A stretch of 64,000 nucleotides of DNA from Sialis fuliginosa (lineage: Eukaryota; Arthropoda; Insecta; Megaloptera; Sialidae): the NCBI GenBank assembly GCA_961205875.1, contig OY540809.1, forward strand, positions 34,484,267 through 34,548,266, in the 5' to 3' direction. Below, piece after piece: positions 1-64,000 of this stretch. The position numbers and the translations under genes are program-made. The stretch's first letter is position 1. The number at the start of each line of letters is the position of its first letter. Below the pieces are notes generated by a model, which saw only the letters and a program-made list of their open reading frames with translations, made no database searches and was not told the DNA's origin.

Positions 1-575
1 TTTTTTTTAAATTTCCTCGATGAAATATGAACCATTATAGTATGTTTATTGTTTATATTATTTACTTTTCTAATAAAAAAACTTATTGCACAAAAATCAC
101 AAAATAGATATATAAAAATATATCGGACAGAAATACTACCCTGAACTATACTAAGCTACCAATCTTAGAAAAAGAGATATATATATTCCAAACTACACTG
201 CATCTCTCTCTCATTTTTTGAACAGATGTTACACCATTGTGTTAATACAGAATGCAATGTCCATTCTCTATGTCTATGGTACAAGCCATTTTCTTATAGA
301 GTAAGTGGCAAACTAAAGAAGATTGGTACCCAGGGTGGAATGTTATATCTATGCTAATGAATGACCTTTTTTTGTTGTCATGTCAAATTTGGCACCCTCT
401 AAAATTACTTTTGACGCCCCCTTGTACCTTGGCACCCAGGACGACCCGCCACCCTTAGTTCGCAACTGTCAACAGTCATTCCATAAATAAATAATCACTT
501 TTTAGGTCAACCTCGAGGATTTTCATGAATTTACAATATGTTATAAAGGCTATTGTAAGGATATGTTCCAGCATA
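1..575. other. AT-rich DNA, no gene seen
   Basis: No open frame of note. The stretch at 395-450 (CACCC/GGCACC pattern) resembles a broken MITE end, but no partner end was found. Confidence 0.4.
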
Positions 576-1107
576 TTTTTAATTTTTTATAATTATTTAT
601 AAAAAAGTTATAACGTATTGAATTTTTAGGCTAATTTTTTTTAATGCCAAATATCACAAAAACTATACATTTTACGCAAAATTATCAAGAGTGCTTTTTG
701 ATCGACAAAAATACGGGATTATATAAAAAAAATCTTTTGGACACAAAATATTAATTTATCTACATATATTTTTTATAAAAATAAAAACAAAAATGAAAAT
801 TTGAACAAATATTCATGCTTCGATTTTTTTGAAAAAAATATATGTTATAGCTTATATTATTTTTTTGAAGATAATGCCGTTTGGCTAGTTAGTTTATTCT
901 TAATACTTTTTAAGATATAAATTTGTAAGTGCAGCACCGAGCCCGTATAGAATATTCAGGCTAACTCTCGGGCGGTGCGGGCGCATTGCTCGGCGCTGTA
1001 CGTAAAAATGTTAAAAAGTATTAAGAGTAAACTAACTAGCCAAACGGCATTATCTTCAGAATAAAATAAGCTATAACATATATTTTTTTCAAAAAAATCA
1101 AAGCATA
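576..1107. repeat. Fold-back repeat with ~95-bp arms
   Basis: Positions 814-912 and 1012-1107 are inverted copies of each other (GCCGTTTGGCTAGTTAG in the left arm, CTAACTAGCCAAACGGC in the right). The ~100-bp spacer is unusually GC-rich (GGCGGTGCGGGCGCATTGC). The left half, from about 576, recurs at 4107-4440 without the second arm. Confidence 0.75.
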
Positions 1108-1587
1108 ACTATTTGTGTCATACAGACACCTGTTTACTTCACTTTGCCTTTTAATTAATGTCTATTTTAGCATTAGGGGGTCTACGGTTTACGTTACGAT
1201 TTGTGGGCCATGCCTTTATGTGTTGTGTACAAGTAAAACAAAGTTATAAACATTAGTCAATTTCTCAAATAAATATTAGTTTGTTTACAAAATTATAAGC
1301 AAATAAAACAACTAAGAGAACGTAATGTCGTCTATTTGAAAAAACCTCATTTCATTCTAGTTCTAGTTGATAGTTCGAATTCGAATTAATAATATATAAA
1401 AAGTCGTGAAATAGATTTAAAAATCTTTAGAATCTCTGTATTAAAACATACATACTCGTACATAAGTGTATGATTGACAGTGACTATAACAATCGAGATA
1501 AATAAAATAATTCAATTGTATTTTTAGTTATTCAATTGATTTTATCATCCGATAGGTACAAGAAATATTTTTTTAAGTTAAATGTGG

Positions 1588-2346
1588 AAAAACATCTGCC
1601 AAGTAAATGCACAGTGCTTCCTCGTGCTAAATTCACCAAAAGTAGTTAGTTATTGAACAATTTAATTAATTAAAAACCGATAAAGTGTTGCCCAGCAATG
1701 GTTAACCATTTAATTTTTTTTAATTTTACAAAAAAATATTAGTTCGAAAGTTTTCTTAAGACGCACCTGATTATTTTTTCGTATATTTTTAATTTTTTGA
1801 TAATTTCAATCTAAACATCAAAATTACATTTAAAACGTCAAATTGACATTTAAAACGTCAAAATGACATTTAATATGTCAAAGTAAATATCAATTTAAAA
1901 AAAATACAAAACACTATTTAAAAAAAATTAAATTGAGATAAATCTTTGTAAGGAAATATTTTACAACAAACGTTGTAGATCCATATTATAGAAAATTGAA
2001 TGCTCTACAAAAATGAAACCATAAAATTTTTACGTAACATGTATCGTTCTTGACATATTATGAAAAAATATTTTTTTTGGGATGTCACCCCTACTCCTTA
2101 CACAGACCCAACCATCCAACTAAGTTTCATTAATATCTTTCAGTGGTTCATGAGTTATGCGTGTGATAAGGATTCAAGGGACACACACACACACATACGG
2201 ACAGACAAACAGACACGGACCGAAAAGTGTTTGTCTTGACCTGAAACAGAAAGACTAATTTCAAATTTTGAAATTGGAGAACACATTTTTTGCCTCATTC
2301 TAAAACGATCACAAAGCTTCTCGTATCTTCAATAATGCGAGGAAGC
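1588..2346 (+). mobile_element. Family Z element, copy 1
   Basis: It begins ACATCTGCCAAGTAAATG and ends ATAATGCGAGGAAGCA. Other copies lie at 27984-28778, 28800-29618 (inverted), 55679-56487 and 58060-58733. The interior carries AATGACATTTAAAACGTC repeats, a CAGTGGTTCATGAGTTATG stretch and a GACAGAC-type run. The ends can pair through GCTTCCTCG and CGAGGAAGC. There is no coding capacity. Confidence 0.75.
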
Positions 2347-2487
2347 AAAATTAAATATGTACGTACTTACGTACATATAGAGATTATTTTATCAAAAACA
2401 TTTATTTATCAATGCAAATAAAAATAGAAACATAATTTAGACAGTATAAATGTAAGCCTTGAATATAAAAAATTAATAAAATGTTTT

Positions 2488-2756
2488 TTAAACAAGCTTT
2501 TATTAAAAATGCACTAAAAATTACAAAAAAATTTCAGCTATCACAAAATTTTCAGGTTTGTATGACAAACTAATAAAAACGTGGGGTTTTCACATTCTGA
2601 AAGCCATAATTAATTTATTCTTTTACAAAAGCTATACATTTGCCTTCATGAGCACCCCACGCTTTTAATGGTTTTAGTCATACAAACCTTAACATTTTGT
2701 GATAGCTGAAAATTATTTTTTTAATTCTTAGTGCACTTTTAATAAATTTTTATTTT
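2488..2756. repeat. Small palindromic MITE-like repeat
   Basis: The arms 2488-2590 and about 2646-2756 are inverted copies (left ATTTCAGCTATCACAAAATT, right TTTTGTGATAGCTGAAAA). No target duplication was identified. Confidence 0.6.
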
Positions 2757-2851
2757 CAAATTTTTAGTAACTGGCTGACTGACTAACTAATTAACTATCT
2801 AACATACTTATAGGTAAAGCTCGTCAAACCTTTTCGATTGATACCAAGGGG

Positions 2852-3331
2852 CAGGCCCCACTTTCCTACTGGGCACTCTGGGCACGTGCCCAGGGCCCCG
2901 CGATCGATTGGGGGCCCCATATCACTAAACGATAACCGATATTTATTACCGAAAAACATATTTATTTCGAAGGCTTTCCGATTTCAACATGTTTAGATAA
3001 ATTTAAATATATAAAAATACAATTTAATGGTATACTAATTACCTACACTGTTTTAAAATCATCAGTGAACTAGTTTTTCATATACTTAATTTTTGAAGGG
3101 AAAACTTCTTTAGCTCCGTTGGCGGGTAATTTAAAACTCGATGTAACATGTCATGGATTATATTATATTATCAATTCATTTAATTAATGTGACTGTAGAA
3201 ATAAAAATAAATCTAGAACCTTGCTTATCTACTTTCTTTGTCTATCCTAACAAAATAGTGCTCTGTCAAGGTCATAGGGGCCCCAAAATCGTAATGTACC
3301 CAGGGCCTCCAATAGGTTAAAGACGGCCCTG
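2852..3331. mobile_element. Non-autonomous hAT element with perfect 8-bp target duplication
   Basis: The element starts CAGGCCCCACTTT and ends AAGACGGCCCTG. It is flanked by CCAAGGGG at 2844-2851 and 3332-3339. hAT elements make 8-bp duplications and start with CA. At 480 bp it has no transposase. Confidence 0.88.
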
Positions 3332-3339
3332 CCAAGGGG

Positions 3340-4106
3340 ATTATGACGAAAAAGATAATCCGTCATTTTGGTGCGTACGCCATATTAGGTTTAGAATGGC
3401 GTCACATAACTAATCGTATTCTACTCGTTAGATCCTTTCATTTAAACCCATATCAAGGAGGTTGTGGCAAAAAAGGTAATCCGCCATCTTGGGGCGCCTG
3501 CCATACTTATTCACGTAAGTATACAAAATTTCAAATTGATACGATAATAGGAAGTGGATGAAAAATGAGTTGTAAGATTTTCTTACATTTTTAATTATGG
3601 CTAGAGTTAATAAAAGCTTTTGTAAAAATCCAGCTTAAAAGACACGGGTTGACCTCAGAATTCAAGATACAGCGAATATTATAAAATTTATAAATGGTTA
3701 TAATAATATATGTAAATAATTATACATATTAATTATTTATTAACCAATGCAACAAAGAACAAAACATTTCATTTGAATTCCATAACTAAAAATAAAACAA
3801 AGAGAAATTATCAGGGCTGGATCTACTACAAAAGTAACTAAATAATTTTCATTTTTAAATTCAGCTGTGGAAAATATGGTTATATTTGAAATGTGGTTTA
3901 AAACGTGAACTCAATCACTCAATCTGCTTCACAACGAACTGGTTATTATTATTATTAATTGGTTACGACCATAGACATAGAGAATGGACCACGCATCTGA
4001 CTCGAGAGCAGAGTCGTGTCAAAAGAAAGAGATGGAAACAGGTTTGGAATATACTTGCCCTTTTTTAAACAGGAGTGTAACTATTTCATTCTTGGCCCAT
4101 TGTTTC
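3340..4106. other. AT-rich DNA, no gene seen
   Basis: Short open frames at 3343-3561 and 3886-4068 have no recognisable domain and no support from repeats or splice sites, so they are treated as chance. Confidence 0.4.
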
Positions 4107-4440
4107 AGCATATTTTTAATTTTTTATAATTATTTATAAAAAAATTATAACGTATTGAATTTTTTAGCTAATTTTTTTTAATGCCAAATATCTTAAAAAC
4201 TGTACATTTTACACAAAAATATAAAGAGAGCTTTTTGATCGACAAAAGACAGGATTATATAAAAAAAAATCTTTTTTAAACGAAATTATTTTTTATAAAA
4301 AATAAAAAGCAAAAATGAAAATTTTAACAAATACTCATGCTTCGATTTTTTTGAAAAAAATATATGTTATGGCTTATTTTATTTTGAAGATAATGCCGTT
4401 TGGCTAGTTAGTTTACTCTTAATACTTTTTAAGATTTTAC
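4107..4440 (+). repeat. Second copy of the 576-912 repeat
   Basis: It matches 576-915 almost base for base, including ATGCCGTTTGGCTAGTTAG, but lacks the inverted second arm. It is a truncated copy. Confidence 0.75.
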
Positions 4441-4922
4441 AATGAGTAAATATATTGTTAGCCTAAATTTAAATAATGAAAAGTCCCGGTCCTGCACAAG
4501 GAAACTAATTAAAACGCATCTGTCATTAATATTGCTACATTGTATTTATAAATGTAAATATCTACATATATACAAATTGAGCACATAGTAATAGTGATAT
4601 TAGCAATGCAGTCTGAACAAGATCTAAGCATGCGTTGATTACACAATACAGAGCGCGTGGACGTTCCACCTAAGCCAACAACAAAATGCAGCGGCAACTG
4701 CATCTGCATGTATGTAGGTGTGATACGCGGCTCTGTTCTTAGCTGCACCTCAGTGATGTTCAAAGTAGTTATTCGTTTGTTTAATTTTTTAAATAAAATA
4801 GCAGATTTTATGAACGATATATTTTTAGTTCATAGGGTGAATGCATCTATTCCTGTCATGTTTAGAGATATATTTATAATAAAATAACAAATTAAAAGTA
4901 TAATATTTGAAAAAATTAAATG
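4441..4922. other. Unique-looking stretch with one GC-richer patch
   Basis: Bases 4640-4755 are richer in G and C than their surroundings and open in several frames, but no domain or splice pair supports an exon. Confidence 0.3.
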
Positions 4923-5690
4923 AAAAGCTATAAGCATGCAGAACATGCCATTGCATCGATTTGATTGATTTTTTTTTTTGGAAGTCACATTCTATTTAAT
5001 TTTCAACCTGACGAAATATTAGCTTCCAAAAATTTATAGTTTTCGAAAAAAAATTTTTTTTCGATTTTCAAAAAAAAAATTTTTGTTGATAATCTGTTTG
5101 ATAGTGCTTGTAATATATTATAGAGATACTTATGACTCATCAGAGGTAATTTTGTTATGATCCTCTGTACATGGTAAACCAGAACAAAAAATTTATAAAA
5201 TTTAAAAAATAAAAAAATGTTTTAATTCGGAGGGCAATCACCATTTTTTCATATATTATACCTTGTATGTACCCAAACAACATATTAAAATTCCAAATTG
5301 ATTCAAATGGTATAACATATCGTATCGGCGCGACGCGAGCGTGGCGCGGGCGAGTGCAAGTGTCTTAATATATACTTTTAAAACATCTCTAATTTGTTGC
5401 TAAAGAGGGCTGGACTACTGTGTGATTGAATCAATTTAACTTTTTTCTCTCTAATAGATTGCTTTTTAAGTAAAATTAAATCGCCTTAAATGTCTGTGCT
5501 TTAATATATTCATGTTTGCTGAGAATTTTTTTTTTTTTTTAAATCGAAAAAATATTTTTTATCGAAAACTATAAATTTTTGGAAGCTAATATTTGGTCAG
5601 GCTGAAAGTTAAGTAGAATGTGACTTTAAAAAAAATCAACAAAATCAATGTAAAGGCAGGTTTTGCATGTTTACCCGGCTATAGCCTTTT
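4923..5690 (+). mobile_element. Family A element (TATAGCC termini), copy 1
   Basis: It has ~140-bp inverted termini: the left end reads AAAAGCTATAAGCATGCAG and the right end CCCGGCTATAGCCTTTT. Both arms contain ATTAGCTTCCAAAAATTTAT or its complement. Relatives occur at 44731-45360, at about 51965-52818 (inverted) and as a fragment at 20702-20722. It is a non-coding MITE. Confidence 0.75.
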
Positions 5691-5831
5691 GAAAACTCAA
5701 CACTTGACGCAGATTAGTTGAGGACAGTAAATCGTCAATTTTCTAACCATGACTTCACGCTGAGGCAAACTTTTCTTACAATTAGTTTTATCTTGTGTAC
5801 GAGACCGAGAAAGATACGAGACTGGGTTAAC

Positions 5832-6562
5832 CAGTGCCGTCTTTAGGGGAGGGTGAACCAGGGCGCACAATGAGGCATAAGTGACTTTTTTGGTTTAAAT
5901 TAGTGTACAGGCTGTAATTTTTTAGTAAACTTTTTTTAATCTTTAAATTTTTTGTCGATCTGTTAAACCCGATTATGCAAAAAATAGCAAAATATAAAGA
6001 ATGTTAATTTTTTTTTAAATCCAAGAAAAATCGATTATTTGATAGCTGCTAACTAATAAATCCTTATTCAGTAATTAGAAAACCTTTAATAAGGTATTAT
6101 CTGAGATATTAACTAATCAACTTATTTGTTAGTTTATTAATTTTAATTTGTTAATAATAGGAGAAAGAGGTCTCGACGGTCTTAGAGAATTTGATAGTCT
6201 TAAAGTTAACGATGTAAGCTATATTTAAAAAAAAAAGTTGGGGTGTGTAGGATCGCGCCAAGCTGAGATATTAACTATTTAATTTATGTGTTAATGTATC
6301 AATTTTATTTGTTAATAATAGGGGAAGGCGGTCTCGACGGTCTTAGGGCATTTGATAGTCTCAAAATTAATGATGTAAGCTATATTTAAAAAGAAAAACG
6401 TTGAGGTCTGTAGGATTGTGCCAAGCTGAGATATTAATTATTCTTTTTAATTTATCAATTTTAATTAACATTTTCGGTGATTTTTTAAACATTTTTTCAG
6501 AGGGAGTGAGGGCGGAAAAATAAATCTCGCCCAGGGCGCCAGACTTGCTATGGCCGGTTCTG
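5832..6562 (+). mobile_element. Non-autonomous hAT element with internal tandem repeat
   Basis: The ends are CAGTGCCGTCTTTAGG and GGCCGGTTCTG, with perfect 8-bp duplications GGGTTAAC at 5824-5831 and 6563-6570. Inside, a unit of about 160 bp (GGTCTCGACGGTCTTAG to GCCAAGCTGAGATATTAA) is present twice. The same family lies inverted at 11094-11844. Confidence 0.88.
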
Positions 6563-6570
6563 GGGTTAAC

Positions 6571-7192
6571 ATTTAACTAGACGAGATTGAGATGAAATCG
6601 TTCAGATTTATATTTACCTTTTCACGTGTGGCCTAATAAAAAAAAATTAACTTAAATTTTTTGAAGCTGATTTTTCTCAAAACATGTTTTTTTTAGAATA
6701 CTGAAATTTTTGCGGGTGCCCCCTCCCCCCCAGTTAATACGCCACTGGTGTTAAGCCATAGTAAATCAATGTTGCTAAACATAAAAGTAATTTCTTGATT
6801 TACGTAACTAACCATCGCAAATCTGAAAGCTCAAAGCTTTGTAGTTAGGTATTACGAACACAGCTGTCTATTTAATGAGCCAATAGTGGGGACGAGCACG
6901 TGTACGTACAGATAAACACAAACAAGTGTGGTTGGTGGTTACGGCTCCAGTCCGCTTTGACAGCTTGTAGAGTGTAGATGTTGCATTCTTCGTGTTTTGT
7001 GATTACGGCCATTGTTTATAAACAAACTCACTGCATGGTTATTGAATAATATGGTTCCTCTTAAAGGAAAACCTTCGTTTCTTCTTCTTCTTCATATTAT
7101 CGTTGTGTAATTGTTTTATTATTTTTGTGTGTTTGATGGCAGAGGATATTTATGAAGAAAGGTACTGTTTTTTGTTTGTTATATTTATATTA
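6571..7192. other. Mostly unique DNA, possible promoter-like patch
   Basis: The patch 6870-7060 is not repeated elsewhere in the window and holds a CCAAT box (GAGCCAATAG). It could be an unrecognised 5' exon or promoter of the downstream gene, but nothing confirms this. Confidence 0.25.
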
Positions 7193-7773
7193 GGGTGTTT
7201 TATTATTTTTATTTTTTCGGTCCCATTGGTCTATGTTTTAGCTTTGAATCAAATGTGCCAAAAGTATTTTTCCCGTTTGATTATAACATGGCAATAATTA
7301 CTTTTTTACTTATGTGTGAAAAGCTCATTGAAAAAAAAATTTGAAATTTTCTTAGCGGAATATTTTGTAGAGAATTAAGTGCTCAATTCATAAATCCAGT
7401 AATTTTAAAGGTATGTTTGTTTAAAAAATGTTATAAAAATTTGATTTTACTTTTTATTATATTTTTTAAACGAATATATCTTTGAAATACTGGATATATG
7501 AATTAAGCACTTGGGATCTTTTTTGCAGGAAATTTAATTCTCTATAGTATGCTGCTGTAGGAAATCAAAACAAATAAATTTTTCAAGGAGCTATTCACGC
7601 ATAAGTAAAAAAATAATTTTTCCCATGTTAATCAAATGGGAAAAAGACTCGGTTTGCGCCGTTCACAGGTTTGATTTACGAGAAACTGAAATTTTGGCAC
7701 AATTTAGGTACTTTTGATCCAAAGCTAAAATATAGGTTAATGGGACCGAAAAAATAAAAATAAAAAAACACCC
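7193..7773. mobile_element. Family G palindromic MITE (GGGTGTTTT termini)
   Basis: It begins GGGTGTTTTATTATT and ends AAAAAAACACCC. The arms match over at least 130 bp (CTATGTTTTAGCTTTG left, CAAAGCTAAAATATAG right). The same family forms the outer shell at 51777-52897. Confidence 0.75.
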
Positions 7774-8059
7774 AAATCTATATCCTTATTTATCAATATT
7801 GTTGTAAGTTGGTGTCTATACCCTGATTGATTAGTGTATACTTACATATATACATTTTAACAGAAAATTTGCCTCAATTAAATCACACTGTGAGTTAAAA
7901 TTGTGCTCCATTTATAAGTATTCATAATTTTGAAAAAATAATTTTGGACTAATTTTAATATCTTTTGATCAAATCTTAATAAAAATAGTTCGTAAACTTT
8001 TAAAAGTATATTACATCTATTGTTATCAATATAGCATCACTGGATGGTCTAGTTTTTCT

Positions 8060-9000
8060 ATTTGGATAGCAGAGCTGTCACAAGTACTCACATCAGTGAA
8101 GTACTTGAAGTTTGAAGTATAATGTCTGGTATTATAAAGGAGCTAACAAGCACTCTCAAATATGTCGAAAAAGTATACGTATATTTAATTAATCATCAAA
8201 CGATAATATTAGACTATCAAATACTATCAAACGAATATCAAATGATTAAACATAAAATTAACTAAAAATATGCATTGGGGGGGGGGGGGGGGGGCTAACT
8301 TTTCTCAAATGGGGTATTAATTCTGTACTAGTATCTAGTGTATGGATTAGCTATGGAATTTAGAACAGTGACACTTCAACTAATTGTAACACAGTTGGCA
8401 TCTTTGACCGTACAAAATAATTTTCATAATTTCATCACTGTTTTAATACCGTTGGTGTTTACCTACAACGTGTGCGCGAAACTTGTCAAAGTCTTCAACA
8501 AACTCCAAAATAACTGTCATATAAGTCATAAGTGACCAGGTCTCAGGTTTTGAGTGCAATTTCTCCGGGTTTTGCAAAAAATGATGACGACTAAAAAAAA
8601 GGTCGTAAAAAATAGAGCAGGGGGCGTTTATTTTAATAAATTTTATGAAAATAAAAAAAAGATAATAAAAAGGGGTCTTTGTTTTCATGTCAGGGTTTAC
8701 AAAAACTAAAATCTGGTCACCCTAAATACCGGACATAAGTATTCAGTACTAACAATAAGTTAAAGTACTTGTATCAAGTAATTTTTGTTAAAGTATTTGA
8801 AGTAAATATTTCAATTACTTCACTAGTTAAAATCAAGTATAAAATTCAAGTATTATGAAAAAGTACTTGAAGTTTTAAGTACTTCAAGCTATTTTTTAAT
8901 GTGAAGTGCTTGTTAAATACATACTTCAAATATATTACTTGAAGTACCAAAAAAGACTTTTTCAAGTATTTTACTTTTAAGTATTGATTTGGACGTATAG
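8060..9000. repeat. AAGTACTT-rich low-complexity element, split by an insertion
   Basis: The flanks 8085-8122 and 8736-8990 are dense in the palindromic hexamer AAGTAC/AGTACTT. They are parts of one block interrupted by the Harbinger-type insertion at 8123-8735. A similar block is at 30862-31150. Confidence 0.55.
8123..8735 (+). mobile_element. Harbinger-type MITE, copy 1, with TAA target duplication
   Basis: The ends are TGTCTGGTATTATAAAGG and AAATACCGGACA, flanked by TAA at 8120-8122 and 8736-8738. PIF/Harbinger elements duplicate TWA. The interior at 8338-8535 is nearly identical to 63088-63260. A 17-base G run stands at 8278-8294. The part from 8540 (TTCTCCGGGTTTTGC) recurs inverted at 60065-60270. 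Confidence 0.78.
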
Positions 9001-9764
9001 AATAGAATTATTTTTGTTCAAACGGGGATTTTATATTTAGGTCGTATACTTATTGTTAAATGCTAAAAATAAACATAATGTACACTAATGAGCTTAAATA
9101 GTAAATACTAAAGGTCAATTCAATAAAAATAAGTTAACACAAAAGAAACCATGCAGGTATTTTCTTAAAAATTATTTTTTTTAATTGCAGAAAATCTAGA
9201 ACAAGCTTTAAATAAAATAAACTAAGAAATAAATTTTGAAAATACATATTTTTGAGTTGATTTGAAAGTTAACTAAATCCTGGGTTCAATGATTTTCAGT
9301 AGAATTCAGATCCAACCGAAACCTTCAAAATTATTAAAGGTTGTTTAAAAATTGTGAGTGGGAATTAAATTTTAATAAGTACAGCCGAGATAAATATATA
9401 GTTTTAGGAGCCATCGAAATATTATTTAATCTTAATAGTTTAAATACCTTTTAAAGTACATTTAATAATTATTAATTGACTTAAAAAAATAATTCTGTGC
9501 AAGGCTAAATAATCAAAATCATGAAGTGACAATGAAAAATTACAATTTTAAAATAATTTAAAACAGAGTTCAGAGAAAACCTTGAATGAATAGCACTTCT
9601 TTGCCTTGGTGTTTATATTGATTCATTAATAACTATTTAAAAATATAATAACTATTCCTACTTAATATATAAAATATTGTAAAAATACATTTTTTATTTG
9701 TTAAAGAATAATTTTTGTAGGCACCGTAAATCATAAATATCGGTAAACCAAAATAAAATTCAAT
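8991..9764. other. AT-rich DNA, no gene seen
   Basis: No coding signal or clear repeat ends. Confidence 0.4.
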
Positions 9765-9934
9765 CAGAGGCGTAGTTAGAGTTCGTTGCGCCCCGGGGAA
9801 GAACCGCCCCTCGGTGAGGGATTTATAATTTTGCCAAGAAAAAATTACATTATAAACAGGAGTCGGCGCCCGTATGACGTAATTTTTCCGCCTCTACGGC
9901 CTTGTGCAGTTTAGCCATCTCCTAACTACACCTG
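9765..9934. mobile_element. Short hAT-like element
   Basis: The termini CAGAGGCGTAGTTAG and CTAACTACACCTG are inverted and of hAT type. The flanking 8-mers do not match, so the target duplication has decayed or the ends are misplaced. Confidence 0.5.
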
Positions 9935-10180
9935 TATGTAAAATTGTTCATTAAAAATTAGTAATTTAATCTCTCTGGCTAAGAAATTAAAATAAAAAAT
10001 TTGACGACAACCAAAAAGAAGTTTGTTGCCGTGCCGGGCATTTGCATTAAAGCCCTTCTAGCGCTTCTCCTTATCTTGAAAACTAGAATAAACTGCATTC
10101 TTTAATACTACTGGAAAAACGAAGAAACTGTGGTTTTCACTTAAACTAAAAATATACACCTTAACCACAATAAAACAATA

Positions 10181-10232
10181 TCAGTCGACACGTGTTTCGA
10201 CTTCACATGAAGTCCTCATCAGGAGCCTAACA
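10181..10232 (-). ncRNA. Hammerhead ribozyme-like motif 1
   Basis: On the minus strand: GGCTC, CTGATGA, a stem II hairpin GACTTC/GAAGTC, GAAA, the self-complementary stem III ACACGTGT, then C and GAC. The core order matches a type I hammerhead. One extra G follows CTGATGA. Confidence 0.68.
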
Positions 10233-10417
10233 GTTCCAGACTGATACAGTCTTGGTCAAACCTAATATTTATACTAAAAGGGCTTATCTCGCTTCAATGA
10301 TTCTGACCAATCAACTGCAAGGTCTAGAAAGACTGAAGCTGGATAGGTCCGGTACCACTATTAAAAAAAAAAGTTAGTATAATATTAGGTTTGACCAAGA
10401 CTGTATCAGTCTGGAAC

Positions 10418-10472
10418 TGTTAGGCTCCTGATGAGGACTTCTTGTGAAGTCGAAACACGTGTCGAGTGACAT
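10418..10472 (+). ncRNA. Hammerhead ribozyme-like motif 2
   Basis: CTGATGA is at 10428-10434, stem II GACTTC-TTGT-GAAGTC at 10436-10451, GAAA at 10452-10455, stem III ACAC/GTGT without a loop, and the expected cleavage site GTC ends at 10463. Stem I pairs GCTC (10424-10427) with GAGT (10464-10467). The loop-less stem III implies action as a dimer, as known for hammerheads in Penelope-like elements. G35/G36 ambiguity leaves one bulged G in stem II. Confidence 0.72.
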
Positions 10473-10522
10473 TGTTTTATTGTGGTTAAGGTGTATATTT
10501 TTAGTTTAAGTGCATTCTTTAA

Positions 10523-11072
10523 AGTCGAAAATTGCGCAACTCTTTTTTTAACAACTTCTTTCTTTGGGCATAATTTACCTTTCTTACTGCCTTTTTTTAC
10601 TCTTTTCCACTTCAAATCTCTGCCTATTTGGCGTGTCGGTAGCAATCATACACTTTCAAGGGTTTCGCCCTATACCACAGGACACGTCCCAAGGTACAAC
10701 CAAAAAAAGTCCTGAGGTGTAACCAAACACACTTTTCACAAAATAAATTGTCTAATGTCTAAAAAAAATAATACGATTTAACAACTTCTTGCTATATTGC
10801 TTACTTAAATAATGATGCGACAGTACTACATCAGATAATGTCAGTAATAATGCTTAGCTTGTTTGTATACCATCTGGAAGTTGCAGCAAAATTTTACTTT
10901 CAAGGTATAAGAACTATAATCTGACACTTAAAGCTTCGAACAATGACTGAAACTGAAATAGCTTGGTGAGCAAACAAGGGACAGGGTTGCCAATATAACA
11001 TGTAATTTTGAGAATTACAGCTACAGTGGTTGGATTTCTAGAGCAATTGTCACAAGGTACAAGCCTTTCCCC
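10523..11072 (-). mobile_element. Family P element, copy 1 (truncated)
   Basis: It is the inverted relative of 19326-20105 and ends TACAAGCCTTTCCCCTA. It contains GTCCCAAGGTAC at 10686-10697. It also holds the uninterrupted target site (10905-10945) of the insertion present in the second copy. A Lys-rich minus-strand reading (residues like KKGSKKGKLCPKK) may be a transposase C-terminal remnant. Confidence 0.7.
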
Positions 11073-11093
11073 TACATATTATATGTACCTATA

Positions 11094-11844
11094 CAGTGCC
11101 GGCTTTAGCAAATCTGGCGCCCTGGGGGAGATTTATTTTTCCGCCCCCTCACCCCGTAAAAAAATGTTAAAAAATCACCGAAAATGTTAATTAAAATTGA
11201 TAAATTAGCAAATAAGTTGAATAATTCATATCTCAGCTTGGCGCAATCCTACCGACTCAAACTTTTTTATAAATATAGCTTACATCATTAACTTTAAGTC
11301 TATCAAATGCCCTAAGACCGTTGAGACCTCCTTCCCCTATTATGAACAAATTAAAATTAATAAATTAACAAATAAGTTGAATAATAATAATTCATATCTC
11401 AGCTTGGCGCAATCCTACCGACTCAAACTTTTTTATAAATATAGCTTACATCATTAACTTTAAGTCTATCAAATGCCCTAAGACCGTCGAGACCTCCTTC
11501 CCCTATTATGAACAAATTAAAATTTATAAATCAACAAATAAGTTGATTAGTTAGTATCTCAGCTAATACCTTATTAAAGGTTTTCTGGGCTGCTGAATAA
11601 ATATTTGTTAGTTAGCAGCTATCAAATAATCGATTTTTTTTACAAATTAACATTGTTTATATTTAGCTATATTTTTTGCTTAAACGGGTTTAACAGATCG
11701 ACAAAAAAATGTAAAGATTAGTTTACTCAAAAATTACAGCCTGTACACTGATTTGAACCAAAAAAGTGACTTATGCTCCATTGTGCGCCGCCCCACCTGG
11801 CCTGGCGCCCCGGGCGGTCACCCCCCCCCCCAAAGGCGGTACTG
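11094..11844 (-). mobile_element. Non-autonomous hAT element, inverted relative of 5832-6562
   Basis: The ends are CAGTGCCGGCTTTAGC and GGCGGTACTG. The flanking 8-mers TACCTATA and TATGTATA agree at 6 of 8 positions. Inside, a ~160-bp unit is duplicated almost exactly (11220-11345 and 11395-11520). Confidence 0.8.
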
Positions 11845-12184
11845 TATGTATACCTACAAAATATTTCTAGTAAGTACACTTTTTACTAGAACTGTGTGCT
11901 GGTAGGGCCAAGGCTGGTTACCGGCCCAGTGAATGTTATGAGCGTATAGTCGAATGTACGTATTTATGAAAGGCCCTACACGACCTTGTAGGATATATTA
12001 TATCACAGAAAAATATTAGTTGATATTACGTTCACGCATGTGTTCAAATTATTCAAATGTGTTAGCACACTTTTGTATAAAAACAAAGAACGGCGAAACT
12101 TTAGTTCAACACGTACACACAAATTTCATTTTTTTGTTTGTTGGTACTGTCTTTATATATGATATGATATGATTTACGTCGTCA

Positions 12185-13611
12185 GTGATTGAACGGTACT
12201 CAAACAGTGAAATATATGCGATTTCCAATACAGAATAGAATTGATTCTCTAATAATATACACGTTATCTATCCTTGGTTATGACAATCTATTGGGGCGAA
12301 AGGGGGTTAATCTATATTAGTGATGTAACGAATGTATGATTTTAAACATTCGCGAATGCGAATATTAGCGGCCGACATTCACGGATGCGAATGAGAATGC
12401 GAATATTGACTTTTTTTATTATAAATTTTCTTTTTCTTATTTTTTCGCTTTGAGGGTGTGGGCATGTAGACATATAAGCTCCCTCAACTTTTTTTTTTGT
12501 GAATTTTAATTTGTATTAATTAAGTTTTTTTGTATTTTTTTGTGGGGGGGGGAGCACGATCCATATAAACCCTTCTCTCTTAAAAAATTATTGCATTATT
12601 TAATTAGTTTTAATTTTTTTAGGGGTTGGGGCATGATCCATACAACCCTCTCTCCCAAATGTATTGTATTATTTAAATTGCTTTAATTTCATAAGAAAAA
12701 ATTTTGGTGCGGTCTAGAGTACTCATTATGGTAAACATTTCCCCCAAAAATAATTCAAATCGGTTCATTTTTACAGTAGTTATCGTGAATGAATGAAAAT
12801 TTTACATTCAGACACAGACACGCACAGCCGTCATGAGTAAATCAACTTTCCTTTACGTTTTGAAGTTAGTACAATCAGAATTTGCTCTTATCTCGTCCAC
12901 GATTTTTCGACGGTATTACAATACTTCCGTTTCTTCAAAACATGGAAGTAAAAATAAATGTTGACTGTTGCTAACAATAAGTTCTTAAAAATAACACAGG
13001 TTTACAAAAAAAAAGTTTATGAATATTTGACGAGACTGTTGTATCCTTATGTATTTTGACGTCCTGAATCCGAATCTGAGGCCCGTTGACCTTGGTTAGC
13101 TCAATTTCAAGGTCATTTTAAGGTCAAATTTTAAAAAATCGCTAAATGATTCTAATAAAAGGTTATATATAGGTTTTTCTGGTCGCTGATTCTAAATTTG
13201 ACGTCCGTTGACCTCTACAAGGTCAGATTCAAGGTCATTTCAGGGTCAAAGTAGGAGAAATCGCTCGAAAATTCTGACAAAACAGTACATATAGAGTTTT
13301 GGAGTTGCTGAATTAAAATTTAAGGCCCGTAGACCCCTACAATGTCAGTTTCAAGGTTATTTCAAGGTCAAATTTTTATTTTTAAAAATCGCTGAATGAT
13401 TCTGGTAAAAGGTGTATATTTGTTTCTCCGGTCGCTGATTCTGAATTTGACGTCCGTTGACCTCTATGAGATCAGGTTCATGGTCATTTCAAGGAAAAGT
13501 GGGAAAAATCATATATTAACAGGGACAGATAACGTGTATATTATTAGTGAATCAACTCTATTCTCTATTGGTCGTCGCATATAGTCGACTGTTTGAGTAC
13601 CGTTCAATCAC
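12185..13611. mobile_element. 1.4-kb element with 23-bp terminal inverted repeats
   Basis: GTGATTGAACGGTACTCAAA (12185 on) is exactly inverted at 13589-13611. The interior holds a fragment starting TAGTGATGTAACGAATG, related to 53421 on, and the minisatellite at 13045-13500. There is no coding capacity. Confidence 0.72.
13045..13500 (+). repeat. ~122-bp minisatellite, four units, with AGGTCA direct repeats
   Basis: The core CGTTGACC recurs at 13084, 13206, 13328 (CGTAGACC) and 13454. Each unit carries paired half-sites spaced by five bases: AGGTCA-TTTTA-AGGTCA (13110-13126), AGGTCA-TTTCA-GGGTCA (13232-13248), AGGTTA-TTTCA-AGGTCA (13354-13370), and a decayed fourth at 13481. Confidence 0.85.
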
Positions 13612-13914
13612 ATAATCATAAGGTAAAGTTTTCGTTTTTTTCGATTAATGGGCTTGTTTTTTGTAATTCTCATGAACTCATGTTACTAATAAAACAAGTA
13701 ACTCTTTATTTAATCAATTTAATTACCAAAGTCCGCAAATATACATAGTGTGTTTTTTTAAATTATAGCCTTTTATTTTGTTCATGTTTTTTCTCCAATA
13801 ATGGCAAAGGTAAAACTAGTAATGGGTACGCAGTGATAGACACTTGCTAATGATTACAAAATAATAAGTACTAAAGATATAAAAGAAAGAATCGTCAAAT
13901 TTGAAACAACGTAT

Positions 13915-14821
13915 CTACACCTTTTCCAGTTGTATTTCAGAAAGCGTCAATTGAATTTCAGAACAGTCAATTGTATTTCAGAAAGCATCAATTGAATTTC
14001 AGATTAGTCAATTGTATTTCATAAAGCATCAATTGTATTTCAGAATAGTCAATTGTATTTCAGAAAGTATCAGTTGTATTTCAGAAAGCATCAATTGTAT
14101 TTCAGAATAGTTAGTTGTATTTCAGAAAGCATCAATTGTAATTCAGAATAGTCAGTTGTATTTCACAAAGCATCAATTGTAATTCAGAATTTTAATAAAT
14201 TTTTGTATTTTACATATTATACTACTTAGATAATACATTATTATATTATTAAAAAGTATTACATAGTACAAGCCCCGATGACATATTTTTCTGCCCCATC
14301 TGAGCAGTAGGCAGACTTACGGACATTGTTTATTCATGTGTTGTATATCGTAGGAAAAATAGTCTCAATCCCTACACCCGGGGATAAAGGGGTTTAATTC
14401 CTTAGTGAACATGTAAAGAAAAAGTGCATTTTTGCCCTATGTGAGCACTAATAATCAATCCACGCAAAGAGTTGTTACTCTTTGGACCAACAAAACTGTG
14501 TTACATTGAAAAAATGCCCCGCTAATTGTGACAAGTAGTGTATAATATCCTATGGTTTCGTCAATGAAATTTTTTATCTCAATTATTCCCGATAATAAAA
14601 GTTTGTCATTTTACACATAATTATTTATTTAATATCGACAAAAAAATGTGTGCTTATTTGAAACGTAATGACCTAACGTATAACTGAAAGTTTTAGCCCT
14701 TTAAGTTCTTTTTTTTCATACAATACAATGTTATTACTTACAATTTTTATATTCTGAAATACAATTGATGCTTTCTGAAATTGAATTGACGCTTTCTGAA
14801 ATACAATTGGAAAAGGTGTAG
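13915..14821. mobile_element. Family V element with a satellite array inside
   Basis: The ends are CTACACCTTTTCCAGTTG and CAATTGGAAAAGGTGTAG, with inverted similarity over ~50 bp. It is inserted within family S. The middle (14270-14460) is related to 29935-30335 and 27884-27935. Confidence 0.7.
13928..14195 (+). repeat. 13-unit satellite with 20/21-bp alternating units
   Basis: The unit is AATTGTATTTCAGAAAGCATC alternating with AATTGTATTTCAGAATAGTC, so the higher-order unit is 41 bp. A few point changes occur per unit. Short inverted copies at 14752-14815 form the other end of the host element. Confidence 0.88.
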
Positions 14822-15848
14822 TTGCTATGATAATATAATAATTAATAAGTAAATTATATTAATAATTAGTTTAAATGTCCTCCATTTTGACACCTAATCA
14901 AATATCAACACATATTTCTAATTCAGTACATTAAATTAAAAATTTGCCATTACTGGAGTCCTTGTCAAGACCTTATGTGTACACTGCGTAAACTCAAGTA
15001 AGTATTTACCAACATACAAAAGAAAAATGTGTGTACATGTTAAACTAAAGTTTCGCCCAAAGAACATATCTTTTTTTTCATAATTTATTTATTATTTTAT
15101 TATTTATATACAGCCTTTCTTTAGTTAAATAAAAATGTATGGTTATGTTTCGATCATTTTTATACAAATGGAAATCAAGAAAGTATTATTTAACCCTCAT
15201 AATATCCTAGAATCATTTCGGACCCAAATCATTCCATAATTTATTTATTACTATACGATCAGAAATGCATTGAATATAGACATTTTTTTCTTGGGGATAA
15301 TATGAGGGTTAAAAATAACATTATACATATAATATATGGTAGTGGCACTGAATTAGAAATATTTGTTGATATTTGATTACTACCATTTTTGAATATTAAT
15401 CTATATACATTTAACTGTCTTACAGCGTGATTTGATGACAATCGGTCAATAGGTTTAAAATGGTGGACATTTAAACTAATTATTAATATAATTTATTTAT
15501 TAATTATTATTTTATCATAGCAACTGCTTTACATTGTTTCAAATTTGACGATTTTTTCTTTTATATCTTTTGTGTTGTGTGTGTTGTAATCATTAGCAAG
15601 TGTCCATCACTGCGTGCTCATTACTGATTTTACCTTTGCCATTACTGGAGAAAAAACACGAACAAAATAAAAGGCTATAATAAAAAAAAAACTATATTTG
15701 CGGACTTTGGTAATTAAATTGGTTAAATAAAGAGTTACTTGTTTTATTAGTAACATGAGTTCATAAGAATTACAAAAAACAAGCTCATTAATCTAAAAAT
15801 AAAAACGAAAATTTGCTCTTATAGCAGCCATAACTGGTACATTTACCG

Positions 15849-16924
15849 TATATCGACATAAAATGAAGAAGACACATTTTTGTGATTACTTCTACAGGGT
15901 CACAATGGGGTAGTTCAAATTCCACCAATTTCTACTAATTTCAACTTTCTTCATTAGTATTCGCAATTTAGATAAGTTTTATCTATATTCTATACCAGTG
16001 ATTCTCAAACAAGAAAATATGATGATTATTTTAGTAAAATTAGTGCTCGTAATTTAGAATCTTATATAGGTATAAGTGAATGAAAAAATACAATTTAAAA
16101 AATCACATTAGGGTAAATTATAAGCACCTCCACCTAAAGTATCTATGCAATAATGCAATTTTCTTAATATTGTATTTTGAAACATTTTAAACTTAAAATA
16201 TAAACATTGGTGTTTTCTATAAATAAAATTAAAACGCTAATAAAGTCGAACGTATAACAAAATAATACATTAATGTTCTAAAATCTCATTAAAAAGTAAT
16301 TAAAATAACGTTTAGAAAATTATCTACGAATACAAAAATTCTTTTAAATTGAATAGGTAGGTAGTACTGAACGGTATTATTGATGATTTGAAGACCACTA
16401 CTGGCGCCATTTTTTATTTAGAAAAAAATAAGAAAGAGGGTCAATTTCCGCTGCTTTGGTTATACATTTTCACATGCTACATGCCTTAGTATTAACTCCT
16501 TAGAGCCCCCCTCCTCCCTGAAAAATTAACAAGTTCCGCCCAGGTACAAAATGATTTTTTTTATGGTCGCTATGAGTATTAACATTTAAAAAACATTTTA
16601 CCCTATTACTCGATAAGCTAGTTTTTTTGCAGCCAGCTCTTGGTCATTAGGTATTAAAACATTGCATACGTGGATTACTTTTATATAAATAATTAACATA
16701 TTATAGTAGGCTTATTAATTATTTATAATGCGTATGAAATATTATGCTGTTTTATTGTGAAATGTCAGTCAAACTGGTTTATACAATTTTTAATCCTCCA
16801 ATCAAGAAAATGATCTTGAAAAACGTCGAGAAAAATAGCAAAAGGTATTCAATTTATACCACATCTAGATAGAAATATATTCTGTTGCAACTTTTTCAAG
16901 TTTTGACAGTTAAAAAATATACTA
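15849..16924. other. AT-rich DNA, no gene seen
   Basis: A segment at 16390-16540 (GGCGCCATTTTTTATTTAG) recurs at 57394-57510. Nothing else is recognised. Confidence 0.4.
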
Positions 16925-17645
16925 AAAGAGTGACCGCAAAGTTAGTTTATTTTTTGGATCTCGCTAGCGACCTGGGTAAAATATAAACGTATGTTACAGG
17001 TACCAAATATCGCTTTTCATTTTTTGAAAATTTCAAGAAATTACCCCTATTTAGGGGTTGAAATAAACCCCAAAATATTTAAAAATCAAAAATACCACTA
17101 ACTATGAAATCATTTATCTTATTTATTTATAATTTTTAAGATTTTTCATTATCTCCTTCTGATTAAGGGTGGTTTTACCCCACGTAGGGGTTGTTTTCTC
17201 ATCGGAACTAATATAATATAGTTATTCTACATTTCCATGACTTCAAGCACTTAAAATATTTTTCGGAATTTTAGAAAATTGTTTCATTTTTCTTAATATT
17301 TTGGGGATGATTTCACCCCATGGGAGAGCTTCGGGGTGGTTTTTTAATCCACATAAAGTTTCATCGATTAAGAAAATACGAGATTACACTTTTGTAAGGT
17401 TTATTTTATAGAAAAAACACAATGATAAATGATTTTATAATTAGTGGTATTTTTGATTTTTGAATTTGTTTGAATTTCAATAGGGGTAATTTTTTGAAAT
17501 TTTCAAAAAATGAAAAGTGATGCTCACTTTGGTTTTCAATGACGAGTAATTTGGTACCTGTAACATATTTTTATATTTCTTCCCCAGGTCGTTAGCGAGG
17601 TCCAAAAAATAGGCTAAAAAACAACCTTTTTACGGTCACTTTTTC
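16925..17645. repeat. Palindromic MITE-like element
   Basis: The left arm (AAAGAGTGACCG, CTCGCTAGCGACCTGGG, TTACAGGTACC) is inverted in the right arm (GGTACCTGTAACAT, CCCCAGGTCGTTAGCGAG, CGGTCACTTTTT). The centre holds a CCCCACGTAGGGG-like stretch. Confidence 0.72.
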
Positions 17646-17691
17646 GTTACTGTGGAAATAGAAAATTAGACTTGTTGATAACTAAAGGCCT

Positions 17692-17833
17692 CTATACACC
17701 ACTCAACCTGTAGGGCCGATTTGTTGGGAGGTAGAGTGTGGGTACTGCAGATTGAGTCGTGTATAGTAAGTACCTTCACTCTACCTCCCGATAAATAAGC
17801 CCTGCATATTGGGTGGTGTATAGAGGCCTTTAG
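17692..17833. mobile_element. 142-bp MITE with ~23-bp inverted ends
   Basis: It starts CTAAAGGCCTCTATACACCA and ends TGGTGTATAGAGGCCTTTAG. The interior contains a further imperfect dyad around TCTACCTCCC. No target duplication is evident. Confidence 0.75.
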
Positions 17834-18659
17834 ACAAGGAAAGATAAAGGACAAATAACACATTACCTAGCGTTGGCGTATCATTCAGATTTTAAAATAA
17901 ATATCAATTGTTTTGAATTATAAAATTAATTAATAATAAACATTTTTTATTAAGTATTTCAGTGATAATTTATTAATTAACAGTCTATTTGGAACTATCA
18001 TCTCTCATGTATACCAAATTCAATTGTATTTAAGGCATATATTATGCATATTATAAATTTTCAACTGACGCCTCTAGGATAATATGCATGGTAATGACGA
18101 CTGTGACATTTAAGAAAAGATGGCCGTCGTAAAATTTTGGTAACAGTTTCATATACGGACTAGCATTGGTTGTTATGTATCCAATTATGCATAGTCTTTC
18201 TTAATCAAAGGTTGATACTTTCTGAGGCCCAAGCGATTAACTTTACAAAATAATAATCAGAAAACTGACTAAAAATTTAAAAAAATGTTATCTTTATTAG
18301 TATTTATATAAAATATTAAGCAAATCGTTTTATTTTCTGATAAGTTTTCATACATACTTTAATAATTAAATATTCTGCGTCATCAAAACTAAAAAATAAC
18401 AGAAATAAGATAGGTATAATCGCTTTTATTTCTGAATGAATTAATATAAAATAATAAGTAAATTTAAAAAAGTATAATTTTAAAAATAATCTAATCTGCT
18501 ATGATAAATTTTGATTTTCAATATCTTCAATGACCTTTTTGAAAGGTCAAACAAATGTAATACATAATATAGTATATGCTATTCATAAAATGAAACAAAA
18601 TTTCAAAAGAAACACATTTTTATCTAATAATAATATAAGTTTATATTTAGTTTTATTTT

Positions 18660-18870
18660 TAGAACATTAAGGGTCGATCCAGACTATCCTGCCGGTCCCA
18701 GTCAGGTCTCGGTTTGGTCTCGCTCCAATCAAATATAAATAAACAATAAACAATGAAAGCATTCACACTATAGGTATCGTGCCGGTCTCGCTCCAGTCAC
18801 ACTCCAATACAGTATTTACTATACTGAATATTTGACTGGAGCGAGACCGGACCAGGACCGACACGATAAT
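18660..18870. repeat. Inverted repeat built on CCGGTCTCGCTCCAGTCA
   Basis: The 18-mer at 18782-18799 is perfectly inverted at 18833-18850. Further copies of GGTCTCG/CTCCAATC occur at 18690-18730. It is probably a MITE family remnant. Confidence 0.6.
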
Positions 18871-18893
18871 AAAATAAATAATAGTTAATTTAC

Positions 18894-19285
18894 AGGATGA
18901 TTTACAACTAGTGTAAAAAAATTTAATAGTAGATCGAGGATGCAAATCTAATTGTAAGCAAAAAACTTTATGTGAACCTATGTCTGGAAATTCTTCGTGA
19001 GGGAGCTACAGCCTTCCAAAAATTTTGTCAAAAATTAGTGTTTATTTAATATCTAGAGAACCCATTGTGATACAGTTATAAAATTTGATACAGGGTTTAG
19101 TATTAATAAGTTTTATCTATTTCCAATATTAAACAATCATAATTTAGATCAGAGGTGTATGGGGCCAGTAGGCCCGCAATTTTTATATGTATTTTTTGCT
19201 CTTAAATTTTTTCCAGAGTTGGGTACTTGTAGAAGATTATATGATACAAAATACACAAAAATATACTTTGTTCATTTATAATAAC
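18894..19285 (+). repeat. Family Q element, partial copy
   Basis: It matches the left arm of 43405-44412 (GATTTACAACTAGTGTAAAA, ATCTAGAGAACCCATTGTG) and then a reversed part of that element's centre (ACTTGTAGAAGATTATATGA). Confidence 0.7.
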
Positions 19286-19560
19286 CAATAATTTAAGTTA
19301 TATTGTATTGTATTTTATTTTATTGTAGGGGAAAGGCTTGTACTTTGGGACAATTGCTCTAGAAATCCAACCACTGTAACTGTAAATCTCAGAATTAAAT
19401 GTTATATTGGTAACCCTGTCCCTTGTTTGCTCACCAAGTTATTTCAGTTTCAGTCATTGTTCGAAGCTTTAAGTGTCAGATTATAACTGGAAAAACGGAG
19501 AAACTGTGGTTTCTAGTCACTTAAACTAAAATATACACCTTAACCACAATAAAACAATGT

Positions 19561-19612
19561 CACTCGACACGTGTTTCGACTTTAAAAGAAGTCCTCATCA
19601 GGAGCCTAACAG
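19561..19612 (-). ncRNA. Hammerhead ribozyme-like motif 3
   Basis: On the minus strand: GGCTC, CTGATGA, a G, stem II GACTT/AAGTC with a slightly larger loop, GAAA, ACACGTGT and C. Core bases are all kept. Confidence 0.66.
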
Positions 19613-19630
19613 TTCCAGACTGTCTGGAAC

Positions 19631-19682
19631 TGTTAGGCTCCTGATGAGGACTTCTTGTGAAGTCGAAACACGTGTCGAGTGA
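19631..19682 (+). ncRNA. Hammerhead ribozyme-like motif 4
   Basis: CTGATGA is at 19641-19647, stem II GACTTC-TTGT-GAAGTC follows, then GAAA and the palindromic stem III ACACGTGT, with GAGT closing stem I. It is identical in the core to motif 2. Confidence 0.7.
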
Positions 19683-20461
19683 CATTGTTTTATTGTGGTT
19701 AAGGTGTATATTTTAGTTTAAGTGTCAGATTATAGTTCTTGTACCTCGAATGTAAAATTTTGCTGCAACTTCCATATCTTATACAAACAAGCTAAGCATT
19801 ATTACTGGTATTATCTGATGTAGTACTGTCGCAGCATTATTTAAGCAAGCAATATATGCAAGAAGTTGTTGAATCGTAATTTTTTTTAGACATTAGAAAA
19901 TTTATTTTGTGAAAAGTGTGCTTGCTTACATCTTAGAACTTTTTTTGGTTGTACCTTGGGACGTGTCCTGTAGTATAGAACGAAACTCTGGGAAGTGTAT
20001 GATTGCTACCGACACGCCAGATAAGCAGAGAATTGAAGTAGAAAAGAGTAAAAAAAGGCAGTAAGAAAGGTAAATTATGCCTAAAGAAAGAAGTTGGTAA
20101 AAAAAGAGTTGTGCAATTTTCGATTTCTTCTTCTGAACCTTATTAATAATAATAATTATGTTTAACATATTTTCATAACAAAAAATATTTACTACTTAGG
20201 TCTTCATTTTCACATCTAAAAAGCTATGATATTCACGCTGTCCCAAGGTAAAACCGTAGGTTGTACCTAGGGACAAAAATCACCTACTCATTAAACAATG
20301 AATAGCGGTGTACGCTTTGGTGATAGCAAAATGATTGTTTGGTAACAGGTGCCTACAGTTATAGCCTCTGCAGGGCTGAAAGATTATTGTATTCGAACGA
20401 AAGATGTCAGTGCAATAATTAAAAAAGTAAAAAATGTCCCAAGGTACAAGCCTTTCCCCTA

Positions 20462-21213
20462 TTATTATTTACTCATATGTATAATACTTATTAATTTACC
20501 ACATTGTTATCATCCGGAGCGCGAAACGTATTTTATTATATTCGAAGAACTGTAGAAAATGATGACAGAGTAAGTTATGCAAACTGTTATCCTCTTTTGC
20601 AAGATTATTCTCAAGCATACCACCTAACAATAAGCACTGTACAATATTGTAATAAAAGATTTTTTTAAAAGGATATTTTCTTATCGAAAAATATAACTCA
20701 TGCTTACCCGGCTATAGCCTTTCTAAAAGTTGCGTTTGTAAGCACTTTGGAACACACGGGGTATGAAAAATATCTTGTATGGTCAAAGTCACCAACGGTG
20801 TTTTTAAGTTTCATTGTTTAAATTTTTTTGCTAATTTCTTTGTGATACGGGACATAATTAAAATAATAAAAAAATAATAGTTGAATGATAGTATTACCAC
20901 AATATCTAATTAGTTTTTATTAGTAATTATTCTTATCAAAAATTAGAACAATTATTTATATATAATGAGAAAGATATCAAGAGCTGCACCACTTATTTAA
21001 AAAAATAGACATACAAATACAATATTTAATTCTATGATAAGTTAGAAAATTTTAATTTTTTAAATATACAATAGGTATAAAATTTTGAGAATATAATTTT
21101 AATTCTATGAACTATATTAAAAAAACTTCAATATTCTTTGTATTACCAATCCTCCTTCCCCCCACATACAAATCATTAAAAATATATTTGTTAAAAAATG
21201 TCATCTTTTAGTC
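20462..21213. other. AT-rich DNA with a family A fragment
   Basis: CTTACCCGGCTATAGCCTTT at 20703 is a stray family A end. Nothing else is recognised. Confidence 0.4.
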
Positions 21214-21884
21214 CAAGCTTGTCCAACCCGCGGCCCGCGAGTATCTTTGGTGCGGCCCTCATCGGATAGTTAAAAAAATATCTTATAATAATAAAATAAT
21301 GAATATAACACATAACACAACACTAAAAGGATTCTACGATTTAAAATAAAAAAATACAATGTTTTTAGAATCAAAAAGAGGTACCTTATTTGGAAGATCC
21401 TAATTGGTTGGCAGATTTAGCTTTCAAAACTTAAAAAATAAAACAGACTTAAAAAAACCAGAAACACTGAAATGTGTACCTAATAATTAAATTTAACAGT
21501 TTTTGAAGTCGGTTTTCTTTTCTCCTTATTAAAAAGTTTTTTATTGGCTTGGTACCAATTTAAAAAACTGTTAAATTTATATTAATTATTAGGTATATTT
21601 CTCACTGTTTTTAGTTTTTTTAAGTCGATTTTATTTTTTTCATAAAATTACGTTTTTTATTTGTCTCTTTTGAGTGGCGTATCTTCGAAGTACATGGTCA
21701 GATTCCAGTAGAGTAGTAAGAAAAAAAATCCGTGGGGGGGGGGGATAAATACATTGATCAAAATTTTGTTAAGGTATTTTGAACTATTTTCTCAAAACAT
21801 GTTTTTTTAGAACATAGAATATTTCGTGGGTAGATTGGGTTTATTCTATGCGGCCCAAAAGGTTCAAAAGGTTGGACACCTATG
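21214..21884. mobile_element. hAT element with CTTGTCCAACCCGCGG terminus
   Basis: It starts CAAGCTTGTCCAACCCG and ends GGTTGGACACCTATG. The flanks TTTTAGTC and CTTTAGTC match at 7 of 8 positions. It contains a short transposase remnant. Internal inverted segments (AATTTAACAGTTTTT at 21489) suggest internal rearrangement. Confidence 0.82.
21369..21434 (+). pseudogene. hAT transposase remnant
   Basis: The frame reads NQKEVPYLEDPNWLADLAFK and then a stop. The segment DPNWLADLAF resembles the conserved D-x-x-WLxDLAFL stretch of hAT transposases of the GTF2IRD2/ZBED type. Only about 20 codons remain, so it is not functional. Confidence 0.6.
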
Positions 21885-22167
21885 CTTTAGTCAATATTTA
21901 GCTGATGCACAGAAAAACGACACTAATACTTACTATTACTCCTTAAATACGTCACTAAAATCTAAATACGGTATATTACATTATATAAGCTTATTATAAG
22001 ACTTGTGCACGCGCTAGAAAATGTGATTAGAATGATCCATTATTTAATTTTGTATGTTGACATTGGCTTTATCGATTTCTCTAATACAAACAAAGATGCA
22101 TATACCTGTGGTCAATTCGCTTACGTCCTTAATAAGATTATGACATCAGTTCATAGAGGTTAATACG

Positions 22168-22791
22168 CAGGCCCGGATTTAGAAATTTGCCGACCCTAGG
22201 CAGTTGCGAAAATTGCCGCCCCCCCCTACATTATATTTACGCATTTTAAACTTCCTATTTTCGGTTCTCAGAATCGATTAATTGCATATTGACCATTTTT
22301 CGCTACGATATAGAAAATCACGTAAACTGTTACACAAGAATCATTGTTTATTTGCGATGTCGTTTTTTAGAAATCTGTATGTAAGAAAAACATTTGTGAA
22401 GATAACAAACCTGAAATTGATGCCGTTGAAACTTGTCACACGGACTGTTAACAATAAATTAACAATGACGTTAATAATCGTTCACCAATGTTTAGTAATA
22501 ATGACAGAGGAGGTTATGTGTATCACAATATACTGTAGGAGAAAATATGAATGATTTTCGATACAGAAACTTATCGAATATTCGATACTAGGCCAATATT
22601 GAGACTTGTATAAATCGATTCTTTTCTCGATTCGGGCATTTTCCACTTATAATGTTGATACGCGTGCCAACGAAATAGGCGGGAAATTCAATTCCCACGA
22701 ATATAACAAGTTTCCACCAAAATTTGCCGCCCTTCAATTCTTGCCGCCCTAGGCAACTGCCTACTCTGCCTGCATGGTAAATCCGGGCCTG
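22168..22791. mobile_element. Non-autonomous hAT element with perfect 8-bp target duplication
   Basis: The ends are CAGGCCCGGATTTAG and GTAAATCCGGGCCTG, with TTAATACG at 22160-22167 and 22792-22799. Subterminal CTAGGCAG/CTAGGCAACTGCC repeats also pair. An open frame of 90 codons inside has no recognised domain. Confidence 0.9.
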
Positions 22792-23018
22792 TTAATACGC
22801 CTATGTACTTGTTCACGTAGTGATGTGAAAAGGTATTTCCCAATCACTTAAAAAACAAATAATGCTACATGAATAATCAAAATTCAATAACACGTATAAT
22901 ATTTTTGATGTAGTACCTATAGTATAGACCCTGTAGTAGACGAGTAGACGTTATATAGATTTTTTTCTATTTAAAAAAAATGATTTTGACTATTAATATA
23001 AATTATATGAACTATATA

Positions 23019-23639
23019 TGGTGGGGCATTTAAAGTGTTACAGATTTATTATGTCAGAACCATCGCATATTTGAAAAATTGTTTAAACCAAAAAATCTTT
23101 AGTTGTGAGAGGGTAAGCGAATAGTAATATCTATTTGTTATTTTAGCGTGGTCTTCAAGGATATTTGAAAGTCATCATCATTTTTTTAAATAAGAACCTA
23201 TAGTTTTTATTTAGTAATCTTATTCTACGTGAAAAAACACGAATCTTTCATTGAAAACTTCTTTTTGAACAACCTAAACTTTCCGAGATATCTAACAAAA
23301 TAATTCGAGATTATGAACATTGAAAAATTTGTTACTCAGAAACCATAAACTTTAGAAAAAAAGTACGTGATACAAATGTTTATTTTGGTCTAATAAAGCT
23401 TGGAAAATTATTTAAAATTCTAAAGATGTTTTAAAACTTTTTCCATTTATTTTATTTTAGCAAACACAAAAAAAAATACGAAATGTTAAAAAAATTGTAG
23501 CATAATTTTTCAAATTTCATTAGATCAAAATAAACATTTTTTGTATTTTGTACTTTTTCTCTAAAGATGATTTCTGAGTACAAACATCTTGAATGTTCAA
23601 AATCTCGAAATTATTTTGTTAAATATCTTATAAACTTTA
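23019..23639 (+). repeat. Family T palindromic element, copy 1 (cut by another element)
   Basis: It matches 42411-42990 (GGGGCATTTAAAGTGTTACA) but its second arm stops where the element at 23640 begins. Confidence 0.72.
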
Positions 23640-24221
23640 AGCTCCTTAACTAATCAGCGGCCGCGCGGGAATAGACGTCACTTGGGGGATGTATTCAAAT
23701 GCTATAAATGCATAATAGAATATCAATTACAAAAAAATTCCTTTGTTTATTCTTGTTTATTGTATTTTTTGATATTTTAACAACACATACAATCAAATAA
23801 GTACAAATTCGACATTGCAAAATCATAAAAAGCAGTCAGAATCACATAACGTATTGCCAACTTAAGAATAGTAAAAATGACGCTTCCCGAATAGACCAAA
23901 TTGTCTGTGGCAGCTTTTTTATGATTTTGCAATGTCGCATTTGTACTTATTTGATTGTATGTGTTGTTAAAATATCAAAAAATACGGTAAACAAGAATAA
24001 ATAAAGGAATTTTTTTGTAATTGATATTCTATTATACATTTATAGTATAACAGCCGATAACACGACCTAACCGACGCGGCTTACACCCAGAAGCCAAGAT
24101 CCATATCAAGATCACCACCGCGGAAGTCTCAAGATTTGTATACATTTATAGCATTTTAATACATCCCCCATAAGTGACATCGACATCAATTCTCGCGCGG
24201 CCGCTGATTGGTCAAGGAGCT
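23640..24221. mobile_element. Palindromic element with CAGCGGCCGCGCG termini
   Basis: The left end is AGCTCCTTAACTAATCAGCG and the right end is its near complement, CGCTGATTGGTCAAGGAGCT. The arms of ~195 bp are inverted copies (ACATACAATCAAATAAGTAC). The right arm carries an extra 93-bp insert. Confidence 0.8.
24046..24138. repeat. 93-bp GC-richer insert flanked by 13-bp direct repeats
   Basis: TATACATTTATAG occurs at 24033-24045 and 24139-24151, while the other arm of the host palindrome has this site once and lacks the insert. The insert is about half G+C in an AT-rich setting and is open in one minus-strand frame (VVILIWILASGCKPRRLG). Its origin is unknown. Confidence 0.75.
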
Positions 24222-24246
24222 GATGAAACTACTTTGTCTTTATATA

Positions 24247-24886
24247 GGGTAAGGTTTCTCAAGTCTTACCCCGTAAGGGAAAATGGATATAGATTGAAGA
24301 ATTGATTAATAAAAAAATACGTGTATACATTATTTGTAAATTTGATTATTTAGGTATCTATTTGTTACAACAAAGAACGATTTTTTTATCATTTTGACAA
24401 TAATTTTATTAATAAAAAAAAAAATACATTCGGTACGACTTAGGAAACCAGTGTCCTAAGTCGTACTACCTATAGCTTAAGTCGTACCCTTATAAAATAA
24501 ACAGCATATAACATTAATTTATTATATTTTACATTTATATCAAAAAACACAATCATATAACCTAAAAACTGCAAGTCAATTCGTTTTACATAAATAACTC
24601 ACTAAATGCTACAAAATCCGTAGCGAACATTAAAAATGTATTTATCACCATATTATCAAGTAAAAACTTTACTGAATCTAGTTAAAAAATAACAGTAAGT
24701 TTGTAAAAAAACTTACTTGTTAAATATTTTTCAAACGAACACATCAATTAAACGAATTTCAATGTTTACTAAAATGGTCGACTGGGAAGTACACTTTACA
24801 ACTACAGAGGCGCTGTTGTTATTAAATATGCTGAGATATTGACGGGGTACGATTTAGGCGGTAGTACGACTAAAGCAACCTTACCC
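24247..24886. mobile_element. TA-flanked element with five GTACGACTTAGG sites
   Basis: The ends GGGTAAGGTTTCT and GCAACCTTACCC are flanked by TA on both sides. GTACGACTTAGG or a variant on either strand stands at 24433, 24455, 24476, 24847 and 24864. A Tc1/mariner or pogo origin fits the TA duplication. Confidence 0.72.
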
Positions 24887-25199
24887 TACCGTGCTTACTC
24901 TCCTATTCTTACGATTGATCTTTTAAATATATTAAATTATTTATAATGCATAGATAATTATTATGAATTGATGAATGTAAAGTTCTTTATTTTACGTGTT
25001 TGCTTAGGTCAAGGTTGATTGCAAAAATGAACTGTACTTTTGTGTCTATGAACTGACATTAATGAATTATGTAATTGTTTATAAAAATATATATAGACAC
25101 ACTTATCTACATATGTTGCAAGATTAAACAAATATTAATTTGTTTTATATTTCCTTATTATTATTTTCATTTTTTGTACAATCCTTAATATATATAAAG
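24887..25199. other. AT-rich DNA, no gene seen
   Basis: No repeat ends or coding signal. Confidence 0.4.
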
Positions 25200-25210
25200 C
25201 TCAACGTCTC

Positions 25211-25256
<46 letters not shown>

Positions 25257-26090
25257 CGTTAGTTGCCTTATCACTCGAGAACCACTTATCCGATTTACGA
25301 GTTTTTTTTTTTATTTCATAGGTACGTTCTCTGGCCAGGTTATAGGCTATATTTTTTTACGTTAGGTAACATAACAACAAAGCAGTGACGATAATAGTAA
25401 ATCAAGTCGGAAAAAATTTTGCCGTCGGCGCGCTGTTTTGTAATACGCTGCCTAAACCGTTCAATATAGAACAAAATAATGTATTAAAGAATTGTGTAGA
25501 ATCAAAAGTTCTACAATTAAGTCAGCGACACGATATGTCTAACTTTTATATTTAAGCCACAATGACTGCTTTTATGTTACAAAAAAAACATAAAATATTT
25601 GGGTTTTGTTTACATGGACTTATGACCTGCAAAACATTAATCCTTATCGAAATAAATGATTTCATCGTCATAAGTACTTAATGTAGATATAGTTTGCCAT
25701 TTACAGCATCCAATTTGGTCGTATAGTTTAGAAAATATCTTAAAATATATTTATAAAGGTAACATTTTAAATGTATGGTGTCGTGCCGCATCGAAGCGAT
25801 GTACATCAGACTGGATTCGCTTACGTTCGGTAGATATTCGGAGTCCCTCGGCTGACGTTTGAGTTAATTTTGTTTTCAATAATTAACATTTAAATTTAAA
25901 CAGAACACAAATTATTTGTACTTTTTTCTTCTGATTCGTTTTTGTTAGGTAATTTAGGTATTGATAAATTATTATTACAATAATAACTAATCGTGTTTGT
26001 ACTTAATTAATTAAACTATATTTTTCAAAAATCCTAAACAATAATTCCGTAGTCTACGCGAGCGAAGCCGCGTGGGCCCAGCTAGTAGTT
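25200..26090 (+). mobile_element. RTE-like retroelement fragment ending AGCTAGTA
   Basis: It begins with a CTGT microsatellite (25208-25258), continues AACCACTTATCCGATTTACG and ends GCGAAGCCGCGTGGGCCCAG then CTAGTA, an end common in insect RTE-type repeats. The part 25318-25720 recurs at 34302-34700. Confidence 0.6.
25208..25258 (+). repeat. (CTGT)n microsatellite
   Basis: About twelve CTGT units, part of the retroelement fragment here. Confidence 0.9.
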
Positions 26091-26129
26091 ATATAAGAAT
26101 AAGATATTCAAAATATTTTGTATATGTAT

Positions 26130-27091
26130 CAGTGGCGAAGCGTCCATGGAAGCAGGGGAAGCAGTGCTTCCCTTACTTTATGGGTAAATTAATAAAAAAC
26201 TTAATATTTAAAAATCAAAAATAGCATTTAATATTAATATTTAATATTAATCAACACGAGAGTGTTTTTCCATTGCTTTTGTGCGGGGTCCTTCAACTAA
26301 AAAAGTTTGAATTTTTGATAAAGTATGTTAAATATATTGAAAATGACGTGAAAAGTTGAAATTTTCAAACCGCAGGTTTGTATCCAAACCATTCTCGAAA
26401 TATAACCTCTTAAAGTTTTCCAACTTTTGGAGAAAAATGACCATAACTTTTCGTCGGATTTGATTTTTGCTCACGAATTTGAAATTAGAGTGCCAAAAAC
26501 TATATAATTACATATATAATACCTTAAAACTCGAGAAAAAAATTTTCAACCAAAAATTTTTTGTCAAATTTTCAAGTATTGTACATGTCATTGTATAGAT
26601 TTTGACACTCTGATTTCAAATATGTCGACAAAATTAAATCCGACTACCCGTTCAAATGTTATGGCTATTTTTATCTAAAAATTTGAAAAAACTAAAACTT
26701 TGAGAGGCTATATCTCGAGTTTGAAATACAGATCTGTGGTTTGAAAATTTCATCTCTTCACGTCATTTTCTATATGATAAACATACTTTTAACGAAATCA
26801 AAAATTCGAAATTTTCTATTGAAATTTGCTGCAGTGAATTTCAAACTCGTCATAGAAATATCGACTAATATAAATACAAGAAAATAAGAGGTAGAATCAT
26901 TTATTTACTATATAAACAGTAATAAACACTACGTAATTGTAGATAAAACCAGTGGCGAAGCGTTTTTTTTTGTTAATAGGATGAGGAGGACTCGATAAGC
27001 CCATTGTTAAAACGATTATTATATGTATACTTATTTATTTTTATGAAACATTTTAACAAAATATGCTTAAAAATTTCACGACTCGCCACTG
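26130..27091. mobile_element. hAT element with CAGTGGCGAAGCG termini
   Basis: The ends are CAGTGGCGAAGCG and CACGACTCGCCACTG, flanked by ATATGTAT and ATATATAT (7 of 8). The interior 26280-26850 is a palindrome with ~260-bp arms (TTCACGTCATTTTCTATATG right). A second copy of the left terminus stands at 26953. Another left end is at 31261. Confidence 0.75.
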
Positions 27092-27099
27092 ATATATAT

Positions 27100-27883
27100 A
27101 TCTGTATGTATTATACATATATTATATGTATATGTAGAGTTCGACAAATCGCAACGAACCGTATTCGCCCGTCTTAAATGAAATAACTTTTAATGACAAA
27201 AAAATAATGGTGTCACCAAACAATAATAAAACAGTTTTTGATAGTATGATTTATTTAATTATAGATACAGTTTTTTATACTATTTTCTAATATAATCATT
27301 ATTTTATTTTATTATCACCACAATTTACTACTTGCCAGTTATAGTCTTCTGTAAAATAGGATCTTGTATTTATCTGAACACAAGATATGAAATCCACGGG
27401 GGTGAAATCAAAATATTTATTTAATCAAAACATCATATACATATTATGTATTTGCACATATGTATAATGCATATTAATATCTAACACTGAAGCCACTTCG
27501 CTTTATAGTCATTTTCATAAGTTACAATTATTTTGTTTACACAACAAAAAGCGAGATAAGCAGTAAGGTGAGCGAAAGATGCATGTACAATATGTACAGT
27601 CGCCTGCATTAATGGTCTTGCAGTTTATATTCATTTTCGTTTATCACAAATTTAGTAGGCTTCTCCCATTTGATTATTATAATATTTAAATCATTTCTCC
27701 ATGTAGCAAACAAAGATAGATATTTTGGAACTCATTTGCTAGATAAAGAAGTACTCTTTGTTTATAGTACTCATATATATTTGTGCGATAAAATATTAAT
27801 GTAATCTATTGAAAAATGTATAAGTAAATGTGGAAATAAATATTTGATATTCCGAATTTTAGTATTTACATATTAGTACAAAA
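27100..27883. other. AT-rich DNA, no gene seen
   Basis: Only short open frames and TATA runs. Confidence 0.4.
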
Positions 27884-27983
27884 GCTGATGACATATTTTT
27901 CTGCCCCATCTTAGCACTAGGCAGACTTACTAACTTAACTAACACGAAAAGGAAAAATTTCATTAATATGAAAATCTAAAAAA

Positions 27984-29639
27984 AAACATCTGCCAAGTAA
28001 ATGCACAGTGCTTCCTCGTGCTAAATTCACTAAAACCGATTGTGTTCAGATAAATTGCCTGGTTAACCATTTAATTTTTATACAAATTTTACTAAAAAAT
28101 CTTAGTTCGAATTTTTTCTTAAAACACACCTGAATATTTTTTCATATATTTTTAATTTTTTGACAATTTCAATCTAAATCTAAATTTATGCAAATGTCAA
28201 AATGACATTTAAAACGTCAAAGTGACATTTAAAACGCCAAAGTGACATTTAAAACGTTAAAATGACACTTAATATATCCAATCAAATATCAATTTAGAAA
28301 AACAAAACACGAATTTTTAAAATTAATTTAGATAAATCTTTGTAAGGGAATATTTTACAACAAACGTAGTAGACCCATATTATAGGAAATTTAATTCTCT
28401 ACAAAAAATATTCTATAAAATTTTCTCGTAACATGTGTCGTTCTTGAGATATATTGAAAAAATAAATATTTTGGGGTGTCACCCCTCCCCCTTACACACG
28501 ATTTTGATGATTGAAATGGGACCGTCCTCAAACCAAACCCAACCATCCGACCAAGTTTCAATAATATCGGTTCAGTGGTTCATGAGTTATGCGTGTGACA
28601 AGGATTCAGGGGACAGACGGACACACGGATACACGGACACACGGACACACGGACAGACAGACAGACACGGAACGAAAAGTGTTTGTCTTGACGTGAAACG
28701 GATAAATAAATTTAAAATTTTGAAATTGGAGAACTTTTTTTTTGTCTCAATCTGAAACGATCACATAGCTTCTCGTATTGCTTCCTCGCAATATCGAAGA
28801 TACGAGAAGCTATGTGATCGTTTCAGATTGAGACAAAAAAAAAGTTCTCCAATTTCAAAATTTTAAATTTATTTATCCGTTTCACGTCAAGACAAACACT
28901 TTTCGTTCCGTGTCTGTCTGTCTGTCCGTGTGTCCGTGTGTCCGTGTGTCCGTGTGTCCGTGTATCCGTGTGTCCGTCTGTCCCCTGAATCCTTGTCACA
29001 CGCATAACTCATGAACCACTGAACCGATATTATTGAAACTTGGTCGGATGGTTGGGTTTGGTTTGAGGACGGTCCCATTTCAAAATCATCAAAATCGTAT
29101 GTAAGGGGGAGGGGTTACACCCCAAAATATTTATTTTTTCAACATATCTCAAGAACTACACATTTTACGTGAAAATTTTATAGAATCTTTTTTGTAGAGC
29201 ATTAAATTTCCTATAATATGGGTCTACTACGTTTGTTGTAAAATATTCCCTTACAAAGATTTATCTCAATTTATTTTAAAAATTCGTGTTTTGTTTTTCT
29301 AAATTGATATTTGATTGGATATATTAAGTGTCATTTTGACGTTTTAAATGTCACTTTGGCGTTTTAAATGTCACTTTGACGTTTTAAATGTCATTTTGAC
29401 ATTTGCATAAATTAAGATTTAGATTGAAATTGTCAAAAAATTAAAAATATATGAAAAAATATTCAGGTGCGTTTTAAGAAAAAATTCGAACTAAGATTTT
29501 TTAATAAAATTTGTATAAAAATTAAATGGTTAACCAATGCCAGGCAATTTATCTGAACACTATCGGTTTTAGTGAATTTAGCACGAGGAAGCACTGTGCA
29601 TTTACTTGGCAGATGTTTCTTCGATATTGCGAGGAAGCA
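27984..29639. mobile_element. Head-to-head family Z pair forming a 1.6-kb palindrome
   Basis: The arms 27984-28778 and 28800-29618 are nearly identical inverted copies. The 21-base centre (28779-28799) and the outer right border (29619-29639) are exact inverted copies of the family terminus CTTCGATATTGCGAGGAAGC plus A. The left outer border lacks it. The only length difference lies in the CGGACACA run. Confidence 0.9.
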
Positions 29640-29934
29640 ATATTAAACGTATAAAAAAGTAGGCGCTTAATTTTTTTTTTATTATATTTTTCTTATTCTG
29701 TGCAATAATAAAAAAAATAAATAAATAAATAAAACAGAACTCTTTGGGATTTAAACTCAGGATCTTGGGACTTTGAGTTTTGTAAATTTATAAATTTCAG
29801 CAAAATGGTACTTTATATCAAAAAAACTACAAGAGACATATTTTCTTCTTATTTAGAATTTAGATTACTCTAAAACATGTTTGATATCAATGGTGAAATA
29901 TTTAATACCGGAGACACAATGTTTTAAAAAATTT

Positions 29935-30335
29935 TACAACCCTTTGCCACTTTCAATTGCGTCTGCCCACCCCTTATCCCCACACTAAACTGCCATCCCT
30001 CCAAAATTCATCAATGCTCAAATGGGGCAGTTTAAAAAAAATGCATCTTTGAGTGCGTCTGCGTGCCCCTTATCTCCACCCTACGCGTCTGCCCATTGCA
30101 CTTTCACTATCTAACTTTTCATAAACTAACTCCCTGTGATGATTTTATTAGTGTTCACATGGGGCAAAAATGCACCTTTTCTTTACATGTTCACTAAGGA
30201 ATTAAACGCCTTTATCATCGGGTGTGGGGGTTGGGACTATTTTTCCCATGATGTACAACACATGAATAAACGATTTCCGTAAGTCTGCCTAGTGCTCAAA
30301 TGGGCCAGAAAAATATGTCATCAGCTCTTGAACTA
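29935..30335 (-). repeat. Repeat related to the middle of family V
   Basis: The stretch 30170-30327 (TTTACATGTTCACTAAGGAA, AATATGTCATCAGCT) is the inverse of 14270-14440. A short relative at 27884-27935 lies inverted on the other side of the big palindrome, so the palindrome may be inserted in this older repeat. Confidence 0.6.
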
Positions 30336-30663
30336 TATGTTAATTAAACTTGATATAAAATTAATTAATGAAATGGACGTTCATTTGTATTTTTTATTTG
30401 AAAACGTTGTAACTAAGCTCCGCCCTAGTAAAAGATAACCGATGATGTTTGTCTTAATATTTTTGTAAGTGATTCTGACCTTTACGGTGGCAAACGACTA
30501 CTGAAGCCCATAGTACGTGGCCTCAGTTTAAGAAAAAAGAATGGTATCTCCTTCACATTTTACAAAAATAATGTGGCTTGAGTATTAAATGAAAATATGT
30601 AATACATATTTATCTCACCCTAAAATAACTTGGATTTATTCTATAATTAATGTTTGTTTGCAG

Positions 30664-30819
30664 ATACTTGTCACAAGATGGCTGCACAAGAGATAATCTT
30701 GTGCCGACACCGAAGAATAGTAAACTGCTATGGCAGTTTGAGCCGGTTAAAAGCGAGCACCAGGAAGTCCTCACGACCTACGTCCAGCCGGTGATAAGGA
30801 TACATCAGCTTTCTGTCAC
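30664..30819 (+). CDS. SERAC1: SERAC1-like gene, exon A (N-terminal part)
   Basis: The exon has an acceptor TTTGTTTGCAG ending at 30663 and a donor GTAAGC at 30820. It holds one base of a split codon, 51 codons and two bases of the next codon. The frame reads YLSQDGCTRDNLVPTPKNSK, then a segment with LLWQFEPVK and TTYVQPVIRIHQLSV. Base composition is clearly richer in G and C than the flanks. No domain is recognised in this stretch. It starts mid-codon, so at least one upstream exon exists; none could be picked out to the left. The link to exon B, 16 kb away, rests on matching phase and an open joined frame, so it could belong to another gene. Confidence 0.6.
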
Positions 30820-30861
30820 GTAAGCGACACGATGTTTATTTTTTAATACTTACAGTATATC

Positions 30862-31150
30862 AGAGCTGTGTAGTAATCGAGTACAAGTATTTAAGTACTT
30901 TTTTTGAGTAATTGTACTTGTACTTAATTACTTTTCCGATGAATTGTAATGGTACTTGTACTTAAGTACTTTACTTTAACAAAAGTATTTGTACTTGTAC
31001 TTAAATCCTTTTTTGAAAAGAGTACTTTGTACTTGTACTTAAATGTGTTTATTTGAAAGTAATTGTACTTGAAAATGTACTTAAATACATACAAATGTAC
31101 TTAAGTACTTTTACATTATACAAGTACTTTTTCAATTACAATTATAGAAA
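30862..31150 (+). repeat. TACTTGTACTTAAGTACTT-rich block
   Basis: Degenerate tandem occurrences of TACTTGTACTTAA and AAGTACTT begin within 45 bases of the exon A donor. Similar to 8736-8990. Confidence 0.65.
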
Positions 31151-31260
31151 TAGAAACATTGTTTTTCGTTCAATTATAATCTAATAACGAAATATGAAGA
31201 TATTATATATATTTTATAATTGATTTTAGTTGACATTTTAAAATAAATAGGTATATACAG

Positions 31261-31430
31261 CAGTGGCGAAGCGTCCATGGAAGCTGTGTGTGCTTCTCTT
31301 ATTTTATGGATAAATTACTAATTACTGTGAAACTTTTTTTTTATAATACAATTAATAAATAATTAAATAATAAAAATAAATAAATAATAGAAAATATTAT
31401 TACTGCAGTCAAAATTATGCGCCAGTATCA
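31261..31430 (+). repeat. hAT left-end fragment (CAGTGGCGAAGCGTCCATGG)
   Basis: It shares the left terminus and first ~50 bp with 26130-26180. No matching right end was found. Confidence 0.5.
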
Positions 31431-32650
31431 CTTTAGTTAGTTCTCTGAATTCTCGTCTGTTTAATGCTCTTGCTCTGTCAAACTGTACAGCATGAATTGG
31501 AAATAATAGTTAGCTATGAAACTGTGAAAAAATAATACGAACGGATTAGTAAGAAGGCTGTATGAATTGAACTAAGAACACTTTTGTGTTGAAAATATGT
31601 ATCATATTATATTCTTCAAAATAATAAGTAGGCGCAAGGATCCAATGCGCCACTTGTAATCATCCAATGCGCCATGTTTGTGCATGAGCTACGGTTTGGC
31701 CACCCCTGGCCTAGACTATATGAAGTTATTTGCGATTTTTAATTATTTACGCTTCTCTTCTCAATTGCGTGCATAAATAATCGAGTTTCTTTTATGTAAA
31801 ATATCAAATTCTGCCAAAAATTAAAAAAAATGCGTATCTAATTGAGAATTTAGGTTTTCGGGTATAAAATTAACCTAGTTCATTTATTTACTGTTATAGA
31901 TGTTCATTCACTGCAATATGTGTCGAAATAGACTCAACAAAAAGATTTAGGAAAAGTAGTCGTATGGTTTTTATTAGGTTTCCGTAGAAAACTAGGAAAC
32001 CTTATAGTTTCGTCATGTCCGTCCGTCCGTCCGTCCTCAAAAATTTTATACCGATTAAGATGAAATTCGGTATACGGACGAAGACTAAAAACCCAAAAAC
32101 AGAAATGATAAGATTTTTGAAAAAAAAATTTTTTGGACCCCCTTTTCATAGACTGAAAAGTATATTAAAATTTTTTTTTCACTTAATCCATTAAGTGGGA
32201 TGTCTTTAGATAGGTCTCCTAAAATGCAGTCACGATATATTTGCATTTAAATGTCGTTATCAGAGCGTCCCCCCCCCCCCTCTATTTTCTAAAATATCAA
32301 TAAAAAATCTGAAAAAATTCGAGAATATAGCTTTTAATTAATACTTCCACTGAAAATTATAACGAACACTATAGCTAGAATAGTTTATAAAAAAAATTGA
32401 AATAACTCTTGTTTATAAATCGTAATGACTATATACGGAAACTTTTCATGTGCGTGCCCAACATGCACTTGGCCGTTTTATTATTTATTTCACATTATTA
32501 ACAAAATTAATAACAATGCTTTATTTTAATGTTAATTTTATGCTATTAAATAAATCAATTGTAAAATTTACATTCTTTGTGCATTATGGTCATGGTCACA
32601 TAAAATATATATGTGTATGTAAATACAATTGTTATGTGAAGCTATTATCT
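31431..32650. other. Intron DNA with a LINE-like fragment
   Basis: Bases 31976-32110 (TCCGTCCGTCCGTCCGTC, CCGATTAAGATGAAATTC) resemble the 3' part of insect LINE copies. The rest shows nothing. Confidence 0.45.
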
Positions 32651-32661
32651 ATATATCTTAC

Positions 32662-34290
32662 GAGCAAAGTCTGCGGGGTGGGCATAGTCGACATTGCCCG
32701 GGCAATGTCAGCATTGCACATCGTTGCTGGGCAAAGTCCGCGGGGATGGTAAATTAACGAACTTGGCCCAGTTTCAAGCGGGCATTGTCGACTATGCTAA
32801 ATCGTCGTGGACAATGTCACTAACAATCATTTTTTTGATAACTAAATCGTCGTGGGCAGAGCTGTGCAGACACTTATTAGTGTTATAGTCTTCCAGTCTT
32901 CCCTATAATACATGATAATCTCGTATAGATTAATTTTATAATGTACCCAATGTACAGAGTGAAAGATTATAAAAACCTGCAAGTTACCCGAGATCAACGG
33001 AAAAGTTAGAATTTAGAAAATTTGTTCCATTATTATTTATAGAGATCAGGCTTGGTGACAAGGGGGGGGGTACAGTTATATCGAGAATCGGGCTTAGGGG
33101 ATATAGATAATGATAAACAAAATCTAATTGTCATAACACCATCCCGTGCCAAAATAAATAATTAAATATATGACAAATATAAAGATTTTAATTATCATTT
33201 TGTATTGTCTTACAAGGGGAAGCAACAGCACGGTTAATGAGAATTTCAATGAGCTTGTGGTATGTCAAACTAGAGCAAAAATAAAAAGACACGGGTCCAA
33301 CAATTTGATCTCATAGGCCTTAATTACAAAGATAATTAACTTTGAAAATTTGTGTATTCAATATAATGTATTATGTTCGCTCGAAATATAAGTGTGTTGG
33401 GCCTACGGTCAACGCGCTGACGTCTCGCCTGGTTTTAAGATTTTGATTTGAATTTTTATTTACAATTATTTTTTATTTTTTTGTACACATTACATCTCCC
33501 ACTTGCGTAAAAATCGATAAATTAGACATAAATAAAACATATATTATTATTGACAATAGATGTTTGTGGTTTCTTTCAAGTTTGTTTTTTATTAAAACTT
33601 TTCAATTTATTAATTAAAAACTAATGAGTTGTGTCAATAATAAATTAAATTTACTTTAAAACAAATTAATAATTATGTACTGGCGTATATATCAATATTT
33701 TCATTGTCAATAATAATATATGTTTTATTTATGTCTAATTTATCGATTTTTACGCAAGTGGGAGAGGTAATGTGTACAAAAAAATAAAAAATAATTGTAA
33801 ATAAAAATTCAAATCAAAATCTTAAAACCAGGCGAGACGCCAGCGCGTTGACCGTAGGCCCAACACACTTATATTTCGAGCAAACATAATACACGGTTAT
33901 ATTGAATACACAAATTTTCAAAGTTAATTATTTTTGTAATTAAGGCCTATGAGATCAAATTGTTGGACACGTGTGTCTTTTTATTTTTGCTCTAGTTTGA
34001 CATACCACAAACTCATTGAAATTCTCATTAACCGTGCTGTTGCTTCCCCTTGTTAGATGAATTTGAATTTATGTAGATATGGTACATCAAACTTTTTAAT
34101 AGTTTATTGCACATTTACATAGTACCTAATGTAATTATTAATTTTCGTTGATTTATTGTAATAAATATATTTTAAAACTTGTACCAAGTAATTTTATTTG
34201 ATAGTAAATATCAGTTTAACATCATAATACAGCTTTGCCCACGACGATTTAGCATTGTCGACAATGCCCGCTTAAAACCGGGCGAAGTTA
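32662..34290. repeat. Inverted flanks around the 33213-34052 element
   Basis: CGGGCATTGTCGACTATGCT (32783 on) is repeated inverted near 34240 (TTAGCATTGTCGACAATGCC). CATTGTCGAC/GTCGACATTG recurs several times at 32685-32820. These flanks look like an older element split by a Harbinger-type insertion. Confidence 0.5.
33213..34052. mobile_element. Palindromic element with TTA target duplication (Harbinger-type?)
   Basis: It starts CAAGGGGAAGCAACAGCACG and ends with the inverse, flanked by TTA at 33210-33212 and 34053-34055. The arms are ~330 bp and nearly identical, with GTAGGCCCAACACAC inside. A TTA duplication fits PIF/Harbinger. Confidence 0.8.
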
Positions 34291-34301
34291 CCAAAAAAAT
34301 C

Positions 34302-34726
34302 ATAGGTACGTTCTCTGACCAGGTTATAAGCTATATTTTGTTACGTTAGGTAACATAACAACTAAGCAGTGACGATAATAGTAAATCAAGTCAGAAAAAA
34401 TTTTGCCGTCGGCGCGCTCTTTTGCAGTACGTTGCCTAAACCGTTCAATATTGAACAAAATAATGTAGTAAAGAATTATGTAGAATGAAAAGATCTAAAA
34501 TAAAATTCGCGACACCATATGTCTAACTTTTATATCTAACAATAAGCCACAGTAACTGCTTTTATGTTACAAAGAAAATTTAAAATATTTGGGTTTTGTT
34601 TACGTGGACTTATGACCTGCAAAACATTAATCCTTATCGAAATAAATGATTTTATCGTCATAAGTACTTAATGTAGATATAATTTACTCTTTACAGCATC
34701 CTAAGCCGTGCGAGTTCAGCTAGTAT
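34302..34726 (+). repeat. Second copy of the RTE-like fragment
   Basis: It matches 25318-26088 with an internal deletion and ends GTGCGAGTTCAGCTAGTA. Confidence 0.65.
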
Positions 34727-34867
34727 TCAAAAGCTGTTCATATTAGATACAAACTTATATTTCGATTAATTAATTTATCGTTACTCACTCCAGACCATCT
34801 TAATCCCCATTTAGTCCGGATAATCGAGGTTCAACTGTATATTATACAAAAAAAAGTTGCATTTACA

Positions 34868-35508
34868 CGATTCGTAACTGCAAACTTGACAAGTATGCAT
34901 GATTCATCTTTTTGTACAAGCACGTACAATTTTTCTGACACCACAACACGGTACAAGTATGCTTAAACAAGCGCCAGTTTGCGCTTGGATTATGTTAAGC
35001 TTGGGCGACGATTGGCTGCTTTTTTCTTGGCCACAAGAGGAAAACGCGAAAGAAGAATCGTGGTGTAAAAGGTGGTTAATGGAAGGAAAAACATATTCCC
35101 ACATTAATTTACTGAATAAATTGAAGATTTATCCGCGTGATTGGCATAATTATCTCAGAATGAATGAAGAAACTTATTTGAATCTTTCGTCACCTTGAAT
35201 TAAAAAGGATACGATCATGAGAGAAGCTATAACCCCCCACGAAAGATTTACAGCAACCTGTCGAGCTCACTTACGACTGACGTTTGCTTGTACAAACCTG
35301 CACGTTCTTAGTACACACGTTCACTTTCGCTTGTGCAAGCGCGGCTTGGTAAGCTTGTCAAGCTTGCATGATTTAAATTCAATCAATCTATAGGCGGCTT
35401 GTACAATTAAAATGATTGTGCAAAATTACCCTATAGACGCTACAGACTGCTTGCACAAAAAGATGAATCGTGCATGTTCGTCAAGTTTGCAGTTACGTGT
35501 GCAGCCAC
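34868..35508 (+). mobile_element. Internally deleted Harbinger element with transposase remnant
   Basis: The inverted ends share AACTGCAAACTTGAC and GATTCATCTTTTTGT (left) with their complements at 35462-35503. The interior holds a truncated transposase frame. No clear target duplication was seen. Confidence 0.75.
34899..35272 (+). pseudogene. PIF/Harbinger transposase N-terminal fragment
   Basis: An open frame from 34899 includes WCKRWLMEGKTYSHINLLNK and YPRDWHNYLRMNEETYLNL, typical of the N-terminal part of Harbinger transposases (W-x2-RW, then LRMN-E-TY). After an in-frame TGA at 35196-35198 the same frame resumes with IKKDTIMREAITPHERFTAT, also family-like. The DDE catalytic region is missing, replaced by sequence leading to the right terminus. 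A possible relative of HARBI1-type genes, but clearly broken. Confidence 0.72.
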
Positions 35509-37080
35509 CTTTATAGCGACTTAATTCATTTAATGTTTATAAAAATATTATTCGAAATTTAAATTAAATATCAATACATATTATTCATTTATAACGAATG
35601 AAAAAACTTCATTGTGAAAATATTTCAATATTTATCATTAAAACAATGAAATAGAGAACCATTTTGTTTTCACGTGGTCATATACATTCCACATATTTAA
35701 AAACATTATTAAAACATATGAAGGTAAAAATTTGCTAATACATGATATAGTAATTTAAATTAATGTTTTATTTAAGAGCTTTAAATGAATAAAATAGGGA
35801 AAGATTTTTAAGTTTTCTAAACATTTTGAGTGTCTTCTTAAAGTAATGTCTCGGTGAGTTTATTTTTTATATTTTGTTGATATCTTAATATACTATAAAC
35901 AGAGATCAAACATGTGACTTATTTGAAATGGATTCATTTAAAATACAAATGCGAAATACCTATTTCCATTTTCTATTTTAAATGCCTGTCTCTAAAAACC
36001 ATTTTTGCATTTACATTTCAAATATTTTTTATATCCATTTTCCATTTTGAAAATGCAAAATGCATTTTTATAAACAAAATGTTTAGTACCTATTGCTAAG
36101 GCTAATTGATCAAGTAATGTCAAACTATTTTAATGAGTTTGGTACCATATATAAGTTAATAATTATAAAACACATACATTCACGTGTAGTTTCAAAATTA
36201 GGTTTAATTCAAAGTAATGAAAAAACTAGAAATACATGACAGCTATGACAGCTGTTTGTAAAGACGCGTTAAAAATATCATCCTTAACAGTAATAGAGTG
36301 CGACTTACAGACAAACAACGTGTGGAAATGCAACAACTAAAATCAGCGTTAATGTACATGTGTTCTGCATATAAATTAAAAACAAAATTTTTCGAAATCA
36401 AATCTATTTTTTATTGAAAAAAAAACCGGATAGTTCACAACTAAAGAGGTGCTAGGCCAATAACCTTGATATTAACTTCTAAATAGTATTAAAATTTTTA
36501 AACTGACAATTATCTGTAGCGTAGAAAATTTTGTGAAACCCATGTACATACATGGTAAAACTCTTGAAAAATGAAACTATAAAGAATTAACTAATCTGTT
36601 GAAGTCATTAAATCGAGGGTTCATTTCAATTTAATGAAATAATTATTATTATGTTTAACAGTTGTATTGAAAATTACAAAATTTGAAATAAACAATAAAT
36701 AAATGAAAATCATTTTATTTTAAAAACCATTTTAAAAATACCTATTTTCCATTTTGCATTTGAAATAAAATGATATTTTGCATTTTTATTTGAAATGCAT
36801 TGCGACAACCATTTTCCACATCTCTGACAGAGATGCTCTTAAGTATATTTATTGTTAGAAGCCAAGTAATCATTAATTGGAGTCAATGAAATAAATAAAA
36901 TGCAAAATATTCGTTTCGATTTCGATATTGTTAAAAATTTCAAAAAAATAATATTGTTAATTCTGATTTTCTATTGAATTCTGCAATGAACACACTAATT
37001 ATATAGAACATTATCTCTTAATTAAATTAAGATATCAATAATTAAAATTTACAGGAAAATAAAATTCAATTTTAAAAATA
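35509..37080. other. AT-rich intron DNA with an ATTTTCCATTTT-type inverted repeat
   Basis: 35917-36075 and 36715-36825 are partly inverted or repeated versions of ATTTGAAATGCAT/CCATTTTGCATTT. Possible hAT-like ends CAGAGATC (35901) and CATCTCTG (36827) flank them, without a matching duplication. The nested gene's 3' end follows. Confidence 0.4.
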
Positions 37081-37086
37081 TTTATT
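37081..37086 (-). promoter_or_regulatory. Polyadenylation signal AATAAA of the nested coiled-coil gene
   Basis: On the minus strand AATAAA stands 31-36 bases after the TAA stop at 37118-37120, giving a very short 3' untranslated region. It is the first such hexamer after the stop. The area is AT-rich, so chance occurrence is possible. Confidence 0.5.
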
Positions 37087-37117
37087 TTGTTTTACAATTT
37101 AAATTCATTTTATAACT

Positions 37118-39631
37118 TTACCGTGTGTGTCCTCTGTTTGTAAACAAATGACATAACTTCTGATTCTCTTTTAATATACTTAAAAGCGAGTCTATTCTAT
37201 CAGTCCTAACACTTTCACTATTCCTGTAAGCATAAGCTCCTACGATTGTTTCTGTCCTCACCTCGTTTATTGAATTCTTTATTAACTTGATACTTGATTT
37301 TGGTATACATTTACAAAGATTCGAATTCTCTCCTTGATAATATATTTGTTCTTCTTCTTCAACAACTTCTATTTTTTCATCATCTCTTACTTCTATATTA
37401 AGCAAACTAGAGAAATTTATGTCTAGAACTTCTGAAGTATCTGAAGATATAGGAATAATCTCGATAGGGGGGTCAATAATGTACACAGACGGTCGTTCAG
37501 TTTTTGAGTTCATGGTTTGCGTTGCCTTTTGGACACCATCTTTCGTCGCTACACTCAATCTCTTTTTAAGAATAGATGTCGTTGATTTTTTCGATGAGAA
37601 TATCTTTGAGCCACGTAAAAGCTCCACTGAGTCATTAGCGGTACTTAATTTAGAAGTTACCATCCCTACTTCAGTATCTATATGTTGTTCTTTATAGAGG
37701 ATGATAGAATCGCGTGCCATACTTAATTTAGAAGTCGTTCTTAAATCAGCATTATCCACTTCTACTACATCTTGATTATCCGGTATATAAAAAAGTTGCA
37801 CCGATTCTTCAACACTCGGCGTTTGATTCAAATTCGCTTTTTTCTTCAATTTAGATTCGATCGAATGTAAGGAACATTTACTCATCGTGCTCTTTTTATC
37901 TATAATCATACTTTTATTAGATTCATCTAACATATCTAGATTTTGTTGACTCTTGTGTGAGCGATAGAATATTAATGAATCTGTTGTACTCAGTAGTCGT
38001 GACATTCTGTTTATATTTGAATTTGGTAGTAATTCAGCTTGTGAGTCTACACTAAAACGTACGCTGGACTGGCGATTTTTTTGATTACTCAGAAAAGTAG
38101 CACTCTTTTGGGTTGTATTTTTCTTTAGTTCTGGTTGCCACAACTCACTATTATCTCTTTCTAATAGATGTGCTATAGCTGTGTCTTCTACGCCATCCTT
38201 TACGTAAATACAGTTATTTAAACAGAAGAATGGTAAATCTTTTGTAGATGGTAATGTCATGTTACTATCCGTAGATTCGCTTATGTTGTCAGGTTGCGTC
38301 AAACCAAATTTTTTTTTATCTTCAGGTACCACCTTTCTGTCTTTTTCTATTGTAAGAGGAATTTTAGATGTTTGGTCTTGGAATTCAACTGGTTCCTCTA
38401 AACTATAATTTTTGTGCTGTAACTGCTCTTGATCATCAATCTCAATACTCATTATACTCATATCATTTGTATTTTTTAAAAGTAGATCACATCTATTTAA
38501 TAAGTACTCGGCTTGCGATGGTATAGCTGTTAAAACAAAATTGATGAATTTCTGGAAACATTTGAAAACATACTCAGTTTGTTGTTTTTTATGTTCTGCG
38601 TCCTTTGATTTGTTATCCACTTCTTCAATTAATTTTGTTACTATCTCGCATTGTTCTAAAGTTTGAGTATTTAACTCATCTAACCTAATCTGAAAATCAT
38701 CTTTCAAGTTACTCATTTCTTGAGAACATCTTTGTCTCTCAATACACAATAAGTACATAATATTTGTAATATTCTTGCATTCTAAATGATGTCGTAATTT
38801 TTGAATACTATCCAGTTTGTCATTATTGACTTCTTCTAATTTATCTTGGTATTTTTTTTGTTCTTCTTCGATATTCATTTTCAACAACAATGCATATTCC
38901 TCTGATTGGTTTCTTAGGTTGATTGTAAACTGATCTGTCAATTGAATAATCTTTGCCTGGATCAATTGTTCGTATTGTTTTTGCATCATTTCTTGTATTT
39001 GCTTGCAAGATTTGTCGATATTTTCTTGTTCTTCAATTTTTAAGTTTTTCTTTAATTCAGTTAACGCCACCGTCAATGAATTAACGTACCTTTCCATGAG
39101 TACTTTGATTCCGTTTTCTAAATCTTCGTGAGCTGCTATTTTGGCCTTATTTAAAGCTTTCCGTAAATCCCTCTGAGCTATGAATTTCAAAAGTTCCTCT
39201 TGTTCCAGTAATGCTTTTTGTTTTTCTTTTTCGTAAACTTCTTGGTACTTTTTCTGAATGATGCAGCCTATCTCTAGTATTCCTTCATGTGACATAGCTT
39301 TAAGGTACTTGCTGGTTAAAGGAGGTTTAAGTCTAACAAGAGGAATCAAAAGGTCACTAGGCGATACCCAGAGATCTAAACCGGCTCCATTTAAAGGTGG
39401 TGTCAGTCCTAAGTCTTCTCTCAATGGTTCTGGTAAAGTCTCGAAGAGAATTTTCGAAAGTTGACTTCCACATCGTTTTTTTATTTCCGTTTGACAAGGA
39501 ATTTTATTTTGTCGTAATAATTCATTGCGACGATAATATGAATTGCTTTTTATCATTTTTAAAAGCGGGAAGATTTTAATTTTATGATTTTGACATGTAA
39601 TTTTGGTTATAATGAAACATGTGGTTTCCAT
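37118..39631 (-). CDS. Uncharacterised 837-residue coiled-coil protein, intronless
   Basis: A single open frame of 837 codons starts at ATG (39631) in a good context (A at -3, G at +4). A second Met at residue 26 also has A at -3 and could be the true start. Residues 120-350 are strongly charged and heptad-like, indicating a long coiled coil. Residues 356-379 (KCFQKFINFVLTAIPSQAEY) form a compact hydrophobic segment. The remainder is polar and probably disordered, with three copies of a short motif S-[KR]-L-S-x3-D-S-[ILV] (residues 544-556, 634-646, 660-672) and an acidic patch at 750-762. There is no signal peptide or membrane segment. The layout recalls C6orf163-type coiled-coil proteins, but this is a weak guess. 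The gene lies antisense inside the first visible hydrolase intron, with a polyadenylation signal 32 bases past the stop. Confidence 0.85.
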   Translation of the reverse strand: METTCFIITKITCQNHKIKIFPLLKMIKSNSYYRRNELLRQNKIPCQTEIKKRCGSQLSKILFETLPEPLREDLGLTPPLNGAGLDLWVSPSDLLIPLVRLKPPLTSKYLKAMSHEGILEIGCIIQKKYQEVYEKEKQKALLEQEELLKFIAQRDLRKALNKAKIAAHEDLENGIKVLMERYVNSLTVALTELKKNLKIEEQENIDKSCKQIQEMMQKQYEQLIQAKIIQLTDQFTINLRNQSEEYALLLKMNIEEEQKKYQDKLEEVNNDKLDSIQKLRHHLECKNITNIMYLLCIERQRCSQEMSNLKDDFQIRLDELNTQTLEQCEIVTKLIEEVDNKSKDAEHKKQQTEYVFKCFQKFINFVLTAIPSQAEYLLNRCDLLLKNTNDMSIMSIEIDDQEQLQHKNYSLEEPVEFQDQTSKIPLTIEKDRKVVPEDKKKFGLTQPDNISESTDSNMTLPSTKDLPFFCLNNCIYVKDGVEDTAIAHLLERDNSELWQPELKKNTTQKSATFLSNQKNRQSSVRFSVDSQAELLPNSNINRMSRLLSTTDSLIFYRSHKSQQNLDMLDESNKSMIIDKKSTMSKCSLHSIESKLKKKANLNQTPSVEESVQLFYIPDNQDVVEVDNADLRTTSKLSMARDSIILYKEQHIDTEVGMVTSKLSTANDSVELLRGSKIFSSKKSTTSILKKRLSVATKDGVQKATQTMNSKTERPSVYIIDPPIEIIPISSDTSEVLDINFSSLLNIEVRDDEKIEVVEEEEQIYYQGENSNLCKCIPKSSIKLIKNSINEVRTETIVGAYAYRNSESVRTDRIDSLLSILKENQKLCHLFTNRGHTR

Positions 39632-39828
39632 AGTTAATATAAAATAATATAAAAAAATAATATTTTTAAATTATTATAAATATATTTTAAAACTAGATAT
39701 ACCTATTTATGCTATAATTTTTTAATTAGCTTGCAGTTTTTATTAATATTTAAATTGATACCAATAAGTACATAATATATGTAGATTGTATATATACTTA
39801 TACATATTCTATGTTAAATGATAAGGTA

Positions 39829-40500
39829 AAGGCACCAGTTATGGCCGCTATAAGAGCAAGTTTTCGGGTTTTTTTTTGATTAATGACCTTGTTTTTTGTA
39901 ATTCTCATGAACTCATATTACTAATAAAACAAAAAACTTTATTTAATCAATTTAATTACCAAAGTTCGCAAATGTAGTTTGTAAATTATAGCCTTTTATT
40001 TTGTTCATGTTTTTTCTCCAGTAATGGCAAAGGTAAAACCAGTAATGAGCACGCAGTTGCTAATGATTACAAAATGATAGGTACTACGACACAAAAGATA
40101 TAAAAGAAAGAATCGTCAAATTTGAAACAATGTAAAGCAGTTTTATTTCTATGATAATATAATAATTAATAAATAAATTATACTAATAATTAGTTTAAAT
40201 GTCCACCATTTTGACACCTATTGGCCGATTGTCATCAAATCACGCTGTAAGACAGTTAAATGTATATATATGTAGATTAATATTAAGAAATGGTAGTAAT
40301 CAAATATCAACACATATTTTTAATTCAGTACTTTTAATTAAAAATTTGCCATTACTGGGGTCCTTGCCAACTACCTTATATTTGTATAGTATTAATTATT
40401 CACCGGTAATTTTCCTTGTGAGTAATATTATTACAATGAAAATATTTACCCAAATTATATATCAAACAATGAATATTTATTTAAAAAATATTACAATGTA
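39829..40500 (+). repeat. Family S element, copy 2 (left arm)
   Basis: It begins AAGGTAAAGGCACCAGTTAT and matches 13640-13915, then the part of family S near 14870-14960 without the family V insertion. It lies about 200 bases upstream of the nested gene's start. Confidence 0.7.
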
Positions 40501-40672
40501 GACACGGTGGCGTTTCGTGAATCTGGGTTAAATTAATTAACAAGGCTGTCAATTTTTGTATTTTTAAGTACTTCTTAAAATAAATAAAATTATGTTTAAG
40601 AATAATATTCATATTTATTTTTTGATATCAAAGCAAACATTTTTGATTAATAAAGTATTGCCATAGAAAGTA

Positions 40673-41197
40673 CAGTCGACTCTCGATAATTTGAAATTCA
40701 AGGGACCAGAGAAAAAGTTCAAATTACCGAGAGTTCAAAATAATAAGAGTTCAAATAACCAAGAGGAAGTTAGGAAAAATTCAAATAAACAAGAGTTTGA
40801 CTATTAAAAGTACGTAGGTAGATACATATATACAACGTGGTCTTTATTTAAATGGTATATATGGTTCAGTTGGTACACACACTTATGAAAAATAAGAAAA
40901 TGAAAATATTAAAGCTACATAAATGTTTATTTCGAAAAGAAGTCCGTAAATTTTTTGGGGGTTAACCAATTCCATCTATATAGTATGATGATTAAACGAA
41001 CTACAGAAGTGATTCAAAAGACTTCAAATTATAGAGAGTTTGCGAGCAAGATGCCGTTACTACAACTTCGAATTTCCGAGGGGACGATGATACATTGATT
41101 TTTTCAATTTATCGAGTGTTTTTCAAGGGACCGGAAAAAAACTTCAAATTTTTGAGAGATTAAAATTATCTATTGTCAAATTATCGGGAGTCGACTG
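40673..41197. mobile_element. pogo/Tigger-like MITE with TA target duplication
   Basis: The ends are CAGTCGACTCTCGATAATTT and ATTATCGGGAGTCGACTG, flanked by TA on both sides (40671-40672, 41198-41199). CAGTCGACTCTCG-like termini are typical of pogo-type elements. Internal CAAATAA-CAAGAG repeats. Confidence 0.82.
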
Positions 41198-41219
41198 TAT
41201 AATGATTTCTGTATTATTT

Positions 41220-41808
41220 CAGGGGTGTGCACCGGTTCGCGCGATCCGGTTGTTAAGATTTTTGAAAATCGGCGAGCCGGTTGGTTAAATTATTCCGCGA
41301 ATGAAAGTTCAGGCCATTTTTTTTTCCTCAATTTTGCCAATCCTTTTTTTAATTTGTATTCCTAAAAATTTCTTTCAGAACATGGAAGTAAAAATAAATT
41401 TAGAAGAAAAATTATATATTATACATAATTGAAATATTTACTGGCCGCAATGAAGTATTGAAAAGGCCGCAGGTTCCCCATCCCTGCCCTAGTGTATATA
41501 GGTGTTGCGATTTACGTACAAAACAATTTAAAATAAATGTACGCGATAGTCTCGCTGCTAAATGTCGCTAATGTGTAAGGGGTCTAAAAGTGCATTTATT
41601 GTATTATTTTTTAATTTTCGGTACTTGTGCATTATACCCCGGCTATTGTAGATGTGGTTTCATGATTTATATTTGATCAGCGGCAGGCAATGTGAGTAAA
41701 GTGTGTACTATGAGTTAATTATATTTATTAGTGGATATTTCTATTTTCGTAGGCATGTTTTTTTTTTTATAGCGAGCCGGTTGTTAAATGTTTGGCTGCA
41801 CACCCCTG
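41220..41808. mobile_element. hAT element with perfect 8-bp target duplication
   Basis: The ends are CAGGGGTGTGCACCGG and GGCTGCACACCCCTG, with TATTATTT at 41212-41219 and 41809-41816. It contains an AACATGGAAGTAAAAATAAA segment that also occurs near 12943, 53700 (inverted) and 55483. Confidence 0.92.
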
Positions 41809-42408
41809 TATTATTTTATATGATATATTCATAATTTTAAGGCTTTTACAAAATAACGATACAATTTATAAATAGTCAGTATTATACGAGTATCTAGGTC
41901 TAATTTTATTTGCCTCGGACTAATAAAATCTAACAATATGTTTGATTCCGATTACAGCGTCTAAAATAAATCTAATAAATAAAAATACTTCTTTGGAAAC
42001 CAATGGAATTTACATTCTATCGTTTAAGTACTTAATTAATGTAATAATGAAACATACTTTTTAAAACAGAAGATAATCTGCTTGGCTTCTGGATGTCTCA
42101 TTTGAAATTCTATTTTAATGTAACAAATGGGTGCGATTAAAACTGATATTATTTTATCGCAGTTGTCAAATTATAAATAATACTCTACAAATTTAAAAAC
42201 AGTCTATGTAATATTTTCGTTTTACATCACATACATACGACTACGTGATGTGAAACAATAATATCGAAAGAAAAAACTATACAACCTATCATCTTTAGTA
42301 TCTTTTCGTTACCATTATCTAAATTATTTATATGCAAAAAAAAGCTATCGTAAATTCGTGTCATTGCCAATTTAAAAAAAAAACTAATCAACAAATGATC
42401 ACATATAC

Positions 42409-43283
42409 AGGATGGGGCATTTAAAGTGTTACAGTTTATTATCTCAGAACCAACGCATATTTGAAAAAAATGTTTTAACCAAAAAATGTTAGGTTGTGAG
42501 GGGGTAATCGAATAATAATATTTATTTGCTATTTTAACGTGGCCTTCAAGGATATTTGAAGATTAACATCATTTTTTTAAATAGGAACCTATAGTTTTTA
42601 TTTAGTAATCTTATTCTACGAGAAAAAACACGAATCTTTTATTGAAAACTTTTTTTGAACTACCTAAGCTTTCCAAGATACCTATCTAACAAAATAATTC
42701 GAGATTTTGAACTTTCAATAATTTTTATTCAGAAACCATAAACTTTAGAAAAAAATTACAAGACACTAAAAAATTTTATTTCAGTCTTATAATGCTTGGA
42801 GAATTATTTAAAAAACTTTTTTAAAGTTTTTGTATTTATTTTATTTTAACAAAAACAAAAAAAAATCGAAATGTTAAAAAAATTCTAGAATAATTTTCCA
42901 AGTTTTATTAGGCCAAAATAAACATTTTTTGTGTCTTGTGTTTTTTTCTAAAGTTTATTGTTTCTGAGTAAAAAATTCTTCAAAATCTCGAATTATTTTG
43001 TTATTATAGATGTTTTGGAAAGCATAGGTTGTTAAAAAAAAGTTTTCAATGAAAGATTCGTGTTTTTTTCACGTAGAATAAGATTACTAAATAAAAACTC
43101 TAGGTTCCTATTTAAATAAATGATGTTGACCTTCAAATATCCTTGAAGACCATGTTAAAATAACAAATAAATATTACTACTCGATTACCCCCAAACAACC
43201 AAACATTTTTTGGTTGAAACTTTTTTTTCAAATATACGATGGTTCTCAGATAATAATCTGTAACACTTTAAATGTCCCATCCT
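42409..43283. mobile_element. Family T palindromic element, complete copy
   Basis: It starts AGGATGGGGCATTTAAAGTG and ends CACTTTAAATGTCCCATCCT. Nearly the whole 875 bp is one palindrome centred near 42845. Truncated relative at 23019-23639. Confidence 0.82.
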
Positions 43284-43404
43284 ATATATCCCATAAATAT
43301 GACCAAATATCGTCATTTATTTTTTGACGCTATCTTTTATATTTTTGATAAGTAGACTAAATATAAACCGTTTTTATTGTATAATACTTATAGATACTTA
43401 TACA

Positions 43405-44412
43405 AGGTGATTTACAACTAGTGTAAAAAAAATTAACAGTAGATCAAGGATGTAATTTTAAACAAAAACCTTATTTGTACCTATGTATGTCCGGAAATTC
43501 TTCGTGAGGGAGCTACAGTCTTTTGCCCAAAATTAGTGTTTATTTAATATCTAGAGAACCCATTGTGGTACAGTTATGAAATTTAATACAGGGTTTGATA
43601 AGTGTTATCGATTTCCAGTACCAAATAATAATAATCCAGACCAGGGGTGTATGGAGCCAGTGGGCCCGCCGAATTTGATCAAGTATTTTTTTGATATCAA
43701 AACTACTGCAGAATTTTACTTAATACGGATGCTTTAAATTACACTAAATAAGTTTATATTCTTGTTATATAATTAAAAATAAGATGAAGAGTTACTATAA
43801 ATATACCTCCAAAAACCGCATTTTTAACAACAAACAGCCATTTATAGTTTAGTTTTTTAAATCATATTAGTAAAATAAAACCGGCTATAACTCTATGATG
43901 ATAATTATTAGGAGATATATATGTATATATATATATATATTAACTTTATATCTTATTATAAACTTATTTTGTTTAATTTGAAGCTTCCTTATTTAGTAAA
44001 ATTCTGCAGTACTTTTTTTTATATTTCTCGAAAACGGTTGATTGAAATGAACAAAGCATATTTTTGTGTATTTTGTATCATATAATCTTCTACAAGAACC
44101 CAACTCAGGAAAAAATAAAGATAAAAAAAATAATAAAATTCGGCGGGCCCACTGACCCCATACACCCCTGGTCTAAATTATTATTATTTGATACTAGAAA
44201 TCGATAACACTTATTAATACCAAACCGTGTATCACATTTCATAACTGTACCACAATGGGTTCTCTAGATATTAAATAAACACTCATTTTGGGCAAAAGAC
44301 TGTAGCTCCCTCATGAAGAATATCCGGACATCGGTTCAAATAAAGATTTTTGTGTTTAAAATTACATCCTTGATCTACTGTTAATTTTTTTAATACTAGT
44401 TGTAAATCACCT
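43405..44412. mobile_element. Family Q element, complete copy, ~270-bp arms
   Basis: It starts AGGTGATTTACAACTAGTGT and ends with its inverse. The arms include CCATTGTGGTACAGTTATG and GTGGGCCCGCCGAATT. The ~460-bp centre is AT-rich with a TATA run. Partial copies at 18894-19285 and 54080-54335. Confidence 0.82.
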
Positions 44413-44707
44413 CTCTGTATAGATAGAAAACATATTTCCTGTTCGTCTAGGCATTAGGTATGTAGGTACTCGTATGTCAACATGACTTTTGGACTGCATT
44501 GTCATTAAAATAAGATAAATAATATTACGTGTATTCTGTATTGTGTTATACATTGTTGTATCGATAATTTTTCAAACAAGTTACACGTGTAGATGAACAA
44601 ACACTCTTTTAAATTGATGCAAAACGAATGTAACTTAATATATTTGATAATATTATGAATAATATTACGATTAACGCAACATTGTTAGCTCTCAGTATGG
44701 TGATTTT

Positions 44708-45419
44708 ATAAGTATTATAAAGGAGCTAACAAAGGCTATAGCCAGGTAAGCATACAAAACATGCCTTTACATGGATTTGGGAGATTATTTTTTTTAAAGT
44801 CACATTCTATTTAACTTTCAACATGATTAAATATTAGCTACCAAAAATTTATAGTTTTCGAAAAAATAATTTTTTTAATTAAAAAAAATTTTTTTGTTTT
44901 GATAATCTGTCAACCGAATTTGATGGTTCTTATAGTATATTATAGAGGTACTTATGACTTATCAGAGGTAATTTTATTATGGTCCTGTGTACATAGTAAA
45001 CCAGAATTTTTTTTTTATAAAATATAAAAAATAAAAAAAACACTATGTTGTACTTGGTAGGCAATCACCATTTTTTTATAAAATATACCTTGTATGTACC
45101 CAAACAACATATCAAAATCCCTAACTGATTCAAATGGTATAACATACTCGTATAAATTCGCATACGATCGTATCGGTGAGACTTCAGTGTGGCGCGGATG
45201 GACTCAAAGGATAATACTTTTTAAAACATCTCTAATTTGTTGTGACTGGGCTAGCCCGGAGAGATACCAGAAATTTTACGGGGCCCATTACCTGACAAAG
45301 ATAAAATATAGGTCGTAACCGGGAAAGTATGGGAACTGACTGTCAGATACGTTTGAAACCACATTTGAAAATGCTTACAAGCTTGCAAATTTTGTTAGCT
45401 CGTTTATAATACTAGACGT
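44708..45419 (+). mobile_element. Harbinger-type MITE shell carrying a family A copy
   Basis: The ends AAGTATTATAAAGGAGCTAA and TTAGCTCGTTTATAATAC resemble the 8123 and 62995 elements. From 44731 (AAAGGCTATAGCCAGGTAAG) to about 45300 the interior is family A, so one element was inserted in the other or they recombined. Confidence 0.62.
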
Positions 45420-46839
45420 AAGAGGTATTAGAAAATCATATAAGTTTTAAATAAATTTCTTCATTTTATATTTTAAATTGTGATAACCATAAGGCCACTA
45501 AAGGAACTAGGCCTTCAAACTGCAATTGAATTTATTTAGGTTTTATAGATCGTGATTGCTTCTAAAGGACGTTAAAAGTTTCAGTTAACCTCGATGACGC
45601 GGCTGGACTTTAATACGATTGAATAATGAATTATTTTTTAATATAATTCGCAAGCTTTCGCCATTGACCTCCTTTAAATCTGTTATATAACATTTTTAAA
45701 ATCGTATAAGTCATAAAACAATTTCATTTTATTTATCGATCTTTGTCATGCTTTTTCTGAAACCCGAAACCGAAACACTAACTACTCTTTCTGTTCCGAT
45801 TTGCATTCAACGTAAAGAATTATTGAAAATAAATTATGTTGTTAATTAAACACATTTTTTATATAAAATTTAGACGTTTTTCTATAATTCAATGAACATT
45901 TTACACCAATAATATTATATACTACATCATATAATTATTTTAAATAAAAGTTGTTTTTTAATGAAAAATGTTGTTTCAAAATACTGTTCCGATTTGTTAA
46001 AAATGTAAATGAATTATAAACTTGAAAATTTAATACAATTTTCTCGTTTTCAGTGAAAAATAGTAAAATAGTAACAGTATTTTGAAAATTTAAAACCATT
46101 ATAAGTTACATCACTGCTCAATAGATGGCTTTAATAAAATTTAATTTACTGAAAGAAAAGCAATAAAATATATTGATACAATCCTATTTATAAGTGTATT
46201 TTATTTTTTGTTATGTCAGAACGTTTTTTTAGCTTTTCTTTCAGTAAATTAAAGAAATTTTTTAGTAATATTTTTTCTCATTTTTTCTCGATATACTCGC
46301 GCCCCCCTTTTAGTTTTATCACGCCCCCATGGAAAATTCAATTGTTTTCCTATCAAAATTACACTTTATTCTGTTTCCAACGCCAACGTTTAGAGATACC
46401 CGTGTACAGTTACGATTTTCGCATGAATACACGTACAAGTTCCTTTTGACCTTGAAATGACCTCAAAACATGACATTTGAACTTATCAATCTACATATCC
46501 TATTGTAGAATTTCCCGTTCTTTCCGAATCCGGGGTCGAAAATAGGCATTTCTATTTGAAAATTATAGTTGGCCTTCAAATAACCCCTACGGTCAAGGTC
46601 AAATTCAAGGTTATGGTCGTACGTCTCCCTCCTTGCCCAACAACTTTTGTACAAAACTTTTTTTTATTATTTCGTTTACCGGTCGAGTTATTTTCCATTA
46701 AAGGTTAAAATGGTCCACCCGGTAAAATAGAGGCATATTTGATTTTTTATAATTAAAAACAGTATTTTGAACAAAAAAAGTAACGTAAAATCGGAACAGT
46801 ATTTTGGATCAGAGGGAGTAATATTTTTTTTGCTAACAG
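45420..46839. other. AT-rich intron DNA with a DR5-like pair
   Basis: At 46447-46463 the minus strand reads AGGTCA-TTTCA-AGGTCA, identical in layout to the minisatellite units at 13110-13370; 46590-46620 has more TCAAGGT copies. No coding signal before exon B. Confidence 0.5.
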
Positions 46840-47021
46840 GACGTTCCGTGTCGCGATAGGAGTCGTCGCCAGAGTGCTTCTACCAACTGTAGTCGGTGTG
46901 TACTGGGCCGTCGTACGAAACAGGTCACTGCTCCTTGACTACTTACGCCGGTACCTTCTTCCTCCTGCGCTGATTGCCCACCTTGCCAATACAATCTCAC
47001 GATCACTGTCTTCTGTACAAG
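46840..47021 (+). CDS. SERAC1: SERAC1-like gene, exon B (membrane segment)
   Basis: The acceptor is TTTTTTTTGCTAACAG and the donor GTAATA. The first base completes an ACG codon left by exon A, then 60 codons follow and one base is left over. The product begins TFRVAIGVVARVLLPTVVGV and continues YWAVVRN, a hydrophobic stretch of about 22 residues followed by Arg residues, which fits a single membrane anchor. SERAC1 proteins have an N-terminal hydrophobic segment, so this agrees in position with the family. The rest (LLLDYLRRYLLPPALIAHLA) is amphipathic. The exon lies just after a block of repetitive AT-rich DNA. Confidence 0.72.
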
Positions 47022-48421
47022 GTAATATCTTGAGATAACTGAGTAAACTTTACTTTTACTTTAATTCTTCCATAATTTTTTTTTTTAAATCTGCCATGGG
47101 AGCCACGGGACTTTTTATACGTAATACTGACAGTGAACAGTGCACGTGTTTTTTATTTTATTAAAACATATTACTGACAAACAAATAAAAAATAGAATAA
47201 AATGAATGGGACATAAACTATACATAATAATTTTCTCTACAATTACTAAATCGGAAAAGGATGTTTACTCTTGTCGATTTTTGAAGAAATAATTCGGGCA
47301 AGACATACACGAGTCGCGGTGCTCTGGAAGCCAACTTTAATAAAAAAATGGATTACCTCTGATTTTTTTTTGTACAGTTCAGTTCTTTAGTATTTAAGGA
47401 ACATTTCAAGACCAAAAAGAAAAAAAATCGCCTTGGCGCTTTTTTAATAATTCATAAAATAAGAAATAAATAAATAAATAAATAGTTTACGAGCTATTTA
47501 GCTTTGAGTGAAAAGGACGGATGGACGGACGACAAAGTGAAATTAATAGGGTTTCTTTGGAACCCTAAAAAATGGTTTAGATAAAAAATGTCTAGTATAT
47601 TAATATCTATAATTTATTCCCCAGACATATTTTCCAACATTTATGATTTAGTCAGAATTAATTTTTATAAATAATTAATTAGAATCACTCACACTGTTCA
47701 CTCTTAGTATTACGTATAAGAAAGTCTCATGGTACCTATGGCAAACACGAACATTGTGCAATCTCTATAATACGTATAAAAAAGTTCCATGACACTCATG
47801 GCAGATATTTCTTCTTTGTTATGAATAATTTAAAATATAATTTTCAAAAAAATGTTTTTTTGAAAAAAATGATAAGAACATAAAATAGATAATAATATTA
47901 TCTATAATTTTTAACCTGACCATTTTTCTGTAATTCGCACCGTTTCAAATGTAAAATTTTCTTTCGTTCACAATAACCTATTGATTTTAGTACTAATCGG
48001 ATACGGGTTTTGGAAATAAACGCCCCTCCTCCAAAATATATATAAAAAATTAAAGCAAATTAAATAATATAATAAAAATTTTTATTGAAAATTTAGAAAT
48101 TCATGTTTTGTTTGCTTCATATCATAAATAATGGATATTTTTAGAAAAAATGTTTCAGGCAAAAGATTTTTTCTCGTAAATTACGAATCTGCAACAAAAA
48201 TATGGGTTTAGATTTAAAAAGGAAAAATTGAACCTGAAAACCCATACAGGAGACCTTTCTAAGGTCACTCCATAGTGTCAATATTTAGTGCCCTCAAATT
48301 ATATTATATTATATTTTTTCTGAAAATTCGTTATTTTAGAAATAATCCGCTGGAAAGTCTTCAAAAAAACATCCGCTATATTTATGAATAAAACAAATTT
48401 TACAAAATAAGATCTTTTCAG
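47022..48421. other. Intron between exons B and C
   Basis: AT-rich. A LINE-like fragment at 47500-47570 (GACGGATGGACGGACGAC, GGAACCCTAAAA) stands out. The phrase CATGGCAGAT/GCCATGGGAG pair around 47090 and 47805 is weakly inverted. Confidence 0.5.
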
Positions 48422-48728
48422 TTTTACGAGGCAACTCTTGGAAAACCGTAACGGAGATCGTCGTAGAGGCACCAAAGAGACTGACGAGATCGGCGTCGAG
48501 ACAGAAGTCCATTGTCCAACAGGAGGAGGAGCGATGCCAAAGCATAGTACGCGAAATCCCGGAGAAGTGCGTAACGTGCACCGTTCTCGCCGAGCCGGAG
48601 GATGGCGAGATCATGGCCGACGTGATCTTCGTGCACGGCCTACACGGGTCGTTGTACAACACGTGGCGACAGGGTGACTGGGACCCGGTCAAGAAGCGCG
48701 TCGTACCGCCGACTAACCAGATGCTCAG
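48422..48728 (+). CDS. SERAC1: SERAC1-like gene, exon C (start of hydrolase domain)
   Basis: The acceptor is CTTTTCAG and the donor GTATAT. Two bases complete a Val codon with exon B, 101 codons follow, and two bases are left over. The first two thirds encode a charged linker rich in Arg, Lys and Glu. It then enters the hydrolase core with MADVIFVHGLHGSLYNTWRQ. The beta strand followed by HG-L-HG is the usual oxyanion-hole region of SERAC1 and related lipase-like hydrolases (human: DVLFIHGLMG). The exon is GC-rich against very AT-rich introns. Overlapping open frames on both strands are shadows of this exon. Confidence 0.9.
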
Positions 48729-49539
48729 GTATATTCTGTTACAAGCACTTGAAACTGAACCCGAACCCGAACTCGAATCGTAAACCAGAAAAAAACCCGT
48801 ATTTTTCATTAACATGAACCGCTATATCTCAAAGTTAACGAACCTGAATCTAAACCCGAACCTTTTCATGGATAACCGGTAACCATATATTTTTAAAAGG
48901 TTCGATAAATTATTTTTAATATTTTCCTCCAATAATTTTTAAAAGAGATTATAAAATGTACTAATACTGGAAATCTGTTTGAATTTTGTGGTATGATGTG
49001 ACTTATCAAGTCAACTACTGAAATTTACATACTTTTCACTTTCTTTTTTAATTCTATAACTGAATTAAATATCAATTTGCAAAAAAATATGAAAAATATA
49101 AATTTCAATCTTCAAAATGTAATTTTATTTTTTTCTCTTTTTTCTAGCAATATTTTAATGGCCATTAATGTTTTTTTCTTCTTCAGAAAATGTTTTATTT
49201 GTTAATTATAACTTTTTTTTCGAACAAAGTAATTTTCATTCAATTACAAACTTGAACCCGAACCCGAACCTGAACCCTAAAAAAATAACGGTTTTTGAAC
49301 CTAAATAGTTTGCGACATGTTGAACCCAAACCCGAACCTGAATCGAAATTTATATTTGAACCAGAACCGAATTCAAATCATAAATAAATTCCGGTTTAGA
49401 TCCCTGATTCTGTTGCCTATATTCAAGAAGTTTTTTTTATAGTTTTTAGTGTAGTAATCATGAAAAAATCGAACATAAGATTTCAGTGGAATTACACGTT
49501 CTGAATAGAAAATAAAATAGAATATAGAATAGAATAGCA
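48729..49539. other. Intron DNA with an AACCCGAACCC-rich segment
   Basis: GAACCCGAACCCGAA-type hexamer runs at 48749-48790, 48840-48880 and 49250-49370 form a degenerate repeat of CCCGAA, ending about 170 bases before a hAT element. Confidence 0.5.
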
Positions 49540-49954
49540 CAACGGTTCTTAAACTTATCTAGTCTAGGGACCCCCTTTTAAACAATTATTTTTCAGTGAC
49601 CCCCTCCCTGCAGAGGTTATTTTTAGAAAATTTTACAACCTTATTTTTTGCTTCATACTTATATTTTTTGCTTTTACAACTGCAATAACCTTTTTTCCAC
49701 ACATTTTATTATTTTATTTATTTATTATACATTTTTTCAATTTTTTGCACTACACAAATTAGCTTTTACAACTGCAGAAATAAGCTACAACTACACACTA
49801 AAATAACCCTGCCTCCCTGATAGAAAAACAAAGAAGGTCGTTAGATATTAATTAATCATTGGTAAATAGAAATGTAAAAGTACTTTAATTTATGTCAAAC
49901 ATGTTTCACGGACCCCTGGCAAAAGTTCCGCGGTCCCTAGTTTAAGAACCGCTG
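49540..49954. mobile_element. hAT element, family of 62270-62711
   Basis: The ends are CAACGGTTCTTAAACTTATC and TTTAAGAACCGCTG. The interior (AGCTTTTACAACTGCAG) is shared with 62270-62711. The flanking 8-mers agree at 5 of 8 positions. Confidence 0.75.
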
Positions 49955-50283
49955 GAGTAGTTCATTTCTTGATGATGTCTGTCTGTCGGCTTGTGAACAC
50001 TCATTATTCAACACATGAATCTTTAAATTAAAGTTCGTGTATATAAAAATGCGCATTTCCTATTTTTCTGAACTGGAAATTGATTTTTATTTTTTTTGAA
50101 GCGGTTCGTAAAATAATAGGCTTCAGGTTTAAGTAAAGTTCAAGTTAGTTTCGTCTCGTCTTGAATTTTGAACTGAAACAAGCCGATATCGTATCAGTAT
50201 GAAGTTCTATTATATATCTTAATTTATTTACATCCACTTATAACTTCTAATTTTATTGACGAACCATTTACAAAATCTTAATA

Positions 50284-51177
50284 CCGGGTGTTTTTTTTAA
50301 CCTGAAACTTTAAAATATCTCGAAAAATAAGCACTCTACGGAAAAAATGTCAATAATAAAAATTTAATCATTCCGCGGGTGAAATACATATATTAGTGTA
50401 AAAAAAATAGTCCTCCATCCAACTCTTTATACGTTGGGGTGGGGGGGGGGGGGGTAACTTTGAATCTTAAATAGATAGATACGGATTCTATGGCCAAAAG
50501 TACGTACGATTTGATTGAAATATTTTGTTTGATTCATGATAGATGGCACTGTAATCGACGAAACTCAATTTATAATACAACAAGAAGAACCAGATTTTTT
50601 TTTAAATCGATTTCAACTAGGATCAACCCTGGCCATTCACGGTTGTCGGTCCGTAGCGCAAACCACCGTGCTACAGTAAGTGATGTGTTCGTTTTCAACT
50701 GAATTGGTACATAAGTTATGAGAATTTACAAATAAATTTCATAAATTTTTTTCTCGGTTGTTTACGAGTTTCCGGACCGACTTGGTGTGTAGGTTTGTCT
50801 ATGCGACTACTACAACCCAATTTTTTTTTAAACAAATTGATGCGTCTGATATCTGGTTGTCCCCTTGTTAGAGAAAATCCAAAAAAAATGAATTTCATCG
50901 ATTACAGCGCCATCTATCATGAATCAAACAAAATATTTCAGTCAAATCGTACGTACTTTTAGCCGTAGAATCCGTATCTGCAATAAAAAATTGAGGTTCC
51001 TATTTAAGATTCAAAGTTACCCCCGCCCCAACCTACAAAGAGGGGAGTAGGGGATTATTTTTTTGCACTAATGTATTTCTCCCGCGGAATGATTAAATTT
51101 TGATTATTGCCATTTTTTTCGTAGAGTGCCTATTTTCCGAGATATTTGAAAGTTTCAGGTTAAAAAAAACATCCGGT
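50284..51177. mobile_element. Palindromic element with CCGGGTGTTTTTT termini
   Basis: The arms of ~340 bp are inverted copies (TTAACCTGAAACTTT left, AAAGTTTCAGGTTAA-type right; GATTCATGATAGATGGC and GCCATCTATCATGAATC). TA stands on each side. There is a 14-base G run at 50440-50454 in one arm only. Confidence 0.78.
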
Positions 51178-51776
51178 ATATAAAAATGAATGTTTGTTTG
51201 TATAAAGCATATAGACTCGGAAATTACTGAACCGATTTCAATGCGGTTTTCACTAATAGTTAGATAATTTTTCTATGCAGTAGCGTGGCTATTAATATTT
51301 TATGGAAACCTAAGATTTAACATCAACAGACTAATAAATGTTTATCACAGCACACAACTGTCATTTAGGTATATAAAAACATAGTACCATGGAATACAGA
51401 ATTCTATAATTTACGATTTCAATATTTTATTTTATTAATTTAGGTTACATCTCTTTCAAATATTTTGTGGAATAATTGGATGATTTTTTACAAATTATTA
51501 TGTTGATTATGCTTGTTGCTAATCTATTTTTTTCATAAAAATTCTAATACAAGTCCGGTGTTTCCTGGGAGTTAGAAAATATAATTTTACTAGATTTTTT
51601 TAATAACTACTGAACGGAGTTTATTCAGGTTTTTACTAAAAGATAGGTTAATTTCATGAAGCTATAAATCGCGGTGAACTGTGAGTTGTGGGCATGTTGA
51701 ATATTTTAGGTCACTATATTAACTCGGATTTCACCGGGACCAATTATTAGATAAAAATAAAGTAATATATTAGCTA

Positions 51777-52897
51777 GGGTGTTTTTCTTTTTTTTTCGGT
51801 CCCGCAGACCTATGTTTTAGCTTTGGATCAAAAGTTAACTGTTCCAAAATTTCAGACTCATAGATCAAACCTGTGGACGGTGCAATTCGAGTCTTTTTCC
51901 CATTTGATTAACATGGGAAAAATTACTTTTTTACTTACGCGTGAATATCTCGTTGTAAGCATTTTCTCATAGGTTGCTTTTTAAGTAAAATTAAATCGCC
52001 CTAAATGTCTGTGCTTCAATATGTTCATGTTTGCTCAGATCATTTTTATTAAAAAAAATCTTGTCTATAGTTTTTAATGGAAGAAGATTCGCTAGTTCAC
52101 AGCGGAAATGTGATTTGTTACTACTAAAGTCGATTATAAACATTTCTAAGTGATTTGGGGCGATTTTTTGTTACTTAAAAAGCAACCTATGAGAAAAAAA
52201 TTTGTAAAATTGATTCAATGGAGCAGTTCCCATATATTCCCAGCTACGGCCCTATATTTTGTTTTTGTCAGGCTATGGGCTCCTTCAAATTTTCGATATG
52301 CCTCTGGGCTAGCCCAGTCCTGTTTAGCAACAAATTAGAGATATTTTAAAAGTATTAAGACACTTGCACTCGCCCGCGCCACCTGATACGACCGCATGCG
52401 AATTTATACGAGTATGTTATACTCTTTGAATCAATTTGGGATTTTGATATGTTGTTTGAGTACATACAAGGTATAATATATTTAAAAATTGTGATTGCCC
52501 TCCGAAGACAACATGGTCTTTTTTGATTTTTTAAATTTTATTAATTTTTTTTTCTGGTTTACTATGTACAGAGGATCATAATAAAATTACCTCTGATGAG
52601 TCATAAGTACCTCTATAATATATGTCAAGCACTATCAAATTCGACCGACAGATTATAAAAATTTTAAATTAAAAAAATTTTTTTTTTCGAAAACTATAAA
52701 TTTTTGGAAGCTAATATTTGGGCAGGTTGAATGTTAAATAGAATGTGACTTCCAAAAAAATAATCAGCCAAATCCATGTAAAGGCATATTTTGCATGCTT
52801 ACCCGGCTATAGCCTTTTGGGACAATTAACTTTTGATCCAAAGCTAAAACATGCGGGACCGATAAAATAAAAATAATAATAAATTTAAAAAACACCC
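51777..52897. mobile_element. Nested MITEs: family G shell containing family A
   Basis: The shell ends are GGGTGTTTTTCTTTT and AAAAAACACCC. Inside, family A lies inverted and ends CCCGGCTATAGCCTTTT at 52818, and a further inverted pair (ATAGGTTGCTTTTTAAGTAA at 51971, TTACTTAAAAAGCAACCTAT at 52171) marks a third element. TATTAGC flanks the shell on both sides within a few bases. The right end is 42 bases from the exon D acceptor. Confidence 0.75.
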
Positions 52898-52939
52898 AAA
52901 ATTATTAGCCATGGTACTTATTTTTTTTTTTTTTTTTAG

Positions 52940-53087
52940 ACGGTGTGTATCTTTGCCGGCGACCAATTCAACAAACGGTATACGTGCGTGTAACATTCAT
53001 TTTAACGAAAGAAACAGCATCAGCGGAGACGATTCCAGCTTCCAATATAATGAAATCGACTTGGGAATGAAGACGAACAATTCTGTG

Positions 53088-53122
<35 letters not shown>

Positions 53123-53401
53123 ATGTAGTGATAATATAAATAATATATGTGAATTCTGCGATATTTCGAATACGGGGAATTTAGTTTATTGTAGTGGTAA
53201 CAATGATGTGGGGAGTATGGTGTACAATGATAGATCGAATAATAACATGTATGAGAGTGGTGGCAAGAAATATGCCAATTATTCTAAATGCTGGCCAAGA
53301 GATTGGCTCCCGCAGGACTGTCCTGGAGTCAGAGTGATTGCCTTGAATTACACAACGGATCCGTATCTCTGGAGGCCGGTGTGGATTAAGAAAAGGAACA
53401 G
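52940..53401 (+). CDS. SERAC1: SERAC1-like gene, exon D (Asn-rich insertion plus CWPRDW block)
   Basis: A long T tract ends in TAG at 52939 and the donor is GTAAGA. One base completes an Arg codon, 153 codons follow, and two bases are left over. The last 38 residues match the family block CWPRDWLPQDCPGVRVIALN with NYTTDPYLWRP. The preceding 115 or so residues are low complexity: nine consecutive Asn codons, all AAT, and a Cys cluster with spacing C-x7-C-x2-C-x10-C. In human SERAC1 only about 23 residues separate TWRQ from CWP; here about 134 do. The exon start is fixed by phase; an in-frame ATG just upstream is intronic. A nested transposon ends about 42 bases before the acceptor. Confidence 0.88.
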
Positions 53402-54079
53402 GTAAGAGATTAGTTTTAACTAGTGATGTAACGAATATTCGCATTCACGAATATTCGCACATTTTTTAACATTCACATTCGCAAAAAAGTGCGAATATTA
53501 CTCGTTTTGAAATAATAAAAAAAATAATTTTGTTATCTTTTATATTATACTCTATTTCATTTAAGAATGCAGTGGTTGCCGGGGTTTTGACGGTACGAAT
53601 CGTGCATTTTACCGTCAAAAACCACGGCACCCACTGCATTCTTAAATGAAATAGAGTATAAATAATTATTTTTAAGAACTTAGGAACAGTCAATATTTAT
53701 TTTTACTTCCATGTTCTGAAAGAAATGAAAGTATTTTAATACCGTCGAAAAATCTTGTACGAGATAAGAGCAGATTCTGATTGTACTAACTTCAAAAAGT
53801 AAAGAAAGGTTGATTTTCGAATGGCGGCTGTATGTGTCTGTGTGTATGGAGGTATAATTTTCTTTCGTTCACGATAACTACTGTAAAAATGCTCCGATTT
53901 GAATTATTTTTGGAGGAAATGTTTTTCATAGTAAGTATTCCAGCAAATTAAATAATGCAATACGTTTAGAGGGGGGGGGGGGTATGGATCATGCTCGAAC
54001 TCCCAAAAAAAGTAATAAAATTAAAGCAAATTAAATAATGAAATATTTTTTTAGGATGGGAGGGATTATCTGAACCATG
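53402..54079. other. Intron DNA with hAT-like ATTCGC repeat and a hairpin MITE
   Basis: TGATGTAACGAATATTCGCA (53425 on) is related to 12320-12400. The perfect-looking hairpin at 53546-53660 lies within it. 53700-53960 is inverted kin of 12720-12960. Confidence 0.5.
53546..53660. mobile_element. 115-bp hairpin MITE
   Basis: The arms TATACTCTATTTCATTTAAG and CTTAAATGAAATAGAGTATA extend through GAATGCAGTGG and TTTTGACGGTA, leaving a loop of only about 15 bases. Confidence 0.82.
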
Positions 54080-54335
54080 CTCCCCACTGGTCCCATATAC
54101 CCCTGGTCTTAATTATGATTGTTTGATATTGGAAATCGATAACACTTACTAAATCCGGTATCAAATCTTAGAACTGTATCACAATGGGTTTTCTAGATAT
54201 TAAATAATTTTGGCAAAATTTGTCGAATGTTGTAGCTCCCTCATGAAGAATTTCCGGACACAGATTCATATAAAGTTTTTTGCTTAGAATTACATCCTCG
54301 ATCTACTGTAAATTTTTTATACTAGTTGTAAATCA
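54080..54335 (-). repeat. Family Q element, right-arm fragment
   Basis: It matches 44150-44410 (AATCGATAACACTTA, CACAATGGGTTTTCTAGATA, ACTAGTTGTAAATCA). Confidence 0.72.
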
Positions 54336-55678
54336 ACCAGATCAGTGATAAAGAAATTCGATTGATATAAAATATGAACTTACTAATAAATAATTAGCAA
54401 TAAAAAATGTAGATTGACAAGATTTTTTTTTAAATCATCTTAATTCAATTTAATTTGTGATAAATTCTAGTTGTGGAAGTTCAGTTTAGTTCAGTTATAT
54501 GCAGAACGAACGTATGTACATTTATTATGTTCTATTATTACGCCTCTTAGTATTTGTTGATTAATATCTATTAGCTGTTACTATGGAAATGGTCATTTCA
54601 CAACTGATACCAGTAGTTCTGAATTGACACAACACAATGAGTTAGAATGAATGTGGAATGAATTACTTGATGCGTAAAGTAAATGTAAACATGTACCAAA
54701 TAAATTCTTTGTACTGATAATTAGTAAATTAGTAATAAAATAATGGATGTTTGATTAATGATAAAATAACTTGTTTTAAGTAGGTATTTACACAAAACTT
54801 TGGTTGTTCAGAACTTAAATATCGGTATGGAAAACCATACATGACTTTCATGTTCTTTAATATATTTTTAAATCATTTTTAATATATAAGAAATTTCAAT
54901 GGGATTTGTCAGAAATAAAACTCACCTTTGTATAAATAATATCCTAATGTCAAAAACATAAAACTAATAATAACTAATTTGACAATCTGAATTTAGTTGC
55001 ATTTGTTTCCAAGGCAACATAAATTAATGACGTATTAAAAATAATAATAATTTAAAATAATAAATAAATAAATAATTTTAAGTGTGTTTTTCACACCTTT
55101 AATGGCTGTTTGAGCACGTACAAATAATACATGTCCCTTAGATTCAATTGAACTGCAATTGTACCAAATCTTATCAAAATTAGTGAGATAATACTCGCAA
55201 CGTTCACTTTTTAGACGAAAAAAGTTAAAAAAATTTCGAATATTTCCAAAACCCCTAATTTCATTAGCACCAAAATCAATACATTTTCCCCAATAATTCA
55301 GATCGGTGCATTTATACAGTAGTTAACGTGAACAAAAAAAATTATACATCCAGACACACAGACACACGCACAGCCGCCATGCGGAAATTAACTTTTCTTT
55401 AAGTTTTGAAGTTAGTACATTCAGAATCTGTCATTATCTCGGACACGATTTTTCGATGGTATTACAATACTTCCATTTCTTTCAGAACATGGAAGTAATA
55501 AAATGAGTAATTGAATATCCATTTGACTAATTAGGTTTGTGAAAAAAGTAAACAAAATTGAGCAACTTATAATAATATTCGCTATGGTCAGTGACCAATC
55601 TGCCACCTATCGGATAAAACTTGAACCCTTCTAAAGTTCTCAAACAGCCATTTGAAATTTTTAAATATAATGTAAAAA
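54336..55678. other. AT-rich intron DNA, no exon seen
   Basis: 55300-55500 is a diverged copy of 12740-12960 (CAGACACACGCACAGCCG, CTTTCAGAACATGGAAGTA). Nothing else is recognised. Confidence 0.45.
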
Positions 55679-56487
55679 ACATCTGCCAAGTAAATGCACG
55701 GTGCTTCCTCGTGCTAAATTCACCAAAGGTAGTTAATTTTTGAACAATTTAAATAAAAACCGATAGTGTTTCAGATAAATTACCTGGCATTGGTTAACCA
55801 TTTAATTTTTATACAAATTTTACTAAAAAATCTTAGTTTGAAATTTTTCTTAAGACGCACCTGATTATTTTTTCGTATATTTTTAATTTTTTTGACAATT
55901 TCAATCTAAATTTAAATTTATGCAAACCTCAAAATGACATTTAAAACGCCAAAAAGACATTTAAAACGTAAAAATGACATTTAATATGGCCAAGCAAATA
56001 TCAATTTAGAAAAACAAAACACGAATTTTTAAAATTCATTGTAAGGGAATATTTTACAACAAACGTTGTAGACCCATATTATAGGAAATTTAATGCTCTA
56101 CAAAAAATATTCTATAAAATTTTCACGTAACATTAGTCGTTCTTGAGATATCTTGAAAAAATAAATATTTTGGGGTGTCACCCCTCCCCCTTAGACACGA
56201 TTTCGATGATTTTGAAATGGGACCGTCCTCAAGTCAAACCCAATTATCCGATCAAGTATCAACAATATCGGTTCATGAGTTATGCGTGTGAGAAGGATTT
56301 AGGGGACAGACGGACGGATACTCGGACACACGGACGGACGGACGGACAGACAGACAAACACGGAACGAAAAGTGTTTGTCTTGACGTGAAACGGAAAGAT
56401 CAATTTAAAATTTTGAAATCGGAGAATATTTTTTTTCAATCTAAAACGATCACAAAGCTTCTCGTATCTTTGATATTGCGAGGAAGC
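55679..56487 (+). mobile_element. Family Z element, copy 4
   Basis: It starts ACATCTGCCAAGTAAATG and ends TTGATATTGCGAGGAAGCA. It carries a CGGACGGACGGACAGACAGA run. Confidence 0.78.
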
Positions 56488-58059
56488 AATTATGTAATAA
56501 GCAATTAAAAATATTAAAATGCAATCAAGAATAAAAGAATAACTATAACATTGCGCTGTACTAAATTGCGACAATAATTCTTCCAAAAAAACATTAAGTT
56601 TTTATCTGTTACAAGAAATGCAGCTGTCAAAGAAATAGGTATGGATGAAAAATTTAAACTTAACCTCCATTAATTATAAAAATATATATGTTTGCTGTTC
56701 ATACTTTACTCCCAATGACGTTTTTAATAATACATTTACATTGAACGGTTAATAATATTAATAATAGAAATCTTAATTTAAATTCAAATGGCTAATTGGA
56801 ACCTTCAGAAGGGTTCAAGTTTTATCTGATAGGTGGCAGAGTGGTCACTGACTATTGCGAATAAATACACAAAAATCCAGATTTCAATTTAATTTTGGCA
56901 AAACTAGCAACTTTTGTTAAGTAGGAAATAAATAAAAAATCTATCAAGATATACACGTGTGTATGCCATAAGGGTTCCGAAGTACGTACTACGTGGACTG
57001 TTTGGAGCCATAGGTGTATTTTTGAGTTAGAAAAAAAAAATAGGGTCATATTCCACTAAATTAGATATACCTTTTAATATCCCACATCCTTAGATAAGAA
57101 ATTAAAATAAAAAATTCTATGACGCTTCTCCAAATTTGAAATTATATTGTTGACTTAAGTATTTGTCGTTGGTAGTCTCATCTAAGCCTCATTACCAATT
57201 TTTTTAGATTTTTGAGCTAGTTATTACCGAGTAAGAGTGAGGGGTGTCAAAATAAATTACTGCTTGGAGCCCCCTGCAGGTACCATTTTTGAGTTAGAAA
57301 AAAAATAGGATTATATTGTACTGATTGAGATCTACATTGTGACACCCCACACACCTTGGTATACAACTTTTTTTTGCTTTAAAGCCCCATGTAGGCGCCA
57401 TTTTTGATTTAGAAAGAAATAAGAAAAAGGGTCAAATTCCACTTGTTTATTTATACATTTTGACGTGCCACATGCCTTGGTATAATTTTTTTTGCCTAGC
57501 TTTAGCTCTTTAGCCCCCCCCCCCCTTAATTTTGTTTCAAAAAAATTGTACATCTATTAGTTATTACTAGAAGGCAACATTTTACATGTTCAGTAAAAAT
57601 TAATATATAGTTTATGATATATTTTGCTTTGATTGAAAAGGGCGGACGGATGGACGACAAAATGAGATTAAAAAATCATTCAATCCTAATCAGACTATGG
57701 CTGTTTTCGTTCTCTATTGATGAACGATCTGTTGAACATATTTAGAGTTACTGGTGTAGACAGATACTGTGATTGGTTGATGTGATCATTGGGGTATCTC
57801 GTAAATTGATTAATAGAGGCAAATTACACTTCTCCAGCCAGCCTTGACATTATACGCAAACAATGCAATATTATGTTACATTTTTTTAACAAAAAATAAT
57901 AAATCCTCATTTATAGCGGAAGATTCGAAATATTATTTCAACGTTCGTAATTATTGTTAGTTTTTTTTTTAATTATAACATTATACAATTGCCTCATTTT
58001 CAAAAAACGCAAAACTTTAATATCTGTTAAGTTTATTTTCCTAAAAACCAGATAACTTA
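56488..58059. other. Intron DNA with degenerate GGCGCCATTTTTGA repeats
   Basis: A segment of roughly 130-160 bp (TTTTTGAGTTAGAAAAAAA, CACATCCTT) recurs imperfectly at 57010, 57280 and 57400 and is kin to 16390-16540. 57640-57660 is a LINE-like GGACGGATGGACGAC piece. Confidence 0.45.
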
Positions 58060-58733
58060 AAAACCGATAAAGTGTTCAGATAAATTACATTGGTTAACCA
58101 TTTAATTTTTATACGATTTTACTAAAAAATATTACTTCGAAATTTTTTTTAAAACGCACCTGATTATTTTTTCGTATATTTTTAATTTTTTGACAATTTC
58201 AATCTAAATCTAAGTTTATGCAAACGTCAAAATGACACTTAATATGTCAAAGTAAATATCAATTTAAAAAAACAAAACGCTATTTTTTAAATTAAATTGA
58301 GATAAATCTTTGTAAAGAAATATTTTACAACAAACGTTGTAGACCTGTATTATAGGAAATCCGAAATTTAATGCTCTACAAAAAGATCCCATAAAATGTT
58401 TACGTAACATATATCGTTCTTGAGATATCTTGAAAAAATAAATATTTTGTCGCCCCTCCCCCTTACACACGATTTTGATGATTTTGACCGTCCTCAAGCC
58501 AGAACCAACCATCCAACCAAGTTTCATTAATATCGGTTCAGTGCTTCATGAGTTATGTGTGTGACAAGGATTCAGGGAACAGTACCTACAGACAGACAGA
58601 CACGGACCGAAAAGTGTTTGTCTTGACCTGAAACGGAAAGACCAATTTAAAATTTTGAAATCGGAGAACAATTTTTTCGTCTCATTCTAAAACGATCACA
58701 AAGCTTCTCGTATCTTCGATATTGCGAGGAAGC
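58060..58733 (+). mobile_element. Family Z element, copy 5, abutting exon E
   Basis: It lacks the first ~75 bp of the family but keeps the right terminus ATATTGCGAGGAAGCA, which ends 38 bases before the exon E acceptor AG. Confidence 0.78.
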
Positions 58734-58771
58734 AATATAAGTTTTTTGATTCGATACTTCGTTTGGTGCAG

Positions 58772-58899
58772 GTCATCGATGGCAGAACGGGCTCGAGAGA
58801 TGCTGGAACATCTGCAGAGAATCGGCGTCGGACAGAATCCTATTGTGTGGGTGGCGCATTCAAAGGGCGGCCTCTTTGTCAAACAGATGATCGTTGATG
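58772..58899 (+). CDS. SERAC1: SERAC1-like gene, exon E (nucleophile elbow)
   Basis: The acceptor is TTTGGTGCAG and the donor GTAAGT. One base completes an Arg codon, 42 codons follow, and one base remains. The exon encodes an amphipathic helix (MAERAREMLEHLQRIGVG) and then PIVWVAHSKGGLFVKQMIVD. The Ser in AHSKGG is at the position of the catalytic Ser in human SERAC1 (WISHSMGGLLVKKM). The remaining acid and His of the triad would be encoded downstream of the window. A copy of a repetitive element ends about 38 bases before this acceptor, so the branch point must lie in that gap or within the element. Confidence 0.9.
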
Positions 58900-59053
58900 G
58901 TAAGTCATTGTTTATTTTTAATATATCTAAAAATTAATAAAGAGGATGTCGATTACACGATTTTTAATTTTACTATCATTTTTGTTGTTAAAATCTATTA
59001 AATCTAATATTAATTTGTTGTGAAATTAAGTTTTTTATAACTTAAATAAAGTA

Positions 59054-59954
59054 TAGACCGAGCTCTGATAACAAAAAATGGTACGTCATCGAACACCTAA
59101 AATTTAAGATGTGAAAATGGTTGGAAATCATGTGAACAACATATTAGACCCGGCAGACTATTAAAAATATGTGTATTGCTATGCTTAATGAATTGTATAC
59201 CTTATAAAACACCTGCATGAAATTTACACAGCTTATAGTAAATAATGTGCAATTTTTGTTAATTACCTTGCCTCAAATTTTTATAAGTTATAATTTTCAA
59301 CAAAAGTACGTCACATAACACCTTTTTTTATTTATAAAAAAATTAAGTTTGAGATCTCCCCTATCTGTTAAAACTTTGCTGACTAGAAATTTTCGTTAAT
59401 TACCTTGTCTGCCTTAATTTTGAATGTGCAGTATCCATGCATGAGATAGATGTCAGGCTCAACCGTTGGCATGACATACACCTTTTTTTTAAACAAAGTT
59501 TGAGACCTCCTCTATGCATATTTTTGTGCCATCGAAAAAATATTTTTTATTATGTCAGTCTTAATTTTTAAGCGCCGTGCCAATGATTTTTTTTCGTTTA
59601 AATACGCCGGCCGTGAAAAAACACCATCTTAATTTTTTTTCTAACATTAACTTTGAGACTTCTTATTGCATTAAAATTTTGCTACCAGCAAAAAAAAAAC
59701 GTTTTTTATTTTGTCAGTCTTAATTTTTTAAGCGCTACGACCACATTTTTTTATTAAAAAAAATGTAATATAACCGTTGATTTTTTATTCTAAATCGAGG
59801 TCTAACATGTTTTTTATATATTAAGATAGTTTTTTTATCGAAAAAATGTTATTTACCAGGTCAGTCTTAAGGGGGAAATCCACTATGATGTGATTGTCAA
59901 GAGGTTGAGAGGTGTTCGATGACGTACCATTTTTTGTTATCAGAGCTCGGTCTA
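59054..59954. mobile_element. Element with perfect ~45-bp inverted ends and internal repeats
   Basis: It begins TAGACCGAGCTCTGATAACA and continues TGGTACGTCATCGAACACCT, exactly inverted at 59911-59954. The interior has about four degenerate units with TTTGAGA-CTC and GTCAGTCTTAATTTTTAAGC. TA or GTA may be the target duplication. Confidence 0.82.
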
Positions 59955-61026
59955 GTAGCACCTCGCAATAACGGCTACTCGCTTAACAGCGTTTCGCAAT
60001 AGCGGCGCTATTAAATCTCCGTATTTGAATTTAAAATTGTATGTTTATATTTCTTTTTCAGATTTTAGTTTTTGGAAACCCTGACATGTAAAAACATGTA
60101 AAGACCCCTTTTTATTTATTTTTATTATTTTTATTTGTAGTTTTCATAAAATGTATTACCCTAATCTGCACTTTTGCGCCCCCTGCTTTTTGACGACCTT
60201 TTTTTTACTCGTTATTTTTTCCAAAACCCGGAGAAATTGCACCAAAACCCTGAGCCCGGAGAACCAGTATGCAAACCATGAGATATCATTGTTTTATAGT
60301 TAGTGTTATTGCACGCTTAATATACATACAGGATGTCCCGTAAACATACCGATAAACTCTCAGGAGTTGTCAAGGACATTAAAATAATCGCTTTTTGTTA
60401 ATAAACTTTGTTAATAAAACGAACTGTTTTAGCAGTAGAGCAAAAAGAGTAGTGATTTTTTGCAGGCAAGCGAGGCATAAATAAGTCTTACTTCACTTAC
60501 CGGCTTTTTTTCACTTAACGGCGAGGAGCCGATCCCAATTAGGCCGCAGTAGGCATGATGCCAGTAACAAAGTATCACTGAAATTATGATTTTTTAAATA
60601 ATAAATAAGCTAAAAAGATTCTAAAAAATGTATTTATTTTTATATTAAAAGCGAGATTAATATGATCTTTGATAAAACACCAGTCAGAGTGGATGACGTC
60701 ACGGCTACGTAAACGTCATTTTTATTTCATTAATATCTGCACTGTTAAATTATTTTGTGGTTTTCAATTATCAATTTGCTGAGTTTTGTGTTACTAAAAG
60801 TAAAACCGAGAAACATTAGCGTGACGTCAAAAATGCGCCATGACACCTGCGAGCGTTTTGGCGTCAAATTCAAAATTAGTTTAAAAAGGGTCAATTTTTG
60901 TGATTAAACCTTTATTTTCTGCATAAATAAGCATTTTTTTTGGAAATAAGAGACACTTAAGATCATCATAAAATAGTTTTTTTAAATTAGGCATCATGCC
61001 TAAATGCCTATTGGGAGGTGCTACTG
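59955..61026. mobile_element. pogo-like element with AGTAGCACCTC termini
   Basis: The left end AGTAGCACCTCGCAATA and right end TATTGGGAGGTGCTACTG are inverted. The left end directly touches the previous element, which probably landed at its border. CACTTAACGGCGAGG at 60513 is another partial end. A CAGGATGTCCCGTAAACAT fragment at 60335 and a piece of the 8540 repeat at 60065-60270 are inside. Confidence 0.6.
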
Positions 61027-61389
61027 TATTTCAAATAATTGAAAAATATACGATTTATATAATAAATAATTATATATTAGGATTCTATTTGAGGTAATAA
61101 TATTATGAAAATTAAGACTTTCATTAGTCGCTTGAGTCAATGAATTCATTATATCTGTTACTTATTTTAAACAAAGGGGTAATTAAATGCATTATATAAT
61201 AATTAACAGTAGAGTATATATTTAACTTGTTGAATATAAGTTATATTATTATATTTTAGTTCCGGGTCATCATTGAGGTTATCCTCAATGTAAATAATAT
61301 TAATTTTATCTTTGCAATGATTCAATACGAATTTTATTCATAACATATGTACATTCATATGTAAGAGTTGTGGATGTCCGAAAAGTTAG

Positions 61390-61935
61390 TCCCCCAAAAA
61401 TTCATATTTTTTGTTAATTTTATGCGCAATCGTTTGATATTCGTTTGATTGTCTAATTTTGTCGTTTGATAGTTATTAGTTTAATTAATTTTTTTAATTA
61501 AATTTTATGAGAAAATTAGCCGCCCCATATTTGATTATTGAGTTAATTTTGGGTTTACAAGATTCATTTTTATTTTAAAATGTTTGATAGTACAAGTCTA
61601 TCGTTTGATAGTTGTTACCTTCGCAAATTTTTAACTTTTTTGTTAAACAACAATTAAATATTCAAATTTCCCGCGTTATCGTTTTTAAAATGCTAGCCCC
61701 ACTTCCCTTTCCAAATGAATATTTTTTGTTAATTTTACGAGAAATCGTTTGATAGTGTTTGATAGTCTAATATTATCGTTTGATAGTTATTATTTTAATA
61801 AGTATTAATTAAATAAATTTTATAAAAAAAGTTAGACCCCCATATTTGATTCTAGGCTTCATTTTTGTTTTGTAAGATTTTTTTTTTATTTTAAATTGTT
61901 TGATAGTAAAAGCTATCGTTTGATAGTTGTTACTA
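61390..61935 (+). repeat. ~300-bp tandem repeat dense in TCGTTTGATAGT
   Basis: Two units start near 61400 and 61700 (ATATTTTTTGTTAATTTTA), each with TCGTTTGATAGTTATTA and CTATCGTTTGATAGTTGTTA. The inverse of the motif occurs at 8195-8245. Confidence 0.7.
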
Positions 61936-62269
61936 GAGCTAGGCGCGGAACGTGAATTTTTCGGGTCACGGCCGTAACCCGCGTGAGCGTGAGCGATTTT
62001 CAAATCTTAAATCGTGAGCGGGCGTGATCGTGAGTCAATTTAAAACAACCGTGTGTGAGTACATTTTTCTCGTGCGTGAGTCCGTGAGTATATTTCGAAG
62101 AGAATTTTTTTTATAAACTTATTTGATTTTTTTTTATTATCTGAACTATGTACTTATCTTGATAGGTATCTACATAAAAGATTATTACAAGAACCTAATA
62201 ATAATACAGGATCGAAATTATGAAATTTCTATTTGTTATTTTTTTATGAACTAAAATAATACTCTAACA
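61936..62269. other. GTGAGCGTGAGCG-rich patch and AT-rich DNA
   Basis: 61960-62100 has repeated CGTGAG pentamers in a GC-richer patch, possibly the remains of a hAT-like end (GAGCTAGGCGCGGAACG). Confidence 0.4.
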
Positions 62270-62711
62270 CAGCGATTCTTAAACTTATGTAGTCTAGGAA
62301 CCCCTTTTTGAACAATTATTTTTCAGGGACCCCCTCTTTTAAGAAAATTGTTCAACCTTATTTTTATATATTTTTTATACTTTTACAATTTTTGTTTTTC
62401 AACTGCAATGACCTTTTTTTGTATTACATTTCTTACATTTTTTGCTTTTACAACTGCAATGACCTTTTTTCTACAAATTTTATTATTTTATTTACTTATT
62501 ATACATTTTTTCAATTTTTTGCATTACACAAATTGGCTTTTACAACTGCAGAAATAAGCTACAACTACACACTAAAATAATCCCTGCCTCTGAGAAGGTA
62601 GATAGTAATTAATCATTGGTAAATAGAAATGTAAAAGTACTTTAATTTATGTCAAACATGTTTCACGGACCCCCGGTAAAAGTTCCGCGGACCCTAGTTT
62701 AAGCACCGCTG
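62270..62711. mobile_element. hAT element with near-perfect 8-bp target duplication
   Basis: The ends are CAGCGATTCTTAAACTTATG and TTTAAGCACCGCTG, flanked by CTCTAACA and TTCTAACA (7 of 8). Sister of 49540-49954. Confidence 0.85.
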
Positions 62712-62994
62712 TTCTAACACAATGTTTCAAAAGTGAGAGTGTGTTGCATGGCACGCACATCGTGTGCGTTATCTTACATGCTGCATAATCTTAACGAGTT
62801 TGAAATTATTTTTAAAACTGTCAGCATTTCTAACCCAGCATTCGGATTATGTTAAAACTAGGGTTGAGAATGATTAAAGGGTTAGGTCTAGTCAGATTTT
62901 TCAATAAATCGATTATTTTTTTTACATTTTCTTGAAGTATAATATTTTTAAAATATTCTGTGAAATTTTCATCTTGATCCAACAGAGAGTTTTA

Positions 62995-63326
62995 TGCCCG
63001 GTATTATAAAGGACCTAACAAAATTTGTTAGCTAGCAATTACATTCAAATGGGGTATTAATACTGAACTAGTATCTATGGATTAGTTATGGAATTTAGAG
63101 CAGTGACACTTCAACTAATTGTATCACAGTTGGCATCTTTGACCGTACAAAATAATTTTCATAACATCACCACTGTTTTAATACCGTTTGTATTTACCTT
63201 CAACGCGTGCGCGAAACTTGTCAAAGTCATCAACAAACTCCAAAAGAACTGTCATATAAGTTTGATATCTCAGTTGAAAGTGTTTGTTAGCTAACAAATT
63301 TGTTAGGTCCTTTATGATACCGGACA
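62995..63326 (+). mobile_element. Harbinger-type MITE, complete copy, TTA target duplication
   Basis: The ends are TGCCCGGTATTATAAAGG and CTTTATGATACCGGACA, with inverted similarity over about 40 bp, and TTA at 62992-62994 and 63327-63329. Interior nearly identical to 8338-8535. Confidence 0.85.
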
Positions 63327-63368
63327 TTAGATATGTAAGTTAGTTAATAAATTGTATTTGTATAAATA

Positions 63369-63785
63369 AACTAGCTGCTACCCCCATCCCCATGATATTA
63401 TTTCCGCCGGATACAATGAAACTAATTACAACCCTTCATATGTGACAGGGGGTAAAATATTAAATTTTTCTTATTTTTAGTTTTCATTCATTATACAAAA
63501 TCGTAAATATCTCGGTTCCTATGCGAGATAGAGGGTTGTTTTTCTCCCTAAAATCCCGCCCCTGTGGTATTTTCCCCGCCGGATCGAATTAAACAACTTA
63601 CAACCCGTCATATGTATCGGGGGGTAAAATATTAATTACTAAAAAAAAAAAAAAAAATTTTCCACCCCCTTGCAATTTCACTCACTGCCAAATTTCATCA
63701 TGATCGGTTCAGCGGTTTAGCCGTGTAAAGGTAACAAACAGACAGACAGACAAACACACTTTCGCATTTATAATATTAGTATGGA
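63369..63785 (+). mobile_element. RTE-like or SINE-like retroelement
   Basis: It begins ACTAGCTGCTACCCCCATCC and ends ATAATATTAGTATGGAT, preceded by ATGATCGGTTCAGCGG and a CAGACAGACAGACAAACA run, ends typical of insect RTE-derived repeats. An internal ~170-bp unit with CCGCCGGAT and GGGGGTAAAATATTA is present twice (63402 and 63571). Confidence 0.72.
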
Positions 63786-64000
63786 TGTGTATGTATACTT
63801 ACATAAATTTCATTTTTGGTTTTTACGCTTGTGTCTTTCAAAAAGTCATCTAATTGTAAGTTAATTCAGTGTCTCTATATTATTAGCTTGTCTCATAAAT
63901 CCTTTGTAAAATTAATTACAATTAACAATTATATATTTATTTATTAATATTATATACCTACATTTCGTATTAAAATTGATGAACCTTTTTTAAATCAAAT

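Follow-up and report, generated by a model that had tools for sequence, protein, structure and literature searches.

Penelope-like elements (PLEs) form a third class of eukaryotic retroelement (PMC11167929, PMC7761336). In their published layout, inverted pLTRs are combined with one short tail and a target duplication (PMC3846280). According to the same 2013 paper, one of the two inverted pLTRs may carry a tail, and the qualitative fact of a one-sided tail was therefore already known; no statement of a strict one-tail rule for PLEs was found in the literature surveyed. Reverse transcription of the anole PLE is reported to start at an AC-rich stem-loop, the tail being the stretch between two start sites (PMC11167929). 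In vitro, the PAc protein cuts and extends both target strands, and its reverse transcription uses two start sites that bound the tail, with no strand difference in bulk (PMC11167929). The minimal hammerheads of PLEs and Terminons may act as dimers (Cervera and de la Pena 2014, via PMC7761336), and PLEs have been named as candidate movers of non-LTR retrozymes (PMC7229834).

The window analysed here is a stretch of 64,000 nucleotides from Sialis fuliginosa (OY540809.1, positions 34,484,267 to 34,548,266). A preliminary description had reported two divergent hammerhead cores within an inverted element at 10106-10511, bordered by a 12-bp repeat. Both cores and the repeat were located, and the arms of this element, el1 (10138-10269 and 10381-10512), form an inverted repeat of 132 nt with 98% complementarity. 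The features of el1 are listed below (ref, reference coordinates).

10094-10105, no strand: left target-site duplication TGCATTCTTTAA; same 12-mer at 10511-10522
10106-10137, minus strand: PLE tail (stem-loop), 3' end of the left, sense-minus arm; from the tails of other copies, ref +36 to +1
10138-10269, minus strand: left pLTR arm, the 3' UTR of the element; from the inverted repeat and its place after the ORF stop in relatives
10183-10226, minus strand: left hammerhead motif, in which GACT breaks the third pair of stem I
10274-10276, minus strand: TAG stop of the ORF remnant, read from the sequence
10277-10367, minus strand: ORF 3'-end remnant, C-terminus of the RT/GIY-YIG protein; aligns to the end of the ORF in relative L022, ref -230 to about -139
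10368-10373, no strand: junction of two truncated pieces; the left piece ends at ref -230 and the right one starts at ref -139
10374-10512, plus strand: right pLTR arm, inverted, without tail; ref -139 to 0
10424-10467, plus strand: right hammerhead motif, pairing intact; predicted cleavage after C10463
10511-10522, no strand: right target-site duplication TGCATTCTTTAA; same 12-mer at 10094-10105

The el1 'spacer' is the antisense of the last codons of the ORF, which indicates that the element reads on the minus strand. On that strand the order is ORF remnant, stop, pLTR, tail and target duplication; a further pLTR, inverted and without a tail, makes up the right arm. The tail, present at the left end only, contains GAAACCACAGTTTC and could form a stem-loop; the right end has none. 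Judged from its sequence, el1 is a short, dead-end PLE copy that has lost most of its 5' part, has no coding capacity and carries minimal hammerheads in its pLTR; elements of this type are already known. A match to the Rfam family EF0408_EF0409 (42 bits against 440) was rejected and attributed to the long inverted repeat, and a PDB sequence search gave three weak matches (E 0.29-0.38).

The Penelope-like assignment, which the preliminary description had offered as inference, was borne out by a search of the genome (392 Mb, 20 contigs) for relatives, which have an RT/GIY-YIG ORF, a pLTR, a one-sided tail and duplications mostly of 11-13 bp. The reverse transcriptase that it had proposed to look for was found: the RT/GIY-YIG ORF of the relatives ends directly upstream of the arm. 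In these relatives, the arm forms the end of a longer element whose interior codes for the RT and the putative GIY-YIG domain. L022 has a 462-aa frame that reaches the arm and matches RVT_1 (E 1.2e-12, 48.4 bits against a cut-off of 29.6); its candidate C-terminal GIY-YIG domain scores 17.9 bits in Pfam, under the cut-off of 22.6 (E 0.0039), with the motif IYKIN..KSYIGQTRR readable. The related copy L043 (C9:1395809-1400155) has an open frame of 854 aa. Its 3' end is untailed, and the tail stem-loop stands as an inverted palindrome just before the ATG. A second family of PLEs, family B (L051-L056, L059, L065, L066), encodes a protein 54% identical to that of family A, to which el1 belongs; one of its loci, L053, has a tandem ORF-pLTR-ORF arrangement.

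The 17-mer at the end of the pLTR was found exactly at 1,568 genome sites (781 on one strand, 787 on the other). The hammerhead core, with the four bases of its loop left free, was found at 749 (362 and 387). The reversed control gave 0 in each case. Among the first 100 of the 1,568 17-mer sites listed, neighbours less than 2.5 kb apart were head-to-head in 22 cases, tail-to-tail in one and on the same strand in none. For the first 100 of the 749 cores listed, the corresponding numbers were nine head-to-head and four same-strand pairs, three of the latter lying in one direct array with an exact 176-bp period. The head-to-head excess among the listed 17-mers and cores indicates that inverted arms are a common arrangement in this family and that the el1 site is not special in this respect. 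Inverted pairing is the usual layout of two-ended copies of the family rather than a dedicated regulatory design. Arm-to-arm pairing that masks the ribozyme in a read-through transcript of an inverted copy is plausible.

Outside the window, at C1:39236277-39236839 of this genome, four exact hammerhead cores lie on the same strand with an exact period of 176 bp. Judged from its core positions, this array looks retrozyme-like. A search with the doubled 176-nt pLTR end gave no match there among the 40 scored of 1,249 candidates.

A second inverted copy was found in the window by the loose core pattern and flank alignment. Its features are as follows.

19468-19734, no strand: second copy, inverted; element at 19486-19724
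19468-19485 and 19717-19734, no strand: direct repeat of 18 bp; the first 8 bases also match the pLTR end
19486-19517: tail of the second copy
19518-19620 (minus) and 19622-19724 (plus): arms of the inverted copy
19566-19601 (minus) and 19641-19676 (plus): hammerheads, from the loose core pattern
10648-11076, minus strand: paralogous repeat lacking the insertion, which serves as empty site for the second copy and has a single target at 10915-10932

The flanks of the second copy align to 11076-10915 and 10932-10648, with an overlap of 18 bp and a single copy of the target. The stretches 10648-11076 and 19324-20000 are opposite-oriented copies (at least two in the window) of one repeat, 91-95% identical, and one of them was the target of the second insertion. 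Elsewhere in the window, tandem repeats of 161 and 166 bp were seen at 6101-6443 and 11189-11564. Short arrays of a 20-bp unit like AAACGTCAAAATGACATTTA lie at 1813-1882, 28192-28272, 29324-29404 and 55930-55984, one of them reverse-oriented, and 37118-39631 (minus strand) holds an open frame of 837 aa with no Pfam match at E 0.01.

Tails were counted in 37 two-ended copies, a set that is not a random draw: the nucleotide search contributed 20 and the protein search 15, and the other two are the window copies. Exactly one tail was found in 36 of them, none in one (L088) and two in none; short tails of 21 nt (L047) and 14 nt (L061) were counted as tails. If tails were dealt randomly among the ends, this pattern would have a chance of 1.5e-9. 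The el1 nucleotide query, which also listed 23 of the 37, contains the tail, and the 13 copies found by the protein search only therefore form a fairer subset; 12 of these 13 have one tail (chance 0.006). Four of the nine family B loci examined are two-ended, and all four have one tail. A test based on position only, over the first 18.6 Mb of contig 1, gave 22 pairs, with one exact tail core in 16, none in six and two in none (chance 0.012); the exact core misses mutated tails, as in the pair 107694/109024, which corresponds to L058 and has one tail. The same stretch holds 56 unpaired ends, of which 11 are tailed, seven are untailed with an opposite tail core within 204 nt and 38 are neither.

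The count excludes duplicate retrievals of a locus and copies in which a single end could be recognised. The dropped one-ended copies comprise those with a tailed end (L013, L017, L019, L020, L046, L050, L078, L086; L017 also has a 16-nt untailed opposite end) and those with an untailed end (L029, L030, L043, L057, L060, L064, L067, L069, L071, L072, L074, L076, L077, L079, L085). L083, with two untailed ends in + then - order, was not counted, and L089 (no pLTR end seen) and L090 (one untailed end) stood outside the end classification.

Duplication lengths, taken as raw best exact flank matches, were 12 bp in 18/37 copies, 11-13 bp in 25/37, 5-8 bp in 7/37 and absent in 1/37, which places 8/37 at 8 bp or less or without a match. 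The truncation points of the two arms differed by more than 10 nt in 34/37. A near-palindromic junction pattern was found at 74 genome sites (reversed control, 1). Among the matches listed, junctions took recurrent forms with 3-nt CTG overlaps, some with copied filler such as GAGCCTAACAG; these overlaps and fillers look like microhomology end-joining.

We consider it likely that el1 is a truncated PLE copy made by target-primed reverse transcription, that two cDNAs, one per cut strand, were end-joined, that its ribozyme works as a dimer and that cleaved RNA was not the template. The target would receive a staggered double cut of roughly 12 bp, and one cDNA would be primed from each cut strand with the element RNA as template. 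A cDNA started beyond the stem-loop would carry the tail and one started before it would be tail-less; both would stop early (230 and 139 nt upstream of the pLTR end in el1), and joining of their free ends would leave the arms head to head. The family, the ends, the duplications, the junctions and the one-tail pattern can be read in the sequences themselves, and we infer priming from both strands, end-joining and the use of one RNA site per cDNA.

Inverted arms would also arise if a single cDNA, or an antisense RNA, primed itself at its end and was copied back, a snap-back route proposed for rotifer Penelope elements with palindromic junctions (PMC3846280). The recurrence of junctions at one spot, with near-equal arms there, is compatible with self-priming, and both arms are truncated at the same point in L084 and at points no more than 3 nt apart in EL2 and L023. 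However, copying a tailed arm back would put a tail at both ends, which was seen in none of the 37 copies, and most arms are unequal, as given above. The target duplications, moreover, call for cuts on both strands, and we judge snap-back to be improbable. The duplications of mostly 11-13 bp, the unequal arms and the one-tail pattern together favour two cDNAs made at two RNA sites, and the start sites used by PAc in vitro, combined with the one-tail pattern, make the two-cDNA account the simplest. The lack of a strand difference in PAc start sites in bulk counts against this account. The long inverted repeats, flanking duplications and many copies would suit a terminal-inverted-repeat DNA transposon (MITE) containing the motif by chance, yet the outer ends are asymmetric, with a tail at one only, internal truncation varies, and longer copies hold RT/GIY-YIG coding sequence in their interior; we give this explanation hardly any weight.

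Two cDNAs primed at two RNA sites might further reflect an obligatorily asymmetric insertion. A protein dimer would sit on one RNA stem-loop, its subunits would start beyond and before it, each on one strand of the ~12-bp cut, and every completed two-ended copy would be one-tailed. The hammerhead would act after or against the start of insertion, because the copies examined show no truncation at the cleavage site. This proposal is tentative, and we place its likelihood slightly below an even chance.

The hammerhead motif itself was identified with a loose core pattern, which matched four times in the window against 0.34 expected; none of 100 shuffles reached four. The matches lie in el1 at 10428-10463 (+) and 10187-10222 (-) and in the second copy at 19566-19601 (-) and 19641-19676 (+). 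Each el1 arm reads CTGATGA, stem II, GAAA, CACGTG and TC, the order given in the preliminary description, and the loopless, self-complementary stem III and the extra G after CTGATGA that it pointed out are real. Its claim of a stem I partner in both arms holds for the right arm (GCTC/GAGT); in the left arm, GACT breaks the third pair. The motif reads as a type I hammerhead of minimal form, in which the core carries an additional nucleotide, stem II has six pairs and stem III is palindromic and lacks a loop. The suggested check against the Rfam type I model (RF00163) recovered both arms at a permissive threshold, with 17.7 and 14.7 bits, below the gathering score of 34, and nothing reached any gathering score in an Rfam scan of the whole window.

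The core is the same in families A and B, as are the presence of an additional nucleotide (G or T) after CTGATGA and the 8-nt palindromic stem III, ACACGTGT; stems I and II differ between them. Cleavage is predicted after GTC in el1 and after GTA in family B. Across six distinct motifs, 6/14 pairs changed on both sides, all six double changes coming from the single comparison of family A with family B, and 97.6% of cells were paired, against 24-36% in slid controls. Two more distant RT families, L091 (35% identical) and L092 (38% identical), were left out of the covariation analysis: they contain CTGANGA..GAAAC strings, but no stem I pairing was seen by eye at the cleavage site, and dimer prediction gave no double hammerhead for either. 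The strings near these RT families, CTGAAGA T ..GAAACGTCGTC in L091 (about 47-1, minus; C8:1595850-1596400) and CTGATGA T ..GAAACGTTGTC in L092 (about 331-290, minus; C8:1591750-1592250), have the same +1 nucleotide.

In fold prediction, the minimum of the monomer was not a hammerhead. For the el1 right arm and for family B, helices I-III of a double hammerhead were all present in the predicted dimer minimum, and the right-arm dimer had two additional pairs within the CTGATGA core; the predicted dimer minimum of the left arms of el1 and of the second copy had no double hammerhead. Dimer energies were unexceptional, 80 and 82 of 300 palindrome-keeping shuffles being as low. The idea that the inverted pair forms a dimer in cis did not hold, because two copies of the same sense are required for a dimeric hammerhead and a single el1 transcript has one sense copy and one complement. 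The working form of the el1 ribozyme is probably a dimer of same-sense copies that pair through the palindromic stem III of 8 nt, either in trans or within a tandem transcript.

The 5' end of cleaved RNA would place an arm end 48 nt from the pLTR end. At the predicted cleavage site (45-51 nt from the pLTR end), 0/74 arm ends were found; nearby, 7/74 were found at 29-41 nt and 1/74 at 52-76 nt. Cleaved RNA was thus seemingly not the template of the copies examined, in agreement with the normal insertion of anole catalytic mutants (PMC11167929).

It is rather unlikely, in our judgement, that the hammerhead-like core is a relic of pLTR sequence without ribozyme activity. Such a reading would suit the score below the Rfam cut-off, the extra core nucleotide, the loopless stem III and the broken stem I of the left arm, and the anole PLE ribozyme is described as uncleaved without protein, with catalytic mutants that leave insertion unaffected (PMC11167929). 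Against it, families A and B show compensatory changes in stems I and II while keeping the same core. PLE hammerheads are also said, in the title of a 2017 paper, to cleave as dimers.

As the genome holds more than 1,500 matching pLTR ends and two related families, and the window an empty site, the insertion pathway of PLEs and the role of their hammerhead can be tested here. No sampled arm is truncated at the cleavage site, which argues against a cleaved template RNA, and the one-tail pattern discriminates between two-strand priming and self-priming; this tail asymmetry is the part worth following.

The elements described here resemble Penelope-type PLEs with GIY-YIG (anole PAc, the rotifer Pen families and Drosophila virilis Penelope) in their ORF for RT and a putative GIY-YIG endonuclease, their pLTR, a tail of 30-40 bp tied to the stem-loop at which reverse transcription starts, inverted pLTRs, target duplications and a hammerhead, as described in PMC11167929 and PMC3846280. 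Compared with these, the two-ended copies sampled here pair one tailed with one untailed end. Their duplications are mostly of 11-13 bp, whereas those given for rotifer copies are of 8-10 bp (PMC3846280). The cleavage site of PAc is reported to lie across the ORF start; here the predicted site falls some 50 nt ahead of the untailed start site; in family B it precedes the tail and the ATG instead of spanning the ORF start. The minimal type I hammerheads of PLEs and Terminons, as described in PMC7761336, have the same core residues, a very short stem III and no evident loop-loop contact; stem III is here the exact 8-nt palindrome common to two families. Animal non-LTR retrozymes are, like el1, small and non-coding with a type I hammerhead (PMC7229834). 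They are described as direct tandem repeats (150-450 bp) with canonical hammerheads, whereas el1 is inverted and retains an ORF remnant, and the second copy is likewise inverted.
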